Assembly: GCA_017467105.1 (NCBI GenBank) | Contig: JAFTSU010000028.1 | Span: 99,926 to 163,925, forward strand | Direction: 5' to 3' | DNA length: 64,000 nucleotides | Source: Clostridia bacterium | GTDB taxonomy: Bacteria > Bacillota > Clostridia > Oscillospirales > CAG-272 | Shown: piece by piece, positions 1-64,000 of the stretch | How positions within the stretch are numbered: the first letter of the stretch is position 1 | Layout of the letters: each line of letters starts with the position of its first letter | Translations under genes and position numbers: made by a program | Notes under the pieces: generated by a model | Databases searched by the model: none | What the model was told of the DNA's origin: nothing | The model's input: only the letters and a program-made list of their open reading frames with translations

Positions 1-67
1 TAAGCCCAAGGGCGTGTAACGAAATTATTATCAGATGGCATAGCTTTGCCTGATTGGAGTGTTAATT

Positions 68-1099
68 ATGAATATGGAATTCTACAGAAAATTACCTATA
101 CCTCAGGATATAAAGAGGGAGTTCCCCTTATCCGAGTCTGCTGAAAGGCAGTTGAAAAGACGAATCAACGAGATGAAGGATATATTCAGCGGTGAGTCGG
201 ATAAATTCATACTCATCATAGGTCCCTGCTCTGCTGACAGAGAGGACGCCGTGATGGACTATATTTACAGACTCAAGGAGGTTGAGGAGAAGGTTAAGGA
301 CAAGATCCTAATCGTACCGAGAATCTACACAAACAAGCCCAGAACGACCGGTGAGGGCTACAAGGGTATGCTCCACCAGCCTAATCCCAATGAAAACCCG
401 GATATGCTGAAAGGCATAATAGCTATAAGAAAGCTGCATATGAGGGCGGTTGAGGAGACCGGCTTCGGTTGCGCTGACGAGATGCTATACCCCGAAAACT
501 ACAGATATCTCTCTGACCTTCTCGCATACGTTGCGGTTGGCGCAAGATCCGTAGAGGATCAGCAGCACCGTATGACCGCCTCCGGCTTTGATATTCCCGT
601 TGGAATGAAGAATCCCACCGGCGGTGACAATACTATAATGATGAACGCTATCAAGGCGGCTCAGTCATCTCACGTATTCCTCTATCGTGGATGGGAGGTA
701 AAGACTAACGGAAATCCCTTTGCTCACGCTATACTCCGAGGCTACGTGGATAATCTTGGAAAATCACACCCCAATTATCACTATGAGGATCTGTGCGAGC
801 TTGCCGAAAGATATAAGGCATCCTCCTACGAGAACCCTGCCGCGATAATTGATACAAATCACGCAAACTCCGCAAAGAGATACCTGGAGCAGATAAGGAT
901 ATCGAAGGAGATACTCCACAGCCGTAATCACTCAAGCGAGATCGAAAAGCTGGTCAAGGGACTTATGATCGAAAGCTACATTGAGGACGGATCGCAGAAG
1001 ATCTGCGACAATCCCGTGTACGGTCAGTCGGTCACCGATCCTTGTCTCGGCTGGGAGAAAACGGAAAGACTCATATACGATATTGCGGAGAAACTTTAA
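68..1099 (+). CDS. aroF: 3-deoxy-7-phosphoheptulonate (DAHP) synthase, class I
   Basis: Condenses phosphoenolpyruvate with erythrose 4-phosphate, the first step of the shikimate pathway in the cytoplasm. The 343-residue product has the class I (AroF/G/H) motifs GPCSAD, KPRTTGEGYKG, GARSVEDQQHR, GMKNPTGG and DTNHANS, which carry the metal and phosphate ligands, and its length is normal for the class. The ATG at 68 is chosen because GGAG at 56-59 lies 8 bases upstream; a GTG at 59 would overlap that site. No upstream partner is visible at the window edge, and a hairpin terminator follows. Which feedback type (Phe, Tyr or Trp) it belongs to cannot be told. Confidence 0.95.
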   Translation: MNMEFYRKLPIPQDIKREFPLSESAERQLKRRINEMKDIFSGESDKFILIIGPCSADREDAVMDYIYRLKEVEEKVKDKILIVPRIYTNKPRTTGEGYKGMLHQPNPNENPDMLKGIIAIRKLHMRAVEETGFGCADEMLYPENYRYLSDLLAYVAVGARSVEDQQHRMTASGFDIPVGMKNPTGGDNTIMMNAIKAAQSSHVFLYRGWEVKTNGNPFAHAILRGYVDNLGKSHPNYHYEDLCELAERYKASSYENPAAIIDTNHANSAKRYLEQIRISKEILHSRNHSSEIEKLVKGLMIESYIEDGSQKICDNPVYGQSVTDPCLGWEKTERLIYDIAEKL

Positions 1100-1122
1100 C
1101 TTTTTTCTCATATATAATATTT

Positions 1123-1159
1123 AAATGGCTCAAGTACTGCTTGAGCCATTTTTATTTTT
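1123..1159 (+). terminator. Intrinsic terminator of the DAHP synthase gene
   Basis: A perfect 12-bp stem (1123-1134 with 1140-1151) closes a 5-base loop and is followed by a T-rich run, 24 bases after the stop codon. Confidence 0.9.
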
Positions 1160-1334
1160 CGTACTTGTCTAGTGATACGCCACGATCTTCAAGTTGCCTG
1201 TCTAAGCAGGAATGAAAAATAGAGGCATCTCATTTTCAGTCGATCAATTATACTACAGTTTTATCAAAGCTGTAAAGATGCTAAGCTTTAACATATTAAT
1301 CAGCAAAACCAGCCTATGTCACAGGAAAATCCTC

Positions 1335-1413
1335 ACCTATGACGTAAAAATAAACTTACCTATGACGTAAAAATAAACTTACCTATGACGTAAAAATAAA
1401 CTTACCTATGACG
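1335..1413. repeat. 23-bp tandem repeat, about 3.4 copies
   Basis: The unit ACCTATGACG plus TAAAAATAAACTT starts at 1335, 1358 and 1381 with no mismatch between copies, and a fourth partial copy starts at 1404. It lies in the 340-bp gap between two converging transcription units, just beyond the terminator of the sugar ABC operon. The rest of the gap (1160-1334) holds no gene that I can recognise. The period is not a multiple of three, so it is not a coding repeat. Confidence 0.9.
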
Positions 1414-1434
1414 CAGAAAAAACAGCTGATAACG

Positions 1435-1471
1435 TAAAAAATGCGTTGTGCCCCGAAGGACACAACGCATT
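1435..1471 (-). terminator. Intrinsic terminator of the sugar ABC operon
   Basis: On the minus strand an 11-bp stem (1461-1471 with 1440-1450) around a 10-base loop is followed by a run of T residues. It sits 11 bases past the stop codon of the last permease gene. Confidence 0.92.
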
Positions 1472-1481
1472 GGTGGTTTTA

Positions 1482-2531
1482 TTAACCGACCAGACCGGAA
1501 CGCTCGATACCCTGTACAAGATATCTCTGACCGAATAGGTAGAGAATAACGAGAGGAAGTATGATCAGAATACCTGCGGTATTGTGAATAACGACCTCGT
1601 AGATCGCTGCACCGGGATGCTCGGACTGAAGGTGGATCGGTATTTCGTCGATAAGGTTAGGAAGCATCCAAGGAGCCTTGGTTCCCTCGAAGAATACGTC
1701 CGTGTAGAACATATCCGTCCACTGCCAAGAGAACGAGAACAGGAATACTGTAATCATCATAGGCACGGAGAGAGGAAGTATGATCTGAAGGAACGTACGG
1801 AAGGTTCCCGCACCGTCAACGTATGCTGACTCCTCAAGCTCGTCTGGAACGCCCTTGAAGAACTGACGCATCAGATAAATGTACAGACCGTTCTTGAAGG
1901 CGAGACCGCCAAGTGAGAGAAGTACGAATGGTGTGAAGGTGTTGGTTATATTGGGACGTTCACCTGTGAACAACTCCAAAATACCTGTCATATGCTCGTC
2001 AAGAGATATAGGAATGATAAGATCGAAGTCAGCGAAGAAGCGCTTCATAGCAAGCTCGAGAGTACCGTGAGGTATGATCATGATAGCTATAACAAGCGCA
2101 AACAGGAAGCCGTTACCCTTGAACTTGAACTTCGCAAGACCGTAGCCTACAAGGCAGGATACGAAGGTCTGCACGATAGCGCAAAGTCCCGAGAGAAGAA
2201 TGGTGTTACCAAACGCCTCAAAATACCTGTTATCCGTAATAAGATACTTATAAATATCTAACGTAGGATTTTTGGGAATAAGGGATACGGTTGCGTCAAC
2301 AACGTCATTCATGCTCATAAACGAGCCTGCGACCTTGGATACGAACGGGAAAAGAATTACGTAAGAAACGCCAAGCATAAGGATAAATCTGAAGATATTT
2401 ACTACTACCTTGATCCAGGTGTTGGAAGCGGATATCTTCTTGAGCAGACGTTCCTTGTAGGAGAGCTTACCTTCATAATCGACACTTATGCGATTTTTGG
2501 TTTCTTTCTTAATTACGGGTGTAGATTCCAT
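1482..2531 (-). CDS. Carbohydrate ABC transporter permease, MalG type (second pair)
   Basis: Inner-membrane subunit of a CUT1-type sugar importer, 349 residues. The EAA loop that docks the ATPase is visible as EESAYVDGAGTFRTFLQI with downstream LPLSVP. Six membrane segments are expected. Compared with the other MalG protein of this operon it has a roughly 35-residue polar insertion (around FFADFDLIIP through GERPNITNTF) before the segment leading to the EAA loop. The ATG at 2531 has AAGGAGG 8 bases upstream; the longer reading frame to 2582 overlaps the preceding gene and has no such site. Last gene of the operon; its partner MalF-type subunit is immediately upstream. Confidence 0.9.
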   Translation of the reverse strand: MESTPVIKKETKNRISVDYEGKLSYKERLLKKISASNTWIKVVVNIFRFILMLGVSYVILFPFVSKVAGSFMSMNDVVDATVSLIPKNPTLDIYKYLITDNRYFEAFGNTILLSGLCAIVQTFVSCLVGYGLAKFKFKGNGFLFALVIAIMIIPHGTLELAMKRFFADFDLIIPISLDEHMTGILELFTGERPNITNTFTPFVLLSLGGLAFKNGLYIYLMRQFFKGVPDELEESAYVDGAGTFRTFLQIILPLSVPMMITVFLFSFSWQWTDMFYTDVFFEGTKAPWMLPNLIDEIPIHLQSEHPGAAIYEVVIHNTAGILIILPLVILYLFGQRYLVQGIERSGLVG

Positions 2532-2544
2532 GTAAAGCACCTCC

Positions 2545-3594
2545 TTAATCTCTTCTCTGGTAGAACACGAACGAGGATGCAATAGCGCCGACTATAGCAA
2601 TGATCAACGTGACTATCAGGAAGTAAATCCAAGACATCGCAACGCCTACGCCGGGTGTGCCCGAATAATCGGAGGCGTAGTTCATCGCGGGGTTTGTGGT
2701 TCTCGTAAATGCGTCAATAACCGTGTATACCGCGTTAACAAGAATCATAGGAGAGATCATCGGGAAGGTAACCTTCCAGAAGGTTTCCCAGCCGGTAGCG
2801 CCCTCTATCTGACACGCCTCGTAAATCGAGGGAGAGATAGACTGAAGACCTGCGAGGAATATAAGCATCTGTACACCGGAGTAGTTAATGATGTTGTAAA
2901 TATCGTTTACAAGTCCTACTACATACGTAACGAGCTCGGTACCTACCTTCATAGAAGCGAAGAGATTCTGAACGTCGAGAATATTGATAATATCATTACT
3001 GTTCTGCTGAGTACCGTCGTTGATACCGGAGCCCATCTCTTCCTTCATAAAGTCCTCTGCGTTAATACTCTCCATAACACCGGTGGAAATGATAACGGGT
3101 ATGAAGAAGATCGCACGGAATGCGGCACGTCCAAGCATCTTCTGGTTAAGAACTACCGCAATGAAGAGGGAGAAGATGATAATAGCGGGAACCTGGAAGA
3201 GCATCTCCTGAACGGAAGCGAGAAGCTTCTGATAGAAAGTCTGATCCTCGAAAGCGGTTACGTAATGCTCGAAGCCTACGCCCGTGGTTCCTGTGATATG
3301 CTTGATGATGTTAGCACCAAGCTCCTCGTCCCAAACCTCTACCTGAATGTCGGTAAAGTTACTGAAGCTGTACCATACAGAGTCGATAAAGATAGGAAGA
3401 TAGATCAGTACAACGCCAAGGATGAAGGGGAGGACGAAGAAATATCCTGCCCTTGCCTTAGTTGCGTCCAGAGATCTGCGAGGCTTGAAAAGCTTCTTGA
3501 AGAAACCGGAGGTTGCAGGCAAGATCTTGCCAAAGAACGCCTTGACCGCATCAAGCGGCGAGGTCTTTACAACGTTTTCGTTATTGTTGCTCAT
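2545..3594 (-). CDS. Carbohydrate ABC transporter permease, MalF type (second pair)
   Basis: Inner-membrane subunit of 349 residues that should pair with the MalG-type protein downstream (13-base gap). The EAA loop reads SIYEACQIEGATGWETFWKV. A cytoplasmic N-terminal arm of about 50 residues precedes the first membrane helix. A long acidic and polar segment of roughly 60 residues (from GVMESINAEDF to the region before NIINYSGV) replaces the short loop usual in the family, so its extracellular part is enlarged. AAGGAGG precedes the ATG. The role as permease is secure; the substrate is unknown. Confidence 0.9.
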   Translation of the reverse strand: MSNNNENVVKTSPLDAVKAFFGKILPATSGFFKKLFKPRRSLDATKARAGYFFVLPFILGVVLIYLPIFIDSVWYSFSNFTDIQVEVWDEELGANIIKHITGTTGVGFEHYVTAFEDQTFYQKLLASVQEMLFQVPAIIIFSLFIAVVLNQKMLGRAAFRAIFFIPVIISTGVMESINAEDFMKEEMGSGINDGTQQNSNDIINILDVQNLFASMKVGTELVTYVVGLVNDIYNIINYSGVQMLIFLAGLQSISPSIYEACQIEGATGWETFWKVTFPMISPMILVNAVYTVIDAFTRTTNPAMNYASDYSGTPGVGVAMSWIYFLIVTLIIAIVGAIASSFVFYQRRD

Positions 3595-3606
3595 TCTACA
3601 TCCTCC

Positions 3607-6600
3607 TTAGTTTATTTCAATTTTGCTGAAGTCGAGGGGAGCTATGGTCTCAACCTTAGTCTCTCCGGCTTCAAGGGATTTGTCGATAGTGCTGTCGAGC
3701 TTAACCTCGACGGGATAGTTATTGTAGTTGAGAATGAAGAGCACGGTCTTGCCACCCTCGCCTGCTGCGGTATCCTTATAGGTTACTATAACGATACTAC
3801 CGTTGTCGCAGGTGAAATCGGTGTAATCGTAGTCATCTGCATTCGCTACGGAGTCAGTTACGAAATCGTAAACAGAGGTATAAGTCATATGAGTGCTGTC
3901 AAAGGTAACCTCTACGGCACCTGCCTTCTCAGGATATTCTGCCGCATACTTCGCCACTACAGCGTTAAGAAGACTGTCGAAATCGAATGCGTTGATCTCT
4001 TCAACCGTGAGATTGAAGCGAGCGCAGGCATCAGTCTTAAGGGAAGCTGTGTCGATAGTGATATGAAGACCCTTGCCAATATTAGCGGGATCCGTTATCA
4101 TCTGATCGAGAGTCGCGTCAGCGAGAGAAGCTACGAGCTTATCTACGTTTTCGATATACTCGGTAATTACCTTAGTGTTGTTTGCCTTCGTATCCGCGGA
4201 GTTCATAATACGCTCACCGATGATAGCGGCGTGGTCAACTATCTCATAGTTCTGGTAAGGTCCTATAGCTGAATTAAGTCTCTCATAGTGACCAACCAGC
4301 TTATTCTTCCAGTTCTTGTAGTCAACGCCGTAATACTTGGAGAGCATCTCATCCTCCTTGAGATAATTGGTGTTCTGCATACAGAGAATGTAGTAGAGCG
4401 AAGCACCGTTCTCAATAGAATGAAGGATGTTGTAGTCTACGGAGCCTGTGTAGTTGATAGGCGATCCGGCATAGTTTACGTAGCTATGAAGGACCATACC
4501 GTAGAACGGAACGGGATAAGAGGAGAATATGAAGTGGCTGGAGTCGATGGTCGCATTCAAAATGTGATCAACGTACTTTAGCGTGTACATATTTCCTATA
4601 TCTGTCATAAGGGTGTATCCGTTGGTATTCGCCATACGGTCAAGGAGCTTAACTACGTCCTCGCGGGCCTGCTCACGACTTATGGAGTTATCATCGTCAA
4701 AGTTAGAGTTAAGATCAGAGCCGAGTGTGGATACTGAAAGTGTGTTCACGTTATACTTCGAATACTTCTTTTCGAACTTGGTGTAAAGGCTGTCAAGAAC
4801 GTCAGAGGAAACGAGTATAGAGAACACCGAGTCATACATACCGGTGATAGAGTTGTATACCTGCTTGGATGCGTAACGGTTATCAACCATCTTAGCAGCG
4901 TGGCGAGTATTACTTACCTTATCAAAGAGAGCGGTATTGGAAATGTACTGGAAGTCGAAGTCGGGGAAAACACCAAAGTTGGTATTGGGATCTGAGTCAG
5001 CGTTATAAACTGCAGCCGCATCAAGCAGATTGTTGAAGCCCTTCTTGCCGCCAAGGGATTTCTCCCACTTTACTCTGGCAGGATAGGTGAAATACATACC
5101 GCCGTTAGCAAAGCCTGTCAGCCTGAAGTTGATGTTAGTGATTCCCTTCTCGGAAAGCTCCTTGTACATAGTTTCAACATCCTCAAAGGTGGTGAGAGGA
5201 GATGAAACGGACACGGGGAACGTGAGAATTCTCTTCATAACGTCTATAGCGCCGAGAGTCTCTATATAAAGAGGCAGAGCTGTGGACTCGGTGTTGAGCT
5301 TCTCAAGTACGCCCTTATCCTTGAGGTACTGCTTGTAGCAGTATGCCATACCTACGTATGAGGTATCAAAGCTGTTCTGAAGAGATGCCGCTGCGGTTAC
5401 AGCAGGATCTGCGAGCATTGTATATCTCGTCTTGTAGGAGCCGGTATAAGGAGTCTCGGATACTACGAGGTAGGACTTATCGCCACCGACGGAAATAGCA
5501 TCGCCGAGCTTATACTGGTCATATGAATAGGGAGTGTAGGATGCGTAGGCTGCTGCGTAGTGGTCGAAGCCACCGCCCGAGTAAACCTCGAGCTTCGCGA
5601 GAGAGGAGCCCTCCTCGAGAATAGCGAAGAAGCCGTTCTTTACGGTATCGTTGCCTGTAAGAGCCTGTGTGGAGCTGTTAGCCTTCACTTCGTTTACAAG
5701 GCCGTATACGGGCATTGTTACCTGCTCCTTATGCTTACCTGTAATGGTAGCGTAGCAGTAATCCTTGCCGTACATTGCGGCAGACACACGGATACTGTGT
5801 GAGTTCTTCTCACTATAGAAGTCGTCGAACTCAATTACCGTACCGCTGCCGTCCGGGAAGAATACGTAGCCGTCGTTAGTCATATTACCTGCTCCGAAGT
5901 AACGGAGAGGAGTGATAGACTTAAGAATGAACATATCCTCAGCGTAGGATATTGCGTTTGCGGGGAAGTCTACCTCAAGTGTGCCGTCATCGTTGATAGT
6001 ATAGATAAGGCTACACTCGAAGCTGGGAATGCTGGAAAGAATGTTTCTGTAACCGGTTCTCTCTTCTATCTGCTGAGCGGTCTCACGGGTCATAGAGGGA
6101 ACGCAATACTTTATAGCCTTACCGAGAAGACCGTAAATCGTTTCGATCTGCTCGTTGCTGAGGCTGTTATCAATTACGAACGCGCCAAGTCCGGAGGACT
6201 TCATTTCCGGAACGGTCTCGAACCAAAGGCTGTGAGTAACGGGATCGTCTACGATCTTGGTGCTGTAGACCTTGTACTGAGACTGGCTGAAGATGAGCTT
6301 TGCGTAGTATGCGAAATCGGAGATCTCCTTGTACGCTGCGCTCTTCTTATCAAGCTTTGTTCCCGCATAGTTCATAAGGTTGTTTATAACCTTAGTGATG
6401 TACGCGCTGTAGAAATCGCCGTTTGCGATATCATCCTTATTGCTGTTGTAGAGCATATCTATCTTGTTAGAAAGATAGCCGTCGAAGCTGGTGAAGGTCA
6501 TGCCCTTATACTCGAATCCACCCTCGGGAAGATCGAGATGCTTGTCGATAACAGCGGCAAAGTTGGCGAACAGAGGCTTGATTATATATTCCTCCATATC

Positions 6601-7164
6601 GTCCATCAAAATCGCGCCGGGAACAAGGTATATGGACTCTGCCTCACCGAGAACGTAGTCTACTCTGATGCCGTTCTCCGTAGCGGAAACGCTGATGAGT
6701 GTACCGTCCTCGATACAGCTGATGCTGTACTCAGTAGCATCCTTATCCGGTGCTGAGTGAGTTACGTACGTAAGCTCTATCTGGCTGAGTACGGAAGCGG
6801 AAATGTCAGGGCTGTTACCGGGATCATGAGGGTTACTCGTAAGGATCTGACCGGTGGTGTTATTTACGTAGTAAACAAAGCCTGTGTATCTGTTAACGTA
6901 AACTGTGAAGCCCTTGTAGGTGATCGAATCAAGATACTCGTTTGCAAGGTCGCTTGCGAGAAGCTCTGCCGCTGTCTCGAAGGTGGAATCCTTATATGCG
7001 CTGACGATATCCTTTACCTCTGCCTCGGAAAGCTCGGCGTTTGGCTTGACGTTGACAACAGGGGCATCCTCGGCTGCTGCCGCAGTAATGGGAAAGGCAG
7101 CCAGAGTACCCGTAATGAGCAACACGATGACGAGCAGAGATGATAATATTCTATTTAGTTTCAT
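3607..7164 (-). CDS. Secreted DUF5696-type protein of the sugar ABC operon
   Basis: A 1185-residue exported protein of unknown function. A signal peptide is clear (MKLNRILSSLLVIVLLITG and cleavage near ITAAAAED). The central part has the FFPDGSGTVIEFDD stretch that I associate with the DUF5696 family, found beside sugar ABC transporters in Paenibacillus and Clostridia; assignment is from memory and not from a search. The middle and C-terminal parts contain segments such as ITNINFRLTGFANGG and NFGVFPDFDFQY that could fit a glycosidase-like barrel, but no catalytic residues can be named. No lipobox, sortase motif or C-terminal anchor is seen. It sits between the Yip1-type gene (16-base gap) and the second permease pair (12-base gap), so it probably works with the importer at the cell surface. 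Confidence 0.75.
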   Translation of the reverse strand: MKLNRILSSLLVIVLLITGTLAAFPITAAAAEDAPVVNVKPNAELSEAEVKDIVSAYKDSTFETAAELLASDLANEYLDSITYKGFTVYVNRYTGFVYYVNNTTGQILTSNPHDPGNSPDISASVLSQIELTYVTHSAPDKDATEYSISCIEDGTLISVSATENGIRVDYVLGEAESIYLVPGAILMDDMEEYIIKPLFANFAAVIDKHLDLPEGGFEYKGMTFTSFDGYLSNKIDMLYNSNKDDIANGDFYSAYITKVINNLMNYAGTKLDKKSAAYKEISDFAYYAKLIFSQSQYKVYSTKIVDDPVTHSLWFETVPEMKSSGLGAFVIDNSLSNEQIETIYGLLGKAIKYCVPSMTRETAQQIEERTGYRNILSSIPSFECSLIYTINDDGTLEVDFPANAISYAEDMFILKSITPLRYFGAGNMTNDGYVFFPDGSGTVIEFDDFYSEKNSHSIRVSAAMYGKDYCYATITGKHKEQVTMPVYGLVNEVKANSSTQALTGNDTVKNGFFAILEEGSSLAKLEVYSGGGFDHYAAAYASYTPYSYDQYKLGDAISVGGDKSYLVVSETPYTGSYKTRYTMLADPAVTAAASLQNSFDTSYVGMAYCYKQYLKDKGVLEKLNTESTALPLYIETLGAIDVMKRILTFPVSVSSPLTTFEDVETMYKELSEKGITNINFRLTGFANGGMYFTYPARVKWEKSLGGKKGFNNLLDAAAVYNADSDPNTNFGVFPDFDFQYISNTALFDKVSNTRHAAKMVDNRYASKQVYNSITGMYDSVFSILVSSDVLDSLYTKFEKKYSKYNVNTLSVSTLGSDLNSNFDDDNSISREQAREDVVKLLDRMANTNGYTLMTDIGNMYTLKYVDHILNATIDSSHFIFSSYPVPFYGMVLHSYVNYAGSPINYTGSVDYNILHSIENGASLYYILCMQNTNYLKEDEMLSKYYGVDYKNWKNKLVGHYERLNSAIGPYQNYEIVDHAAIIGERIMNSADTKANNTKVITEYIENVDKLVASLADATLDQMITDPANIGKGLHITIDTASLKTDACARFNLTVEEINAFDFDSLLNAVVAKYAAEYPEKAGAVEVTFDSTHMTYTSVYDFVTDSVANADDYDYTDFTCDNGSIVIVTYKDTAAGEGGKTVLFILNYNNYPVEVKLDSTIDKSLEAGETKVETIAPLDFSKIEIN

Positions 7165-7180
7165 AATTTACCTCCTGCAA

Positions 7181-9406
7181 CTATATTCGGTTGCCAATTT
7201 CCGTCACCAGTGAAATGACGAAGGTTGCCATCTTAACTACAAGGCTGGAGAAGAGTACGATAATGAATATGATAACTGCCATAGCCACTATTGTACCGAT
7301 GGTGGTAATAACGTTCTTACCGGTGGAGTAGTCGTGAGTAACGACCATACCGAAGAACAGAAGTATTACTACCCATACCCAACCGATTGAAACCAGCATA
7401 TTGACTATTCCCTGCTCGGAAAGCGTAAATACGTTGGTAAGCGCGGTGGAAAGAATAACAAAGAGAGGAAGGGGTGCTAGAGAATAACAGGTCGCAATGT
7501 AAATATCCTTAAGGCTTCCCTCACCGTCAAAGAGCGTTGTGAGACACCAGTTGGATATTACCCAAAGCAGAACGGGAATGAGAATTCCAAGCACCTGCAT
7601 TATAACGGTCGAAACGTTACCTCTGGGGTTGAATACGTAGCCCTGTCCGATGCTCTGGTAGAAGAACGCGAGGATCGTGATTCCGAGAATGGTGGTTGCC
7701 GCTCTGACGGAGCCGCGCTTCTCGTGCTTCAGATCCCAGAAGCCGTCGAAGGGATGGAATACGAGGTGGAATACGTAAAGAAGCTCCTCACCGTAGCTCT
7801 TTCTGCCAACCTTGAGAGAGGTTGCCTTATTCTTCTTCTTAGCCCAACCGAGGAACTTGAAGAAGAGAAGGAGAACTACGATAACCGCGATGATAATAGG
7901 AACCATCCAGAAGGAGAGAACGTCCTTACGGAGCGCCGCGAATGCATCGGAATAATACTCGGTCTCGTACGCGCTCTTAAGCATTTCCATAGCCTCGGTG
8001 TACTTGCCCTGATTGAAGAGCGCCTTACCGATACCTATGTACGCTAAATCAAAGTTGTTATTAGAGGTAAGAACCTCCTGCCACTTACCGATGGTATCGC
8101 CGTAGTTGTGAACGTTCTCGTTGTGGAGAGCATCCATAATCATATCGCAATACTCAGTGGGGTGATATACCATAAGCTTGTAGCCTGTGGTAGTGTCGTC
8201 GAGAAGGACAAGATTGTACACGTCCCTGCCCTTTTCCTCATCATAAATGATCTGATAGGTCATTGCGGCATAGTTCGTACCATTACCTATCTGGTCACCC
8301 GTGTCACCAAATGCAAACAAAAGGTTACCTGAGGAATCGTAAGTGAAGATTCTGGATCTGGACTTATCGAGAATGGACCAGGAGCCCTCAGCGCCGATAG
8401 CAATATCGGTGATGGTGGACACCTCGTTGGGATTAAGTATGCCTGCCTCTCCGCCGGGATCGAAGAATCCGTTACGCTTAAGGATCTCCTTACCTACGGA
8501 GTTAAGCTTCTTGACGGGAGAGTACGCAGCCTCCTTAGAGGTGATAGCAGCGAGCTGGCTGGACTTATCTGCCATTTCCTTAAAGGAGATGGTAGCATAT
8601 ACGAAGCCGAGATCGTCAACGGTGATGTTGTTGAAGGGATCGGGGAGCTCGCGGTAGCTGCTCTCGTAATCCTCTACGCTCTGGAACTTCTGCCAGATAA
8701 GGTCGATAGGGTCAGCCGTGATCTTCTGAGCGCCGATGAAGCCGGTGAACTCACCCTCGCTGGACATAACTATAATACCGTTATAGCACTCCTGAGATAC
8801 TACGAATATTCTGCCGTAGATATCTACCGCAACCGCGGTGGGAGAGAAGTTGCTCTTTGTAATAAGTGAGCTTGTGGTCTCGCCGGGAGCGGGATCGTCA
8901 GGAACGGTAATGGTTTTGATGTAATTAAAATCGCCGTCAAATACGATGATGCTCTTGTTAAGCATATCGCAAACGTAGATGCTCTCTGAGCCGTCTACCA
9001 TTTTACCGGGGTTTGTGATGTAGATGCCCTTGGGAGAGTTGAAGGTCTTGGTTTTGCCGTACTCGTCTACGTACTCGGAAACTATCCTTGTGCAGCGGTA
9101 GCTATATTTATCGAGAACGACGATACGGTTGTTTTTACTGTCCGCGATGAAGAAATTGCCACGGCTGTCAGTGGTGATATCGCTGGCACCGGAAAGACCG
9201 CCGGTACCGTCAGCGCCTACAAGACCCATAGCCTTGGAATCGTAAATCGCGGTGTCGGGTGTGTATGCCGCGGGAGACATAAGTGCCTCACCGTCTATTG
9301 AGTATGTATACGTGTCGTAAGACTCGTATGCGGAGGATAACACTGTGCCGAACAGCAGTATCATAGCTATGGCAAGAACCGCAACTTTTGTAATTCTACT
9401 TTTCAT
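7181..9406 (-). CDS. NHL-propeller / TPR / Yip1-domain membrane protein
   Basis: A 741-residue multidomain protein. An N-terminal signal or anchor helix (residues 5-26) is followed by NHL-type propeller repeats to about residue 420 (for example DSRGNFFIADSKNNRIVVLD and the blade with IYVCDMLNKSIIVFD). A TPR-like stretch (AYIGIGKALFNQGKYTEAME) follows near residue 455, then a membrane helix near 505-525. The C-terminal 180 residues hold about five membrane segments resembling the Yip1 family. This places the propeller outside the cell, tethered to the membrane. An AAAGGAGG site precedes the ATG. Its place between the two permease pairs suggests a structural or sensing part of the import system; the exact role is unknown. 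Confidence 0.8.
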   Translation of the reverse strand: MKSRITKVAVLAIAMILLFGTVLSSAYESYDTYTYSIDGEALMSPAAYTPDTAIYDSKAMGLVGADGTGGLSGASDITTDSRGNFFIADSKNNRIVVLDKYSYRCTRIVSEYVDEYGKTKTFNSPKGIYITNPGKMVDGSESIYVCDMLNKSIIVFDGDFNYIKTITVPDDPAPGETTSSLITKSNFSPTAVAVDIYGRIFVVSQECYNGIIVMSSEGEFTGFIGAQKITADPIDLIWQKFQSVEDYESSYRELPDPFNNITVDDLGFVYATISFKEMADKSSQLAAITSKEAAYSPVKKLNSVGKEILKRNGFFDPGGEAGILNPNEVSTITDIAIGAEGSWSILDKSRSRIFTYDSSGNLLFAFGDTGDQIGNGTNYAAMTYQIIYDEEKGRDVYNLVLLDDTTTGYKLMVYHPTEYCDMIMDALHNENVHNYGDTIGKWQEVLTSNNNFDLAYIGIGKALFNQGKYTEAMEMLKSAYETEYYSDAFAALRKDVLSFWMVPIIIAVIVVLLLFFKFLGWAKKKNKATSLKVGRKSYGEELLYVFHLVFHPFDGFWDLKHEKRGSVRAATTILGITILAFFYQSIGQGYVFNPRGNVSTVIMQVLGILIPVLLWVISNWCLTTLFDGEGSLKDIYIATCYSLAPLPLFVILSTALTNVFTLSEQGIVNMLVSIGWVWVVILLFFGMVVTHDYSTGKNVITTIGTIVAMAVIIFIIVLFSSLVVKMATFVISLVTEIGNRI

Positions 9407-9421
9407 GCTTTCCTCCTTTAA

Positions 9422-10312
9422 TTAGTCTTTCATACCGGAAGATCCCATAGTTTCGATGATCTTACTCTGGTTAAGAACGAAGATAGCGATAGGCACCGAC
9501 ATCATAATAACGATCGCCGCAGCGCCTGCGCCGGAACGGGCAATACCACCCGATACGATCTGGTTGATCGCGTAGTTGAAGGTCTTAAGCTCCTCTGAAT
9601 GAATGTAGATCGAGGAACCTGAGTTCCAGAGTGACTTAAAGCACTCTATCATAAGCGTAAGCCAAGCGGGCTTAACCATAGGCATCGCTATGATAAGGAA
9701 GGTTCTAAACTCGCTTGCGCCGTCCAGACGGGCGGACTCAAGCACCGTGTCGGGAACTGAGGACTCCATAAACTGCTTCATAAGGTACAGACCCATCGTG
9801 GTAGCCATGGAAGGAACTATGATGGAAAGGTACGTATCAACCCAACCGAACGCGGAAAGGATGATGAAGTGAGTTACCTGGTTAACGGTGGAGTGGAACA
9901 TCAGCGAGGTAACGATCAGCTGGAATATCGCGTTTCTGCCGGGGAAGCGAAGCTTTGCAAGCGAATACGCCGCCATAGAAGCGAATACCAGGTTACCGAG
10001 AGTACCGCATATCGTGATAAATACAGTATTGAATATGTATCTGGAGAACGGTACCCAAGAGTCCGACATAAGCGTGAACAGGTCGGCAAAGTTATCGAAC
10101 GTAGGGCTGATAACGTAGAATCTGGGGGGGAACATAAACAGCTCGTCAAGAGGCTTGAGAGACTGGATAACGACGTAGTACATAGGTACGAACATTACGA
10201 TACCCAGAAGAGTGAGTACAACGGTAATACCGGTATCGCCGCCTGCCGAACGGTTAAGAACGACGCGGTGACCTCTGGTTCTGAGCTTTACAACTTTTTC
10301 TTTCATTGCCAT
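9422..10312 (-). CDS. Carbohydrate ABC transporter permease, MalG type (first pair)
   Basis: Inner-membrane permease of 296 residues, the usual length for the family, with six predicted membrane segments and the EAA loop VLESARLDGASEFRTFLII. It starts 2 bases after the stop codon of the MalF-type partner, and its ribosome binding site (AGGTGAG) lies inside that gene's last codons, so the two are translationally coupled. A second ATG two codons in (10306) is also possible. No enlarged loops, in contrast to the second pair. Confidence 0.93.
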   Translation of the reverse strand: MAMKEKVVKLRTRGHRVVLNRSAGGDTGITVVLTLLGIVMFVPMYYVVIQSLKPLDELFMFPPRFYVISPTFDNFADLFTLMSDSWVPFSRYIFNTVFITICGTLGNLVFASMAAYSLAKLRFPGRNAIFQLIVTSLMFHSTVNQVTHFIILSAFGWVDTYLSIIVPSMATTMGLYLMKQFMESSVPDTVLESARLDGASEFRTFLIIAMPMVKPAWLTLMIECFKSLWNSGSSIYIHSEELKTFNYAINQIVSGGIARSGAGAAAIVIMMSVPIAIFVLNQSKIIETMGSSGMKD

Positions 10313-10314
10313 TA

Positions 10315-11268
10315 TTACTCACCTACCTTCGAAAGTGCCTTCTTAACCAGAATGTTCGAGCCGAACATTATGATGAATAGCACAACGGCTATTGCCGAAG
10401 CATAACCAATCTCGTAACGGGATCCTCCGTAGTCGTCAAGATGGTGCATTATCGTATGCGCCGCATAGTCAACCGAGGGGAATCCGCAAAGTGCTGTAAC
10501 GACACCGCCAAATCCGAAGGAGTTGGTGATAGCAAGAACGGCACCGAACATCATCTGAGGTCTCATCGTGGGAAGAGTTATGTACCAAAGCTCCTGCCAA
10601 CGATTCTTAATACCGTCAACCGCTGCCGCCTCGTACATAGAGCGGTCAACGATCTGGAAGCCGGCGATGAAGGCAAGGAAGGAGGTACCGAGTGAGGTCC
10701 AAAGAGCGACCACGATACAAAGAGGCATAACGTAGTTGGCATCCTGGAACCATAATATCGGGTCTGTGATAATACCCAGCTTCATAAGCGTTGCGTTCGC
10801 CCATCCGTATGCGTCGGAGGAGAACAGAGTGCTCCAAATGAGGTAAACCTGACCTGAGATCGAGGGCGCGTAGAATACGAGAGTAACTACCGCACGGATC
10901 TTCGGAGGAAGCTCATTTACGAACCAAGCAACAAGAAGAGAAAGAAGGTAAGATACAGGACCTGTTACGCAGGCGAATATGATCGTATTCTGGATAGCGA
11001 GCATAAATATCTCGTCCTCAACGAACAGCCTCGTATAGTTGGTCAAGCCCTTCCAGTTGGGCATCTGAAGCATATTGAAGTCTGTAAGACTGAATATAAT
11101 GGAGAGGAAAACAGGAAGAACCGTAAAGACTATGAACAGGATAAAGAAGGGAGCGAGCATGAAGTACGCCGTCTTATTCTTCTTCATTTCCTTCCACGTC
11201 CACTGCCATTTTGACACCTCGTCCCTATGCATAGGACGGTTTGCGTCTTTTTTAACTTTAAGTGACAT
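10315..11268 (-). CDS. Carbohydrate ABC transporter permease, MalF type (first pair)
   Basis: Inner-membrane permease of 317 residues. A charged cytoplasmic N-terminus (about 30 residues) leads into the first helix (AYFMLAPFFILFIVFTVLPV), and the EAA loop reads SMYEAAAVDGIKNRWQELW. AAAGGAG lies ahead of the ATG. It directly follows the solute-binding protein gene and overlaps the translation signals of its MalG partner, so this is probably the core permease for that binding protein. The ATPase needed to drive transport is not encoded in this window. Confidence 0.93.
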   Translation of the reverse strand: MSLKVKKDANRPMHRDEVSKWQWTWKEMKKNKTAYFMLAPFFILFIVFTVLPVFLSIIFSLTDFNMLQMPNWKGLTNYTRLFVEDEIFMLAIQNTIIFACVTGPVSYLLSLLVAWFVNELPPKIRAVVTLVFYAPSISGQVYLIWSTLFSSDAYGWANATLMKLGIITDPILWFQDANYVMPLCIVVALWTSLGTSFLAFIAGFQIVDRSMYEAAAVDGIKNRWQELWYITLPTMRPQMMFGAVLAITNSFGFGGVVTALCGFPSVDYAAHTIMHHLDDYGGSRYEIGYASAIAVVLFIIMFGSNILVKKALSKVGE

Positions 11269-11290
11269 GTCAATCTCCTTTCAGTCAGTC

Positions 11291-14200
11291 TTAATCAGAG
11301 GCGCCGGACTTGATGGGAGGCTCCTCTATACCGTCGGTACCGGGAACCCAAAGTCCGAACTCCTCGCGCTTACGCGCGATCTCGGCGTTGATTGCGTCGA
11401 TGTAGCTCATCATAGAATCGTGAGCGTTTGCGTCGTCGTTATAAACGTCAAGGAATGCAAACTGCATATATCTTGAATAAATGTAAGAGCCGGGATAGTT
11501 AACTATCGCGTTGAGGTGATTCATCTGCTCCATAATAGCTTCCTTTTCCTTAGAGGTCCAGGACATATCCATTACGGCGTTGATGTTCGCGCTCTCGTAC
11601 TTAGCGGCGGGACCGATAAGGGCTACGATTCTGTTAGCGTAGGTAGCCTGAACCTTAGCGCTGGTCTGCCACTGTAGGAACTGCCAAGCGGCAAGCATAT
11701 TATCGCAGCTGTTAAGGATAACGGTTGCGCTAACGCCTGCGAGAGAGTCATAGTTGATCTTTCCGGTCTTTCTGTCGATGGATCCGGGAAGAGATCCGAA
11801 CTCCCATGTACCCGCGATATCCGTCGCGTATACAACGAGAGTATTATAAATGGAAGCGTAGTCACCGATGGTTATAGGCATCTCACCGGTTCTGAAACGG
11901 TTCGCAGTATTGAAGCTTACGGGGAATGAATAGTCGGTGTACAGACGGCACACGAACTCAAATGCCTCGAGAGCTATATCGGAGTCAAGGTCGATCTTGG
12001 CACCTGCGTACTTTGAATCGTAAAGATCTGTATCGGTGTACTTCCACATACCGCCGCCCATCTGATACATCATAAAGTCAAGGGCGCTGATATATGCAAC
12101 ACCTATATCCATATTGTTAGCCTGGAAGATGGGAAGTATCTCAAGAAGCTGATCCCACGTCTCAGGAACCTCCTGATTAAGCTCGGCAAGAATGTCCATA
12201 CGGTAGAACATCATCGCGAAGCTCATCGTCATAGGAATACCGTAGGTAACGTCACGCTGTCCCTCGGGCTTTCCTGCGTTATCGGGAGAATAAATGGTAA
12301 GAGTTCTCATCGCTGCGGGGGCGTAATTATCCGCTACGAGCTGATCGAAGGCTGTGGAAACGAGCTTGAGCCCTCTGCTAGCTGCATCCGCATTGGAGAG
12401 AGCGTCCTTCTCGTAATAAACGTTGCCTGCAGAATCCTCGTAAACGTAGTTGCAGAAGACCTTATTATCCTCCTCGGAGAGATGGGGGTCATTTCCGTTT
12501 ACGCCGACGACCGCGTCACGTATCGCGTAGTTGATAACGTCAGCAGAGCCGAGACCGAGGTATACGTCAGGTCCCTTACCCGAAAGGATGGAGGGGAGAA
12601 GAGTACCGCCGGTAACAAGCTTGAGCGCTACCGCCTTGCCGTAGGTCTTAGTGAAGCCGTCCTCTGCGTCGATCATGGAACGCCAGATCTGAGACTGGTC
12701 ACGGCCCATAGCAAGCCATACGTCTATAGTGTTGGAGCCTTCCTCGGGAATAGAGGTAAGACCCATCTGCTCGTAATTAGTGAAGAACGAATATATGAAA
12801 GAGCGGATCTCGAACCAAATGGACTGGAAGAAATTAGCCTTAGCATAAGGAAGCTTCTCATTAGTCTCAACGGGAACGACTGAGATGCTGTCGATCATCA
12901 TGCTTCCCTGCTTGGAGCTGTTTATCCAGGTACCGATAGTACCCAGATGGGACTTGAAGGTGGAAAGGTTCTCTGCGATCTTTACACCGTTATCCTTACC
13001 CATTGTATAAAGCACGCGCGCAACGGTATCAAGCGTTGCTATGTGAGCGCCGTTGGTGCCGCAGAGATCCTGAAGATTATCCGCGACGAGAGTAAGGGTC
13101 TGAGCCTCCTGAAGAAGCGCAAGAAGCACCTCGGGAAGCTTCTCGTGGAACTTGTAGTTCTGGTTAACGTCAGGATCGGTACCTGTGTACTGAAGTATCT
13201 TCAGATACGCCTCGTTTAGATTAGCAAGAGAGGTCTCTACGGTTCTGATATAATCCTTAAGGTCGCCAAGCGCGCACTCGATGTAAAGAGTGTACTCCTC
13301 GCCCTCCTCAAAGAAGAACTCGAATACCTGCTTCTTACCGTCAACGTAAGAGCCGACGTAATCAGACTGCCAATCCTTGCTGTAATCGAAGCGCGCGTTA
13401 TACGCCTCTATAAAAGGAGCCGTAGGGCTTCCGTCAGCAAGACCGTACTTGTACTCGTTACCGCCCGCAAGCTTGATAGCACGGCAGATAAACATACCCT
13501 CAAGGGCGCTCTGCTTGTATCTCATAGAGAGATTGTACATACCCGTCTTGTTAACGGTGAACTTATACGCTGCCCACTGACCTACCGTACCAAAGCCGGT
13601 CTCACCTATAACGTTGAAGAGCTGAGCCTTGGGAGTTATGGGATAAGTGATGGCAGAGGTGTTATCGTTGCTGGCAGCAACGGATGAGTCGGATACGAAG
13701 TAGGGGAACTCCGCCTCAAGAGTGATGATACCGCCGTCAGCCTTCTGCGCGCTCGCGTGAGTGTTAAGATACTCCTGATAGGAAGGAGTTGTAGACTCGA
13801 CCGAGGTGGCAGGTCTGAACTGAATAGACTTGATGATGACGGGCTCACGCTCAGCCTCAAGAGTAAGGGTATGAGTACCCTCGGCAATATAGAAGTTGAA
13901 GTAGCCGTCGTAGTAACCGGACTCATCACTGCAGATATAGGTGCTCCACTCGGATGACTCGGATGCAACGGGCGCCATAGAGTTGCCGTTAATATCCTGA
14001 GTAATATGATACGTGGTAACTACCTTCTTCATCTTACCGTCCGATTCGTCACGGTAGATCTCTGTCACGTACTTGAAGTAGCCGTTCTCGTTTTGATCGT
14101 ATGTAGTCGTGGTCTTCTCAACAGTATCGGTTACAACAACGGGGTCACTGACTGTGAAGTTGTTGTATGACCAATGCTTGTCAAAGGTAATGCTTCTGAC

Positions 14201-14734
14201 CTCGGCAAAGGGAACCTTGTCGTCGATCATAAGCTTTCTCTGGATAGCACTGACACTGCTCTGCGAGGTCTTACAGTTGTAGTACTCTATCTGCAGATAG
14301 TAGAGACCAACCATATCCTTGGTAACCGTAAAATTCCAGGAAGCGCTGGACGCTTTCTTATCATTATTAACGGTACTGAGATAAACGGTCGTCTCCGCGT
14401 TATCACCGAAGTTCACCCAGGAATCAGGGTGATCCGTCAGGGAGTTCGCGTAATGCTCACTGTCCTTGGTGATTTCAACGTCTCCGTTGTTTGCTATAAA
14501 TTCCGTTACGGGAATGATGATAGGTGCAAGTCCCGAGGGATTCACAGTATCACCGTAGTCTGCCATATAATCCTCGTAGGATGAGGTTCCGACAAGAGCC
14601 TTCATCTCCTCGAGAGTGGAAGACGTACTGTTCTCCTTGTACTGACCGGCAGAAGCGCCGATAACGAACGTACTGAGGATGAACGTAACAGAAAGGATCA
14701 AGCATACAACTTTGTGAAACATAGATCTTTTCAT
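11291..14734 (-). CDS. Giant extracellular solute-binding protein with CBM-like N-terminal domains
   Basis: First gene of the sugar import operon, 1147 residues against about 430-550 for ordinary family 1 binding proteins. A signal peptide (hydrophobic core VVCLILSVTFILSTFVIG, likely cut after ASAG) has no lipobox cysteine. Two beta-rich regions follow (about 90-310 and 335-490); each ends or contains patterns such as GTHTLTLEAEREP and FTVNKTGMYNLSMRY seen in CBM6/CBM35-like jelly rolls. A helical linker follows, and the binding-protein fold occupies about 660-1120 (GKGPDVYLGLGSADVI, PETWDQLLEILP). The ATG at 14734 is preferred over one at 14785 because GGAGG lies 11 bases upstream. How it stays at the cell surface without a lipid anchor is unclear. 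Confidence 0.85.
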   Translation of the reverse strand: MKRSMFHKVVCLILSVTFILSTFVIGASAGQYKENSTSSTLEEMKALVGTSSYEDYMADYGDTVNPSGLAPIIIPVTEFIANNGDVEITKDSEHYANSLTDHPDSWVNFGDNAETTVYLSTVNNDKKASSASWNFTVTKDMVGLYYLQIEYYNCKTSQSSVSAIQRKLMIDDKVPFAEVRSITFDKHWSYNNFTVSDPVVVTDTVEKTTTTYDQNENGYFKYVTEIYRDESDGKMKKVVTTYHITQDINGNSMAPVASESSEWSTYICSDESGYYDGYFNFYIAEGTHTLTLEAEREPVIIKSIQFRPATSVESTTPSYQEYLNTHASAQKADGGIITLEAEFPYFVSDSSVAASNDNTSAITYPITPKAQLFNVIGETGFGTVGQWAAYKFTVNKTGMYNLSMRYKQSALEGMFICRAIKLAGGNEYKYGLADGSPTAPFIEAYNARFDYSKDWQSDYVGSYVDGKKQVFEFFFEEGEEYTLYIECALGDLKDYIRTVETSLANLNEAYLKILQYTGTDPDVNQNYKFHEKLPEVLLALLQEAQTLTLVADNLQDLCGTNGAHIATLDTVARVLYTMGKDNGVKIAENLSTFKSHLGTIGTWINSSKQGSMMIDSISVVPVETNEKLPYAKANFFQSIWFEIRSFIYSFFTNYEQMGLTSIPEEGSNTIDVWLAMGRDQSQIWRSMIDAEDGFTKTYGKAVALKLVTGGTLLPSILSGKGPDVYLGLGSADVINYAIRDAVVGVNGNDPHLSEEDNKVFCNYVYEDSAGNVYYEKDALSNADAASRGLKLVSTAFDQLVADNYAPAAMRTLTIYSPDNAGKPEGQRDVTYGIPMTMSFAMMFYRMDILAELNQEVPETWDQLLEILPIFQANNMDIGVAYISALDFMMYQMGGGMWKYTDTDLYDSKYAGAKIDLDSDIALEAFEFVCRLYTDYSFPVSFNTANRFRTGEMPITIGDYASIYNTLVVYATDIAGTWEFGSLPGSIDRKTGKINYDSLAGVSATVILNSCDNMLAAWQFLQWQTSAKVQATYANRIVALIGPAAKYESANINAVMDMSWTSKEKEAIMEQMNHLNAIVNYPGSYIYSRYMQFAFLDVYNDDANAHDSMMSYIDAINAEIARKREEFGLWVPGTDGIEEPPIKSGASD

Positions 14735-14793
14735 TTTGCTGATTTCCTCCAAAATCTCTTTCATGCAAGTAAGCGGTTGATACACCGCTCGTA

Positions 14794-14807
14794 TTTACAC
14801 GCGTAAA
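14794..14807. promoter_or_regulatory. LacI-type operator candidate at the ABC operon start
   Basis: TTTACACGCGTAAA is a near-perfect 14-bp dyad (one mismatched pair) with a central CG, as in many LacI/GalR operators. It abuts the -10 box and covers the expected transcription start, where a repressor would block the operon. No LacI-family gene is in the window, so the partner is unknown. Confidence 0.45.
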
Positions 14808-14835
14808 TTATAACATAAAGGAAAATATTTGTCAA
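14807..14835 (-). promoter_or_regulatory. Sigma-A promoter of the sugar ABC operon
   Basis: Perfect TTGACA (14830-14835 on the minus strand) and TATAAT (14807-14812) boxes are separated by 17 bp. The expected start near 14800 gives a leader of about 65 bases before the binding-protein gene. Confidence 0.9.
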
Positions 14836-15131
14836 TATATTAGATTTTGACCGTCCGGGTCGAAAACGACAAATTATTAACAAAAAATTAAGACGTTTTT
14901 TGTTAAGGTAAAGTTTAGTTTACATCATTTTTTTGAAAAAATTATTCAATTCAAAAAAGTTAAATCTAATTTACTATTTTTCTGGATTTTTAGCTAAATA
15001 ATGTCTGTTTTTAGCCTTTTGGTAAACCATATTTACTTTAATTTACTTAAAATTTCCATATTATGCCACTTTTAAGTTCATTTTGACGTTTGTGAAAGTT
15101 GCACAAAAATCCGTCCGATTTTTCTACATAT
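14836..15131. other. AT-rich noncoding stretch
   Basis: About 300 bp of strongly AT-rich DNA between the ABC operon promoter and the mnmA terminator. No open frame with a ribosome binding site, no RNA motif and no clear repeat is seen. It may hold upstream activator or catabolite-control sites for the ABC operon, but none is convincing by eye. Confidence 0.5.
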
Positions 15132-15189
15132 AAAAATAACCGCAAAGGATACCTATTCCTTCAAATAAAGTGGTAGGCAGCCTCTGCGG
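15132..15189 (-). terminator. Probable terminator of mnmA
   Basis: On the minus strand a 9-bp stem with one G-U pair (15181-15189 with 15140-15148) encloses a 32-base loop and is followed by TTATTTTT. The long loop lowers confidence. Confidence 0.6.
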
Positions 15190-15263
15190 CATAAAATACA
15201 ATACACAAATATATATTATAAATAATAAATAGGAAGACAATTTCGTCTCCGTACGCTGCGAAA

Positions 15264-16292
15264 TCAGGCAATAAAACCGCCCAGCATTACCCTGCCCTCG
15301 CTGTAAAGAACAGCGGACTGACCGGGAGCTGATACAACCTCTTCCTCAAAGGTTAAGGTAGCCGTACCATCGGGTCGAAGCTCACACTCCGCCCTACGAA
15401 TAGGCGCGGAATATCTGACCTTTACATCCATAACGGCGCGCACTGCTTTCTCCAAAGGAGCCATTCCCTGATAGAAAACGCCTGTCAGCTCTACCGTTTT
15501 TTTGCCTCTGATCCCCGGAGACAAGGTGACGGTATTCAGCACGGGATCTATCGCTGAAACGAACATTCTCTGCCCCAAGGCGATGCCTAGACCCTTTCTC
15601 TGCCCCACGGTATATCTGACGATACCTTTATGTACACCCAGACAGTTACCTTTTTCATCAATAAAGCTGCCCTCGGGGCTTTTTCCGCTGACGCTCTCGA
15701 TATAATCAGCGTGATTTCCCTCCGGCAAGAAGCATATCTCCTGGCTGTCGCGGGAGCTGGCAGCGGAAATACCCTGAATTCTGGCGCCCTCCCTGACTTC
15801 ATCCTTCTTAAGATCACCAAGGGGAAGTAAAAGTCGGGAAAGAACATCCTGCGAGAGTCTGTAGAGCATATAGGATTGATCCTTATCCCGATTTTTCGAC
15901 ATAGAGACCGCATACCTATAAGAGTCGCCTTGAGTAACGCGCTCAACCTTGGCATAATGACCTGTCGCTATCATATCAAAGCCGTGCTCCATAGCGTAAG
16001 CGTAGAGGCGGGCAAGCTTGACGTGCTGGTTACATATTATGCATGGGTTAGGAGTCCTGCCCGATAAATATTCAGAAATGAAATTGGATCTTACTATGCT
16101 GTTAAACAAGTCGGTGCAATCAACCTCGTGAAGAGGGATAGAAAGCTCCCCAGCACACCGTCTCGCAGAATCAAGCTCCGTATGCTCGTGCATCCTGAGG
16201 ATACACCCCTCCACACTATATCCGAGAGAGGAAAGAACCGATGCGGAATATGCGCTGTCTACGCCTCCTGACAATCCGAGTAGTACCTTCAT
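15264..16292 (-). CDS. mnmA: tRNA-specific 2-thiouridylase MnmA
   Basis: Adds sulfur to the wobble uridine (U34) of Lys, Glu and Gln tRNAs, using sulfur passed from a cysteine desulfurase. The 342-residue protein has the ATP pyrophosphatase loop LSGGVDSA near the N-terminus, the first catalytic cysteine region TPNPCIICNQHVK and the second in SQEICFLPEGNHADYI, and TGHYAKV between them. TAGGAG precedes the ATG. It lies downstream of iscU and iscS on the same strand; the neighbouring desulfurase is its likely sulfur donor. A hairpin between iscU and mnmA may lower read-through. Confidence 0.96.
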   Translation of the reverse strand: MKVLLGLSGGVDSAYSASVLSSLGYSVEGCILRMHEHTELDSARRCAGELSIPLHEVDCTDLFNSIVRSNFISEYLSGRTPNPCIICNQHVKLARLYAYAMEHGFDMIATGHYAKVERVTQGDSYRYAVSMSKNRDKDQSYMLYRLSQDVLSRLLLPLGDLKKDEVREGARIQGISAASSRDSQEICFLPEGNHADYIESVSGKSPEGSFIDEKGNCLGVHKGIVRYTVGQRKGLGIALGQRMFVSAIDPVLNTVTLSPGIRGKKTVELTGVFYQGMAPLEKAVRAVMDVKVRYSAPIRRAECELRPDGTATLTFEEEVVSAPGQSAVLYSEGRVMLGGFIA

Positions 16293-16328
16293 AATTCTCC
16301 TAAATTAGAGTTTTATTTATGAAAAAGT

Positions 16329-16368
16329 AAACCATAGTGTACAAATTTGCAAACTATGGTTTGTTTTT
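16329..16368. terminator. Hairpin between iscU and mnmA
   Basis: A perfect 10-bp stem (16329-16338 with 16353-16362) has T-rich sequence on both sides: ACTTTTT reading leftward and GTTTTTT reading rightward. As no plus-strand gene ends here, it most likely ends or attenuates the iscS-iscU transcript before mnmA. Confidence 0.65.
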
Positions 16369-16410
16369 TCGTTTTTTAAATTCTAAAAGCAATAAGCGAG
16401 ATGAAACAAA

Positions 16411-16827
16411 TTACTCCTCGTCGTGTGCCTTCTCGATCTCAAAATCAACCGGTCTGCCGATCTTATTATAATAGTCGGCAACAGCTGTTTTGATAGCCTC
16501 CTCAGCCAGAACTGAGCAATGAACCTTTACGGGAGGAAGTCCGTCAAGAGCCTCAACCACCGCGCTGTTGGTGAGCTTCAGCGCCTCATCTATCGTGTGA
16601 CCTTTAACAAGCTCGGTTGCCATAGAGGAGGTGGCAATTGCCGCTCCGCAGCCGAACGTCTTGAACTTACAATCGACGATAACGTCGTTCTCATCTATTT
16701 TAAGGTACATCTTCATTATATCGCCGCACTTTGCATTACCTACTACGCCAACGCCGTCTGCGTTCTCTATTTCGCCAACATTGCGGGGATTGGTGAAGTG
16801 ATCCATTACTTTTTCGCTGTATTTCAT
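16411..16827 (-). CDS. iscU: Iron-sulfur cluster scaffold protein, IscU/NifU N-terminal type
   Basis: Cytoplasmic scaffold on which [2Fe-2S] clusters are assembled from sulfur delivered by IscS. The 138-residue protein carries the three conserved cysteines in NAKCGD, KTFGCGAAIATSS and PVKVHCSVLAEEAI, and starts with MKYSEKVMDHFTNPRNVG, typical of the NifU-like scaffold paired with NifS in Clostridia. It lies 80 bases after iscS in the same direction. No iscA, hscAB or fdx genes are nearby, so this is the short Gram-positive form of the system. Confidence 0.95.
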   Translation of the reverse strand: MKYSEKVMDHFTNPRNVGEIENADGVGVVGNAKCGDIMKMYLKIDENDVIVDCKFKTFGCGAAIATSSMATELVKGHTIDEALKLTNSAVVEALDGLPPVKVHCSVLAEEAIKTAVADYYNKIGRPVDFEIEKAHDEE

Positions 16828-16907
16828 TTCTTATTCCTTTCTATTGTCCTTACAAATTCAATGTAAATATAAGCTTAAGCCAACTGTTGTGCTTTCAAGG
16901 CTAAGGC

Positions 16908-18095
16908 TTATACCTTAGCGGCTTCCTTCTTTACTATTTCCTCCCAGAGAGGACTCATATTACGCAGCTTCTCTATAATAGGCGGGAGGGTTTCTATGAT
17001 ATAGTCGATATCCTCATCTGTGGTATCGTGAGATATAGAGAGTCTGAGTGAGCCGTGCGCCCGCTCGTGAGGTACTCCCATAGCGAGCAATACGTGGGAC
17101 GGGTCGAGAGATGCAGAGGAGCAGGCAGAGCCTGTTGACGCGCAAATACCCGATATGTCGAGCCAAAGCAGCATACTCTCTCCCTCTATAAATTCAAATC
17201 CGATATTGACGTTACCGGGCAGACGCTCGGTAGGATGTCCGTTCAGTCTGGAATATGGAATCTTGGTAAGCTCGGATATTAGTCTATCCCTCATTTTTTC
17301 GACACGGGGTAGGTCCTTTATCTTATTTACCGCAATTTCGAGAGCCTTGGCAAGTCCTACGATGTAAGGCAGATTTTCCGTACCTCCCCTGCGGCGCTTC
17401 TCCTGTCCGCCGCCCTCGATAAGATTATCTATCACAAGTCCGCGGCGGATATACAGTGCGCCTATTCCCTTCGGAGCGTGAAGCTTATGACCGGAGAATG
17501 AAAGCATATCAACCGGCAGCTCCTCGAGATTAATCTCAATAGCGCCAACTGCCTGTACAGCATCGGTAAACATAATAGCTCCGACGCTGTGAGCTATCTC
17601 TGCCGCCTCTCGTATAGGCTGGATCGTACCCACCTCGTTATTTGCGTACATAACGGAAACGAGGGCGGTCTTGTCGGATACAGCCGCGCGAAGCTCGTTA
17701 AGGTCAACACGTCCGTACTCGTCAACTCCAACGTAGGTTACGGTGTAGCCCTCACGCTCCAGCGCCTCACAGGTATGAAGGACTGCGTGGTGCTCTATCT
17801 TCGTAGTTACAATATGGGTTCTTCCCTTTTTCTTCATTCTGGAAGCGGCTCCCCGTATTGCCCAGTTATCTGACTCCGTGCCGCAGGAGGTGAAATAAAT
17901 CTCCGAAGGTTCACAGCCGAGAGAGGAGGCTATGCTCGCTCTTGCGCTGTCGAGAACGTCCTTAGCACGTCTGCCTGCCTGATGCAAGCTGGACGGATTT
18001 CCAAAATCCTGCGTAAAGCAAGGCATCATAGCATCTATTACAGCGGAACTCACCGGAGTGGTTGCCGCATTGTCTGCATAAACAAATCTTGACAC
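16908..18095 (-). CDS. iscS: Cysteine desulfurase, NifS/IscS family
   Basis: PLP enzyme that removes sulfur from cysteine and passes it to IscU and MnmA. The 395-residue protein shows the N-terminal YADNAATTPVS, the PLP lysine in SFSGHKLHAPKG (about residue 200) and the persulfide cysteine in STGSACSSASLDPSH (about residue 322). A GTG start at 18095 is chosen because AAAGGAGA lies 5 bases upstream; the ATG at 18131 gives 12 extra residues without a ribosome binding site. First gene of the iscS-iscU(-mnmA) set. No IscR-like regulator gene is adjacent, but an inverted repeat lies in its leader. Confidence 0.95.
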   Translation of the reverse strand: MSRFVYADNAATTPVSSAVIDAMMPCFTQDFGNPSSLHQAGRRAKDVLDSARASIASSLGCEPSEIYFTSCGTESDNWAIRGAASRMKKKGRTHIVTTKIEHHAVLHTCEALEREGYTVTYVGVDEYGRVDLNELRAAVSDKTALVSVMYANNEVGTIQPIREAAEIAHSVGAIMFTDAVQAVGAIEINLEELPVDMLSFSGHKLHAPKGIGALYIRRGLVIDNLIEGGGQEKRRRGGTENLPYIVGLAKALEIAVNKIKDLPRVEKMRDRLISELTKIPYSRLNGHPTERLPGNVNIGFEFIEGESMLLWLDISGICASTGSACSSASLDPSHVLLAMGVPHERAHGSLRLSISHDTTDEDIDYIIETLPPIIEKLRNMSPLWEEIVKKEAAKV

Positions 18096-18109
18096 TTGTT
18101 CTCCTTTCA

Positions 18110-18128
18110 AACGAAAACGTTTTTCGTT
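18110..18128. promoter_or_regulatory. Perfect 8+8 inverted repeat in the iscS leader
   Basis: AACGAAAACGTTTTTCGTT has two 8-bp arms around CGT. It lies between the predicted start of transcription (about 18142) and the ribosome binding site of iscS, where a bound protein or RNA hairpin could control the operon. Confidence 0.5.
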
Positions 18129-18148
18129 CATTTAATTTTTCCTTGTAT

Positions 18149-18177
18149 ATTGTATACCAATTTAGTGTAAATTTCAA
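18149..18177 (-). promoter_or_regulatory. Sigma-A promoter of iscS-iscU
   Basis: TTGAAA and TACAAT boxes on the minus strand are spaced by 17 bp, about 50 bp upstream of the GTG start. Confidence 0.75.
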
Positions 18178-18326
18178 TAGGGGCGCGTATATGTATTTGT
18201 TAATTTTTTATGAACTCCGACGCGCGATAACCATTCTCGCCAGCTACTATGGTTATTTACGCAAAAGCTCTTCTTAAAATGCAGACGAGAAAACGAGCGT
18301 CCCATTTGTCCGCCACATTTATTTTC

Positions 18327-18355
18327 TTGACAAGAATTCCCCAAAGTATTATAAT
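18327..18355 (+). promoter_or_regulatory. Sigma-A promoter of the ROK kinase gene
   Basis: Perfect TTGACA (18327-18332) and TATAAT (18350-18355) with a 17-bp spacer, about 40 bp before the start codon. Confidence 0.9.
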
Positions 18356-18401
18356 TTAATTATAAGTGTTTTAATCGAAATCAAAGCTTGCGAGGTTGAT
18401 T

Positions 18402-19373
18402 ATGTACACCATTGGAATAGATCTTGGCGGAACAAATATCGTCGTTGGACTGTGTGATGGAGACCTGCGTATACTCCACACCCTAAAGGTTAAAACAGGT
18501 AAAAGACGTTCTCCCGATGAAATCGTTAGTGACATGGCAAGGCTGACTCTGGAGATGATGAGGTCGTGCTCACTTTCACACGAGGAAGTAGGGTGTATAG
18601 GCATTGCGACACCGGGAATCGTCGACTTGGAGTCGGGAGCAGTCAGATACTCCTGCAATCTTCCGTTTAAGGATTATCCGCTGAAGGAGATATTTTCCTC
18701 TCTTATTCCCGATATACCCATAAGGGTTATTAACGATGCTGACGCCGCCGCCCTTGCTGAGTCGCTGGTCGGAGCTGCCAAGGGTACGCGCTCCTCCGTC
18801 ACTTTGACTCTGGGCACCGGAGTGGGAAGCGGAATAATAATTGACGGAAGGATTCTGGGCGGAGGCGCGGGCTTTTCCGGCGCTGAGCTTGGACACACCG
18901 TTATAAAGGCAGGCGGAAGAAGATGCGCCTGCGGAAGATACGGTTGCCTTGAAGTGTACGCCTCGGCAACAGGACTAAAGAATTCTACCAGAGAATGTAT
19001 GGCAAGGCTTCGTAAGTCGGGGACACACTCCAAGCTTTTTGAGATCGCGGAAAAATACGGCAGGATCAGCGCAAGAGTACCGTTTATGGCTATGAGGGAG
19101 GGTGACCGTCACGGAGCTATTCTCGTAGAGCATTATATTGATTACCTTGCTGTCGGTATCGCGAATATTATCAATCTCTTTTCTCCGGAGGTCATTATAA
19201 TCGGCGGTGGAGTATCCGGTGAGGGCGAGCATCTTATCCTGCCTTTAACGCGGAGAGTTGCGGAGGAGCTTGGCTCTGACGGATCTGAGATAAACGTCAA
19301 AATCACCACGGCCACTCTGGGTTCTAAGAGCGGTGTGGTGGGTGCCGCCGGCGTGGGAAGGATACCGGTCTAG
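18402..19373 (+). CDS. glk: ROK-family glucokinase
   Basis: Phosphorylates glucose with ATP to feed glycolysis. The 323-residue protein begins with the phosphate-binding YTIGIDLGGTNIVVGL, has the catalytic Asp in NDADAAALAE, the ROK signature region ELGHTVI with the zinc-binding CACGRYGCLE, and the second nucleotide site LTLGTGVGSGI. It has no DNA-binding N-terminus, so it is an enzyme and not a ROK repressor. The ATG at 18402 has GAGG 7 bases upstream. It has its own promoter and no co-directional partner. Other hexoses or amino sugars cannot be ruled out as substrates. Confidence 0.9.
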   Translation: MYTIGIDLGGTNIVVGLCDGDLRILHTLKVKTGKRRSPDEIVSDMARLTLEMMRSCSLSHEEVGCIGIATPGIVDLESGAVRYSCNLPFKDYPLKEIFSSLIPDIPIRVINDADAAALAESLVGAAKGTRSSVTLTLGTGVGSGIIIDGRILGGGAGFSGAELGHTVIKAGGRRCACGRYGCLEVYASATGLKNSTRECMARLRKSGTHSKLFEIAEKYGRISARVPFMAMREGDRHGAILVEHYIDYLAVGIANIINLFSPEVIIIGGGVSGEGEHLILPLTRRVAEELGSDGSEINVKITTATLGSKSGVVGAAGVGRIPV

Positions 19374-19392
19374 TATTCCTAAGCTCGTTTAT

Positions 19393-19433
19393 TGACCGTT
19401 CACTTGCTTACAGACTGACCGTTCACCAGCTTA
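19393..19433. repeat. Pair of 18-bp direct repeats
   Basis: TGACCGTTCAC, two variable bases and GCTTA occur at 19393-19410 and 19416-19433, spaced 23 bp apart. They lie in the 310-bp gap after the glucokinase gene, before the terminator hairpins. A small hairpin AAGGC-ATTAA-GCCTT with a T run follows at 19456-19474. Confidence 0.6.
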
Positions 19434-19488
19434 GCGGTCTGTCGTTCTGATTCATAAGGCATTAAGCCTTTTTTAAGGAATGATGATA

Positions 19489-19530
19489 CAACTCTCCTAT
19501 GGCGTACCTCGCCATAGGAGAGTTGTTTTT
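19489..19530 (+). terminator. Strong intrinsic terminator downstream of glk
   Basis: A perfect 16-bp stem (19489-19504 with 19510-19525), a 5-base loop and five T residues. Confidence 0.9.
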
Positions 19531-19620
19531 AATTCAAGATGACAGCCGTGTGAGTAAACAAAGTATTCGAGTTAACAATTTAGTTGCAAAACGTTTAACG
19601 TTTATTATTGAACGTAGCGC

Positions 19621-19657
19621 TTGAATTGTTGTAAAATATACTATAGAATATTATAAT
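19621..19657 (+). promoter_or_regulatory. Promoter of the M3 peptidase gene
   Basis: Two overlapping sigma-A readings are possible: TTGAAT-17-TAGAAT (19621-19649) and TTGTAA-17-TATAAT (19629-19657). Both lie within 65 bp of the start codon. Confidence 0.65.
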
Positions 19658-19682
19658 TTAAAATTTGTGAAAGGAGAATGCT

Positions 19683-21656
19683 ATGATCAGACTGATTTCC
19701 GCGCTCGGACTTTTAATAACGATCCTGTTCGCTATCTGCGCTCTGTCATCCTGCAGCAGAACGGTTGGCCTTGCGGGCTGGCACAGCGGTGGCTCTCAGT
19801 CGGGCTCCGGTTCAAAAGAAAACGGATCCGATGGCGGCGAGGATAATAACGCCGGCAGCGCGGATGAACCCGATGAACCCGATGACTCCGCAGGCGAGAT
19901 ACAGATACCCGAATCGGACAGCTTCAGCAAAAACGCAGTTAAGTTTGACGAGATAGTATTCTCTATGCCTGATATACCTTGGCTTTACGCCGCTCTCGCC
20001 AAAGCTGAATCCGTGGTCAACGAAAATACTATGACCTTCGACGAGCAGATGGCGCATATAACGGTGGCCCAGAACGCTTACGATAACTTCATAACTATGT
20101 ATACCTTCGCAGAGATAATGAGCCTTCACAGCTCGGGAAACGGTGAGCTTTTTGAGGAATACGGCATTCTCTCGGAGTATTACCATTCTGTAATGAAGGA
20201 AATGGAGGATATGCTGACCGCTGCCGCAGGCTCTCCCCACGCGGTAAGATTTGAGAGTGATTACTACGGAAGCGGACTTATCAACAGATACAGAGACGGA
20301 GGAAAATATACCGACAACACTATAGCTCTCTTCGAGGACGAGGCAAAGCTTGTCAAGCAGTATAAGGAGCTCTCGCCAACAACGGTTTACGTGTATTTTG
20401 ACGGTATAACGGATACCTTCGCGAAAACCATCACCAGACTGAAGGCGAGATACGGCGAGGGCACACCGGAATATGAAATAGCGGAGATGAAATGCACGAA
20501 GGCGTACGGTGTAAGGCTGAAGGAAACCGCGGCGGATATTCTGGTCAGTCTTCTCAAGGTCAGAAAGAGGATTGCGGATCAGCTGAACTATCCCTCGTAC
20601 GTAGAGTACGCTTATGCTACGGCATATCACGATTATCCCGTAGATTACACAGGAGTACTAGCAAACAATATCGGTGATTACCTGGTACCCGTGTATAATA
20701 AATCCTACATCCGCGTGCTGAAGGATTATATAGAACCTACTCACTACGGTGTTGGACGGGCAACGATGATAAACTCTATCGCGGACGCCCTGAAGACCAC
20801 CGACAGCGATCTCTACGGCGCATATTCATTTATGCTCTCATACGGTCTGTTTGATATTGGAGAGCGCGCAGGAGACCGCAATGGTGGCGCCACAAGATAT
20901 CTTGTGGAATATGACTCTCCATTTCTTATCGCTCGCGCTGACGGTTCTGTTATCGACTATGCATCCGTCTCTCACGAGTTCGGACATTTCTACGATATGT
21001 TCGTTAACTGGGGTGAAGGCACCTCTTCCGATCTGTCGGAGGTATCCGCAGCGGCGCTTGAGATGCTGATACTGACGAGGCTGGACGATCATCTCTCTGC
21101 AGAGGATTACAAATTCCTCTACCATAGTGAGCTGAACCGTCTTATGTCAGACATCATACGATTTGCCTTTTCATCAAGATTTGAGCATCTGGCATACAAG
21201 CTCTCGTACTACGATATAACGGTAGAAAACCTAGAAAAATGCGCAAGAGATGCTGCGGAAGAGCTGTCTCTCGACGTGGATAGATACGGAAATATCCACT
21301 CAGCCGCTCTACCTGAGGTGTACTGCGAGCCGCTTTCATCTCAATCATACTGTACATCCTCTGCCGTTGCCCTGGATATATTCATCAAGGAGATGAGAGA
21401 TGAGGGCGAGGGCTTTGCGATATATAAGCGATTAGTAAACAGATCAAGCGCAGGAAGCTTTACAGATTTTCTCTCCAGAGTTTCCCTTGAGTCACCATTC
21501 TCAGCTGATATGATCAAGCGTATAGCTGACTTTTCACATTATTATATATTTGGCTCTCATTATTACGACGAATATAAGAACAGCACGGTACAGCACAGAA
21601 TAACGGGTGAGGTTTATTTCCTGCCCGAAAAACCGAGCGGAAAACGCGCCGCTTAA
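19683..21656 (+). CDS. M3-family zinc metallopeptidase, secreted lipoprotein
   Basis: Oligoendopeptidase F-like peptidase that probably trims short peptides at the cell surface. The 657-residue precursor has a lipoprotein signal with lipobox ALSSC (cysteine at about residue 24), then a Gly/Ser- and Asp/Glu-rich linker to about residue 75. The zinc motif HEFGH is near residue 430 and the third ligand is in the following EVSAAALEM segment, as expected for M3. A surface lipoprotein version is unusual, because most M3 enzymes are cytoplasmic. AAAGGAG precedes the ATG. It is a single-gene unit with its own promoter and terminator. Confidence 0.88.
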   Translation: MIRLISALGLLITILFAICALSSCSRTVGLAGWHSGGSQSGSGSKENGSDGGEDNNAGSADEPDEPDDSAGEIQIPESDSFSKNAVKFDEIVFSMPDIPWLYAALAKAESVVNENTMTFDEQMAHITVAQNAYDNFITMYTFAEIMSLHSSGNGELFEEYGILSEYYHSVMKEMEDMLTAAAGSPHAVRFESDYYGSGLINRYRDGGKYTDNTIALFEDEAKLVKQYKELSPTTVYVYFDGITDTFAKTITRLKARYGEGTPEYEIAEMKCTKAYGVRLKETAADILVSLLKVRKRIADQLNYPSYVEYAYATAYHDYPVDYTGVLANNIGDYLVPVYNKSYIRVLKDYIEPTHYGVGRATMINSIADALKTTDSDLYGAYSFMLSYGLFDIGERAGDRNGGATRYLVEYDSPFLIARADGSVIDYASVSHEFGHFYDMFVNWGEGTSSDLSEVSAAALEMLILTRLDDHLSAEDYKFLYHSELNRLMSDIIRFAFSSRFEHLAYKLSYYDITVENLEKCARDAAEELSLDVDRYGNIHSAALPEVYCEPLSSQSYCTSSAVALDIFIKEMRDEGEGFAIYKRLVNRSSAGSFTDFLSRVSLESPFSADMIKRIADFSHYYIFGSHYYDEYKNSTVQHRITGEVYFLPEKPSGKRAA

Positions 21657-21673
21657 GCAAAACACCCTACCCG

Positions 21674-21724
21674 TGTAAAAAAAGAGTAAGCAAACGGTCA
21701 AAAGCAGTTTGCTTACTCTTTTCA
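21674..21724. terminator. Bidirectional terminator between the M3 peptidase and ABC exporter genes
   Basis: A perfect 15-bp stem (21681-21695 with 21707-21721) with T runs on both strands serves two converging units. Confidence 0.9.
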
Positions 21725-21833
21725 TTTATAAAGGAAAATGCGGTAATCGACGAATTAACAAATCATCGTGCTCTCATTATTATACGAAGCGAGACAAACT
21801 ATCAGATAGACGCAAATAGACCCACAATCCTAA

Positions 21834-23810
21834 TTAAGTATGGATGGCGCTACCGTCCGCGGTCATTCTTTCACTTTGATTATCGGCGCTGCCGTCAACG
21901 TACCTTGACGCCTGCGTGGTGAAGAGATGATGATAGACGCCTCTTTTCGCCATGAGCTGCTCGTGATTACCGACCTCCGCTACCCGACCGCCGTCAAGAA
22001 CTACTATTTTGCTTGCCATCGTTGCGCTGGAGAGGCGGTGAGAAACGAACACGGTGAGCTTGCCCTCGGAAAGCTCGGAGAATCGGTCGAACACCTCCTT
22101 CTCCGCGATAGCGTCAAGAGACGCTGTAGGCTCGTCAAGTATAAGAATATCAGAGTCCTTGTAAAAGGCACGGGCAACCGACAGCTTCTGCCACTGACCG
22201 CCGGACAGTTCTACACCGTCATCCTCAAATACTCGGGTCAATGGCGTATCGTATCCTACGGGCAGCCGTCGAATAAAACCGTCCGCATCGCCGTTGTAAG
22301 CGGCTGTAGCAATATCCTCGCTCTTATGCTCACCTCTTACGTCTCCGAAGCGTATATTCTCAGATACCGTTTCAGCATACCTGCCAAAGTCCTGAAAAAT
22401 GATTCCGAAGAGGTCGTAGAGGGCACCCGTGTCGTATTCTCTAAGATCCCTGCCGTCTAAAAGTATGTATCCCTCGGTAGGATCGTACAGCCTTGTCAAA
22501 AGCTTGATAAGTGTTGTCTTACCCGCTCCGTTAAGTCCTACGAGGACTACGGAATCACCAGCCTCAAGCTTCAGAGAAACGTTATCTATTACGTTTTTTT
22601 GACTGCCGGGATATCTGAAGGATACGTTCACAAGCTCTACGGTATGGGGCGCGCCCTTCTCGGGCTTCAGAGGCTCGGTGAGTGTGGGAACCACGGTGAC
22701 CTCCTCGGCTGCGAACTCCATCATATTGTTAATAAACAGCGTGCCCTCGTAGATGGTGGCTGTTGCGGTCAGAAGAGTGGTTACGTAGGTAGAGATAGAG
22801 GTAAGCGCTCCCGTGTAGAGCGAATAATCTCCTATCTCACCGCTGTGGAAGATCACACTGTAAGCAACGTAGAGGAAGAGAACGCAGTTGGCAAGTGTGG
22901 ACAGGAGACCAACTATCATCTGTGTTGCCCCCTCCTTGACTATAAGACCCTTAAGACCCTTATAATATTTCGCGAACACGGTCTTGTATTTGCCCATAAA
23001 GGTCTTACCGAGACCAAGTATACGTATCTCCTTGACAACATCCTTATTTACCATCAAGCCCGAATAGTAATTCATAGCGCGGCGCTCCTTGGAGTGATGG
23101 CGCATATATCGGAAATTGCGGTTACGGTATACGTAATTCACTATCGCGCCGGGAACGGCGGTGACGATTATTACTATGGGAGCCAGAGGACTGAGCGTTG
23201 CTAAAACGGCTACGAAGGATACGGCACTGATGCACGCGGAAATCACGCTGAAGGTGGCTGAGAGTATCTGTATCGGACGCATGCCCGCCTCTCTGTTGGC
23301 ATTCTCCAGCTTCTCGTAAAACTCGGGGTCGTCAAAGGAGCGCAGGTCAACCTCATTTGCCTTGGCAATTATCTTAAGCTTGATATGATTAACCACAAGC
23401 TCACCTGCGATACCGGTTATCATTCTGTTTATCCTTCCCGTGATCTTGGAAAGGAACAAATAAATGAAATAGGCTAAAAACAGAAATACCAAAGGACGCA
23501 TGGTGACGAAAACATTATCGATCACGCTATCTGTAGCCACAGATCCTATAAGTGATGCTATCTCGTTCAAAAGGTCCTTCGAAATATACGCACCCAGCAC
23601 GGGTAAAACGCCGTCGAAGGCGCAGAGCAGCATCATACCTATAAGCACAATGGGGGACGCTTCCCATACGAGACCGATAATATAGAAAAGGCGAGTGAAA
23701 AATCCGCTTATTCTCTTAAAAACGTAGGACGGAACGTCTGCGAGCCGCTTTGGCTTAGGTATTCCGTCGCCATACTTTTTGGGCGGACGGGGTGGCATGC
23801 CCGGTATCAT
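21834..23810 (-). CDS. ABC exporter, fused permease and ATPase
   Basis: A 658-residue half-transporter of the exporter type. The N-terminal region to about residue 360 has six membrane helices. The ATPase domain shows Walker A GLNGAGKTTLIKLL, Q-loop IFQDF, signature ELSGGQWQK, Walker B ILILDEPTASLD and the switch histidine in FVSHR. It probably works as a homodimer, since only one half-transporter is present. It follows a membrane-linked XRE regulator by 19 bases, and the pair is likely one operon. Substrate unknown; peptide, lipid or drug export are all possible. Confidence 0.9.
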   Translation of the reverse strand: MIPGMPPRPPKKYGDGIPKPKRLADVPSYVFKRISGFFTRLFYIIGLVWEASPIVLIGMMLLCAFDGVLPVLGAYISKDLLNEIASLIGSVATDSVIDNVFVTMRPLVFLFLAYFIYLFLSKITGRINRMITGIAGELVVNHIKLKIIAKANEVDLRSFDDPEFYEKLENANREAGMRPIQILSATFSVISACISAVSFVAVLATLSPLAPIVIIVTAVPGAIVNYVYRNRNFRYMRHHSKERRAMNYYSGLMVNKDVVKEIRILGLGKTFMGKYKTVFAKYYKGLKGLIVKEGATQMIVGLLSTLANCVLFLYVAYSVIFHSGEIGDYSLYTGALTSISTYVTTLLTATATIYEGTLFINNMMEFAAEEVTVVPTLTEPLKPEKGAPHTVELVNVSFRYPGSQKNVIDNVSLKLEAGDSVVLVGLNGAGKTTLIKLLTRLYDPTEGYILLDGRDLREYDTGALYDLFGIIFQDFGRYAETVSENIRFGDVRGEHKSEDIATAAYNGDADGFIRRLPVGYDTPLTRVFEDDGVELSGGQWQKLSVARAFYKDSDILILDEPTASLDAIAEKEVFDRFSELSEGKLTVFVSHRLSSATMASKIVVLDGGRVAEVGNHEQLMAKRGVYHHLFTTQASRYVDGSADNQSERMTADGSAIHT

Positions 23811-23829
23811 ATTTTTCTGATCTCCCTTC

Positions 23830-24441
23830 TCATTTTTTCATTCCTGAAGCGGTAATTCCCGGTATAAACAATAACAATACCTGTGCGGGTACTCCAACAA
23901 GGAAAACGTACCACAGATCAAGACCTGCCGTCGCAAGCACCGTCAGATAAACAGACAGAAGAAGCGACCACAGGAGTAGCGAAACGATGATAAAATTCAA
24001 GCGTCTCCTTCCCCACACGGAATTGAACACAATCAGCAAAATACTCGACACGGGTATCGGGTAAATATAACAGAGCCACAGAGGATGGGCGTTTGCTCCA
24101 AGTGCCAAGGCAACAACGAACACAGCCGTTGCGAGAACCCATACTCCGATAACGGATATAAGCGATATTATCAAACGGTTTACAGACCTCTGTCGAAGCT
24201 CGTCACGACTGCGGGGAGAGGTATGGGCGCTTACGTCCGTCAAAAGATAATCCACGGTCACGTCAAAATGATCTGCGAGCTGCTTCAAGACCAGAATATC
24301 CGGTACTGACTCCGCTCTCTCCCACTTGGATACCGCCTTGTCGGTATAATTCAAAACCTCGGCGAGCTGAGCCTGCGTCATTCCGGACTCTGTGCGCAGG
24401 GCAGAAATATTGGCAGCTATTATCGCGTGCAGATCCTGCAT
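23830..24441 (-). CDS. XRE-family regulator with C-terminal membrane segments
   Basis: A 203-residue protein with an N-terminal helix-turn-helix (ISALRTESGMTQAQLAEVLN then DKAVSKWERAES, residues about 9-60). A charged linker follows, and about four hydrophobic segments fill the last 110 residues. This is a membrane-anchored DNA-binding protein, so it may sense a membrane-active compound and control the exporter gene directly downstream. The ATG at 24441 has AAAGGAGA 7 bases upstream; a start at 24462 would precede that site. Confidence 0.85.
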   Translation of the reverse strand: MQDLHAIIAANISALRTESGMTQAQLAEVLNYTDKAVSKWERAESVPDILVLKQLADHFDVTVDYLLTDVSAHTSPRSRDELRQRSVNRLIISLISVIGVWVLATAVFVVALALGANAHPLWLCYIYPIPVSSILLIVFNSVWGRRRLNFIIVSLLLWSLLLSVYLTVLATAGLDLWYVFLVGVPAQVLLLFIPGITASGMKK

Positions 24442-24476
24442 AGCGATCTCCTTTCCGGGCAATCCTTTTTAAATTA

Positions 24477-24505
24477 ATTTTACCATAAAACTATTTAAAA
24501 ATCAA
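24477..24505 (-). promoter_or_regulatory. Promoter of the XRE/ABC exporter operon
   Basis: TTGATT and TAAAAT boxes on the minus strand with a 17-bp spacer, about 35 bp before the XRE start codon. Confidence 0.6.
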
Positions 24506-24787
24506 TATTATAATTTAATACGCCAAAACTTTCGGTAAGGAAATGCCGAAAAATCAGCAAGCGGCAAAAACACCGGCACTTTTTTGACACAACACCGAAG
24601 AGACTTCCAAATTCAAGAGGGGTCTTACTTACGCAAAAAATGCACGATAAGCCTGCCATTGATCATACTCAAAGTTAGTTACAAAAGTCAAGAGAACTCA
24701 TTTATAAAAGCCCGAATGGTCTCTCAGCGCAGTAAATTCTCCTATTATGGAGCTCTACCGCCGATGCGGAGCGGCGATAATAATCTG
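24506..24787. other. Noncoding gap upstream of the XRE gene
   Basis: About 280 bp with no gene that I can support. The plus-strand open frame starting at 24584 has no ribosome binding site and runs antisense into the phosphodiesterase gene. No convincing terminator for the phosphodiesterase gene is visible here. Confidence 0.4.
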
Positions 24788-25297
24788 TTATGGGGTATAG
24801 GTGCCGTGGGAGAGAAGAATTCCGCTATCGGACAACGTGATCACACCAAAGCTACCACCGGCAAAATAGTCGCCTCCGGCGCTTCCGGGGTTAAAAAGAT
24901 ATACTCCCTTGCCCGAGGGTAATTCTACGAATTTTTCACACGGGGTATGGGTATGACCGAAAAGGATAAGGTCGGCGCTTCTCTCCTCCGCTAGTCTGAT
25001 AATACCGTCGTAGCCGTATTTCACTCCCCAGAGATCGCCGTGAGTAAAGACTATTCTGTAGCCTGCTACGTTGATAGAATCGGTTTTAAGAGGTCTGTCA
25101 GGGAGAACGGTAGTTGATGGATCGCAGTTACCTCTGACGTATAACCACTTACGGCGATAATCGGTGAGGGCGTGACTCTCCACCTCGGATAAGCCGTCGC
25201 CAAGATGAATGACCAGCTCTGCGTCCGGGTGCATAGTGAGCGCTGAACGAATAGCTCTGTCATCGCCGTGGGAATCGGAAAAGCATAAAATTTTCAT
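24788..25297 (-). CDS. YfcE/MJ0936-type metallophosphoesterase
   Basis: A small cytoplasmic phosphodiesterase of 169 residues. The metal-binding motifs of the calcineurin-like fold are in order: CFSDSHGD, HLGDG, RGNCD, FTHGD and GHTHTP, with NPGSA near the C-terminus. These match the YfcE/MJ0936 subfamily, which hydrolyses phosphodiesters; the natural substrate is not known. The ATG at 25297 is chosen because GGAG lies 8 bases upstream and it begins exactly at the first strand of the fold (MKILCFSDSHG); the longer frame to 25372 adds 25 residues unlike the family. Confidence 0.88.
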   Translation of the reverse strand: MKILCFSDSHGDDRAIRSALTMHPDAELVIHLGDGLSEVESHALTDYRRKWLYVRGNCDPSTTVLPDRPLKTDSINVAGYRIVFTHGDLWGVKYGYDGIIRLAEERSADLILFGHTHTPCEKFVELPSGKGVYLFNPGSAGGDYFAGGSFGVITLSDSGILLSHGTYTP

Positions 25298-25378
25298 AAA
25301 TATCTCCGGGATTATTATCTGATAAAGCTCTGTACAAAAGTTAGGTGAATAATGTACGGTCGATGGGATCACCCGTTA

Positions 25379-25405
25379 ACCTTTTTCCGCTTAACGCATA
25401 GAATA
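25379..25405 (+). promoter_or_regulatory. Candidate sporulation-type (sigma-E/sigma-K) promoter
   Basis: AC at 25379-25380, a 16-bp spacer and CATAGAATA at 25397-25405 fit the sigma-K pattern AC-16/17-CATAnnnTA and nearly fit sigma-E. No sigma-A promoter of similar quality is seen before the three-gene cluster. The consensus is loose, so this is tentative. Confidence 0.35.
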
Positions 25406-25433
25406 TAACAAACGAAAAAACAAAGGGGGATAT

Positions 25434-25649
25434 ATGAGAATAAACAAAGATGAGCTTGAAAGGCTCGCAAGACTGCCCGACGATCAGCTGTGGGCAGAGA
25501 TAGTGAGAGTAGGTCGAGCGCACGGCTTCAGCCTACCTGAGAGCACACCGCCTCATAGTGAGCTTGAGAAGTTAAGAGCCGCCGTAACCGGCGCAAAGCT
25601 GAATCTGGGCGAGGCTATGCGTGTTCTAAGTAATTATAAAAAGGGGTAA
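25434..25649 (+). CDS. Small conserved-looking protein, first of a three-gene cluster
   Basis: A 71-residue soluble, helical protein of unknown function. Visible features are the N-terminal DELERLARLPDDQLW and the C-terminal EKLRAAVTGAKLNLGEAM followed by RVLSNYKKG. I recall similar small proteins, with the same order of neighbours, in clostridial genomes, but no function is assigned to them. AAGGGGGA precedes the ATG. The next gene starts 5 bases after the stop, so the two are co-translated. Confidence 0.75.
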   Translation: MRINKDELERLARLPDDQLWAEIVRVGRAHGFSLPESTPPHSELEKLRAAVTGAKLNLGEAMRVLSNYKKG

Positions 25650-25654
25650 GGTGG

Positions 25655-25990
25655 ATGGCCACACCCGATATAGCAAGAATAGTAAGTCTGATAATGGAAA
25701 ATCCAAAGCTTATTGAGGAAATATCCAGCCTGGCGCGTGCGGAAGAAGAAACACCCGAGTCACAAGAGGCAGAGGCGGTGAAAGCCGTCCCCGAGTCAGC
25801 AAAAGAAAACCAAAAGGCAGATGACGCTCCTGTTTTCTCGACTGTGGAAAAAACGGAAAACGGGGGTGACTTAAAGCACCGTTCACGCCTGCTGTGCGCT
25901 CTTAAGCCCTACGTATCAAGGGAAAGAGCCCACGCAATAGACTCTATGCTATCCATCGTAGAGATACTTGATCTTATGAAAAGGAGGTAA
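25655..25990 (+). CDS. Small acidic-linker protein, second of a three-gene cluster
   Basis: A 111-residue soluble protein of unknown function. Residues 1-30 form a helical segment (IARIVSLIMENPKLIEEI), residues 30-75 are a low-complexity Glu/Ala/Lys linker, and residues 75-111 form a second helical segment (RSRLLCALKPYVSRERA). The arrangement of two short conserved ends and a variable acidic linker suggests an adaptor that joins partners. The ribosome binding site GGGG/AAGG overlaps the end of the first gene; the third gene starts 4 bases after the stop. Confidence 0.75.
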   Translation: MATPDIARIVSLIMENPKLIEEISSLARAEEETPESQEAEAVKAVPESAKENQKADDAPVFSTVEKTENGGDLKHRSRLLCALKPYVSRERAHAIDSMLSIVEILDLMKRR

Positions 25991-25994
25991 ACAG

Positions 25995-26351
25995 ATGTAC
26001 TCAAGAAGCTACCGCGACGATGGCAATGGGCGACCTCTCCCACCTCCAAACTACGATGGAACAGCCTTTATGAATGATAAAATTGATGAAAAAATCGACA
26101 CGGGTGGGTGTGTAGAGGAAAATACGTCAAATAGCGAGACTCAAGCACCCGAGACAGCGGAGGTCTTCTCCGGACTCGGCTCTATCCTGCCGAAGAGCCT
26201 TCTTGGATTATTCTCCGGCGGTGGAATCAAGCTTCCGAGAATTGGAGTTGAGGAGATACTGATAATAGCAACAGCGCTCTTTCTCTTCTTCTCCGGCGAT
26301 GGAGATAAGGAGTGTGCCGTGTTGCTCCTTCTGCTTCTGCTTGTAAACTAA
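25995..26351 (+). CDS. Small protein with hydrophobic C-terminus, third of a three-gene cluster
   Basis: A 118-residue protein of unknown function. The N-terminal half is polar with a Pro-rich patch (GRPLPPPNYDGTAF). The C-terminal third has two short hydrophobic segments (VEEILIIATALFLFF and CAVLLLLLLLVN) split by the acidic SGDGDKE, which suggests a hairpin inserted in a membrane. AAAGGAGG lies before the ATG and inside the end of the preceding gene. Together with its two neighbours it may form a small membrane-bound complex; a link with sporulation is only hinted at by the promoter-like sequence upstream. Confidence 0.75.
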   Translation: MYSRSYRDDGNGRPLPPPNYDGTAFMNDKIDEKIDTGGCVEENTSNSETQAPETAEVFSGLGSILPKSLLGLFSGGGIKLPRIGVEEILIIATALFLFFSGDGDKECAVLLLLLLLVN

Positions 26352-26369
26352 GCCTACATAGGTTTAATT

Positions 26370-26401
26370 GAGGGTAGCTCGGCTTATGCCGGACTACCCT
26401 C
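26370..26401. terminator. Hairpin between the three-gene cluster and polC
   Basis: An 8-bp outer stem (26370-26377 with 26394-26401) continues into an inner GGC/GCC stem with a TTAT loop. Neither side has a strong T run, so its use as a terminator for the two converging units is uncertain. Confidence 0.5.
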
Positions 26402-26467
26402 TGGTATTATTGAAATAACTATTGGATAAATATGCGTGAAGTAAAAAACGGTGCGCCCTAAGCATTA

Positions 26468-29400
26468 TCAGAAGAGCGAGAACTGATTTGTCTCCGAGAG
26501 ACCGTCAAGCACGTGGTTGCGCCTGAGAAGCTCCACTACTGCCTTGGAAATTCCGGTGTGCTGACGAAGATCCTCGATTGAGTAGATGTCGTGAGCGTCT
26601 CTTGCGGCTATAATTCTGTCCGCCGCCTTATCGCCAAGACCCGGCAGCGAGTTAAAAGGCATTCTGATCCTGCCGTTCTCCGGAAGGAATGACGTAGCGT
26701 CGGATCTCTTCAGATCCACGTTCATAAACTTGACACCTCGCGCCATCGCCTCTCTGACAAGATACAGCGTCTGGCAGGTTTCATTATCCTTTGCAGTCGC
26801 CTCGTTGCCCTTCTCCTCAAGCTCCTTGATGGTTGCCGAAACTCCCTCGTAGCCTCTGCCTACTATCTCCGCATCGAAGCCGCCGGGGGCAACCGAGAGA
26901 AATGCTGCGTAGAACTCCATAGGATAGTATATCTTGTACCATACAAGACGGATCGCCGACATAACGTATGCGGCGGCGTGCGCCTTCGGGAACATGTATT
27001 TTATCTTAAGGCAGGAGTCGATATACCACTCGGGAACGTTATTCGCCCTCATAGTCTCCTTCCACTCCTCAGTAAGACCCTTGCCCTTACGTACGCTCTC
27101 CATTATTTTAAAGGAGGTGGAGTTATCGAGACCGTAGCGGATAAGCGCGTTCATAATATCGTCACGGCAACCGATAACGCCGGAAATATCGCATATTCCG
27201 CTCTTGATAAGCTCGTCCGCGTTTCCAAGCCAGCAGCCCGTGCCGTGTGTCAGTCCCGATATCTGCAGAAGATCTGCAAAATTCTTCGGCTTAGCGTCAA
27301 GAAGCACCTGCTGTAAGAACCTGGTGCCGAACTCGGGTATACCGAAGGTGGCGAGCTGAGAGTTGCCGATATCCGAAGGAGTGATGCCAAGGGGTTTGGT
27401 AGACGTGAAGATCTCGTAAATGGTCTTGTCGTTCATCTTTACGTCAAGAACGCTTGTGTTCGTGTACTTCTCAAGCATCTTGTACTTTGTGGGAATATCG
27501 TGTCCAAGCTCGTCAAGCTTAAGTATCGTATCATGAAGATAGGTAAACTGGAAGTGAGTGGTTATTATTGAAGAATTGGGGTCGTCTGCGGGGTGCTGGA
27601 CGGGAGTGAAATCATAGATATCATACTCCTTAGGCACAACTATGATACCGCCGGGATGCTGACCCGTGGTTCTCTTGATACCCACCAAATTGGTTACCAT
27701 ATGGGATATTTCCGCCTTCGGAATCTTGATCTTACGCTCCTCGAGATACTTGCTGATATAGCCCCAAGCTGTCTTATCTGCGAGAGTACCCGTGGTACCC
27801 GCGCGGAAGACCTGGCCTTGTCCGAACAGCTCCTCGGTGTACTTGTGGACCTTGCCCTGCACGTCACCAGAGAAGTTCAGGTCGATATCGGGGGATTTAT
27901 CTCCGTAGAAGCCTAGAAACGTCTCGAATGGGATATTGTGGCCGTCCTGGTAGAGCATCTCGCCGCAGACGGGACATTTTTTATCCGGAAGGTCGAAGCC
28001 GGAGCCGACCGATCCGTCGGTGAAGAACTCACTGTATCTGCACTTTTTGCATCTGTAGTGCGGGGGTAGCGGATTGACCTCGGAAATTCCTGACATCGTG
28101 GCAACGAATGACGATCCCACTGAGCCTCGTGAGCCTACCTGATAGCCGAGGCTCTCCGAGTATGCCACAAGCTTGACCGCGATCATATAAAGCACGGCAA
28201 AGCCGTTTTTGATAATAGATGTAAGCTCCCTCTCAAGCCTCTTCTCTACCACCTCTGGCAGCTCGTCACCGTACCAATCGTGCGCCCTCTTCCAGCAGGA
28301 GCTTTCAAGCTCCTCCTTAGCGCCGGGAAGGTCTGGCTCATATCTGCCCTCCGGTATGGGACGGATATGCTCGCACATATCGGCGATCTTTCCGGGGTTC
28401 TCTATTACGACCAGGCGAGCGTCCTCTTCTCCGAGATAGGCAAACTCTGCCAGCATCTCGTCAGTGGTTCTGAGATATATAGGCATATCCTTATCCGCGT
28501 CGGAGAATTTCTGCCCGGCAAGAAGTATGCGACGGTAGATCTCATCCTCGCGGTTAACGAAGTGAGCGTCACAGGTTGCGCATACCGGCTTGCCCAGCTT
28601 TTTGCCAAGAGCGAGTATACGTCGATTTATATCCTTGAGCGCCTCCTCGTCACGAACTCTTCCCTCGTCTATAAGGAAGCGGTTATTACATAGAGGCTGG
28701 ATCTCGAGATAATCGTAGAAGGTGGCTATCTCCTCTATCTCCTGGTTGCTTCTGCCGTCTAAGATAGCCTTATAAAGCTCACCCGCCTCACAAGCCGAGC
28801 CTATGATCAGTCCCTCTCGGTACTGCTCTATAACGGATTTCGGCATACGGGGGAAGCGTTTATAGTAATTCAAGTAGCTGAAGGATATAAGCTTATAGAG
28901 GTTCTTGAGTCCTACCTTATTCTGCGCGAATATGACCATATGATGACAGGGCAGCTTAAGAGGATCGGTCTTCTCACTCATAGCCTCTACCATATCGGTA
29001 AAGTTAAACACGCCCTCGCTCTTCAGTCTGGTCTGCATAACGAAGAAGACCTCTGCAAGTATGCGAGCGTCGTCGCTGGCTCTGTGATGGTGGAACTCGG
29101 GAAGCTTATAATGCTCCGCTATTATATCCAGCTTATGTCTCTTAAGCTCGGGATTTACGTACTTGGAGAGTCCGACCGTGTCGAGATAAGTGTTCTCGAA
29201 GGGTATTTCCCAGCGCTCTGCCGCAACTCTGACAAAGCCAACGTCAAAGTTCGCGTTATGAGCGATGAGAAGCCTGTCCCCTGCGAACTCAAGGAAGCTC
29301 TGCAGCGCCTCTTTTTCCTTTGGCGCACCCTTTACCATGTCGTCGGTTATGGAGGTAAGCTCTGTGATCTCCGCGGATATCGGAACCTCCGGATCAACGA

Positions 29401-30889
29401 AGGTATCGAAGGTCTCGATGACCTTGCCGCTCTTTATCTTCACCGCGCCTATCTCTATAATACGGCAGGTAAGATTGGAAAGGCCTGTGGTCTCAAGGTC
29501 AAACACTATCATCTCATCCTCGAAATCGGGATAGCTTGAGCCGAAAACGCATCTCTCGGTATCGTTTACGTAATATGCCTCGATACCGTATAGGATCTTC
29601 AGATCGCTGCCGGAGCGTTCCTTGGCAAGCATTATCTCGGGGAATGACTGAACGTTGCCGTGGTCGGTAACCGCAATAGCCTTGTGACCCCAGCGGATAG
29701 CCGTATCGACCATCTGTTGCGGTGTGATCAACGCGTCCATCTGGGACATATTGGTATGAAGATGGAGCTCAACTCTCTTTTCGGGAGCATTGTCGGCGCG
29801 CTCAATAACCTTGATACGCTTGACTCCTATGGGAGATAGGGTTGGCTCGTTGTCAAATCGGTCGATCTGCACCCTGCCCATTACCGCAAGCTGAAGAAGC
29901 TTTTTCTTTCCCTTTTTGACTGCGCCCTCAAGCTCGAGCACCCAATCAAGCTGATCGTTTGGCAGCGCCTTCTTGATATAGATGGCGGATGCGCCGTCAG
30001 AGATACCTACGGTGCAATTGGTTTTATCTCCCGCTCTGGTCTCCTTCATCGTCACCTCAAACACCGTGCCGAGAAGTACGACCCTGCCCTTTGGAGCAAC
30101 GTCTGAGAGCGGAGTGGGTTCAATTATATCAAAATCGTCGCCGAACACCTGCTCGGGAGATGAGAAATCGTAGGTAGTGGCGCCAATACGATAGGTGGTG
30201 TCGTTCATCACCTCAACGCTGCCGGTGGCTGAAGAAATGCCTGCGCGCGCCTCAAAATCGTAATACGGATCGGACTCACGAAGAGAGGTCTCTCTGGCTA
30301 TCCTCTGCTCCTCACGCTCCTTGATGGCACGCTCTCTGCCCTCTGCCTCGGCGCGAACGATAGCCTCTGCTCTGCGACGCTCGAGCTCCGCGTGACGTGC
30401 CTGTGCGCCCTCGCCCACCGAAACGGTTACGCGGCGCTTGATGCCGTATCTGCTGAATAGAATATTTGAAAGTATCTCCTCGGTATTAGCTCCTCTGACG
30501 AACTCAACGCCGGAAAGAGAATAGGGTATGTATACACGGATCTCCTCGTCGTTCATTTCATAATGTGCTCCGTTGAAGAAGCCCGAGGTAACAGCGCCAC
30601 AGAGATCCGCCTCAAGAGCGATCTCTCCGAAATATTCAAGTCTGAAGCACTCGGAGGGGAAATGAGGGAGTATTTTGAAGCTCTCAGCACCGTAAATGGC
30701 ACGGCAATCCTCCTCTATATCGTAGATAAGCTCCGCGCTCTCGTGAGAGTCAAAGCTCATCTCGATCTCAAAGCGCAAGGGCTCCTTGATCATTCTGGGC
30801 ACTACGTTACGCGCCCGATCAAGAAGTGCTGCTTTTTCATCTGTTGGAGAGTATCTGGAAAAAACGTCCAAAAACCTTCTCTGTTGCAT
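26468..30889 (-). CDS. polC: DNA polymerase III alpha subunit, PolC type
   Basis: Main replicative DNA polymerase of low-GC Gram-positive bacteria, with built-in proofreading. The 1473-residue protein is of usual length. Domain order: N-terminal domain (1-230), OB fold (about 265-345), PHP domain starting at ELHLHTNMSQMDA (about 375), DEDD exonuclease inserted at FDLETTGL (about 463) with HNANFDVGF, a zinc site CKKCRYSEFF/CPVCGEM (about 948-975), and the polymerase catalytic Asp pair in SPDIDLNFSGDV (about 1000). The last residues NQFSLF are a beta-clamp-binding motif. It ends a housekeeping run that includes ispG 42 bases upstream. The ribosome binding site is weak (GGAAG). Confidence 0.97.
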   Translation of the reverse strand: MQQRRFLDVFSRYSPTDEKAALLDRARNVVPRMIKEPLRFEIEMSFDSHESAELIYDIEEDCRAIYGAESFKILPHFPSECFRLEYFGEIALEADLCGAVTSGFFNGAHYEMNDEEIRVYIPYSLSGVEFVRGANTEEILSNILFSRYGIKRRVTVSVGEGAQARHAELERRRAEAIVRAEAEGRERAIKEREEQRIARETSLRESDPYYDFEARAGISSATGSVEVMNDTTYRIGATTYDFSSPEQVFGDDFDIIEPTPLSDVAPKGRVVLLGTVFEVTMKETRAGDKTNCTVGISDGASAIYIKKALPNDQLDWVLELEGAVKKGKKKLLQLAVMGRVQIDRFDNEPTLSPIGVKRIKVIERADNAPEKRVELHLHTNMSQMDALITPQQMVDTAIRWGHKAIAVTDHGNVQSFPEIMLAKERSGSDLKILYGIEAYYVNDTERCVFGSSYPDFEDEMIVFDLETTGLSNLTCRIIEIGAVKIKSGKVIETFDTFVDPEVPISAEITELTSITDDMVKGAPKEKEALQSFLEFAGDRLLIAHNANFDVGFVRVAAERWEIPFENTYLDTVGLSKYVNPELKRHKLDIIAEHYKLPEFHHHRASDDARILAEVFFVMQTRLKSEGVFNFTDMVEAMSEKTDPLKLPCHHMVIFAQNKVGLKNLYKLISFSYLNYYKRFPRMPKSVIEQYREGLIIGSACEAGELYKAILDGRSNQEIEEIATFYDYLEIQPLCNNRFLIDEGRVRDEEALKDINRRILALGKKLGKPVCATCDAHFVNREDEIYRRILLAGQKFSDADKDMPIYLRTTDEMLAEFAYLGEEDARLVVIENPGKIADMCEHIRPIPEGRYEPDLPGAKEELESSCWKRAHDWYGDELPEVVEKRLERELTSIIKNGFAVLYMIAVKLVAYSESLGYQVGSRGSVGSSFVATMSGISEVNPLPPHYRCKKCRYSEFFTDGSVGSGFDLPDKKCPVCGEMLYQDGHNIPFETFLGFYGDKSPDIDLNFSGDVQGKVHKYTEELFGQGQVFRAGTTGTLADKTAWGYISKYLEERKIKIPKAEISHMVTNLVGIKRTTGQHPGGIIVVPKEYDIYDFTPVQHPADDPNSSIITTHFQFTYLHDTILKLDELGHDIPTKYKMLEKYTNTSVLDVKMNDKTIYEIFTSTKPLGITPSDIGNSQLATFGIPEFGTRFLQQVLLDAKPKNFADLLQISGLTHGTGCWLGNADELIKSGICDISGVIGCRDDIMNALIRYGLDNSTSFKIMESVRKGKGLTEEWKETMRANNVPEWYIDSCLKIKYMFPKAHAAAYVMSAIRLVWYKIYYPMEFYAAFLSVAPGGFDAEIVGRGYEGVSATIKELEEKGNEATAKDNETCQTLYLVREAMARGVKFMNVDLKRSDATSFLPENGRIRMPFNSLPGLGDKAADRIIAARDAHDIYSIEDLRQHTGISKAVVELLRRNHVLDGLSETNQFSLF

Positions 30890-30931
30890 CTTTATCTTCC
30901 GTTTCCTTTTTGAATGTTTGCCCGAATGACG

Positions 30932-32020
30932 CTATCCGTTCTTTTGCATTGCCCTAATCTCGTCAATCAGCCGTGGTATGATCTGTGACTCGGGTATCTT
31001 ACAGATGATCTCGCCTCTCTTAAAGAGCAGCGCCTCACCCGAACCGCCCGCAATACCTATATCCGCTTCCCTTGCCTCGCCCGGTCCGTTCACACCGCAG
31101 CCCATAAGAGCGACCTTGATATCGTTCTTATCGATCCCCGCGTCGATAGCGGCTGACTGAAAGGATTTGTGAAGGGATATTAGGTCTATTTTCGTTCTGC
31201 CGCAGGTTGGGCAGGAAATGATCTCCATTTTGCGTTTATCTGTAAGTTCAAGAGCGCGAAGAAGGCTCTCCGCTGCCTCGATTTCTCGACACGGGTCGTC
31301 CGTTAAGGATATTCTGAGTGTGTCACCTATACCCTCGGAGAGAAGCGAGCCAACGCCTACAGAGCTCTTAATTATAGCTTGTGTACCGGCTCCCGCCTCT
31401 GTTACGCCAAGGTGCAGCGGATAGTCGGTGCGGGAGGCTACGAGACGGTTCGCGCGTATCATCGTCATAGGGTCGGATGATTTGATTGAAAGAACTATAT
31501 CGTGAAAATCCATTTCCGAGAGCATATCCGCCTCTCTTATAGCGCTCTCGGCAAGTGCCTCCGCCGTGGGAGCCTTGTATTTCTCAAGTATATCCTTATC
31601 GAGAGAGCCGGAGTTTACTCCTATTCTGATAGGGATCCCCCTCTCCCGACAGGCGCGTACGATCTCCGATACACCCGTCGCAGATCCGATATTTCCCGGG
31701 TTGATCCGGATCTTATCTGCCCCCGCCTCAACGGCAGCTATGGCAACCTTATAGCTGTAGTGTATATCCGCGACTAATGGAATTCTGACACCCTGCGCCT
31801 TTGCCTCTGTGATAGCGGCGGCACTCTCCGAATCCGGAATCGATAGTCTGACTATATCGCAGCCTGCGTCGGCGAGAGCGATGATCTGATCAATGGTTGC
31901 TCTCGTATCGTGAGGGTCGGTATTAGTCATCGACTGTACCGTAATAGGACTGTTTCCGCCTATCAGCACGTCACCTACCCTCACAGCGCGCGTGGCTCTT
32001 CTGTATTCGTTATATTTCAT
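30932..32020 (-). CDS. ispG: 4-hydroxy-3-methylbut-2-enyl diphosphate synthase IspG
   Basis: Iron-sulfur enzyme of the methylerythritol phosphate (MEP) isoprenoid pathway, converting the cyclic diphosphate intermediate to HMBPP. The 362-residue protein has the N-terminal barrel (VGGNSPITVQSMTNTDP, with the leading V-to-I start region) and the C-terminal [4Fe-4S] ligands SCPTCGRTKIDL and ALMGCGVNGPGEA with the final conserved Glu. It is the short bacterial form. It lies between rseP and polC, near dxr of the same pathway. Confidence 0.96.
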   Translation of the reverse strand: MKYNEYRRATRAVRVGDVLIGGNSPITVQSMTNTDPHDTRATIDQIIALADAGCDIVRLSIPDSESAAAITEAKAQGVRIPLVADIHYSYKVAIAAVEAGADKIRINPGNIGSATGVSEIVRACRERGIPIRIGVNSGSLDKDILEKYKAPTAEALAESAIREADMLSEMDFHDIVLSIKSSDPMTMIRANRLVASRTDYPLHLGVTEAGAGTQAIIKSSVGVGSLLSEGIGDTLRISLTDDPCREIEAAESLLRALELTDKRKMEIISCPTCGRTKIDLISLHKSFQSAAIDAGIDKNDIKVALMGCGVNGPGEAREADIGIAGGSGEALLFKRGEIICKIPESQIIPRLIDEIRAMQKNG

Positions 32021-32191
32021 ACTGAAGCAATATCTCCGTTACTTTAGAAATGCCCGACTTGCTTACGGGATGCTTTCGGGCCTTGCCCGTTCGTGTGAGA
32101 GTTTTGACTCTCGTTCTGTAATTTCCTCTTACCAATACGTCAGCACCATTTTACTCGTTGATAGCGATAGAGTGATAGGGTAAATCACCGA
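32021..32191. other. Structured gap between rseP and ispG
   Basis: A 171-bp spacer within the housekeeping run. It holds a 6-bp hairpin GAGAGT-TTTG-ACTCTC near 32098-32113 and several GGGC/GCCC-rich complementary segments near 32070-32092. AATACGTCAGCA (near 32138) recurs in the next gap upstream. No gene or known RNA family is recognised. Confidence 0.4.
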
Positions 32192-33241
32192 CTAAAAGAT
32201 CAGCTGCAGGACGTCCTTGACTAAAATCACGGCGGACAGACCGAGCAGCAGGACAAGTCCAACCGCGTTTATAACTCCCTCCACCTTAACGGGAAGGCGC
32301 TTACGGGTGATCATTTCAATAAGGATAGTGAGTATTCTGCCACCGTCAAGAGCCGGAATGGGAAGCAGATTCATAACGCCGAGATTGATACTGATCAGCG
32401 CGGTGAGGTATAAAAGCGGCTCAACGCCTGCCTTTGCCGCGTCACCGATAGCCGTGGATATGCCAACCGGTCCCGATACCGCCTCGAAGGAGTATCTGCC
32501 GGTGATAAGATCTGCTATGGATTCATAGCACATTCGGAGCATAAGCACTCCCTTTGCAAAGGAATAATTTAACACGCTCCCCACCGTCTTCTCGGCACGG
32601 AAGACCTTAAAGTCCATCATACCGAACGTCTGACCCGACTCGGAAATAGTGGGAAACGTCACGTCCTCGAGGACGATCCTCTCTCCGTTTCTCAGTACGG
32701 TAAGATCTATCGGCTCGTGACCGCGGCGCATTATCTCATAGGACAGCTGATCCGCAATAGCTACACGTCTGCCGTCGACCTCAATGATCCTATCGTATAT
32801 CATAAGCCCCTGATCCTCTGTGGATATCTCATATCCCGTATCGGTCTCGGGCACAAATTCGCCTACCACGGTACCTCCGATATTCACGAGTGAGGTGTAG
32901 ATTATCAGCACGATAAAGCCAACCGTGATATTGACCGCAGCGCCTGCTACCGTGATTATAAATCTCTGCCAGGCAGGCTTCTTATCAAAGGAGTTGGGAT
33001 CATCGCTTTCGTCGTTTTCGCCGGCCATTGCAACGTATCCGCCGATCGGTACTGCGGAAACAGCGTAATTTATGCCGGTTTTCTTGGATTTATATTGTAT
33101 GATCTTCGGGCCCATACCGATTGAAAACTCGTGTATCTTCACCTTGAAAAGCCGGGCAAAGAAGTAATGACCAAACTCGTGTACGAAGATCAAAAATCCG
33201 AAAATCAGTATTGCTAATATTATGGTTGTAACTGTGCTCAA
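32192..33241 (-). CDS. rseP: Site-2 membrane metalloprotease RseP/RasP
   Basis: Intramembrane zinc protease that cleaves anti-sigma factors and leftover signal peptides. The 349-residue protein has HEFGH in its first membrane helix (LIFVHEFGHYFFARLF), a PDZ domain in the middle (about 120-200), and the third ligand region NLLPIPALDGGRI near residue 290. A TTG start at 33241 is supported by GGAG 7 bases upstream and by the normal N-terminus of the family. It is in the usual dxr-rseP-ispG order of Firmicutes. Confidence 0.95.
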   Translation of the reverse strand: MSTVTTIILAILIFGFLIFVHEFGHYFFARLFKVKIHEFSIGMGPKIIQYKSKKTGINYAVSAVPIGGYVAMAGENDESDDPNSFDKKPAWQRFIITVAGAAVNITVGFIVLIIYTSLVNIGGTVVGEFVPETDTGYEISTEDQGLMIYDRIIEVDGRRVAIADQLSYEIMRRGHEPIDLTVLRNGERIVLEDVTFPTISESGQTFGMMDFKVFRAEKTVGSVLNYSFAKGVLMLRMCYESIADLITGRYSFEAVSGPVGISTAIGDAAKAGVEPLLYLTALISINLGVMNLLPIPALDGGRILTILIEMITRKRLPVKVEGVINAVGLVLLLGLSAVILVKDVLQLIF

Positions 33242-33439
33242 TGGGATTCTCCATTCTGATTACTGTTTGTCTTGGCGCGAGAACACTCTCACGCTATTTG
33301 TATTTGCCGATCTGACATTTTGCGTCTTTGAACGAAATACGTCAGCAAAATGGCAAAACGTATTGCACTTTGACGTACTATGGCTGATCGAGTCAGCTGA
33401 TAACTTAGGTGTTGGCGGCTTGCAGATCTCTTTATGAGG

Positions 33440-34600
33440 TCATCGCGAATAATCATCTACAAGCTCTGACGCCCTTGCCATAGCGGCGCTGTTAAAGGAT
33501 AATATTTCGTCAATCCGCTCCGCCCTTGACGCGTCCGGGAAAGAGTCGTAAGTGTGGGAGACGACTTCTGAAATTGCGGTAAACGGAAGCTTACCTGACA
33601 GGAAGGCTACCGCGGCAACCTCGTCCGCGCCGTTCAAAAGTGCCGGACAAGCTCCACCTGCTCTGACTGCCGCGCGGGAAAGGTCAAGCAGCGGAAATGC
33701 CTTCGTATCCGGAGGGGCGAAGGTCAGGCTACCGATCTGATCGAGCTCTAAGGGAGAGATGACGCTTTGCCTTCTCAACGGGTAGCTCAGCGAATACTCC
33801 ACAGCAGATCGCATATCCGGAAGTGACATCTCGCCTATCACGGTATTATCGATATATTCCACCGCGGAATGAAGCACGCTTTCTCTGTGAATTAACACCT
33901 TTATCTGATCCTCACGGACCGAGAAGAGATGAACAGCTTCTATTATTTCAAAGCCCTTATTCATAAGGGTGGCGCAATCCACGGTAATTTTCTTTCCCAT
34001 TTTCCAGGTGGGGTGATCGAGGGCATCGGAAACGTTGACATTCTTCAGCTCCTCCTGTGAATATCCATAGAACGCGCCGCCTGATGCGGTAAGAAAAATG
34101 CGTTTAATTTCACACGGGTTACCACTTCTTAAGGATTGGAAGATTGCGGAATGCTCGCTGTCGACGGGTATTATCTCGCAGCCTTTATCACGAGCCAGCT
34201 TCATTATCTGACTGCCAGCGATAACAAGAGACTCCTTGTTTGCGAGAGCCAGACGCTTGCCCGTGCCTATTACCTCAAGAGTGGGACGAAGTCCCGCTGT
34301 TCCGAGTATTGCGTTGATATAGGTATCAGAGCCTGCCTCTGCTATGCCGTCGAGTATTCCCCCTTCACCCGAGAGAACCTTGACGGAGGTATCAGCGAGA
34401 ACGGTACGAAGCTCCCCTGCGGCAGACTCGTCAGCCATTACGACTGTCCTTGGCTTGAGTCTGCGCGAAAGAGACTCCATCTCCTTGACACTTCTGTTTG
34501 CTGTCAGAAGGTCTACGGCTATGCCCTGCTTCTCTGCAACCTCTGCCGCCTGTAAGCCTACGGAGCCGGTCGCTCCGAGTATGGAAACAGATCTATTCAT
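33440..34600 (-). CDS. dxr: 1-deoxy-D-xylulose 5-phosphate reductoisomerase
   Basis: NADPH-dependent enzyme of the second step of the MEP pathway. The 386-residue protein starts with the nucleotide-binding SVSILGATGSVG, has LANKESLVIAG, the metal-binding VDSEHSAIFQ and LTASGGAF, and the loop HPTWKMGKKITVDCATLMNKG (key residues in HPTWKMG and MNKG). GGAG lies ahead of the ATG. It is followed at 198 bases by rseP, a gap that holds no gene I can recognise. Confidence 0.97.
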   Translation of the reverse strand: MNRSVSILGATGSVGLQAAEVAEKQGIAVDLLTANRSVKEMESLSRRLKPRTVVMADESAAGELRTVLADTSVKVLSGEGGILDGIAEAGSDTYINAILGTAGLRPTLEVIGTGKRLALANKESLVIAGSQIMKLARDKGCEIIPVDSEHSAIFQSLRSGNPCEIKRIFLTASGGAFYGYSQEELKNVNVSDALDHPTWKMGKKITVDCATLMNKGFEIIEAVHLFSVREDQIKVLIHRESVLHSAVEYIDNTVIGEMSLPDMRSAVEYSLSYPLRRQSVISPLELDQIGSLTFAPPDTKAFPLLDLSRAAVRAGGACPALLNGADEVAAVAFLSGKLPFTAISEVVSHTYDSFPDASRAERIDEILSFNSAAMARASELVDDYSR

Positions 34601-34643
34601 TATTACTCCAAATGTTTATTTCCGAAGCTACGCTTCGGGGGTT

Positions 34644-34674
34644 AAAAACCGCCACACATACACGCGCGGCGGTT
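34644..34674 (-). terminator. Hairpin with T run between cdsA and dxr
   Basis: On the minus strand a 7-bp stem (34668-34674 with 34647-34653) is followed by TTTTTAA. A second hairpin CCGAAGC-TAC-GCTTCGG (34622-34638) lies just beyond. It may attenuate transcription into dxr or mark separate promoters. Confidence 0.6.
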
Positions 34675-34727
34675 GGTGTTTTCCTATTGATAAATTTGAA
34701 TTTTTGTCCCGAGGGCACGGGCAAAAA

Positions 34728-35558
34728 TCAATTGAACGGAGGAAGAAGGATACAGATCGCCATAAGCGGCGTGGATACCGCAAGCACGGAGTCAAATCTG
34801 TCCATAATTCCGCCGTGGCCGGGAAGAATGCTTCCGTAATCCTTAACACCGTACTCACGCTTGATAAGGGAAGCTGCCAGGTCACCCAGCTGAGAAATAA
34901 ACGAAAGTATCAGACCTATTATTGCGAGGGACAGGTAATTTGCGCTTACCTCTGTGAAAAGCTCGATGAGTAGTCCGTAAATGAGGCATGCTGCAACCGC
35001 GCCGAAAATACCGGATACTGCTCCCTCTACGGTCTTCTTGGGGCTGACGTCGGGGATAAGCTTATGCTTGCCGAAAAGAGAGCCGCCGAAATACGCCATA
35101 ACGTCGGTGCACCAAGCGGCAACGAACGCCAGCATAACGGAAAAGAGACCGTGCTCTATGTATCTTACCGTAGAGAGCGAGGTGAAGGACGCCGAAACGT
35201 ACGTAACGGCGAGAAATACCTCAGCCGCCTTTGACATTCTGAAGCTTCCGTGAGAAAATACCGCTATGCACATAAGATACAGCATATAGCTGAATAAGAC
35301 CGCCGAAACGAATAGCAGATACTCAAGTCGCGAGTCTTTTGTAAAATAGTAGCTCATAAGAGGCAGGACAATAGCGATAAGATACGCAGGCACTGATGCC
35401 GCATACTTTTTCTCTGTTTTCATAACCCGAAGCAACTCAAACACCGCAACGGCAGCAAGCGCAGCCAGCACTATAGGGTATATTAAATATTCAGAAAAAA
35501 TGAGGATCGGAATAGCGATAGCAACAAGTATCGCTCCGGTTATAGTTCTGATTTTCAT
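34728..35558 (-). CDS. cdsA: Phosphatidate cytidylyltransferase
   Basis: Integral membrane enzyme that makes CDP-diacylglycerol, the precursor of phosphatidylglycerol and related lipids. The 276-residue protein has about eight hydrophobic segments and the C-terminal family signature, seen here as SFISQLGDLAASLIKRE, then DYGSILPGHGGIMDRFDS. The N-terminus (MKIRTITGAILVAIAIPIL) is typical. It follows uppS in the standard Firmicute order. Confidence 0.95.
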   Translation of the reverse strand: MKIRTITGAILVAIAIPILIFSEYLIYPIVLAALAAVAVFELLRVMKTEKKYAASVPAYLIAIVLPLMSYYFTKDSRLEYLLFVSAVLFSYMLYLMCIAVFSHGSFRMSKAAEVFLAVTYVSASFTSLSTVRYIEHGLFSVMLAFVAAWCTDVMAYFGGSLFGKHKLIPDVSPKKTVEGAVSGIFGAVAACLIYGLLIELFTEVSANYLSLAIIGLILSFISQLGDLAASLIKREYGVKDYGSILPGHGGIMDRFDSVLAVSTPLMAICILLPPFN

Positions 35559-35595
35559 TTATTATTTGAAACCAACCTGATTACAAAAAATTACT

Positions 35596-36417
35596 TCATA
35601 ATCCGCCAAGTCTTCTGTGGCGGGAATAGTATTCGTCAATAAAACTGTTTACGTGTCTCTCCCTGACGTCCGGCCATAGAAGATCGGTAAAGATCAACTC
35701 GGAATAAGCGGACTGCCAAAGCAGGAAGTTGGAGAGACGCATCTCTCCACCCGTTCTTATGATAAGATCCGGATCGGGTATATCCCTTGTATACATAAGA
35801 GAGGAAAGCTCCCTCTCGGTAATGGGCTTCTCCGTATTTATAGGGTTGCTTGATATACGCGCGATATCAGCGCTTTCTTTATCTTTTAGGGACGGTGTAT
35901 CGGCAACGTCGTCATCCTCGCGGATACGGCGTCTATACTCCGACAGAGCCAGATTTACCGCTCTGACTATCTCCGCTCTGCCGCCGTAATTTAAAGCTAT
36001 GGAGCATACTTCACGTCTTTCTGAAGAGAGCGAGCTTACGTACTCACATCTCTCCCTCAGCATCGGAGAAAGAGGAGAGAGATCACCGATAAATCTGAAG
36101 CCTATTGCTTCATCCTTCTCTATAATCGGTATGACCTTGTCATTGATGGCGGTATAGATCAGACTCATAATACCGTCTACCTCGTCTGCAGGTCTCTTCC
36201 AATTTTCAGTAGAAAAGGCGTAGAGAGTAATATATCGCACGCCTCTGTCCCGAAAGGCGCGAAGGACCTCGGGAACAGCTCTTGCCCCTGCGACATGCCC
36301 CTCGGTACGAGGGAGTCCGCGCTTCTCTGCCCATCTGCCGTTGCCATCCATTATGATGGCTACGGAATCAAGCTGCTTTGCCGCCTTTGCGCTGTAAGCC
36401 TCAGAAATCGCGGACAC
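35596..36417 (-). CDS. uppS: Isoprenyl (undecaprenyl) diphosphate synthase
   Basis: Cis-prenyltransferase that makes the C55 lipid carrier for cell wall precursors. The 273-residue protein shows the catalytic IIMDGNGRWAEKRG, TLYAFSTENWKRP, ALNYGGRAEI and IRTGGEMRLSNFLLWQ. It is longer than the usual 245-250 residues because of a charged stretch of about 25-30 residues (around REDDDVADTPSLKDKESAD) between the last two motifs. Lies 13 bases after frr on the same strand. Confidence 0.95.
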   Translation of the reverse strand: MSAISEAYSAKAAKQLDSVAIIMDGNGRWAEKRGLPRTEGHVAGARAVPEVLRAFRDRGVRYITLYAFSTENWKRPADEVDGIMSLIYTAINDKVIPIIEKDEAIGFRFIGDLSPLSPMLRERCEYVSSLSSERREVCSIALNYGGRAEIVRAVNLALSEYRRRIREDDDVADTPSLKDKESADIARISSNPINTEKPITERELSSLMYTRDIPDPDLIIRTGGEMRLSNFLLWQSAYSELIFTDLLWPDVRERHVNSFIDEYYSRHRRLGGL

Positions 36418-36430
36418 CTCCCGTCTATGA

Positions 36431-36985
36431 TCAGATCTCCATTATCTCCTTGGTCTTAGCCGCGGTAATGGAGTCGATCTCCTTTATGTACTTATCGGTA
36501 AGGTCCTGAATAAGCTTGTCGGACTGCTTTGCCTCATCCTCGGTCATAACTGAATTCTTCTTATCTGCCTTAACCTTATCATTTGCGTCGCGGCGGATAT
36601 TTCTGATAGCGACCTTAGCATCCTCGCCCATCTTAGATATCTGCTTGGAAAGCTCCTTTCTACGCTCCTCAGTCGTAGGAGGGAAGGAGAGACGGATAGC
36701 AGAGCCGTCGTTCTGAGGATTGATGCCGATATCAGAGGTGAGAATAGCCTTCTCTATGCCCTTCATAGCGGACTTATCCCAAGCGGTGATGGTGATGGTG
36801 CGAGCGTCAGTCACCTTGATCTCTGCGATGGAGGATATGGGAGTGGGGGAGCCGTAGTAATCAACCATAACTCTCTTGAGAACGTCGGGATTTGCTCTGC
36901 CCGCTCTGATAGTGGAGAGGTTTTCCGAATATGAGCTAATGGTTTTCTGCATTTTTGATTCGTATTCTTTGGTATCTATTTTCAT
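36431..36985 (-). CDS. frr: Ribosome recycling factor
   Basis: Works with EF-G to split ribosomes after termination. The 184-residue protein has the typical N-terminal SENLSTIRAGRANPDVL and the middle ISSIAEIKVTDARTITI, with a long C-terminal helix. It lies between pyrH (107-base gap) and uppS, the conserved order in Firmicutes. Confidence 0.97.
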   Translation of the reverse strand: MKIDTKEYESKMQKTISSYSENLSTIRAGRANPDVLKRVMVDYYGSPTPISSIAEIKVTDARTITITAWDKSAMKGIEKAILTSDIGINPQNDGSAIRLSFPPTTEERRKELSKQISKMGEDAKVAIRNIRRDANDKVKADKKNSVMTEDEAKQSDKLIQDLTDKYIKEIDSITAAKTKEIMEI

Positions 36986-37092
36986 AGCTTCCTCCTATAT
37001 ATTTTATAGTATTTTTAGAAAAATATTCAAGATTTTTCCACGGTACAAAGCAATATGGCCGCACCGGGTGGCTCGCCGGGTAATACCGCCTC

Positions 37093-37791
37093 TTATTCGG
37101 GTGAGATGACCGTACCGAGAGACTCTCCGCGTATAGCCTTAAGAATATCCTCCGGCTCACGAAGACCGAATACGCGAATGGGCATACCCACGGACATACA
37201 GAACGCGGTGGCAGTCGCGTCGATCGCCTTCAGATTCATGGAAAGCACCTCGGATGCCTTGATATGCTCTATCCTCTTGGCATTCGGGTTCTTACGAGGG
37301 TCATCGGTATAGATATAATCCACGTTCTTCGCCATAAGCATAGCGTCAGCGCCGATCTCGGACGCTCTGACCGCGCCTGCAGTATCGGTAGAAAGGAACG
37401 GAATTCCAAGTCCCGCGCCGAATACAACCGCCTTACCTGACTGAAGAGCGCTCACAGCCTCCTCGGCGGAATAGGGCTTAGCGAAGGGGGACATAGAAAC
37501 GGCAGTCATAACCTCACAGCCAACGCCCGCCCTCTCGATAGAATCCTTAAGATAGATCGAGTTAATAACAGTTGCCAGCATACCCATACGGTCTGCCGCC
37601 GTTCTGTCCATATCGCTGCCCTGTCTGCCGCGCCAAATATTTCCCGCTCCTACGACTACGGCTATTTCGTAGCCCTCGCCCACAGCAGTTGCTACCGCTC
37701 TGGCTACACGGTCTACGAATGCTGAGTCGTAAAGCTCGCCTGTTCCGTTGGAAAGCGCCTCGCCTGACAGCTTAAGTAAAATACGTTTCAT
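37093..37791 (-). CDS. pyrH: UMP kinase PyrH
   Basis: Phosphorylates UMP to UDP for pyrimidine nucleotide synthesis. The 232-residue amino acid kinase-fold protein starts RILLKLSGEAL, has VVGAGNIWRGR, MGMLATVINSI, and the late VDYIYTDDPRKNPNA motif. It is followed by frr as usual. The common upstream pair rpsB-tsf is absent; a transketolase pair is there instead. A GC-rich hairpin lies in the 55-base gap to the transketolase gene. Confidence 0.96.
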   Translation of the reverse strand: MKRILLKLSGEALSNGTGELYDSAFVDRVARAVATAVGEGYEIAVVVGAGNIWRGRQGSDMDRTAADRMGMLATVINSIYLKDSIERAGVGCEVMTAVSMSPFAKPYSAEEAVSALQSGKAVVFGAGLGIPFLSTDTAGAVRASEIGADAMLMAKNVDYIYTDDPRKNPNAKRIEHIKASEVLSMNLKAIDATATAFCMSVGMPIRVFGLREPEDILKAIRGESLGTVISPE

Positions 37792-37846
37792 AAATCCTAT
37801 ACCTTTCAGCTTCTTATTGAGGAGGACGGGGCTGTGCCCCGCCGTC

Positions 37847-38794
37847 TTATTTCTTGAGCGCTACTGCGGCACGAGCCTTTGCTGCGATGTTAGCGGCAGT
37901 GAGACCGTACATCTCGAGAAGCTCGGGAACCTTACCGCTCTTGCCAAACTTATCCTCAACTCCAACTCTCATTACGGGAACGGGACAGCTCTCTGCGAGA
38001 GTCTCGCAGACAGCGGCGCCAAGTCCGCCGATAATGCTGTGCTCCTCTGCGGTTACTACCGCGCCCGTCTTCTCAGCGTAGGATACGAGAAGCTCCTTGT
38101 CGATAGGCTTGATGGTATGTACGTTGATAACAGCCGCGCTGATGCCCTCTGCCGCGAGGATCTCGGATGCCTCTACTGCAAGGTGGGTCATATAGCCGGT
38201 AGCTACGAGGGTAACGTCTGTGCCGTCCTTGTAAACTACGCCGCGGCCAAGCTCGAACTTATAATCCGGAACGAGCTCAGGGGTGAGGTTCGGTACTGCA
38301 AATCTGCCGAAGCGAAGGTAGCAAGGGCCGTCGTGATTAAGCGCTGCCTCTACTGCCGCATAAGCCTCTGTAGCATCCGCGGGACAGATAACGCTCATGC
38401 CGGGAATAGTACGCATAAGCGCGAGATCCTCGCTGCACTGGTGTGTAGCGCCGTCCTCACCAACAGTGATGCTGGCGTGAGTGCCGACGATATTAACGTT
38501 AAGGTGGGGATAGCCGATGGAGTTTCTGATCTGCTCGTAGGCTCTGCCCGCAGCGAACATTGCGAAGGAGGTTGCGAAAACCTTCTTGCCCGTCGTAGCG
38601 ATACCTGCCGCTACGCTGACCATATTTCCCTCCGCGATACCGCAGTCGAAGAATCTCTCGGGAAACTTCTTCTTGAACATTCCTGTTTTGGTAGCCGCCG
38701 CAAGATCGGCGTCGAGAACGACGAAATCATATTTATCGCCAAGGGCGGAGAGAGCTTCGCCGTAGCTTTCTCTGGTTGCTTTCTTATCTGCCAT
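37847..38794 (-). CDS. Transketolase, C-terminal subunit
   Basis: Second half of a split transketolase of the pentose phosphate pathway. The 315-residue protein carries the pyrimidine-binding domain (FDCGIAEGNMVSVAAGIA, with the glutamate that activates thiamine diphosphate) and the C-terminal domain (VVTAEEHSIIGGLGAAV). It starts 11 bases after the stop of the N-terminal subunit gene, and the two make one enzyme. Split forms are common in Clostridia. Confidence 0.95.
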   Translation of the reverse strand: MADKKATRESYGEALSALGDKYDFVVLDADLAAATKTGMFKKKFPERFFDCGIAEGNMVSVAAGIATTGKKVFATSFAMFAAGRAYEQIRNSIGYPHLNVNIVGTHASITVGEDGATHQCSEDLALMRTIPGMSVICPADATEAYAAVEAALNHDGPCYLRFGRFAVPNLTPELVPDYKFELGRGVVYKDGTDVTLVATGYMTHLAVEASEILAAEGISAAVINVHTIKPIDKELLVSYAEKTGAVVTAEEHSIIGGLGAAVCETLAESCPVPVMRVGVEDKFGKSGKVPELLEMYGLTAANIAAKARAAVALKK

Positions 38795-38805
38795 GTCAGT
38801 ACTCC

Positions 38806-39645
38806 TTATTTAAGTGATTCAGCTATTTTCTCAAGATCGGCAATAGCTACCTTGTACAGATCCTCCTTGGGAGCGGCGCCGTGCCACTCGCAAGCGTTCT
38901 CCATATAGGATACGCCCTTGCCCTTGACGGACTTAGCGATAATAACGGTGGGCTTGCCCTTGACTGTACGCGCCTCGTTAAGCGCTGCCTCTATCTGATC
39001 AAGGTCGTGAGCGTCAATTGAAATAACGTGCCAGCCGAACGCGCGGAATTTCTCATCATGAGGCGTGGGGTTCATAACCTCCTTGATAGGACCGTCGATC
39101 TGAAGACCGTTCCAGTCGAGGAACGCTACGAGATTATCAAGCTTATAATGAGCGGCAAACATAGCTGCCTCCCAAACCTGACCCTCCTCGCTCTCACCGT
39201 CGCCAAGAACGGTGTATACGCGGTAGGTCTTGGAATCGATCTTGCCGGACAGAGCCATACCGCAAGCGGCAGAGAAGCCGAGACCGAGAGAGCCGGTGGT
39301 CATATCAACACCGGGTGTGCCCTTCATATCAGGGTGGCCCTGAAGATGAGAGGTCGTCTTACGAAGGGTCTTGAGATACTCCTTATCGAAGAAGCCGCGC
39401 TCGGCAAGAGCCGCGTAAAGCGCGGGGGCTGTATGACCCTTGGAGAGAACGAAGCGATCGCGCGCCTCCCACTTTGGATTCTTGGGATCGATATTCATCT
39501 CCTCAAAATAAAGATATGCCATAATTTCGGCAATAGACAGCGAGCCACCGGGATGACCGCAGCCAGCGTTGTAGACGCCCTCAATGATATCTATACGGAT
39601 ATCGTTGGCTATGCGGGCGAGAGAGAGTTTTTTTGACTGTTCCAT
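38806..39645 (-). CDS. Transketolase, N-terminal subunit
   Basis: First half of a split transketolase. The 279-residue protein has the thiamine diphosphate-binding domain: YNAGCGHPGGSLSIAEIMAYL, LSKGHTAPALYAAL, GSLGLGFSAACGMAL and the metal-binding VLGDGESEEGQVWEA followed by DWNG. GGAG lies ahead of the ATG. A near-consensus promoter is directly upstream, so this gene starts the transketolase transcript, which may continue into pyrH. Confidence 0.95.
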   Translation of the reverse strand: MEQSKKLSLARIANDIRIDIIEGVYNAGCGHPGGSLSIAEIMAYLYFEEMNIDPKNPKWEARDRFVLSKGHTAPALYAALAERGFFDKEYLKTLRKTTSHLQGHPDMKGTPGVDMTTGSLGLGFSAACGMALSGKIDSKTYRVYTVLGDGESEEGQVWEAAMFAAHYKLDNLVAFLDWNGLQIDGPIKEVMNPTPHDEKFRAFGWHVISIDAHDLDQIEAALNEARTVKGKPTVIIAKSVKGKGVSYMENACEWHGAAPKEDLYKVAIADLEKIAESLK

Positions 39646-39679
39646 AACTTATCTCCAATAAAAAAATATATTCTAATAT

Positions 39680-39708
39680 ATTTTACAACAAATAAAGAAA
39701 AATGTCAA
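39680..39708 (-). promoter_or_regulatory. Sigma-A promoter of the transketolase genes
   Basis: TTGACA (39703-39708) and TAAAAT (39680-39685) on the minus strand with a 17-bp spacer, about 35 bp before the start codon. Confidence 0.85.
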
Positions 39709-39798
39709 TATAAAATATATGAACAGGGACAATTTTTATCTGCTTCTTAATGCTTTTTTAACGTCTGCCCTATGTGAACGGGTCACGTGGAATACGCA

Positions 39799-39834
39799 GA
39801 AAAAGACAGAGGACGAAAAGCATCCTCTGTCTTT
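39799..39834 (-). terminator. Intrinsic terminator of the membrane protein gene
   Basis: A perfect 12-bp stem on the minus strand (39823-39834 with 39802-39813) with a short T run, 25 bases after the stop codon at 39860. Confidence 0.88.
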
Positions 39835-39859
39835 AAGATACTTAAGTATCGGTATGTGA

Positions 39860-40591
39860 TCAATATCTGCGTCTGGTCTTAGCCTGAACGATGAAGCCTA
39901 TAAGACCTGCAACTGCGATGAAGCCGATCTCCCACCACATCTCGTAGCCTGCACCGAGTGCAAGGTCGAACGCGGAAAGAATGGATACGAAGCAAAGGTA
40001 GAGTGTCCAACCGCCAAGGCATGCTGTGCCGAGCATCTCGATCCACTTTCTGAGAAGGAGAGCAAGAACAAGAACTACAACTGCAGCTACGATAGCTACG
40101 ATCATATTCTTGGTGTAAGCGGTGATCTCTGCGGGAAGAACGTCAGTCATGCAAAGAACGTATGTACCGTAGCCTGCAACGATAACGTAAGCAAGGAAGT
40201 AAACGAGCTTGCTGATAAGAGCTGCAACAAGGCCTACTGCAATACCTATGATCCAAGCCTCAATCTTAACTCCGAGACCGTCAATGAGACCGTCAATGAT
40301 GGGAGTTACGAAGATAGCACCGCAAGCAAAGCCTACTACGAAGCAAGCAATGACCTTCTGAAGACCAAGAAGCTTCTTACCGGCGAACACCTGTACGAGA
40401 GAAAGCACTGCAAGTATAGCAGGAAGAATCCAAGCAAGAGGAAGAAGGTCCTTAATGAAAGTAAGGCCCTGATTCCAGAAGGATTCAACAACGCCGCCCT
40501 CTACGGTTACCTGAGAGTAAACGTCTGAAAGCCAAGCGCCAATGTCCTTGAAGCTGTATTCAGCATTGGCAAGTTTAGTTAAAAAATCCAT
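39860..40591 (-). CDS. Multi-pass membrane protein of unknown function
   Basis: A 243-residue protein with a polar N-terminus of about 45 residues and some six to seven membrane segments (for example LAWILPAILAVLSLVQVF, then IIGIAVGLVAALISKLVYFL and MIVAIVAAVVVLVLALLLR), ending in a basic tail TRRRY. The glycine- and alanine-rich segments resemble DUF4203/TMEM198-like proteins, but this is a loose impression. Its own promoter and terminator make it a single-gene unit. Function unknown. Confidence 0.75.
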   Translation of the reverse strand: MDFLTKLANAEYSFKDIGAWLSDVYSQVTVEGGVVESFWNQGLTFIKDLLPLAWILPAILAVLSLVQVFAGKKLLGLQKVIACFVVGFACGAIFVTPIIDGLIDGLGVKIEAWIIGIAVGLVAALISKLVYFLAYVIVAGYGTYVLCMTDVLPAEITAYTKNMIVAIVAAVVVLVLALLLRKWIEMLGTACLGGWTLYLCFVSILSAFDLALGAGYEMWWEIGFIAVAGLIGFIVQAKTRRRY

Positions 40592-40645
40592 TACAACACC
40601 TCAATTTCGACGGTAGAAACCATCAATTATTTTTTGTTCGAAGAT

Positions 40646-40674
40646 ATTATATCATATAGAAAACGAAAAATCAA
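40646..40674 (-). promoter_or_regulatory. Promoter of the membrane protein gene at 39860
   Basis: TTGATT (40669-40674) and TATAAT (40646-40651) on the minus strand with a 17-bp spacer; the leader is about 50 bases with GAGGTG before the ATG. Confidence 0.8.
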
Positions 40675-41016
40675 GGGGGTTCGAAGAAAATATTGCAAAA
40701 TTTATCAACATTTTGTACATAATTTTTTGCAAGGATATTCCTCTATTGGTTATTTACTCACAAAAGCTCTGTCAAAATTCGGTACTGCCGCGAAAAAAGG
40801 CTCGTTTTTGTCAACTTTATATTACTTTCTTACACTATTTTGGATTTTTGGGAATAATTTCCCGGGGGATTTCAAAAAACGCAAGTCAGATTATAATTGC
40901 ATTTTAAAAGTGCGCTCGCAACCGTTCCGCAGCCCAAAACAGCGCTTTTTTATTTGTTTCATCGGTAATGTGAAAAGCGCCATTCCATATGTCTTACGAA
41001 GATTTCGCGAAAAGCC
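40675..41016. other. AT-rich gap before the CNNM leader
   Basis: No gene is supported. A bulged hairpin AAAAG(T)GCGCT / AGCGCTTTT (40906-40957) with a T run on the plus strand could be a terminator, but no plus-strand gene ends before it. Confidence 0.4.
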
Positions 41017-41045
41017 TTGACAAGACGGATAATGTATGGTATAAT
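41017..41045 (+). promoter_or_regulatory. Consensus promoter of the CNNM leader transcript
   Basis: Perfect TTGACA (41017-41022) and TATAAT (41040-41045) with a 17-bp spacer. The expected start near 41052 is about 200 bases ahead of the transporter gene. Confidence 0.9.
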
Positions 41046-41084
41046 ACTGAATAAATAACGCATTGACGATTTCTTGGAGGAAAT

Positions 41085-41141
41085 ATGGACGGCGACACAG
41101 ACGGGGATACTTGTCAGAGTACCGTAATACATATGATATAG
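41085..41141 (+). CDS. 18-residue acidic leader peptide upstream of the CNNM gene
   Basis: A short open frame, MDGDTDGDTCQSTVIHMI, with an excellent ribosome binding site (TTGGAGG, 4 bases before the ATG). It lies about 30 bases after the predicted transcription start. Its stop codon ends 3 bases before the first arm of a terminator hairpin, so a ribosome at the stop codon would cover that arm. The first eight residues hold four aspartates. These facts fit a leader peptide that controls termination; whether it is translated cannot be told from sequence. Confidence 0.6.
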   Translation: MDGDTDGDTCQSTVIHMI

Positions 41142-41144
41142 GAC

Positions 41145-41183
41145 GGCACAGCCACACTCTCGGGTATGGCTATGCCTTTTTTT
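41145..41183 (+). terminator. Leader terminator (attenuator candidate) ahead of the CNNM gene
   Basis: A 10-bp stem with one mismatch (41145-41154 with 41167-41176), a 12-base loop and seven T residues. It lies between the promoter and the transporter gene, so it must be passed by read-through unless a weak second promoter exists (an isolated TATAAT at 41216-41221 lacks a -35 box). Confidence 0.85.
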
Positions 41184-41223
41184 GCTTTCACAAATTCTCT
41201 CTTGCGTTATATAACTATAATAA

Positions 41224-41265
41224 ATGAAAGGTAGTTTTTCAACACAATCATGGAACCTCACTTAG
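41224..41265 (+). other. Possible 13-residue upstream frame overlapping the CNNM start
   Basis: An ATG at 41224 opens a 13-codon frame that ends 13 bases past the CNNM start codon in another frame. Neither this ATG nor the CNNM ATG has a good ribosome binding site close by; AAAGG at 41227-41231 is 18 bases from the CNNM ATG. Coupled translation is possible but unproven. Confidence 0.25.
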
Positions 41266-42563
41266 TTACGTATCTCGTTATAATCTTGATATGTATCATT
41301 CTCTCGGCGTATTTCTCCGCGACGGAGACCGCATTCTCCACCTTTAACCGTATCAGAGTCAAGAATATGGCTGAAAAGGGTAACAAAAAGGCGGCCGTGG
41401 CTCTTAAGCTCGCAGACAATTACGACAGCCTCATTTCCACAATACTTATAGGAAACAACATCGTTAATATTCTCAGCGCATCTCTGGCTACCCTTTTCTT
41501 CACCGGACTTATAAAAAGCAACCCCGATCTTGCAGCAACCGTATCAACGATCGTTCTCACTCTGATTGTTCTGATGTTCGGTGAGATCTCACCTAAGACT
41601 ATGGCGAAGAATTCACCCGACGCCTTTGTGCTTTTCTCCGCTCCTATCATCAAGGTCCTGGTTGTTTGCTTTACTCCCTTGAATTTCGTTATCAGCAAGT
41701 GGCAGGCGCTTCTTGCAAAGCTGACTAAAAACGACGATGATAAGGGTATGACAGAAGAGGAGCTTATCTCTATCATAGAGGAGGCAGAGGAGGACGGCGG
41801 TATTGACGAGGAGGAGAGCTCTCTTATCAAAAGCGCTATCGAGTTCGGCGACCTTGAGGTTGGAGATATTTTTACTCCCAGAATCGACATCACCTCCCTG
41901 CCCGTAACGGCGGATAAGGATACCGTTGAAAAGGTATTTACCGAGTCAGGATATTCACGAATTCCCGTCTATGAAAACGACCTTGACAACGTGCTTGGAA
42001 TACTCTACTACAAGGATTTCTTTGCGCTGGCGCACGAGAACAGCGTAAACATCACCGAAATACTGAAGCCCGTTATCTTCGTTGCCAAAACGCAGAAGGT
42101 TAACGATCTTATGAAGGATCTGCAGGAGAAGCAGCTTCATATGGCAGTTGTAACCGACGAGTACGGCTCCACGGCAGGTATCGTTACTCTGGAGGATATT
42201 CTGGAGGAGATCGTCGGAGATATCTGGGATGAGCATGACGAGATCGTGGAGGAGATCAAGGATCTCGGCGACGGTGAGTACGAGGTCTCCGGTATGGCAA
42301 ATATCGAGAAGCTCTTTGACGAGCTTGAAATTGAGCTTGACGAGGAACTGGATGCGGCAACCGCAAACGGCTGGGCAATGGCAGTTCTGGAGAGAATACC
42401 CGAGGAGGGTGACGTATTTGAATATAACGGACTCTCCGTTAAGGTTCTGCAGATGGACGGCAGAAGAATACAGACCCTGCATATCGTAGATACAAGACCC
42501 ACCGACGAGGACAAGACTGAGGAGTCCGACGAGACGAATAACGAGTCAGACTCCGAGCAGTAA
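41250..42563 (+). CDS. CNNM/CorC-family transporter (hemolysin-like, DUF21-CBS-CorC)
   Basis: Membrane protein of the family that exports or exchanges magnesium or related divalent ions. The 437-residue protein has a DUF21 membrane domain with four hydrophobic segments (residues 1-180, including YFSATETAFSTFNRIR), a CBS pair (about 200-325, VTDEYGSTAGIVTLEDILEE), and a C-terminal CorC_HlyC domain (about 345-425). The tail is highly acidic. Homologues such as MpfA of Staphylococcus protect against high Mg2+. The start codon lacks a clear ribosome binding site, which together with the leader peptide and terminator upstream suggests regulated expression. Confidence 0.92.
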   Translation: MEPHLVTYLVIILICIILSAYFSATETAFSTFNRIRVKNMAEKGNKKAAVALKLADNYDSLISTILIGNNIVNILSASLATLFFTGLIKSNPDLAATVSTIVLTLIVLMFGEISPKTMAKNSPDAFVLFSAPIIKVLVVCFTPLNFVISKWQALLAKLTKNDDDKGMTEEELISIIEEAEEDGGIDEEESSLIKSAIEFGDLEVGDIFTPRIDITSLPVTADKDTVEKVFTESGYSRIPVYENDLDNVLGILYYKDFFALAHENSVNITEILKPVIFVAKTQKVNDLMKDLQEKQLHMAVVTDEYGSTAGIVTLEDILEEIVGDIWDEHDEIVEEIKDLGDGEYEVSGMANIEKLFDELEIELDEELDAATANGWAMAVLERIPEEGDVFEYNGLSVKVLQMDGRRIQTLHIVDTRPTDEDKTEESDETNNESDSEQ

Positions 42564-42584
42564 TTATCAACTAAATACTCAAAA

Positions 42585-42628
42585 AAACGCGCCCACGGCT
42601 AAATTAGTCCGGGGGCGTGTTGATTTTT
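42585..42628 (+). terminator. Terminator of the CNNM gene
   Basis: AAACGCGCCC (42585-42594) pairs with the GGGGGCGTGTT segment (42611-42621), followed by GATTTTTA, 22 bases past the stop codon. Confidence 0.8.
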
Positions 42629-42727
42629 ATGGAGTGACAGTCAATATCATAGATTGCTAAAATCACTACCGCACTAGAAATTATCACCATAGGGAGCAAG
42701 CCTCGCATAAGGCAAATGCTATACTCT

Positions 42728-44290
42728 TTAAGGCTCTTCCGTGCAGTTGATCGCTCTGCCGCCATGACTTTTATCCGATCTCTTACGGTGAAAGACGGGA
42801 CGGATCGCCCGCGCGGCACCGATAAACGCGAAAATAAGACATAGGGTGAAAAGGACCTTCAAAACTATCCATGGGGCAGGTGAAGTGCTGCCGCCAAAGA
42901 GGAAGAGGGCGTCGGCAATTTTGCCCGCGGCAAGCGAGCAGCACAGAGGTGAGACAAGGCTTTTCAAAAAATGGAGCTTTATGCGTATTTTCCCGGTAAG
43001 TCTGGTCAGGGATAGAACAAAGTTGAATCCCTCCATAATGATGATCACAAGAGCGTAGCCCGTAATACCGAACACGGGAATAAGGAAAAACACGAGCGCC
43101 ACTGATAGAAGTGAGTCGGCTATATTTACCCACATAGAATAGACCTGCTCTCCTATCCCCTTAAGCACGTTGTCGGTAACGTGATCAAGATACATTATAG
43201 GAATGATTGGAGCGAGCATAGAGATATATCCGCCTACGTCGTACGAGCCGTAGATCACGTATCCCAGCTCCTCGGAAAAAACGTACAAAAGCACCGCGAC
43301 AACAGCCGAATAGCTAAGGGTCGTATTGAGCGCCTCTGAAGCGACCCTTGACATTCGCTCGTTGTCAGCTCTCGCAAAGTCCGAGGCAAACTCGGGAACC
43401 AAAAGCCCCGAGAACGAACTGAGCGGCGACATAGGATACAGCACCACTGGCAACGCCATACCGTGAAGGAGTCCATAGTGAGAGTATGCCTCCTCTCCGC
43501 TCTCTCCTCTGCCTATCAGCCTTTTCGGAATGAGTATATGCTCTATAGTAGTAAGCACCGATCTTACGTAGCTGCTAACACCCAGCGGAATGGCTGCAGA
43601 TGCAACGTCCTTAACACCTACACAGGTTTTTTTCGCAGCACGGGTGGGGTGTAATCGCCTATCCAGCATAAATTCCGCAAAGACGAGGACGAGAGACAGA
43701 AGCTCTGTAAGCGTGATGCCTATACAGAGCGCCGACACCGTACGTACTATGCCCTGCCCCCTCGTTTTTGTGACGAGAAAAACGGTAAGAACCATTCTCG
43801 CAAGCTGAGAAGCAACCTGGACGACGGCGTTGAAGCCAACTCGCCTGACACCAATAAAATAACCTGAAAGCACTGAGCATAATCCAACGCCGGTAAGAGA
43901 CAGCGACAGTATTCTGAACGCCGGTACAGTACGGCTGTCCGAGAGTATACTGCCGCCAATCAGCTCAGCGCCGAAAAACAAGGCAAGTGAGGATATAGCG
44001 CTGAAGGCGAGAGAATATACGGCAGAGGAGCGAAGTATAGATCCAACGTCACCCTCTCTTCCCTTGCCTATCGCCTCCGCCACAAGTCGAGTAACCGTCA
44101 GACTTATACCCGAGGTCGCAAGTGTTACCGCGAAAGAATATACGGTCATAACGGCGGTATATATACCCATTCCCTCCGCGCCTACCGCCCGTGAAATAAA
44201 CGCGCCGAAAAGCATAGACACGGTGCGCATAGCCAGCGCGACCGCCGTAAGTGTTAATCCGCTCCTTATAAACCTGCTTCTGTACCTCAT
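42728..44290 (-). CDS. SpoVB-like MOP-superfamily lipid flippase
   Basis: A 520-residue membrane protein with about 14 hydrophobic segments, of the polysaccharide exporter group that includes SpoVB and MurJ-like lipid II flippases. The N-terminus (TAVALAMRTVSMLFGAFISR then VGAEGMGIYTAVMTVYSFAV) and the middle PLGVSSYVRSVLTTIEHILI agree with clostridial SpoVB-type proteins, which act in cortex peptidoglycan synthesis. The ATG at 44290 has AAAAGGGG 4 bases upstream; a GTG at 44305 has none. It is a single gene; the exact lipid substrate is inferred from the family. Confidence 0.85.
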   Translation of the reverse strand: MRYRSRFIRSGLTLTAVALAMRTVSMLFGAFISRAVGAEGMGIYTAVMTVYSFAVTLATSGISLTVTRLVAEAIGKGREGDVGSILRSSAVYSLAFSAISSLALFFGAELIGGSILSDSRTVPAFRILSLSLTGVGLCSVLSGYFIGVRRVGFNAVVQVASQLARMVLTVFLVTKTRGQGIVRTVSALCIGITLTELLSLVLVFAEFMLDRRLHPTRAAKKTCVGVKDVASAAIPLGVSSYVRSVLTTIEHILIPKRLIGRGESGEEAYSHYGLLHGMALPVVLYPMSPLSSFSGLLVPEFASDFARADNERMSRVASEALNTTLSYSAVVAVLLYVFSEELGYVIYGSYDVGGYISMLAPIIPIMYLDHVTDNVLKGIGEQVYSMWVNIADSLLSVALVFFLIPVFGITGYALVIIIMEGFNFVLSLTRLTGKIRIKLHFLKSLVSPLCCSLAAGKIADALFLFGGSTSPAPWIVLKVLFTLCLIFAFIGAARAIRPVFHRKRSDKSHGGRAINCTEEP

Positions 44291-44384
44291 TTTTCCCCTT
44301 TTCACCTTCAGACGAATATACTCCGAAAAACAGAGGCAGTATCTATCCTCTCCGTAACGTAATACAATTAAAAAACATTAACCG

Positions 44385-44420
44385 AAAAAGAAAAGCCTCT
44401 CATAAAAATGTATGAGAGGC
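44385..44420 (-). terminator. Intrinsic terminator of the GH127 gene
   Basis: A perfect 10-bp stem on the minus strand (44411-44420 with 44395-44404), a 6-base loop and a T-rich run, 13 bases past the stop codon. Confidence 0.92.
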
Positions 44421-44432
44421 ATATTAAAATGA

Positions 44433-46268
44433 TTACATTTTGTATCTGAGCCACACGCTCATCTCGCTCTCGCCTCTGTTGGCAAAAGCGTAATAGGGTA
44501 TAAGAGTAAGCTCTACCTTTCTCAAGGGAGATACGCCGTCCGAGTACAGCGGCGCGTCATTTGGCGTGCTCCTGCGCCATCCCTCCGCACGCAAAACGGG
44601 AGAATGATAATTTCCGGTATAGTCCTCTTCTATCTTAGTCGTAAGATCAAGAAGAGTATTTCTAATCCCCTCGCCATTGTCAATGGCCTCGGAGCAATAG
44701 ACTACGGGTCCTCTCATCACGCAGCACTTACACGCAGCGAAGAGAACCTCGTCTCTCGCCTCTACGATTCTGGGTGTCATATCAAACTCGAATACGGTGC
44801 TTTCCCCATCCTGAAGAGTTAAAAGAGCATACCCGTGTTGAGTTTTCCCGTAATTTCCCTTTACAAAGTACGGAATTCTGACAGCCAGCTTCAAGGGCGC
44901 TCCGCTTACGGATATCTCAACTCTTCCGCTCTTCGGATAGTCGGTCCTCATAGTCACCCTTACGTCTCTGCCATCTCTTGTAACAGTTGTCTCGGCGCTG
45001 ATGAACTGATGAATATACAGCCTCTCACCATCCTCGCCCCAGATAAGATTTTCCATAGAAGAGATGACCCTGACTATGTTGGAGGGACAGCAGGAGGTCT
45101 TGAACACCTGGCTGCGAGTAGGCTTCGGATACTTGATTTTATAGTACTCCGTGATATTATCCTTATAATAAAGATAAGGTATGGTTTCGAGGGGATTTGT
45201 GTAGAAGAAGGACTTACCGTCTATCGAGGTTGAGGAGAGGAGATTATTGTACATTACTCTCTCGATAACATCCGCGTACTTTGAGTCGGGATTCAGAGAA
45301 AGCATTCTGAGGGCGAAGAATATAAGGCCCATACCCGCGCAGCTCTCGCTGTAGGAAAGAATATTCGGCAGATCGTAATCCCTTGTGAGAGCCTCGCCGC
45401 TGGCAGATGATCCGATACCGCCGGTTACGTACATACGCCTCTTCGTAATGCTGTCAAACAGCTCATCGCAAGCCTCAAAAAGCTCTGGATCCTCCGTATA
45501 AGCGCACAGATCAGCCATTGCTGAATAGAGATAAGTAGCCCTCACCGCGTGACCAACCGCCTCCCTCTGACGTCTGACGGGCAGATGAGATTGGTTATAC
45601 GCAAGAGCTGACGTAGGACTGAGGGGTACGTCATCGGGTCCTCTCTCGTTAATAAAGAACTCAGCAAGGTCAAAATATCTCTGCTCGCCCGTACATTCAT
45701 AAAGTCTGAAAAGAGCCAGCTCTATCTCCTCGTGACCCGAGGTCTTGAATCCTGTGTCGCGGTCTGTTTTGAACCTCTTTTCGATGTAATCCGCATATCT
45801 GCACATTGCGTCAAGGAGTTTACGCTTGCCCGTTGCCTCGTAATAAGCCACGGCAGCCTCAAAAAGATGCCCGGCGCAGTAAAGCTCGTGTTTATCTCTG
45901 TCAAGAAATCTTCGCTCCGGCGCTATTACGGTAAAGTATATATTGAAGTATCCGTCTTCCCCCTGATTCTTTACGATCAGGTCAATGACCTCGTCACACT
46001 CACGTATCAGCTCCGGATCGGGATGACGCCGGCAAACGTTGGCAACACCCTCTATCCACTTGGCAATATCCGAATCCCAGAAAAAATGAGGCTTATTAGG
46101 ATCTCCTTCCTTCCAGTCGCACCTGAAGGCATCGAATCTGCCCGTTTCCTTGAATCTGTCGCGAACGGCATAGAGAGTCACTTCCCTGTTTATTCTCTGT
46201 CTCTCTTTCCAAAATCCGTCGGTAATCTCCGTCTTATAAAACGGAATTGGTTTAAGCCCAGCTTTCAT
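44433..46268 (-). CDS. GH127-family beta-L-arabinofuranosidase-like glycosidase
   Basis: Cytoplasmic glycoside hydrolase (no signal peptide), 611 residues. The pattern of the characterised enzyme HypBA1 is present: a catalytic acid/base Glu in SGEALTRDYDLPN, then 16 residues later the metal-binding Glu and Cys in YSESCAGMG, and the cysteine pair in KTSCCPSN that supplies the nucleophile and another zinc ligand. A helical toroid fold fits GHLFEAAVAYYEATGKRKLL and similar repeats. It should release L-arabinofuranose from plant-type oligosaccharides taken up by the cell. GGAGGTG precedes the ATG. A divergent AraC regulator is adjacent. Confidence 0.9.
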   Translation of the reverse strand: MKAGLKPIPFYKTEITDGFWKERQRINREVTLYAVRDRFKETGRFDAFRCDWKEGDPNKPHFFWDSDIAKWIEGVANVCRRHPDPELIRECDEVIDLIVKNQGEDGYFNIYFTVIAPERRFLDRDKHELYCAGHLFEAAVAYYEATGKRKLLDAMCRYADYIEKRFKTDRDTGFKTSGHEEIELALFRLYECTGEQRYFDLAEFFINERGPDDVPLSPTSALAYNQSHLPVRRQREAVGHAVRATYLYSAMADLCAYTEDPELFEACDELFDSITKRRMYVTGGIGSSASGEALTRDYDLPNILSYSESCAGMGLIFFALRMLSLNPDSKYADVIERVMYNNLLSSTSIDGKSFFYTNPLETIPYLYYKDNITEYYKIKYPKPTRSQVFKTSCCPSNIVRVISSMENLIWGEDGERLYIHQFISAETTVTRDGRDVRVTMRTDYPKSGRVEISVSGAPLKLAVRIPYFVKGNYGKTQHGYALLTLQDGESTVFEFDMTPRIVEARDEVLFAACKCCVMRGPVVYCSEAIDNGEGIRNTLLDLTTKIEEDYTGNYHSPVLRAEGWRRSTPNDAPLYSDGVSPLRKVELTLIPYYAFANRGESEMSVWLRYKM

Positions 46269-46336
46269 TTTTTCACCTCCGCTTTTCTATAAAATGTATA
46301 TTTTTTCATTATTATATTGAATTAACTCTTAAAATG

Positions 46337-46370
46337 TGATAAAATTTCTTATAGCACTTTTATTTTATCA
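46337..46370. promoter_or_regulatory. Inverted repeat between GH127 and AraC genes
   Basis: TGATAAAAT (46337-46345) and ATTTTATCA (46362-46370) are perfect 9-bp arms, 25 bp apart centre to centre. A third CGATAAAA lies just before the AraC gene. They could bind the AraC-type protein in this divergent promoter region, where the sigma-A boxes themselves are weak. Confidence 0.45.
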
Positions 46371-46426
46371 TAGATTTCCCAATTCAGGCAACTCCAAAAC
46401 ACGATAAAAGGTGAAAAAATCCGACT

Positions 46427-47179
46427 ATGTACGAAGGAATAAGAATTATTAGAGGCGGCAGGCACGTCTCCGAGGGCAAATACAGACACATAACGCGCGA
46501 CTCCGTGCCGTCAGCAGAGCTGATACTCGTGACGGGCGGTGTGCTTTATATGAGCGTTGGGGAAGCTGAATATACCGTCTCGCCGGGGCAGGTGCTTCGT
46601 ATACTGCCGGGAGAGAGACACGGAGGCAGCGGAGAGAGCGACGGAGTGGAGTTTATCTGGATGCATTTTCTCGGCGCGAATGAGGCAATATTACCTCCCG
46701 TTATATCAACTCCCCAAAGCTTTCACAGGGTCGTGCTGCTGGCGAGAGAGACTCTCCATTATCTCGAAAGCACGGATTATCCTCCCGAGTGCGCAGATAA
46801 TCTGGCTAGGGTGATGCTCTGCGAGCTGTGTCACGAGGATAGGTATGCAGACAGCACGGTGTGGTCTGTAAAACGGCTGGTGCGAAAGAAGGATGGCGTT
46901 TTGACTGCCGGTGAGTGCGCTATGACTCTTGGATACAGCGAGGATTATCTTAACAGGTATTTCAAATCACGGGTTGGAGTAAGTCTGAAAAAATACATAG
47001 ACGGCGTAAGACTCGACTCCGCAAAGCGAAGACTGCTGACGGAAAACACTCCTCTGTCAGTATTGGCGAGCGAGCTTGGCTTCTCAGACTATAAGAGCTT
47101 TCTGAAGTTCTTTAAGTATCACTTGTCTATGACTCCAAAGGAGTATAAAAGCTCTATATATAAGTTAAAGGAAAATTGA
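46427..47179 (+). CDS. AraC-family transcriptional regulator
   Basis: A 250-residue regulator with an N-terminal cupin-type sensor (LYMSVGEAEYTVSPGQVLRI and PGERHGG, residues about 35-75) and a C-terminal pair of helix-turn-helix units (TAGECAMTLGYSEDYLNRYF, then LSVLASELGFSDYKSFLKFF). It is divergent from the GH127 gene and probably switches it on in response to the sugar. The ribosome binding site AAAGGTG is 13 bases from the ATG, a little far. Confidence 0.9.
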   Translation: MYEGIRIIRGGRHVSEGKYRHITRDSVPSAELILVTGGVLYMSVGEAEYTVSPGQVLRILPGERHGGSGESDGVEFIWMHFLGANEAILPPVISTPQSFHRVVLLARETLHYLESTDYPPECADNLARVMLCELCHEDRYADSTVWSVKRLVRKKDGVLTAGECAMTLGYSEDYLNRYFKSRVGVSLKKYIDGVRLDSAKRRLLTENTPLSVLASELGFSDYKSFLKFFKYHLSMTPKEYKSSIYKLKEN

Positions 47180-47224
47180 TTTTTGACGGGTGGTAAAAGA
47201 AAAAAACTTTTTTTATAAAAATAC

Positions 47225-47253
47225 TTGCTTTTTTCGGTTTTATATGCTATAAT
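47225..47253 (+). promoter_or_regulatory. Sigma-A promoter of rpmB
   Basis: TTGCTT (47225-47230) and TATAAT (47248-47253) with a 17-bp spacer, about 78 bp before the start codon. Confidence 0.8.
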
Positions 47254-47298
47254 AATATCCGCTGATTTGTGTTTAAACAAAAATAATATATAAAAATT

Positions 47299-47319
47299 CG
47301 CCCATCGGGCGGGATTTTT
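47299..47319 (+). promoter_or_regulatory. GC hairpin with T run in the rpmB leader
   Basis: CGCCC-ATC-GGGCG followed by GGATTTTT lies directly before the ribosome binding site (GGAGGT at 47320). It could act as a weak attenuator or as a site for feedback by the ribosomal protein. Confidence 0.45.
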
Positions 47320-47330
47320 GGAGGTGTAAA

Positions 47331-47516
47331 ATGGCTAAGTGCAGTATTTGCGGTAAGGGCGTTACTTTCGGACACAACGTGTCTCACTCCAACCGTAAGA
47401 CCAATAGAACCTGGAAGCCCAATATCCGCAAGGTAAAGGCTGTTGTAGACGGAACCAACACTACCGTTAGTGTTTGCTCCCGTTGCCTTCGTTCCGGAAA
47501 GATCGAGCGCGCTTAA
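47331..47516 (+). CDS. rpmB: 50S ribosomal protein L28, zinc-ribbon form
   Basis: Structural protein of the large ribosomal subunit, 61 residues. It starts MAKCSICGKGVTFGHNVSHS and has CSRCLRSGKI near the end, so both CxxC pairs of the zinc-binding (C+) form are present. The length is typical. GGAGGTG lies before the ATG. It is a single-gene unit with its own promoter and terminator. Confidence 0.97.
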   Translation: MAKCSICGKGVTFGHNVSHSNRKTNRTWKPNIRKVKAVVDGTNTTVSVCSRCLRSGKIERA

Positions 47517-47522
47517 GGTTTT

Positions 47523-47554
47523 AAAAAACTCTGCTTTCGTGAGCAGAGTTTTTT
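47523..47554 (+). terminator. Intrinsic terminator of rpmB
   Basis: The stem ACTCTGCT/AGCAGAGT (47528-47535 with 47542-47549) has A and T flanks and a T run; it lies 7 bases after the stop codon. Confidence 0.92.
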
Positions 47555-47778
47555 AATTTATTCTTTTGATAAAGTTTTTGATAAAGTTTTTGCCGAAATG
47601 CATCGTTTTTGCAAAAGCGGTGTTCCAACTCAGCTTATGATCAAGACTATGTCAAGACTCAGCTTTAGATCAAGGTTATTATCCGGTGCGGATTTTTCCC
47701 AAGGGAGCAATAACAATGTCGGCAAATCCGTATTATACTCTTTTATATACGGTCAAGACTATTTGAAGGGAGACGCAG

Positions 47779-48498
47779 ATGGTTTACGCTCTGATCGACT
47801 CAAGAGTTAACGAAATGATACAGTCAAGACTGCAGAAAGAGGGCTTTGGAATTATTACTCTTCCGCCCTCCAGGGATCTGCCTGAGGCTATCGCGTCCCA
47901 TCCCGACAGCCTTGTCACTAAAATAGGCAATACCCTGATTTTCTCCGCGGATTACTCAGATGACGGTGTATGCGCGCTGACGGACGTGAGAGAGTACGCG
48001 CCTCATATAAAAATGATCCTTGCCTCAGAGCCAATGGGCAAGAAATATCCTCAGGATACAAGATACAATGCGCTCCGGATAGGTGATCATCTCTTCTGCA
48101 GGACGGAAAGCATCTCAAGCTCTGTTAAGGATGAAGCAGAAAGACAGGGACTCACTATAGTTAACGTAAAGCAGGGATATCCACACTGCTCCACCCTTAA
48201 GCTGAATGATAGGGCAGCTATTACCGCAGACTCAGGTATGGCTTCAGCTATGGAAAAATGTGGAATAAGGGTGTATAGGATAGAAACGGGAAATATAGCT
48301 CTCCCCCCCTATGAATATGGCTTTATCGGGGGGGCGTGTGGAGTTTTTGACAGAAAAATATACTTTTTCGGCGACTACACGGCTCATCCCTCACGCTCTG
48401 TTATTGAGCTGTCAGCAAAAGCGGAGGGGCTTGAGCTTATATCACTCACCGACGGTATGCTCTCTGACTTTGGCGGTATCGTCTTTCTTGATAAATAA
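47779..48498 (+). CDS. DUF6873-type protein of unknown function
   Basis: A 239-residue soluble protein that I place in the DUF6873 (GME-fold) group of Clostridia, from the pattern TRYNALRIGDHLFCRTES, the VNVKQGYPHCSTLKL segment and ITADSGMASAM. The fold is related to amidinotransferase-type enzymes, but no reaction is known and I cannot point to a full catalytic set beyond the Cys in PHCSTL and nearby Asp residues. AAGGGAGA lies 6 bases before the ATG. Its 3' end overlaps the convergent YtvI-like gene by 57 bases. The 224-base gap upstream shows only short repeats of GATAAAGTTTTT and TCAAGACT. Confidence 0.75.
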   Translation: MVYALIDSRVNEMIQSRLQKEGFGIITLPPSRDLPEAIASHPDSLVTKIGNTLIFSADYSDDGVCALTDVREYAPHIKMILASEPMGKKYPQDTRYNALRIGDHLFCRTESISSSVKDEAERQGLTIVNVKQGYPHCSTLKLNDRAAITADSGMASAMEKCGIRVYRIETGNIALPPYEYGFIGGACGVFDRKIYFFGDYTAHPSRSVIELSAKAEGLELISLTDGMLSDFGGIVFLDK

Positions 48499-49512
48499 GC
48501 CTATAACCGCGGCAATAACGGGGGTCAGAAGCAAGCCGTATAAGCCAAATAGAGCGTACCCGGCGTATATAAGCACAAGTGATATTAGGGGATGTATTCC
48601 GAGGCTTCTGCCCACTATCTTAGGCTCGGCAAGCTCTCTTACCACCGTGGCAACGATAAATAGTAGTATCAATCCCACTCCCATATAGCTATCCCCTATG
48701 GCGAACGAAACGATGCTCCACGGAATAAGGACCGTACCTACACCGATGATTGGCAGAAGATCGAATAGGGCGAGAATGAGACCCATAATAAATGGTGATT
48801 CTACGCCGAGTATAAGAAATCCGACAGTCATCAGGGCGAAGGTTATTAGCATAATAATGAGGTAGGAGCCCAAATATTTTCCCGTAGTTATAATGAATCC
48901 GTCTGTTGCCCGTGAAACCGCTTGAGTGAAGCCGGATGGCAGTAAAGAGCGGACCCGTGTATTGATTTTCTCAAGATCCAGGGCAAAATATATTATAGAA
49001 ATCAGCGTTACGAGCAGAAACAGAAGAGCCGTGGGTACACTTCCCGCAAGACTGGTTATAGCAGAGGCTACAGCGCTAAGCGCGCCCTCCAGAACTCCCC
49101 CTAAGGCATCACTGATCTTCTGCATCAGCTCATCGGGCAAGGAATCCGCAAAGGGTAGATACGCCCCCTCTGACAGCGCGGTCAACGCCTTATATATTGG
49201 ATTATCCGCTTTTCCTATATCGGATAGCAGTTCCCAAATGAGCGTCACAGTCTGCCACAGCAGCACCGTGGCTATGGCGAACACTCCAAGAGACAGCAAA
49301 AGAGCGGTAAGTACTCTGCATAGCTTCTCTGAAACGTGAATGCGCTCCGATATTTTCTTGGCAGGTCTCTTTACCGCAAGCGCAACCACCCAGCCAATAA
49401 GGAATGGCAGAATTACCGGAAAAATATACTTAACGCTGACAAAAAATACGAGTGCCGCGGCTATTACTCCAACGAGCAAGGTTACTGCAAGCTCAATTCT
49501 TTCCTTCTTCAT
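48442..49512 (-). CDS. ytvI: YtvI-like AI-2E family membrane protein
   Basis: A 356-residue permease-like protein with about eight hydrophobic segments, including the N-terminal LLVGVIAAALVFFVSVKYIF and the C-terminal LGIHPLISLVLIYAGYALFG typical of the AI-2E transporter/PerM group. The overall pattern fits YtvI, a sporulation-associated member in Bacillus and Clostridia whose exact transport role is unknown. GAGGAGAG precedes the ATG. The last 57 bases overlap the 3' end of the opposing DUF6873-type gene, so no terminator can lie between them. Confidence 0.8.
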   Translation of the reverse strand: MKKERIELAVTLLVGVIAAALVFFVSVKYIFPVILPFLIGWVVALAVKRPAKKISERIHVSEKLCRVLTALLLSLGVFAIATVLLWQTVTLIWELLSDIGKADNPIYKALTALSEGAYLPFADSLPDELMQKISDALGGVLEGALSAVASAITSLAGSVPTALLFLLVTLISIIYFALDLEKINTRVRSLLPSGFTQAVSRATDGFIITTGKYLGSYLIIMLITFALMTVGFLILGVESPFIMGLILALFDLLPIIGVGTVLIPWSIVSFAIGDSYMGVGLILLFIVATVVRELAEPKIVGRSLGIHPLISLVLIYAGYALFGLYGLLLTPVIAAVIGLFIKKDDTAKVREHTVGE

Positions 49513-49691
49513 AATTCTCTCCTCTTTTTATTTAATTATAGTCGGAGAAGATATGATTTATTAAGGCTTTTTGAGTTTGGCTTTTTGCTTCTTTGGTTAA
49601 GTATTTCATCCTTGATCGGCAGTGAGCGCTTTTAATTTAATAAGCTGATTTTGATTTTATTTATAAATAACACCCTAAAGGAGAAAGAAAA

Positions 49692-50162
49692 ATGGTAGTA
49701 ATCGAAATGGAAAACGGTGCAAAAATTGAGCTTGAGCTTGATGCCGCAGCCGCTCCCAAAACCGTGGAGAACTTTGAGAAGCTGGTACGTGAGGGCTTTT
49801 ACGACGGTCTTACCTTCCACAGAGTTATCCCCGGATTTATGATTCAAGGCGGAGACCCACAGGGCAACGGTATGGGCGGTGCTGACGAGAATATCGTGGG
49901 CGAGTTTAAGGCTAACGGCTGGAACAACCCCATAAAGCACGTGAGAGGCGTTATCTCGATGGCGAGAGCCTTTAACCCAAACTCCGCGTCCTCGCAGTTC
50001 TTCATTATGCACGCCGACGCGCCACACCTTGACGGTCAGTATGCCGCATTCGGCAAGGTAGTGTCCGGCATCGAGGCAGTTGATGAGATCGCGTCTATCC
50101 CCACCGACTACAGCGACAGACCTAAGATCGCCGTAAGAATGAAGAGAGTTTATATCATCTGA
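49692..50162 (+). CDS. Peptidyl-prolyl cis-trans isomerase, cyclophilin type
   Basis: Speeds proline isomerisation in protein folding. The 156-residue single-domain cyclophilin has the catalytic FHRVIPGFMIQGGDP, ISMARAFNPNSASSQFFI (with the peptide-binding Gln and Phe) and HLDGQYAAFGKVVSG. There is no signal peptide, so it is cytoplasmic. AAAGGAGA precedes the ATG. A single-gene unit with a long terminator hairpin. Confidence 0.95.
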   Translation: MVVIEMENGAKIELELDAAAAPKTVENFEKLVREGFYDGLTFHRVIPGFMIQGGDPQGNGMGGADENIVGEFKANGWNNPIKHVRGVISMARAFNPNSASSQFFIMHADAPHLDGQYAAFGKVVSGIEAVDEIASIPTDYSDRPKIAVRMKRVYII

Positions 50163-50205
50163 TAGACGGATAAAAATCATTTTCTGATAATTGACGGCCG
50201 AGCAT

Positions 50206-50275
50206 AAAAAGAGTGTTATCCATAATCTTGATGCGCATATTCTGCATCATATGGATAACGCTCTTTTTGTTTTTA
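50206..50275 (+). terminator. Long terminator hairpin of the cyclophilin gene
   Basis: An outer 18-bp stem (50206-50223 with 50251-50268, one mismatch) surrounds an inner GATGC/GCATC hairpin and ends in a T run. Confidence 0.88.
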
Positions 50276-50372
50276 AGGTTTATTTGATGCCGAGGTTAAC
50301 GTCAAGCGCTCGATAAATATTTACTTGCCCACGCTTTCCCCTGTTTTGTCGTTCTTAAGGTAATAAATTCAT

Positions 50373-50474
50373 ATGTCAGAGATACAATTTACGGTACTAG
50401 CCAATTCATATTACGGAGGGCAAATCATTATTGATGCTGTTCGGTGGCTCTATGAACCTTCGTTATCCGCGTAA
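50373..50474 (+). pseudogene. Possible remnant of an IS6-like transposase (very tentative)
   Basis: A 33-codon frame contains GGQIIIDAVRWLYEPSLS, which loosely recalls the N-terminal xIILxAVRWYxxYxLSYRD pattern of IS6-family transposases, and the same frame goes on after the stop with further matching-type residues. No terminal repeats or DDE residues are seen. It may equally be chance. Confidence 0.15.
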
Positions 50475-50581
50475 CATCTACCGCGTGTATCCAATGTTCG
50501 TGATTTGTTGATTAAACTTTAACTCTTAATTGATTATTTCGAAACATGGTTATAGTGAACTGTAGCGTTGGTAAGATTTAT

Positions 50582-50609
50582 CAAAAAGGCGCAGGTTGTA
50601 CTGCGCCTA
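50582..50609 (-). terminator. Orphan minus-strand terminator
   Basis: An 8-bp stem AGGCGCAG/CTGCGCCT around a 6-base loop (50588-50609) is followed on the minus strand by TTTTGA. No minus-strand gene precedes it. Confidence 0.6.
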
Positions 50610-51006
50610 TATCAACAAACGCCACTCTTTCTTTTTGTACCGTGGCTGAAACGATAGAATGCTATCCCGACTTTTATCATTGACGATCCAATGTTGCAGG
50701 CTCACTATCGTTGCTCACGGGTAAATTATTGTATGTTGGCGCTGTGGATACCTAAGTTAAGTTATATTCATCCTACCGGTTTAGTGTATTTTGCAATAAA
50801 ACACATGGCACAAAAAAAGAGCGATACGTTAGGACTATCTCTTTATCTTCCTTGCCATAATCATATGACATAGTACGTAAACCTTCGTCCCCTCATAAAT
50901 TCATAAAGTCAGATTAAGCTCACGCCCTTACATCGCATGTATTCCACTGATTAAGAATAATGAATATTTCAACCTAAGATAATGATTATAGCATCACGTT
51001 CTTTGC

Positions 51007-51020
51007 GTAGGTGTACCTAC
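51007..51020. promoter_or_regulatory. Operator-like dyad 1 upstream of the XRE gene
   Basis: GTAGGTGTACCTAC is a perfect 6+2+6 inverted repeat, 145 bp upstream of the XRE start codon. Confidence 0.6.
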
Positions 51021-51058
51021 ATATTATAACATGCTTTTCGGAAAAAAATCAATAGTAT

Positions 51059-51072
51059 GTAGGTATACCTTC
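51059..51072. promoter_or_regulatory. Operator-like dyad 2 upstream of the XRE gene
   Basis: GTAGGTATACCTTC repeats the first dyad with one arm mismatch, exactly 52 bp (about five helical turns) downstream of it. Confidence 0.6.
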
Positions 51073-51106
51073 TTATATTTTCCCCGTTTCTTGATAAAAT
51101 ATATAT

Positions 51107-51120
51107 GTAGGTGAATCTAT
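51107..51120. promoter_or_regulatory. Operator-like half dyad 3 upstream of the XRE gene
   Basis: GTAGGTGAATCTAT keeps the left half of the dyad and part of the right half, 48 bp after copy 2 and next to the probable -10 region (TAAAAT at 51095-51100). Confidence 0.45.
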
Positions 51121-51151
51121 GGAGTCAAATCTTCTTATCGGAGGTATCAGC

Positions 51152-51397
51152 TTGACAGTAAACGAAGCGGTTGCAAAGCGCATTTGTAGGTTGCTTTGTG
51201 AAAAGGATATGTCACAATACCGATTAGAGCAGAAATCGGGAATACAGCACGGAAGTATGCAATGTATTATGAACGGACGTAACAAAACGGTAACCTTGAG
51301 CACAGTTATCATGTTGGCAAGAGGGTTCGATATGTCTCTTACCGAATTTTTGGATGATGAGGTTTTCGTTTCGGAAGATTTAGAGGTAGAACGGTAA
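51152..51397 (+). CDS. Small XRE-family DNA-binding protein
   Basis: An 81-residue single-domain helix-turn-helix regulator (AVAKRICRLLCEKDMSQYRL, then IQHGSMQCIMNGRNKTVT, ending in FDMSLTEFLDDEV). The TTG at 51152 is chosen because GGAGGT lies 6 bases upstream and because related proteins in Clostridia begin with this TVNEAVAKRI pattern; an ATG at 51119 would add 11 residues and has only AGGTG. Three copies of a dyad lie upstream, so it probably represses its own promoter. Single-gene unit with terminator. Confidence 0.8.
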   Translation: MTVNEAVAKRICRLLCEKDMSQYRLEQKSGIQHGSMQCIMNGRNKTVTLSTVIMLARGFDMSLTEFLDDEVFVSEDLEVER

Positions 51398-51427
51398 AAG
51401 CCGCCCTGACGTGTAGGGCGGCTTTTT
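51397..51427 (+). terminator. Intrinsic terminator of the XRE gene
   Basis: The stem AAAGCCGCCCT/AGGGCGGCTTT with a 7-base loop and a T run directly follows the stop codon. Confidence 0.92.
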
Positions 51428-51560
51428 CTATACTTAAATTTCAATGCTAGGTTAGCGTCTATTCTATGACCGCTAAACGACTCTTACGTAATCTTACATC
51501 GATCGATATCTACGTGTAATCTGATTTGAGAAGAAGTCCTGAAAAGGAATATCCCTATAA

Positions 51561-52148
51561 TTACTCTGTCACGCGGTAGTGGGAGAGAAAGGCACGGAGC
51601 ATAGGAGTGGAGTAGGCGGTGAGGGAGTACTCGCCTGAGCAGAGGCACCAATCGTACATAAACGCTCGCTCGCAGAGGGCGTATGCCTTTACTATCTCGT
51701 TAGCGGAGACGTCGCTTACAAGCTCTCCCACCTCCTGCCCTGCCCTGACGGTTCTGATAAGGAGCTTAAAGTATATTCTGTCTCTGTCAAGCAGGTGACG
51801 CTCACCCCTGGCGAACAGCTGGGTGGAGAGAAGCTTGGAAAGCAGCTCTATGGATACGCTGTTCTCTATCATCAGAAACAGCTCGTGATTTAGAAACATC
51901 AGTCTCTCGAAGCTATCGGGGATCTCCAGCGCCTTTGGCATAAGCTCCTCGTACTTCTCGTCAAAGAGGGTGGAGAGAGTTCCGAGAAGAGCATCCTTGC
52001 CCTCAAAATAATGGTAAAACGAGCCCTTCGAGGTAGCGGAAAGCTCTACTATATCCTCCACAGTCGTATAGTCGTAGCCCTTCTCGTAGAAGAGCTTCCA
52101 GGCGGCCGCTATTATTCGGCTCTTCGTCTGGGCGTTTGGTTTTCTCAT
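51561..52148 (-). CDS. TetR-family transcriptional regulator
   Basis: A 195-residue repressor-type protein. The N-terminal helix-turn-helix (KSRIIAAAWKLFYEKGYDYT then TVEDIVELSATSKGSFYHYF) is typical, and the C-terminal ligand domain is not classifiable by eye. The ATG at 52148 is preferred because the extended -10 box at 52182-52190 would leave almost no leader for the upstream ATGs, and GGTAGGA lies 8 bases before it. It is divergent from the PutP-type gene and probably controls it through two palindromes in the gap. Confidence 0.88.
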   Translation of the reverse strand: MRKPNAQTKSRIIAAAWKLFYEKGYDYTTVEDIVELSATSKGSFYHYFEGKDALLGTLSTLFDEKYEELMPKALEIPDSFERLMFLNHELFLMIENSVSIELLSKLLSTQLFARGERHLLDRDRIYFKLLIRTVRAGQEVGELVSDVSANEIVKAYALCERAFMYDWCLCSGEYSLTAYSTPMLRAFLSHYRVTE

Positions 52149-52181
52149 CTTTTTTCCTACCTTGCGCATATTTATGCTATG

Positions 52182-52190
52182 ATTATACCA
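52182..52190 (-). promoter_or_regulatory. Extended -10 promoter of the TetR gene
   Basis: TGGTATAAT on the minus strand is a full extended -10 element; no good -35 box is needed or seen. Confidence 0.65.
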
Positions 52191-52240
52191 TATTTTTGCC
52201 ACGTTTTCTGCTTGTTCACAAAATATTTACAATTTTAGTT

Positions 52241-52254
52241 TAGAATACATTCTA
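52241..52254. promoter_or_regulatory. TetR operator candidate 1
   Basis: TAGAATACATTCTA, a 6+2+6 perfect palindrome between the divergent TetR and PutP genes. Confidence 0.7.
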
Positions 52255-52307
52255 GTTATAATGTTGCTAATTTTCTGACTTTTTTGCGGTTTAACTATAA
52301 AATAGTC

Positions 52308-52321
52308 TAGAATATATTCTA
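52308..52321. promoter_or_regulatory. TetR operator candidate 2
   Basis: TAGAATATATTCTA, the same palindrome, ending 3 bp before the -35 box of the PutP promoter, where a bound repressor would block RNA polymerase. Confidence 0.75.
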
Positions 52322-52323
52322 TA

Positions 52324-52352
52324 TTGACATATTTTTAAAGATGTGGTATAAT
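52324..52352 (+). promoter_or_regulatory. Sigma-A promoter of the PutP-type gene
   Basis: Perfect TTGACA and TATAAT with a 17-bp spacer and an added extended -10 TG; 33 bp before the start codon. Confidence 0.92.
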
Positions 52353-52384
52353 TTGCGTATTATTCCATAAGGGAGGACATTTTA

Positions 52385-53962
52385 ATGTCTGGTAATCAGA
52401 TACAGATACTTATTGCTATGATCATTTATATGGCGGCGGTAATAGGTATCGGTGTGTACTACTACAAGCGAGCAAATAAAAGCTCTGAGAACTACTTCCT
52501 CGGCGGACGTTCCTTCGGTCCTTACGTGACTGCAATGAGCGCTGAGGCATCGGATATGAGCGGATGGCTGCTCATGGGTCTGCCCGGTGTGGCATATTGG
52601 TGCGGTTTGGCTGACGCTGCGTGGACTGCGATCGGTCTGGCTATCGGCACTTACTTCAACTGGCTTATAGTATCTAAGAGACTTCGTCGCTACAGCGTAA
52701 GAGCTAACAACTCCATCACACTTCCCGACTTCTTCTCTAACCGTTTCCGCGAGAAAAACAAGGTGATCATGTCCATAGCGGCGGTGTTTATTCTTGTATT
52801 CTTCACGGTTTACGCATCCAGCTGCTTCGTAACCTGCGGAAAGCTCTTCTCTACTTTGTTCGGCGCTCCCTACTGGGCAATGATGCTCGTTGGCGCGCTG
52901 TTCGTCGTGGCTTATACCATTATCGGAGGATTTATGGCTGAGAGCGCATCTGACTTTATGCAGAGTATAGTTATGATCGTGGCGCTTTCCGTTATAGTAA
53001 CCATAAGCACTATATCGGCAGGCGGTATAGGCGCAGTAATCAAAAACGCAGGCGAGATCGACGGCTTCCTTGATTTCTTCGGTATGGCTAATCCTACGGT
53101 TGTAGACGGTGTACAGCAGACAGTACAGAACGCAGACGGCTCTCTTTCTCCTGTGTTTGGCGAGGCGCTTCCCTACGGCATACTCTCTATCTGCTCTATG
53201 ATGGCTTGGGGTCTCGGTTACTTCGGTATGCCCCAGGTTCTGCTCCGATTTATGGCTATCCGCAAGGAATCCGAGCTTAAGACCTCCAGACGTGTAGCAA
53301 TGATCTGGGTCGTTATCTCTCTCGGCGTGGCTGTGTTTATCGGTATTGTCGGAAGACAGCTCTTCCCCACTGAGTTCCTTACCAAGAGCGGAGCTGAAAA
53401 TATCTTCATTAAGCTTTCACAGAGCTCACTTCCCGCTATTCTTGCAGGATTCGTTATGGCAGGTATTCTTGCTGCTACTATCAGCTCCTCGGACTCCTAT
53501 CTGCTTATTGCCGCATCCTCTGTTTCCAAGAATATATATCAGGGTATTCTGAAAAAGAACGCAAGCGACAAGCAGGTTATGTGGGTATCAAGAATCACTT
53601 TGGTTGCTATCGCGGTTATCGCTGCTCTTATCGCACTTGACGAAAACAGCGTAATATTCACTATCGTTTCATTTGCTTGGGCAGGCTTTGGCGCGACCTT
53701 CGGTCCGCTTATGCTCTTCTCTCTCTTCTGGAAGAGAACCACCCGTGTTGGCGCTATTGCAGGTATGCTCAGCGGTGGCGCAATGGTATTTATCTGGAAG
53801 TTCCTCATCGCTCCTATCGGCGGTGCCCTCGCAATATACGAGTTGCTCCCCGCCTTCATATTCTCCTCTATCATCATCGTCGTAGTTTCTCTCCTTACAG
53901 AGAAGCCCTCCGCTGAGATCGAGGCTGATTTCGAGGCTGTTAAGGCTGGTGAAATCAACTAA
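52385..53962 (+). CDS. putP: Sodium/proline symporter, PutP type
   Basis: Membrane transporter of the sodium:solute symporter family, 525 residues with about 13 hydrophobic segments. The pattern YFLGGRSFGPYVTAMSAEAS and DMSGWLLMGLPG, and the later ISSSDSYLLIAASS with the sodium-site serines, match PutP more closely than other family members. It probably imports proline with Na+. GGGAGG lies before the ATG. It is controlled by a consensus promoter with a TetR-type palindrome at its -35 edge. Confidence 0.92.
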   Translation: MSGNQIQILIAMIIYMAAVIGIGVYYYKRANKSSENYFLGGRSFGPYVTAMSAEASDMSGWLLMGLPGVAYWCGLADAAWTAIGLAIGTYFNWLIVSKRLRRYSVRANNSITLPDFFSNRFREKNKVIMSIAAVFILVFFTVYASSCFVTCGKLFSTLFGAPYWAMMLVGALFVVAYTIIGGFMAESASDFMQSIVMIVALSVIVTISTISAGGIGAVIKNAGEIDGFLDFFGMANPTVVDGVQQTVQNADGSLSPVFGEALPYGILSICSMMAWGLGYFGMPQVLLRFMAIRKESELKTSRRVAMIWVVISLGVAVFIGIVGRQLFPTEFLTKSGAENIFIKLSQSSLPAILAGFVMAGILAATISSSDSYLLIAASSVSKNIYQGILKKNASDKQVMWVSRITLVAIAVIAALIALDENSVIFTIVSFAWAGFGATFGPLMLFSLFWKRTTRVGAIAGMLSGGAMVFIWKFLIAPIGGALAIYELLPAFIFSSIIIVVVSLLTEKPSAEIEADFEAVKAGEIN

Positions 53963-53981
53963 CATTTAAATTGCAATTGAC

Positions 53982-54029
53982 AAAACAGCCGATTTTGCAA
54001 AGCTTAGTTTGCAAAATCGGCTGTTTTTT
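53982..54029 (+). terminator. Intrinsic terminator of putP
   Basis: A perfect 20-bp stem (53982-54001 with 54008-54027), a 6-base loop and a T run. Confidence 0.95.
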
Positions 54030-54082
54030 AATGTTTTAAAATCACAAATCGGTAATATAATAAAAAGATCTTAGCTGGAAGA

Positions 54083-54730
54083 TCATTTAAGGAGCTCCAA
54101 AAGCTCCTCGGGTGTTGCGGCGAGATAGGTAAATCCCGCGTTTTTTAGCTCCTCCTCACTGCCGTGACCCCAGAGCACACCCAAGGAGTCAACACCGCAC
54201 TTTGCCGCGCCCTCCGCATCGTACATACGGTCACCCACGAGAACTGTGTTATCCGCTACAGCACCCGACTCACGCATGCTGTAGGACAGCACCTCCCACT
54301 TGTGATCCCGGTTATCTCCGGCGGCGCCGCCTATGAAATCGAAATATTTGTCCAACTCAAAAAGGGACATTATCTTCTTTGCCGTATCCTCGGGCTTTGA
54401 GGTAGCGAGGATAAGCTTTTTGCCCCTTGCCTTAAGGGTCGCCAGCATCTCACGCACGCCGCCGTACACCTTGTTATCCCACCAGCCGTAAATATTGTAG
54501 TATTCACGGAATTTCTCTATTGCTTCTATTACGGTTTCCGAGTTAAATCCGAATTCCTCCTGCCATACAACGTACAGAGAAGGGCCGATAAAGCGACGCA
54601 GAGACTCTCTGTCACCGTAATCGGCAACTCCCATTTTCTTGAATGCGTATATAAATCCCTCGATAAGACCGTGCTCAGGGTCGCTGAGAGTACCGTCCAG
54701 ATCGAAGGCGATGTAATCGTACTTTTTCAT
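54083..54730 (-). CDS. HAD-family phosphatase, phosphoglycolate phosphatase-like
   Basis: A 215-residue cytoplasmic phosphatase. Motif I is AFDLDGTLSD (nucleophile Asp), motif II is LILATSKP, motif III is the Lys in DHKWEVL and motif IV is LVGDRMYDAEGAA. The cap domain of about 60 residues after motif I places it with the Gph/PpaX group; substrates may be phosphoglycolate, pyrophosphate or sugar phosphates. GGAG precedes the ATG. No operon partner. Confidence 0.88.
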   Translation of the reverse strand: MKKYDYIAFDLDGTLSDPEHGLIEGFIYAFKKMGVADYGDRESLRRFIGPSLYVVWQEEFGFNSETVIEAIEKFREYYNIYGWWDNKVYGGVREMLATLKARGKKLILATSKPEDTAKKIMSLFELDKYFDFIGGAAGDNRDHKWEVLSYSMRESGAVADNTVLVGDRMYDAEGAAKCGVDSLGVLWGHGSEEELKNAGFTYLAATPEELLELLK

Positions 54731-55059
54731 AAAGCTCTCCGTGTAATAAAAAACTTATCCGTGCAAATAATAAGGCTGTAATATATTTTACACCATTATT
54801 CTCCCGATGTCAAGGGAGACACGGCACGGACTAGACGACCTCAGCTGTTCAGTCTGACATTATTGATCTGACGCGCTATTTTTCTGTTTATCTGCTTCAC
54901 GTACGGTATTACAACAGTCCGAATTCGCGCGCGGTTTGGCGATTTACCGGCTTCTTGTGCATTCCGGCGGTATACAGGTCGTTTTGTGGCGGATACGTCC
55001 TCGCACAAATAAAGCCTTGTTTTTCGTCTGACGTTATATAGCCACTCCTTTGCTTCAAC
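54731..55059. other. Noncoding gap between HAD and gdhA genes
   Basis: About 330 bp with no supported gene or known RNA. It probably holds the HAD gene promoter on the minus strand, but no good box pair was found by eye. Confidence 0.4.
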
Positions 55060-55087
55060 AAAAAAGGACGGAGCATAGCCCCGTCCT
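55060..55087 (-). terminator. Intrinsic terminator of gdhA
   Basis: On the minus strand AGGACGG/CCGTCCT form a 7-bp stem (55081-55087 with 55065-55071) followed by six T residues, 11 bases past the stop codon. Confidence 0.9.
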
Positions 55088-55097
55088 ATAAATCATA

Positions 55098-56447
55098 TTA
55101 AACCACACCCTGAGCGAGCATAGCGTCTGCAACCTTGATAAAGCCGGCGATGTTTGCGCCTGCTACAAGGTCACCCTTCATACCGTACTTCTCCGCTGCG
55201 CTGACGGATGCCGAGAAGATGTTCTTCATTATCATCTTAAGCTTCTCGTCAACCTCCTCTGCGGTCCAGCTGTATCTCATAGAGTTCTGGCTCATCTCGA
55301 GGCCGGAAACGGATACGCCACCCGCATTAACAGCCTTGGAGGGAGCGACGATAACGCCATGCTCCTTGAGGTATGCTACCGCCTCGTTGGTGGTGGGCAT
55401 ATTGGAAACCTCTACGTAGTACTTGATACCGTTGGCAACGATCTTCTCTGCCTCCGCCATACCAACCTCGTTCTGCGTAGCGCAGGGCATAATAATATCG
55501 ACCTTGACGCCCCAGGGCTTCTCACCCTTGAAGAAGGGAACGCCAAACTTATCTGCGTAATCCTCTACTCTGTTGCGGCAGGATGCGCGCATCTCAAGCA
55601 TATAGTTTACCTTCTCCTCGGTGGAGATACCGTCCTTATCGTATACGTAACCGTCAGGGCCGGAGATGGTAACTACCTTACCGCCAAGCTCGTTGATCTT
55701 CTTGACAGTACCCCAAGCAACGTTACCGAAGCCGGAGATAGCAAAGGTCTTGCCCTTGATGCTGTCGCCAAAGTAGTTCAACATCTCGACCGTGTAGTAA
55801 ACGGCGCCGTAGCCGGTAGCCTCGGGACGAATGAGAGAGCCGCCGTAGGGAATGCCCTTACCGGTGAGGACGCCCGTGAACTCATTACGGAGTCTCTTGT
55901 ACTGACCGAAGAGATAGCCTATCTCTCTTGCGCCTACGCCGATATCACCGGCGGGAACGTCGGTATCGGGACCTACGTACTTGCAAAGCTCGGTCATGAA
56001 GCTCTGACAGAAGCGCATAACCTCTGCGTCAGACTTGCCCTTTGGATCGAAGTCTGATCCACCCTTGCCGCCGCCCATAGGAAGACTTGTAAGGGAGTTC
56101 TTGAAGGTCTGCTCGAAGCCCAGGAACTTGATTATCGACTCATTAACGGAGGGATGGAAGCGAAGTCCGCCCTTGTAAGGACCGATGGCGCTGTTGAACT
56201 GAATTCTAAAGCCGCGGTTAACTACTACCTTGCCATCGTCTGTCGTCCACGGAACGCGGAACTTGATGATGCGCTCAGGCTCTACAAGGCGCTCAAGCAC
56301 GCCTGAGGTGATGTACTCGGGACTCTGCTCGAGAACGGGCTCTATAGACTCAAGTACCTCTCTGACTGTCTGGTGGAACTCGAGCTCGCCTGCGTTACGG
56401 GCAATAACTCTATCCATCAGATCGTTAAGATATGCTGATTTAAACAT
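55098..56447 (-). CDS. gdhA: Glutamate dehydrogenase, NADP-type hexameric family
   Basis: Interconverts 2-oxoglutarate plus ammonia and glutamate. The 449-residue protein has the active-site segment YKGGLRFHPSVNESIIKFLG, the catalytic lysine in PMGGGKGGSDFDPKGKSD, VPAGDIGVGAREIGYLFGQY, and the Rossmann segment KTFAISGFGNVAWGTV. Length and motifs match the small-hexamer class that usually uses NADPH for ammonia assimilation. It has its own promoter and terminator. Confidence 0.96.
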   Translation of the reverse strand: MFKSAYLNDLMDRVIARNAGELEFHQTVREVLESIEPVLEQSPEYITSGVLERLVEPERIIKFRVPWTTDDGKVVVNRGFRIQFNSAIGPYKGGLRFHPSVNESIIKFLGFEQTFKNSLTSLPMGGGKGGSDFDPKGKSDAEVMRFCQSFMTELCKYVGPDTDVPAGDIGVGAREIGYLFGQYKRLRNEFTGVLTGKGIPYGGSLIRPEATGYGAVYYTVEMLNYFGDSIKGKTFAISGFGNVAWGTVKKINELGGKVVTISGPDGYVYDKDGISTEEKVNYMLEMRASCRNRVEDYADKFGVPFFKGEKPWGVKVDIIMPCATQNEVGMAEAEKIVANGIKYYVEVSNMPTTNEAVAYLKEHGVIVAPSKAVNAGGVSVSGLEMSQNSMRYSWTAEEVDEKLKMIMKNIFSASVSAAEKYGMKGDLVAGANIAGFIKVADAMLAQGVV

Positions 56448-56485
56448 TGTTTTGTCTCCTCGGTATTATTTAAAATTATGAGTTA

Positions 56486-56514
56486 ATTATATAGCAATTT
56501 ACTGAGAAAATCAA
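56486..56514 (-). promoter_or_regulatory. Sigma-A promoter of gdhA
   Basis: TTGATT (56509-56514) and TATAAT (56486-56491) on the minus strand with a 17-bp spacer. Confidence 0.8.
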
Positions 56515-56669
56515 TACTTTTTTATAAGTTTTTCTCTGTTTTGCAGGATTTTATGAAAAATATGCAAATCGTTAATATACAGAGCCCGAAATTTGCCGTT
56601 TTTGACAGAATACGACAGTTGTATTTTCAAAAGCATAACACGGCGCTCGGATTATAAAGATAGGGGGAC

Positions 56670-56702
56670 GTGAAGAAGCGGCGCCTCGGCGCTATGAAAT
56701 AA
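56670..56702 (+). other. Possible 10-codon leader frame coupled to the flippase gene
   Basis: A GTG at 56670, preceded by TAGGGGG, opens VKKRRLGAMK and ends with TAA at 56700-56702, one base before the flippase ATG. The flippase ATG has no ribosome binding site of its own, so coupled re-initiation from this frame would explain its translation. Confidence 0.4.
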
Positions 56703-56703
56703 T

Positions 56704-58137
56704 ATGAAAAAATTTGAAAAAAAGCGTGAAGCCGTCACAGAAGAAGGGGAAAAAGGACAAAGGCTTAAGGTGCCAGTCAAGGCAAGCGCCGCGTATACGG
56801 GCGCTTCAGTCATAGCAAAGGTTGCAGGACTGTGCTTTACACCGTTGTTTACACGCGCGATGTCGGGAGCAGAGTACGGCAGCTACGCATTGTATATGAC
56901 GGTGGTGGGACTGATAACCACTCTGTGCGGTTCAATATTTACAGGCAGCGTAATGTACCGTGGATACTCGCTCTTTCAAGGCAATGAGCGAAGGTTTACG
57001 GCATCGGCTGCTATACTGTATTTTATATTCTCGGGCGTAACGTGGATACTGCTCCTTCCGTTGTCTATTCGGGTTGGAGTAAAGGGAGATTTTTTGCCCT
57101 TTCTACTGTTGCAGATTTTGGCGGACGCCGCAATAGCGGTATTTTTCGCTGAAAAAAGGTATTTCTATTCCTACAGAAGTGCTGTGCTTGTAACTGTTAT
57201 CTCCTCCATTGGCGGTCCCCTTATTTCCCTCGGTCTTCTGAGAATTATATCCGGGGCATACTCCAGGGTGCTTGGTCTGCTGATCGCATCACTGGCTGTA
57301 GCTCTTCCCTTTCTCCTCAAACGGCTTAAGGAGGGCGCGTATGACAGAGAGATGTGGAAATATCTGTGCGGTTGCGCTCTGCCTCTTTTGCCCGGGGCTG
57401 TCTGTCACGGAATAATAGCGGAGGCGGACAAGCTGGCTATCGGACGGTTTATGGGGCGGGAGGCGCTGGCAGCGTATGCTGTAGCTCACTCTATCGGCGT
57501 AGGTCTTACCTTTATAACGGGGAGTCTTGGTTCTGCGCTGTTTCCCTGGATGATGAGAAAGCTAAAAAAAGGAGATTTGAGAGAAATGAGGGGTACCGTG
57601 TCAATTATTTTCGCCTCCCTTTCCGCTTTAACGGTGGTTCTTGTAGGAGCCGCGCCCGAGGCTCTTGCCCTGCTTTCCCCTCGCAGCTACTCTGCGGCTC
57701 TTCCCTCTGTTTTGCCTTTGGCGCTTGCTACGCTCCCATCTTTTCTGACGTCTCTTTTGGGCGTGCTTATGCTTCATAGGGATAAGCCTCAAAGGCAATC
57801 CGCCACTCTGATTGTATCGGGGGTGCTTAACGCGCTTCTGAACGTTTTGCTGGTTCCACGCTTCGAGTACTTCGGAGCAGGTTTAGCTCTTCTTGTGTCA
57901 TTTGTCGCAAGCGCGGCTCTCGGTTATTATCTCTCAAGAGATGAGATAAACGAGTATATATCCTTTCCGGATATTCTTCGCTCCTGCACCTATACAGTTC
58001 TGCTGTCTGCTCTGATGACGGTGCTATACCCTTATCCTGCACTAAGAATCCTGCTATTCACCGTTCCGGCTGTAAATTTAATAAGCGCGGCATATAAGAT
58101 GAAATCGTTGGTTTTTGAAAGGGCGCAGTCGGTTTGA
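56704..58137 (+). CDS. Oligosaccharide flippase family protein (Wzx-like)
   Basis: A 477-residue membrane protein with about 12-14 hydrophobic segments. A charged N-terminal tail of about 25 residues precedes the first helix, and LCFTPLFTRAMSGAEYGSYA is the characteristic start of Wzx/RfbX-type flippases that move lipid-linked sugars. It stands alone, without glycosyltransferase genes. The start is uncertain because no ribosome binding site directly precedes it; a short leader frame ends one base upstream. Confidence 0.85.
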   Translation: MKKFEKKREAVTEEGEKGQRLKVPVKASAAYTGASVIAKVAGLCFTPLFTRAMSGAEYGSYALYMTVVGLITTLCGSIFTGSVMYRGYSLFQGNERRFTASAAILYFIFSGVTWILLLPLSIRVGVKGDFLPFLLLQILADAAIAVFFAEKRYFYSYRSAVLVTVISSIGGPLISLGLLRIISGAYSRVLGLLIASLAVALPFLLKRLKEGAYDREMWKYLCGCALPLLPGAVCHGIIAEADKLAIGRFMGREALAAYAVAHSIGVGLTFITGSLGSALFPWMMRKLKKGDLREMRGTVSIIFASLSALTVVLVGAAPEALALLSPRSYSAALPSVLPLALATLPSFLTSLLGVLMLHRDKPQRQSATLIVSGVLNALLNVLLVPRFEYFGAGLALLVSFVASAALGYYLSRDEINEYISFPDILRSCTYTVLLSALMTVLYPYPALRILLFTVPAVNLISAAYKMKSLVFERAQSV

Positions 58138-58428
58138 GACCAGCGCCGAGGTTCAAATAAGCGTTACCGGTTAGCTATCGGCGTCCCCGCTTTTTAAAGG
58201 GACTAGTCGATTAGTGATTTGGTGTAGGCGGTTTTTGAAATGGCGCAGCTTGCTTCCGGCTTGATAATGCGGAGAGAGAACAAACGTTATCGCCTGGAAT
58301 TAAACTTTTCCGACACTATCATTTGGATTTAAAAGGATACCGTCTCAAATGGTCCTTTCTGCATTATGCTTAAACGAGTATTGAGGCTTTCATAGGCAGG
58401 AGAGCTTTACAAAAATAGAATTTTACAG
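58138..58428. other. Gap after the flippase gene with a 19-bp near-repeat
   Basis: About 290 bp without a gene. GGTTTTTGAAA-T-GGCGCAG at 58230-58248 repeats, with one change, the 3' coding end of the flippase gene (58110-58128) at a distance of exactly 120 bp. No clear terminator is seen. Confidence 0.45.
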
Positions 58429-58457
58429 TTGATTTTAATCCCAGCCCGTGCTACAAT
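58429..58457 (+). promoter_or_regulatory. Sigma-A promoter of the SDR gene
   Basis: TTGATT (58429-58434) and TACAAT (58452-58457) with a 17-bp spacer, 30 bp before the start codon. Confidence 0.75.
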
Positions 58458-58486
58458 AATAATATCTTCTATGAATGGAGCCAAGT

Positions 58487-59275
58487 ATGAAAAATGTAGT
58501 AGTAACGGGCGCAGGTGGCGGTATGGGCAGAGAGATCTGTCTTTCGCTTTGTGACGCCGGATATAAAGTATTCGGAATAGACATTGGGGAGTTTGACAGC
58601 CCCTGTCACAAGAAATACTCCTGTGATCTGACCGACGAGGCCGCGGTGCGTGAGACCGCGCGGAAGATCGGAGAGGATGGGGGAGAAATATTTGCTCTGG
58701 TTCATACGGCGGGCATATACAAGCTTGGATCTCTCGTAGAGATGGACGAGACTGATTTTATACGCGTATTTAACGTTAACCTGGGGGGCGTGTATCGAAT
58801 TAACCGGGAGATGATCAAATATATGAGACGAGGCTCAAGGATAGTAATCACCTCGAGCGAGCTGGCGCCGCTTGATCCTCTGCCCTTCACGGGTATATAC
58901 GGAATAACGAAATCCGCACTTGAAAAGTATGCCTTTTCACTTCGTATGGAATTGAATCTACTGGGTATATCGGTGTCTGTGCTGCGCCCCGGCGCTGTAA
59001 AGACCTCTCTGCTTTCGGACTCTACGAGGGAGCTTGATAAATTCATTGACACGACGGAGATATACAGGTGTAACGCGAAGAGGTTCAAGGCTATCGTTGA
59101 CAGTGTGGAATCAAGGTGTGTTAACCCACGAAAAATCGCAAAAACAGTGATACGTGCCCTTAATTGCCGTCATCCGAGGCTCGTTTACTCTGTGAACAGA
59201 AATCCGCTGCTTCTGCTGCTCTCCGCCCTTCCGGACAGACTGCAGCTGTGGATAATCAAGCTGATACTTAAATAA
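58487..59275 (+). CDS. Short-chain dehydrogenase/reductase
   Basis: A 262-residue NAD(P)-dependent oxidoreductase. The cofactor motif is VVVTGAGGGMGREI, the catalytic Ser lies in VITSSE and the Tyr and Lys in YGITKSALEKYAF. RPGAVKTSLL follows as usual. The last 30 residues are hydrophobic and basic (LLLLLSALPDRLQLWIIKL), which suggests loose membrane contact. The ATG at 58487 has TGGAG 6 bases upstream; one at 58475 overlaps that site. The substrate cannot be told. Confidence 0.88.
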   Translation: MKNVVVTGAGGGMGREICLSLCDAGYKVFGIDIGEFDSPCHKKYSCDLTDEAAVRETARKIGEDGGEIFALVHTAGIYKLGSLVEMDETDFIRVFNVNLGGVYRINREMIKYMRRGSRIVITSSELAPLDPLPFTGIYGITKSALEKYAFSLRMELNLLGISVSVLRPGAVKTSLLSDSTRELDKFIDTTEIYRCNAKRFKAIVDSVESRCVNPRKIAKTVIRALNCRHPRLVYSVNRNPLLLLLSALPDRLQLWIIKLILK

Positions 59276-59279
59276 AATT

Positions 59280-59312
59280 TCGTCCCGTGAAAGATGTCAC
59301 GGGACGATTATA
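59280..59312 (+). terminator. Terminator of the SDR gene
   Basis: TCGTCCCGTGA pairs perfectly with TCACGGGACGA around a 6-base loop (59280-59307), followed by TTATATTTA, just after the stop codon. Confidence 0.8.
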
Positions 59313-59412
59313 TTTATATCGCCGTCAAGGCTGCAATATCGTCAAATTCAACGTTGCCTCAGTATTCATATAAGCTCGTCGATTTTGATCTTGAAAAATA
59401 CTGCCTGAAACT

Positions 59413-59494
59413 AAAAAAAGAGAAAGCATTTCCGATAGCCGTTTCCGAAAACTCATATTTTCCGGGACGGAATACCTTTATCTTTCTCTTTTTT
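59413..59494. terminator. Large-loop hairpin between the SDR and creatininase-family genes
   Basis: AAAAAAAGAGAAAG (59413-59426) is complementary to CTTTCTCTTTTTT (59482-59494) across a 55-base loop. T runs exist on both sides, so it may end the minus-strand creatininase transcript. The frame at 59294-59548 overlaps both hairpins and is not accepted as a gene. Confidence 0.45.
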
Positions 59495-59558
59495 ATTTTG
59501 AAATTTTTAAACGGAAAGACGGCTTGCCGATCCGTCATGCAAATTTAAACGTACCGGT

Positions 59559-60293
59559 TTACTTGATCGCCTCGGAGAGATACTCGAGAGACTTATCTGC
59601 CATAAGGTTTCCTAGCTCTCTGTTTGCTTCTCTCGCAGATTCGGTAAACCAATGCTTCTTATCGTCGATACGGTCAAGCTGGATGCAATCGGGATACAGA
59701 GCCATCAGGAGCGAGGACTCGTACTTGCCTGCGTGATCGTAGCCTGTCGCATTCTGTACAGCCGTTGACATCGTGGGAATGACCTTGATCCAGGAGAACG
59801 GGTTATTGTCGCCCTCAAGCTCTTCGTAGTAATTGGCGTAGGATTCGCTGCCCCACCAGCCTTGGCCGAGCGTTTTTTCAAGATACTCCATCGTAGCGCG
59901 CTTGGCTGCCATACGGTAGCAGAGTGTCATTGGCATCTCGGACTCCTGCTCGAACTGATGATGAATAACGACGTATATATTTCTGTATCCTGCGGAAAGC
60001 AGACTCTTAAATACGTAGTATACGTAGTTTTCGAAGGCTCTCTCCTCTACGTGCACCGTTCCGCTCTTATCGTCACCCACAGCAAAGCTTGCGGGGCTGT
60101 ATGAGATGGTAGGCGCTATCATTATTTCCTTGCTTTCGGCGAGGCGCTTTATAAGTCCCTCGGCTATAAGAGTGTCACAACCGTAGGAGCAATGCGGTCC
60201 GTGGTATTCTACCGTGCCGCCTACGATAACTAAGGGTATATTCTTTTCCTTCGAGTAATTCGCTTCTCTGGGAAATGAGTGATCGAGAATCAT
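59559..60293 (-). CDS. Creatininase-family amidohydrolase
   Basis: A 244-residue protein of the creatininase family, metal-dependent hydrolases that open cyclic amides. The N-terminal metal site is visible as GGTVEYHGPHCSYGCDT, and the C-terminal Glu ligand in GYDHAGKYESSLLM. The usual NGHGGN motif is replaced by VVIHHQFEQESEM, so the middle part of the active site differs. The substrate may be creatinine or another cyclic amide. AAGGAGG precedes the ATG. It is 60 bases downstream of a creatinase-like gene in the same operon. Confidence 0.85.
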   Translation of the reverse strand: MILDHSFPREANYSKEKNIPLVIVGGTVEYHGPHCSYGCDTLIAEGLIKRLAESKEIMIAPTISYSPASFAVGDDKSGTVHVEERAFENYVYYVFKSLLSAGYRNIYVVIHHQFEQESEMPMTLCYRMAAKRATMEYLEKTLGQGWWGSESYANYYEELEGDNNPFSWIKVIPTMSTAVQNATGYDHAGKYESSLLMALYPDCIQLDRIDDKKHWFTESAREANRELGNLMADKSLEYLSEAIK

Positions 60294-60353
60294 TTTTCCT
60301 CCTTTTATGGCAAAAAGCAGCCACCCGTGTTAAATTTTCGTCTGGTTTAAGCT

Positions 60354-61526
60354 TTAAAATCCAAGCTCAACAATATCACGCTTAAGGTAATCCGTGTAGC
60401 TTTCGCAGCCGTCAGACTTGATGGCCGCGCCCTTTTCCCAGCGGCAGCCGAAGGTATCGCCGGAGATAAAGGTGTCGATCTGGAAGGTCATATTCTCCTC
60501 AAGAGGATAGTGAGTGGAGGTCTCCATCCAAGGAGCTTCTACCTCGATCATACCTGTGCCATGACAGGGACCGTAAACGTAATTTGAGCCGTAGCCTGCC
60601 TCCTTATACATCTCGAGGAACTTCTTTGCTATATCGTCGGCGTATACGCCTGCCTTCAACTGATCCTCTGTCCAATGGTGCATCTTACGGCAGAACTCAA
60701 CGAGATCACGGCGCTCGCCCTCAAGCTTACCCATACATACGGGAAGACCTATAGACGGAGAATAGCCGTCTATCTTGGCAGAGAGGTTAAGCTGAACTAT
60801 ATCGTTTCTGCCAATTTCCTTATAGGTTGAGCGAGAGATTGCGTGACGGGTAGATGACTCGGAGAATACGTACATAGGAAGACCCTCGTACTCTGCTCCG
60901 TTCTCATAGATAACTCTCTGCGCTACGCCAACCATCTGAAGCTCTGTAACGCCGGGACGAAGATTCTTAATAACCTCGTCAGTCGCAAGCTCTATAATAC
61001 GGAAGCCCTCGCGGATGCAGGCAAGCTCGTTCTCACTCTTTATCTGACGGAGCGCGACCATAATATCGTTACACTTAACTATCTCCGCCTTGGGATAGGA
61101 GTCCTTTAGTCCCTCAAAGATGGGGAGAGTGCATTCAACGTAACTGCCGAGGCCGATGCGAATATTATCGCCCTTCACGCCGATAGCACGAAAAACGTCG
61201 TTAAAGGTGGATGCCTGAAGCTCCGGATAAGAGGGGTCAGCGGACTCGCGGAACTCGCGAAGAACGAAAACCTTCTCTATCTTGGACCAGTCCTTGCCGA
61301 ATACGGCAGACTCGGGACCTACAAGCAGCGCCGCGTCACCCGTGGCTGAGATAGCAACGCCCGCTCTCTCGAACAGAGGCCAGAAGCCAGAGAAGTATCT
61401 GGCGTTTGCATAGTCACTCTCGGTTGATGCTACCACCATAACGTCGAGGCCTTTTGCCGCGATCATTTTAGCTGCCTTCGCTATCCTTTCCTTATATTCA
61501 TAATCCGGAATGCATATTCTTTTCAT
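60354..61526 (-). CDS. M24-fold protein, creatinase-like
   Basis: A 390-residue protein of the pita-bread (M24) fold shared by Xaa-Pro peptidases and creatinase. The N-terminal domain spans about 1-160 and the catalytic-type domain follows from RQIKSENELACIREGFRI. Canonical peptidases have Asp, Asp, His, Glu, Glu metal ligands; here the matching places read VQLNLSAKIDGYSPSIG (Asn and Ser), GPCHGTGM (His), FQIDTF (Asp) and CRWEKG (Glu). Loss of the first two Asp residues also occurs in creatinase, which needs no metal. A His upstream (TRHAISRS) could serve as base. AAGGAGA precedes the ATG. It pairs with the creatininase-family gene. Confidence 0.85.
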   Translation of the reverse strand: MKRICIPDYEYKERIAKAAKMIAAKGLDVMVVASTESDYANARYFSGFWPLFERAGVAISATGDAALLVGPESAVFGKDWSKIEKVFVLREFRESADPSYPELQASTFNDVFRAIGVKGDNIRIGLGSYVECTLPIFEGLKDSYPKAEIVKCNDIMVALRQIKSENELACIREGFRIIELATDEVIKNLRPGVTELQMVGVAQRVIYENGAEYEGLPMYVFSESSTRHAISRSTYKEIGRNDIVQLNLSAKIDGYSPSIGLPVCMGKLEGERRDLVEFCRKMHHWTEDQLKAGVYADDIAKKFLEMYKEAGYGSNYVYGPCHGTGMIEVEAPWMETSTHYPLEENMTFQIDTFISGDTFGCRWEKGAAIKSDGCESYTDYLKRDIVELGF

Positions 61527-61579
61527 AGTATTTCTCCTTGCGTTTTTATTTTATTTTACCATAATTGCAGAATTTTGTC

Positions 61580-61608
61580 TTTACAAAATCGTAAATGTAT
61601 AGTATAAT
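61580..61608 (+). promoter_or_regulatory. Promoter of the AraC gene
   Basis: TTTACA (61580-61585) and TATAAT (61603-61608) with a 17-bp spacer. A dyad TTTTGT-CTTT-ACAAAA (61573-61588) overlaps the -35 box. The divergent M24 gene may use TGGTAAAAT on the other strand near 61557. Confidence 0.75.
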
Positions 61609-61664
61609 ATTGTAAAAACTATTCAGGGCAGTTGGATAAATAAACCGGCTGACACAGGAGAAAA

Positions 61665-62534
61665 ATGGAATTCAAGTTAAAGAGCTTTAAGAGGGAGATA
61701 TCCGTTCCCTCGCTAGCCTACGTTCATTACTTTGAGTTTACACAGGATCTCAGCACTGCCCGTGACAGTCACGGCTTTCCGGAGCTTGTGTACGTGGAGC
61801 GTGGGCGCATACTTGTGGAGTCTGACTGCTACACGGGAGAGCTGAACGAGGGGGAGCTTATACTTCACGGAGAAAACGAAAAGCACGCCCTATCCTCAGA
61901 ACCGGAGATAAACACGAATATTATCATTATCGGATTTGAGTGCAAGTCGAAAAATCTTGGGAAATTGACACACGCCCCCCTGCCTCTTACCGATGAGCTG
62001 CAGAAAATGCTGGTCGAGATAGTGCGCGAGGGCAGAAGCGTATACCTGCCCCCATACGACATACCAAATACGAAAAATATGAAAAAACGTCGCAGCTTTG
62101 CATACGGCGCCGACCAGCTGATAAAGAATTATCTGCAGATCTTTCTGATAAAATGTCTACGTCTCTGCGACTCTATAAGCCGCTCCGAGGGGGGCGCTGT
62201 ATGTATGGTAGGAAGCGTGGATACGGTAGCTCTAAGAGGATACCTTGACTGCAACTTCTGCCAGAAGATAAAGATCGACGATCTTTGCTTCCTCTTCAAC
62301 ACGAACAAAACCACGCTATCCAGAGAATTCAAGGAAGCGTACGGGCAAACAGTGATAGACTACGTAAATCGGCGCAGAATAGATTATACCAAGGAGCTAC
62401 TGCGTGAAGGCGGTCATACGCTGACGGATATAGCGGAGATGATGAATATGTCATCGGTACATTATTTAACTGCGCTCTTCAAAAAGCTCACCGGCATATC
62501 TCCCACAGAATACGCCGCAAAGCACAAGGGATAA
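61665..62534 (+). CDS. AraC-family transcriptional regulator
   Basis: A 289-residue regulator. The N-terminal half is a cupin-like sensor (HGFPELVYVERGRILVES and ELILHGENEKHAL). The C-terminal half has two helix-turn-helix units (KIDDLCFLFNTNKTTLSREF and LTDIAEMMNMSSVHYLTALF) with the family ending GISPTEYAAKH. AGGAGA precedes the ATG. It is divergent from the creatinase-like/creatininase-family operon and is its likely activator. Confidence 0.9.
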   Translation: MEFKLKSFKREISVPSLAYVHYFEFTQDLSTARDSHGFPELVYVERGRILVESDCYTGELNEGELILHGENEKHALSSEPEINTNIIIIGFECKSKNLGKLTHAPLPLTDELQKMLVEIVREGRSVYLPPYDIPNTKNMKKRRSFAYGADQLIKNYLQIFLIKCLRLCDSISRSEGGAVCMVGSVDTVALRGYLDCNFCQKIKIDDLCFLFNTNKTTLSREFKEAYGQTVIDYVNRRRIDYTKELLREGGHTLTDIAEMMNMSSVHYLTALFKKLTGISPTEYAAKHKG

Positions 62535-62553
62535 TTCTTTTATACTATAAAAG

Positions 62554-62590
62554 CTCACCCCAAGGCTAAGCCAAGGGGTGAGTTGTTTTT
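62554..62590. terminator. Terminator of the AraC gene, possibly bidirectional
   Basis: CTCACCCC and GGGGTGAG (62554-62561 with 62575-62582) form an 8-bp stem extended by an inner CTTGG/CCAAG-like pairing, followed by TTGTTTTT. It overlaps the end of the minus-strand gene at 62589. Confidence 0.85.
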
Positions 62591-63149
62591 ATTGGTGCTT
62601 TTTTATTTTTTTATAAAAACCTTTAAATACATTGTAATTAATCCAAACATATATAGCAATTATGCCAACAAAAATTACTTCAATTATAGAGAATATAACG
62701 ATAACAAAAAACGAAACGCCTTGCCTTCCACGATTGTACTCTTCAATAGTTCGATAGATTTCAGTTTCATCTCGAGCATCAACAACCAAATTGGTTTTAC
62801 CAAAGATACCATCTTCCTCTTTATACATTAAAGATAATTTTGAACCAATAGAAATAGCTTCATTCAATTCACTAACAGAATACTCTTTTAATGTTGATCT
62901 GCTGTGAAACAAGTATTGGGACGAATCCGAAACAATAACTAGCCAATATGTCTTTGCCATCGGAACTCTAAATTTATACATATCGTCAACCGTAATGTCG
63001 ATTTGTTTGGTATCATTTTCATTGATTTTTTGACTCCCAATCAACATATTTACAAAAATAATACCAATTATTAATTGTACTAAAGCGAAAATAGTAACCA
63101 TTCTAAATATTTTAGTTTTTTCCACTAAAGAAACCTTGATTTTCTTCAT
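62589..63149 (-). CDS. Two-helix membrane protein, candidate immunity protein
   Basis: A 186-residue protein that I do not recognise. It has one membrane helix near the N-terminus (VTIFALVQLIIGIIFVNMLI) and another near the C-terminus (VSFFVIVIFSIIEVIFVGII), with a soluble domain of about 100 residues between them. It is AT-rich with codon use unlike the neighbouring core genes. Its start is 7 bases after the stop of an Rhs-type toxin gene, and its ribosome binding site (GAGG) overlaps that stop. This order is typical of toxin-immunity pairs, and a membrane immunity protein would fit a toxin that acts at the membrane. The function is an inference from place. Confidence 0.7.
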   Translation of the reverse strand: MKKIKVSLVEKTKIFRMVTIFALVQLIIGIIFVNMLIGSQKINENDTKQIDITVDDMYKFRVPMAKTYWLVIVSDSSQYLFHSRSTLKEYSVSELNEAISIGSKLSLMYKEEDGIFGKTNLVVDARDETEIYRTIEEYNRGRQGVSFFVIVIFSIIEVIFVGIIAIYVWINYNVFKGFYKKIKKHQ

Positions 63150-63156
63150 GATTAAT

Positions 63157-64000
63157 TTATCCTCTATAAACATGCACTATCGATCTTACACATAAAGAAC
63201 TGAACTCGTAAATACCACCGTAAGCAAAGTCCTCCAATTGACCACTAACATACTTTCGTCCAATTGTTTTAGCAGCTTTTTTAATAGTTTTTCTTGCAGC
63301 TTTCTTTACTACAGGATGAACACCTTTATGGATAGCATTTCCTAAGGAAGCCATTGCATCATTAATTAGTCTTCCTCCTTTTACAAAATCACTTCCACCT
63401 GAGCCTGCTGCTGCACCAATCATACCGGATACAAGTGAATTTATAATCAGCTTTTCAGAACTATCTCCATCAATAATACCATTTATTAGAGTATCAGCGG
63501 TACTTGTAGCTGCGCTAATCGCTACCGAAGCCGAAGGACATATCGCTATTGCCGCTCCTTCTGCTGCACCTATAGCTGTTGATATTGCTATTTGTCCTAC
63601 ATCTTTCCATGTAAAATCACCTTCTATGACTTCAGAAATTACAGAAGACACGAGACTAATCGCGCCACCAATGACAGCACCGGCAATAATGTTCCAAAAC
63701 TCACCGCCGTTGTCAACTCTGGTTATTGGGTTGTTGTCACAATAAGCGTACAGATTCTTATCTGTCAGCCCCATAGGAGTAGCAGTTAAGATATCTGTAG
63801 TATCTGCAGATATAAACCTACCAACAGTGGAATCATAATATCTGCTGTTCAGATAGTAAAGGCCAAGATCTGTGTCGTAGTAATATCCCCTATATCTGAA
63901 TGGGTTATATGCTGCACTTGTAAACTGACCGTTGTTTACGTATTGGGTGGTAAAATTACCCCACGCGTCATATGAGTAGGAGACAAGCTTAGTACCGTTA
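63157..64000 (-). CDS. Rhs-repeat core protein, C-terminal end (partial)
   Basis: The 3' end of a gene that runs beyond the window edge; about 280 residues are visible and no start is inside. The first part has the Rhs-associated core signature (NPFRYRGYYYDTDLGLYYLN then SRYYDSTVGRFISAD and LYAYCDNNP), which marks the switch from the conserved shell to a variable toxin tip. The tip of about 190 residues is rich in Gly, Ala and Ser (GAVIGGAISLVSSVI, STAIGAAEGAAIA) and then basic (KKAARKTIKKAAKTIGRKY). It resembles no nuclease or deaminase that I know; a membrane-acting toxin is possible. A candidate immunity gene follows at once. Confidence 0.88.
   Translation of the reverse strand, partial: NGTKLVSYSYDAWGNFTTQYVNNGQFTSAAYNPFRYRGYYYDTDLGLYYLNSRYYDSTVGRFISADTTDILTATPMGLTDKNLYAYCDNNPITRVDNGGEFWNIIAGAVIGGAISLVSSVISEVIEGDFTWKDVGQIAISTAIGAAEGAAIAICPSASVAISAATSTADTLINGIIDGDSSEKLIINSLVSGMIGAAAGSGGSDFVKGGRLINDAMASLGNAIHKGVHPVVKKAARKTIKKAAKTIGRKYVSGQLEDFAYGGIYEFSSLCVRSIVHVYRG

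Follow-up and report, generated by a model that had tools for sequence, protein, structure and literature searches.

In the window (the whole 64,000-nt stretch of DNA from a Clostridia bacterium analysed here), the gene of a CNNM-type membrane protein is preceded by a short, Asp-rich leader ORF whose stop codon lies just ahead of an intrinsic terminator. We incline, with a little more than even confidence, to the view that this arrangement is a ribosome-based attenuator that keeps a Mg2+ exporter ON when Mg2+ is ample and OFF when it is low, which would be a sensible sign for an exporter. If true, the sensing of Mg2+ through destabilisation of the ribosome by its nascent peptide would extend beyond enteric bacteria, here in the control of export, not import, and with the sign reversed.

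All features of the locus lie on the + strand. The element opens with a sigma-A type promoter (41017 to 41045) matching the consensus at 12/12 positions: a -35 box TTGACA (41017-41022) and an extended -10 box TATAAT (41040-41045), separated by a 17-nt spacer. About 30 nt after the predicted transcript start comes the ATG (41085) of the leader ORF MDGDTDGDTCQSTVIHMI, with the RBS GGAGGA immediately 5' of it; the frame has 18 codons and occupies 41085 to 41141 including its TAG stop (41139-41141). The intrinsic terminator (41145 to 41183), assigned from its fold and its covariation, begins 3 bases past the leader stop, and is made of a 5' arm (41145-41157), a 3' arm (41162-41176) and a run of seven T (41177-41183); its stem contains mismatches, and a pattern scan of the window missed it. 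The CNNM gene follows at 41250 to 42563, encoding 437 aa with a CNNM membrane domain (PF01595, E 5.2e-50), a CBS pair (PF00571) and a CorC_HlyC domain (PF03471). An earlier sequence-only reading had proposed the promoter, the 18-codon frame with its strong RBS and the terminator 3 nt after the stop, all of which are confirmed here; it had also held that the CNNM start lacks an RBS, which stands for an RBS at normal spacing, but an SD-like GAAAGG (41226 to 41231) is present at the unusual distance of 18 nt 5' of the start. On the 3' side of the gene, a G+C-rich inverted repeat followed by a T-rich run is visible by eye at 42587-42630, and is probably the gene's own terminator. The host genome is an incomplete 1.68-Mb assembly in which a search for further copies of the element gave the element itself and two weak, short matches. 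The nearest named record, among the best 80 of 587 matches in GTDB contigs, comes from an uncultured Clostridia bacterium of roe deer rectum, and its CNNM protein is 83% identical.

To what extent is this layout kept among relatives? The closest ones form a subclade of 17 distinct loci with a CNNM identity of at least 60% (the window gene, L004, together with L005-L019 and L036; the CNNM match of L019 contains one in-frame TAA), drawn from 59 related genomes (43 with a CNNM match, 30 loci kept) and from GTDB contigs (best 80 of 587 matches). A leader starting M-D/N, rich in Asp and usually running to (T/N/S)-C, is present in all 17, with an acidic pair, adjacent or one residue apart, within residues 2-9, and a promoter with a 17-nt spacer and a match of 10-12/12 precedes it in each of them, window included. 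The sequence-only reading had staked its case on the frame being kept among relatives; the comparison was run, and the reading survives, with the Asp-rich frame kept in 17/17. Alignment gaps between the ATG and about residue 10 are all of 3 or 6 bases (6/6), and further along the leader they often disrupt the frame. As it is conserved among relatives, the leader is very probably translated, as a regulatory frame; synonymous change is of little help as coding proof, because the early Asp codons are almost always GAC. A Cys occurs at leader residue 8-10 in 15/17 loci (codon 10, 41112-41114, in the window), and N-C is also seen in several distant leaders. Closer to the gene, GAAAGG (or GGAAGG/GAGAGG) lies 15-48 nt 5' of the CNNM start in all 16 script-parsed loci of the 17, window included. 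A hairpin is predicted between this SD-like motif and the CNNM ATG in only some relatives (L009, L010, L014, L016, L017 and L036), where it could shorten the effective SD spacing.

Over the whole region, the subclade alignment shows the terminator as its sole structure, and this structure covaries: 89.7% of 204 cells are paired and 13 cells have changed on both sides, values that were each reached by 0/500 shuffles, two weaker covariation measures being matched by 17/500 and 36/500. The 139-nt whole leader fold of the window has a z of -1.69, and 9/200 shuffles fold as well or better. Within the leader of the same alignment, RNAalifold gives 0 consensus pairs, and a hairpin named there by hand has 77.5% of its cells paired, with covariation not above shuffles. 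A conserved antiterminator was rejected, none being found in the leader or in the whole region of this alignment. Could the RNA nevertheless bind the metal by itself, as a riboswitch, the ORF being accidental? The same weak leader hairpin, GAC..TGTC, and the stems predicted inside some other leaders would suit this explanation, which we regard as very improbable: the leader has no consensus structure, its gaps are in frame, and the sole weak Rfam match within 40900-41400 is on the opposite strand (E 0.61). A known riboswitch is rejected, as no Rfam model reaches its gathering score anywhere in the window; when 20 CNNM loci lacking a clear leader were checked for known RNAs, only tRNAs came up. 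Just as improbable as the metal-binding RNA is a classical amino-acid attenuator sensing charged Asp-tRNA, an idea invited by the several Asp codons close to the start: besides the lack of any antiterminator, the downstream gene lies outside amino-acid metabolism, leaders of other groups carry Glu, Ser and Asp-Pro mixtures, and stalling close to the start would free the terminator, the opposite of what a biosynthetic attenuator requires.

In 17/17 subclade loci the leader stop sits between -13 and +18 nt relative to where the terminator 5' arm begins, and within a scoring range of -12..+17, picked after the data had been seen and applied to sequences that are related and not independent, it falls in 15/17, as compared with an average of 6.05 over 2000 shuffles of the mid-leader, none of which exceeds 12. 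The terminator would also close a transcript of about 130 nt, as expected if the leader were an independent small gene ending at a terminator of its own, unrelated to a CNNM gene served by a separate promoter. The gap between terminator and gene is AT-rich, and contains TATAAT in L004 and L036; yet the best promoter-like sites in the gaps of the subclade are weak (6-9/12 for a full promoter), the association between leader and CNNM gene is maintained across clades, and there are leaders that overlap the start of the CNNM gene, or that by the folds should pair with the SD of that gene, all of which makes an independent gene improbable.

In the attenuator that we favour, a ribosome finishing the Asp-rich leader would halt at the stop codon beside the terminator 5' arm and block its pairing, and RNA polymerase would continue into the CNNM gene; were the ribosome instead to abort (or stall) on the acidic first ~8 residues, the 5' arm would stay free, the terminator would form, and CNNM would be off. 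Chadani 2017 is reportedly the original paper on ribosome destabilisation. Acidic residues early in the nascent chain are reported to destabilise ribosomes (PMC9718836, PMC11282234), and high Mg2+ to counter drop-off on acidic nascent chains (PMC9718836). Because acidic nascent N-termini destabilise ribosomes and Mg2+ counteracts this effect, we infer that ribosomes drop off in a Mg2+-dependent manner, that completion of the leader would track Mg2+, and that the gene would be ON at ample and OFF at low Mg2+. MpfA is described as a Mg2+ efflux system (PMC8844918), as are MpfA/CorB-type proteins more generally (PMC8844918, PMC12421838), and by analogy with this family Mg2+ export is the probable activity of the window protein. 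The sequence-only reading keeps both its anatomy and its sign (finishing means read-through and on, drop-off means off): the sign is backed by the conserved Asp-rich start, by a stop near the 5' arm throughout the subclade and by the covarying terminator, and also follows from the different outputs predicted in other Clostridia.

Several points speak against a Mg2+ switch of this kind. Transcription is uncoupled in some Firmicutes, which could limit ribosome-mediated antitermination. Leaders of the window type have few acidic residues, with Gly/Ala/Thr between them, and their first 9 residues include no proline, which counts against it; hardly any abortion is reported for two yeast ORFs carrying 4 acidic residues (PMC9718836), and in the reporter described in PMC11282234 EE or DE alone gives no EttA dependence, the DPEE motif being required. 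The conserved Cys near residue 8-10 is left unexplained by the model, and the absence of the leader from many other CNNM genes also counts against it.

A strict leader was defined as a frame of 8-60 codons within 300 nt that starts with ATG behind an SD and has 3 or more acidic residues among positions 2-9 (2 or more for a relaxed leader), and was looked for ahead of 104 distinct Clostridia CNNM loci, a set enriched in the subclade of the window (17). Duplicates (L034, L035 and L111, equal to L005, L008 and L025) had been removed from this set beforehand, and L031-L033 were excluded as loci where the preceding base belongs to a preceding CNNM gene, or as minor paralogues. Strict leaders are found at 36/104 loci (a count that takes in the doubtful L085, MYNYEKDD.., and L101, MYNFEIPD..) and at 19/87 outside the subclade, as compared with 15/2080 dinucleotide shuffles of the same regions; for relaxed leaders, the figures are 51/104, 34/87 and 83/2080. 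At either cut-off, 0/107 intergenic regions upstream of other genes qualify, these regions being taken from the window and from 20 stretches of related genomes; with coding upstreams let in, other genes give 5/289 strict and 16/289 relaxed leaders. A tree built from the 104 proteins shows 10 changes of the relaxed label, which covers 27/29 rows of a clade that includes the window gene. A narrow leader pattern, which fails to catch the window's own MDGD start, occurs at 11 places in the 59 genomes: 9 are ahead of CNNM genes, and the other 2 belong to unrelated coding frames, at their start or within them.

The class as a whole is poorer in leaders. A search of 391 genomes gave matches in 79; apart from 4 known loci and 7 left out, 68 new loci were examined (28 + 40), of which 18 have a relaxed leader (doubtful L199, L207 and L228 included) and 13 a strict one, the upstream regions of L224 and L179 being short. 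In same-genus tandem CNNM pairs, the first gene has a leader in 0/10 cases. Upstream of 20 divergent paralogues (14 of the same genus, 6 of the same order), a loose listing that makes no SD demand returns frames in L123, L126, L127 and L129-L132, none of them clear and that of L127 (MISGDLDVPRS..) arguable. Because the class-level set is poorer and the tandem first genes have none, the leader is a property of particular CNNM lineages, not of the whole family.

Does the leader sense Mg2+ as such, or the general capacity for translation? A translated leader of the same sign might respond to ABC-F factor or EF-P activity, to ribosome defects, to polyamines or other cations, or to stalling that involves Cys, and we consider this set of candidates, taken together, rather unlikely. 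Acidic N-termini are reported to need ABC-F help in E. coli (PMC11282234), and charged or Asp-Pro stretches to be hard for B. subtilis (PMC11381351); the Cys shared by 15/17 leaders would fit as well. Stalling on Cys, however, has to contend with its absence from 2/17 leaders, and the tie to CNNM genes, seen in the 27/29 rows of one clade, suggests a cation-linked signal instead, as the Mg2+ attenuator supposes.

Outside the subclade, other leader types are recognised, to which we give names of our own: MDDPSKRR, MDEPP, MDSDSSD, S-D-D-A..P-Y (its records bear titles such as Ruminococcus and Oscillospiraceae, among others), and one leader, MSDPDPAGLPRSP, that resembles the start of MgtL. From outside the subclade 33 leaders were chosen by eye and treated by single-sequence folds with inferred CNNM starts, with no control or covariation, and 5 of them (L023, L025, L028, L029 and L030) come from same-genus genomes with CNNM proteins only ~39-46% identical. 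A hairpin with a T-run is present in 20/33, and in 20/20 of these the strongest one starts at most 7 nt past the first stop-codon base, often inside the frame. The Hungatella hathewayi strain of L041, a cultured gut species of the Clostridia, also has a leader together with a clear terminator. In 6/33, including 4/4 MDDPSKRR loci, the CNNM SD (four scored bases) is predicted to pair with leader bases, and in 4/33 the leader overlaps the CNNM start. In all three arrangements, as modelled, a finished leader should favour CNNM expression. The remaining 7/33 (L026, L037, L038, L043, L044, L051 and L087) fit no output by script, which counts against the model as far as such folds can tell; among them, L037 and L038 pair the SD partly, and a hairpin is visible by eye in L043.

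Two further observations concern these leaders. In L020, L025, L096 and L103 the leader frame spans the entire terminator hairpin, and peptide endings such as AYLR...RRRAFLCLKK recur; similar peptides occur in L182, L200, L205, L212 and L213, where the spanning is judged from the peptide alone. MDDPSKRR leaders (L065, L068, L070, L081 and L192) have near-identical first codons, and in the four that were folded (L065, L068, L070 and L081) the predicted structure pairs their end codons with the CNNM RBS.

Taken as a family, these leaders and their outputs suggest a broader reading, to which we give about even confidence as a whole: Clostridia would gauge whether Mg2+ is sufficient, and so control its export, by how fragile their ribosomes are when acidic peptides are nascent on them, with fast-evolving leaders (MDDG.DGDTC, S-D-D-A..PY, MDDPSKRR, MDEPP, MDSDSSD) ahead of CNNM genes, and with three outputs (intrinsic terminator, RBS shielding, gene overlap) in which a finished leader always means exporter on. 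The many natural variants could teach which acidic patterns destabilise Gram-positive ribosomes.

How does this leader compare with known systems? A search of open-licence papers found no description of such a leader ahead of CNNM genes in Clostridia. Amino-acid attenuators of the trp/his type have a leader ORF and a terminator before biosynthetic operons; the window element shares both, whereas here no antiterminator is found, the recurrent property is acidity and not a single codon, and the downstream gene is non-biosynthetic. In excerpts of the open-licence literature, Gram-positive Mg2+ importers are associated with riboswitches, and exporter control is scarcely described; the corA motif is gammaproteobacterial (PMC6429828).

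Control at high Mg2+ has been reported in enteric bacteria: Salmonella corC expression rises at high Mg2+, as does that of mgpA at neutral or alkaline pH (PMC12421838). The CorC N-terminus is reported to hold a destabilising sequence (PMC12421838); unlike the present case, this sequence is within the gene itself. E. coli YoaL is a leader encoded before yoaE/mgpA: changing the leader start to a stop lowers translation of mgpA, which encodes a CorC-domain protein (PMC12421838). YoaL, however, begins MDRHRRHF, which is not acidic, and overlaps yoaE, and MgpA has a TerC membrane domain, not CNNM.

Another parallel is mgtQ, an acidic short ORF before Salmonella mgtB whose abortion is reported to control a Mg2+ transporter (PMC8092293); it differs in being intergenic and in that abortion promotes translation of an importer, no terminator being described in the part of that paper drawn on here (PMC8092293). 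A further parallel is MgtL, the mgtA leader of E. coli and Salmonella: it too is a short leader with a destabilising acidic start before a Mg2+ transporter, and the completion or abortion of its translation is the signal (PMC11282234). A short ORF with an RBS and an acidic or proline-containing N-terminus before a cation transporter is likewise found in 17/17 subclade loci, its translation argued from conservation. mgtL serves the importer mgtA, acts by Rho-dependent termination and is on at low Mg2+ (PMC11282234); the window leader does not follow this scheme, in which complete translation exposes a Rho-dependent terminator. Its terminator is instead intrinsic, the leader stop being placed at the 5' arm; a probable exporter lies downstream, and the predicted sign is the opposite: if true, the leader system would be the mirror image of mgtL.
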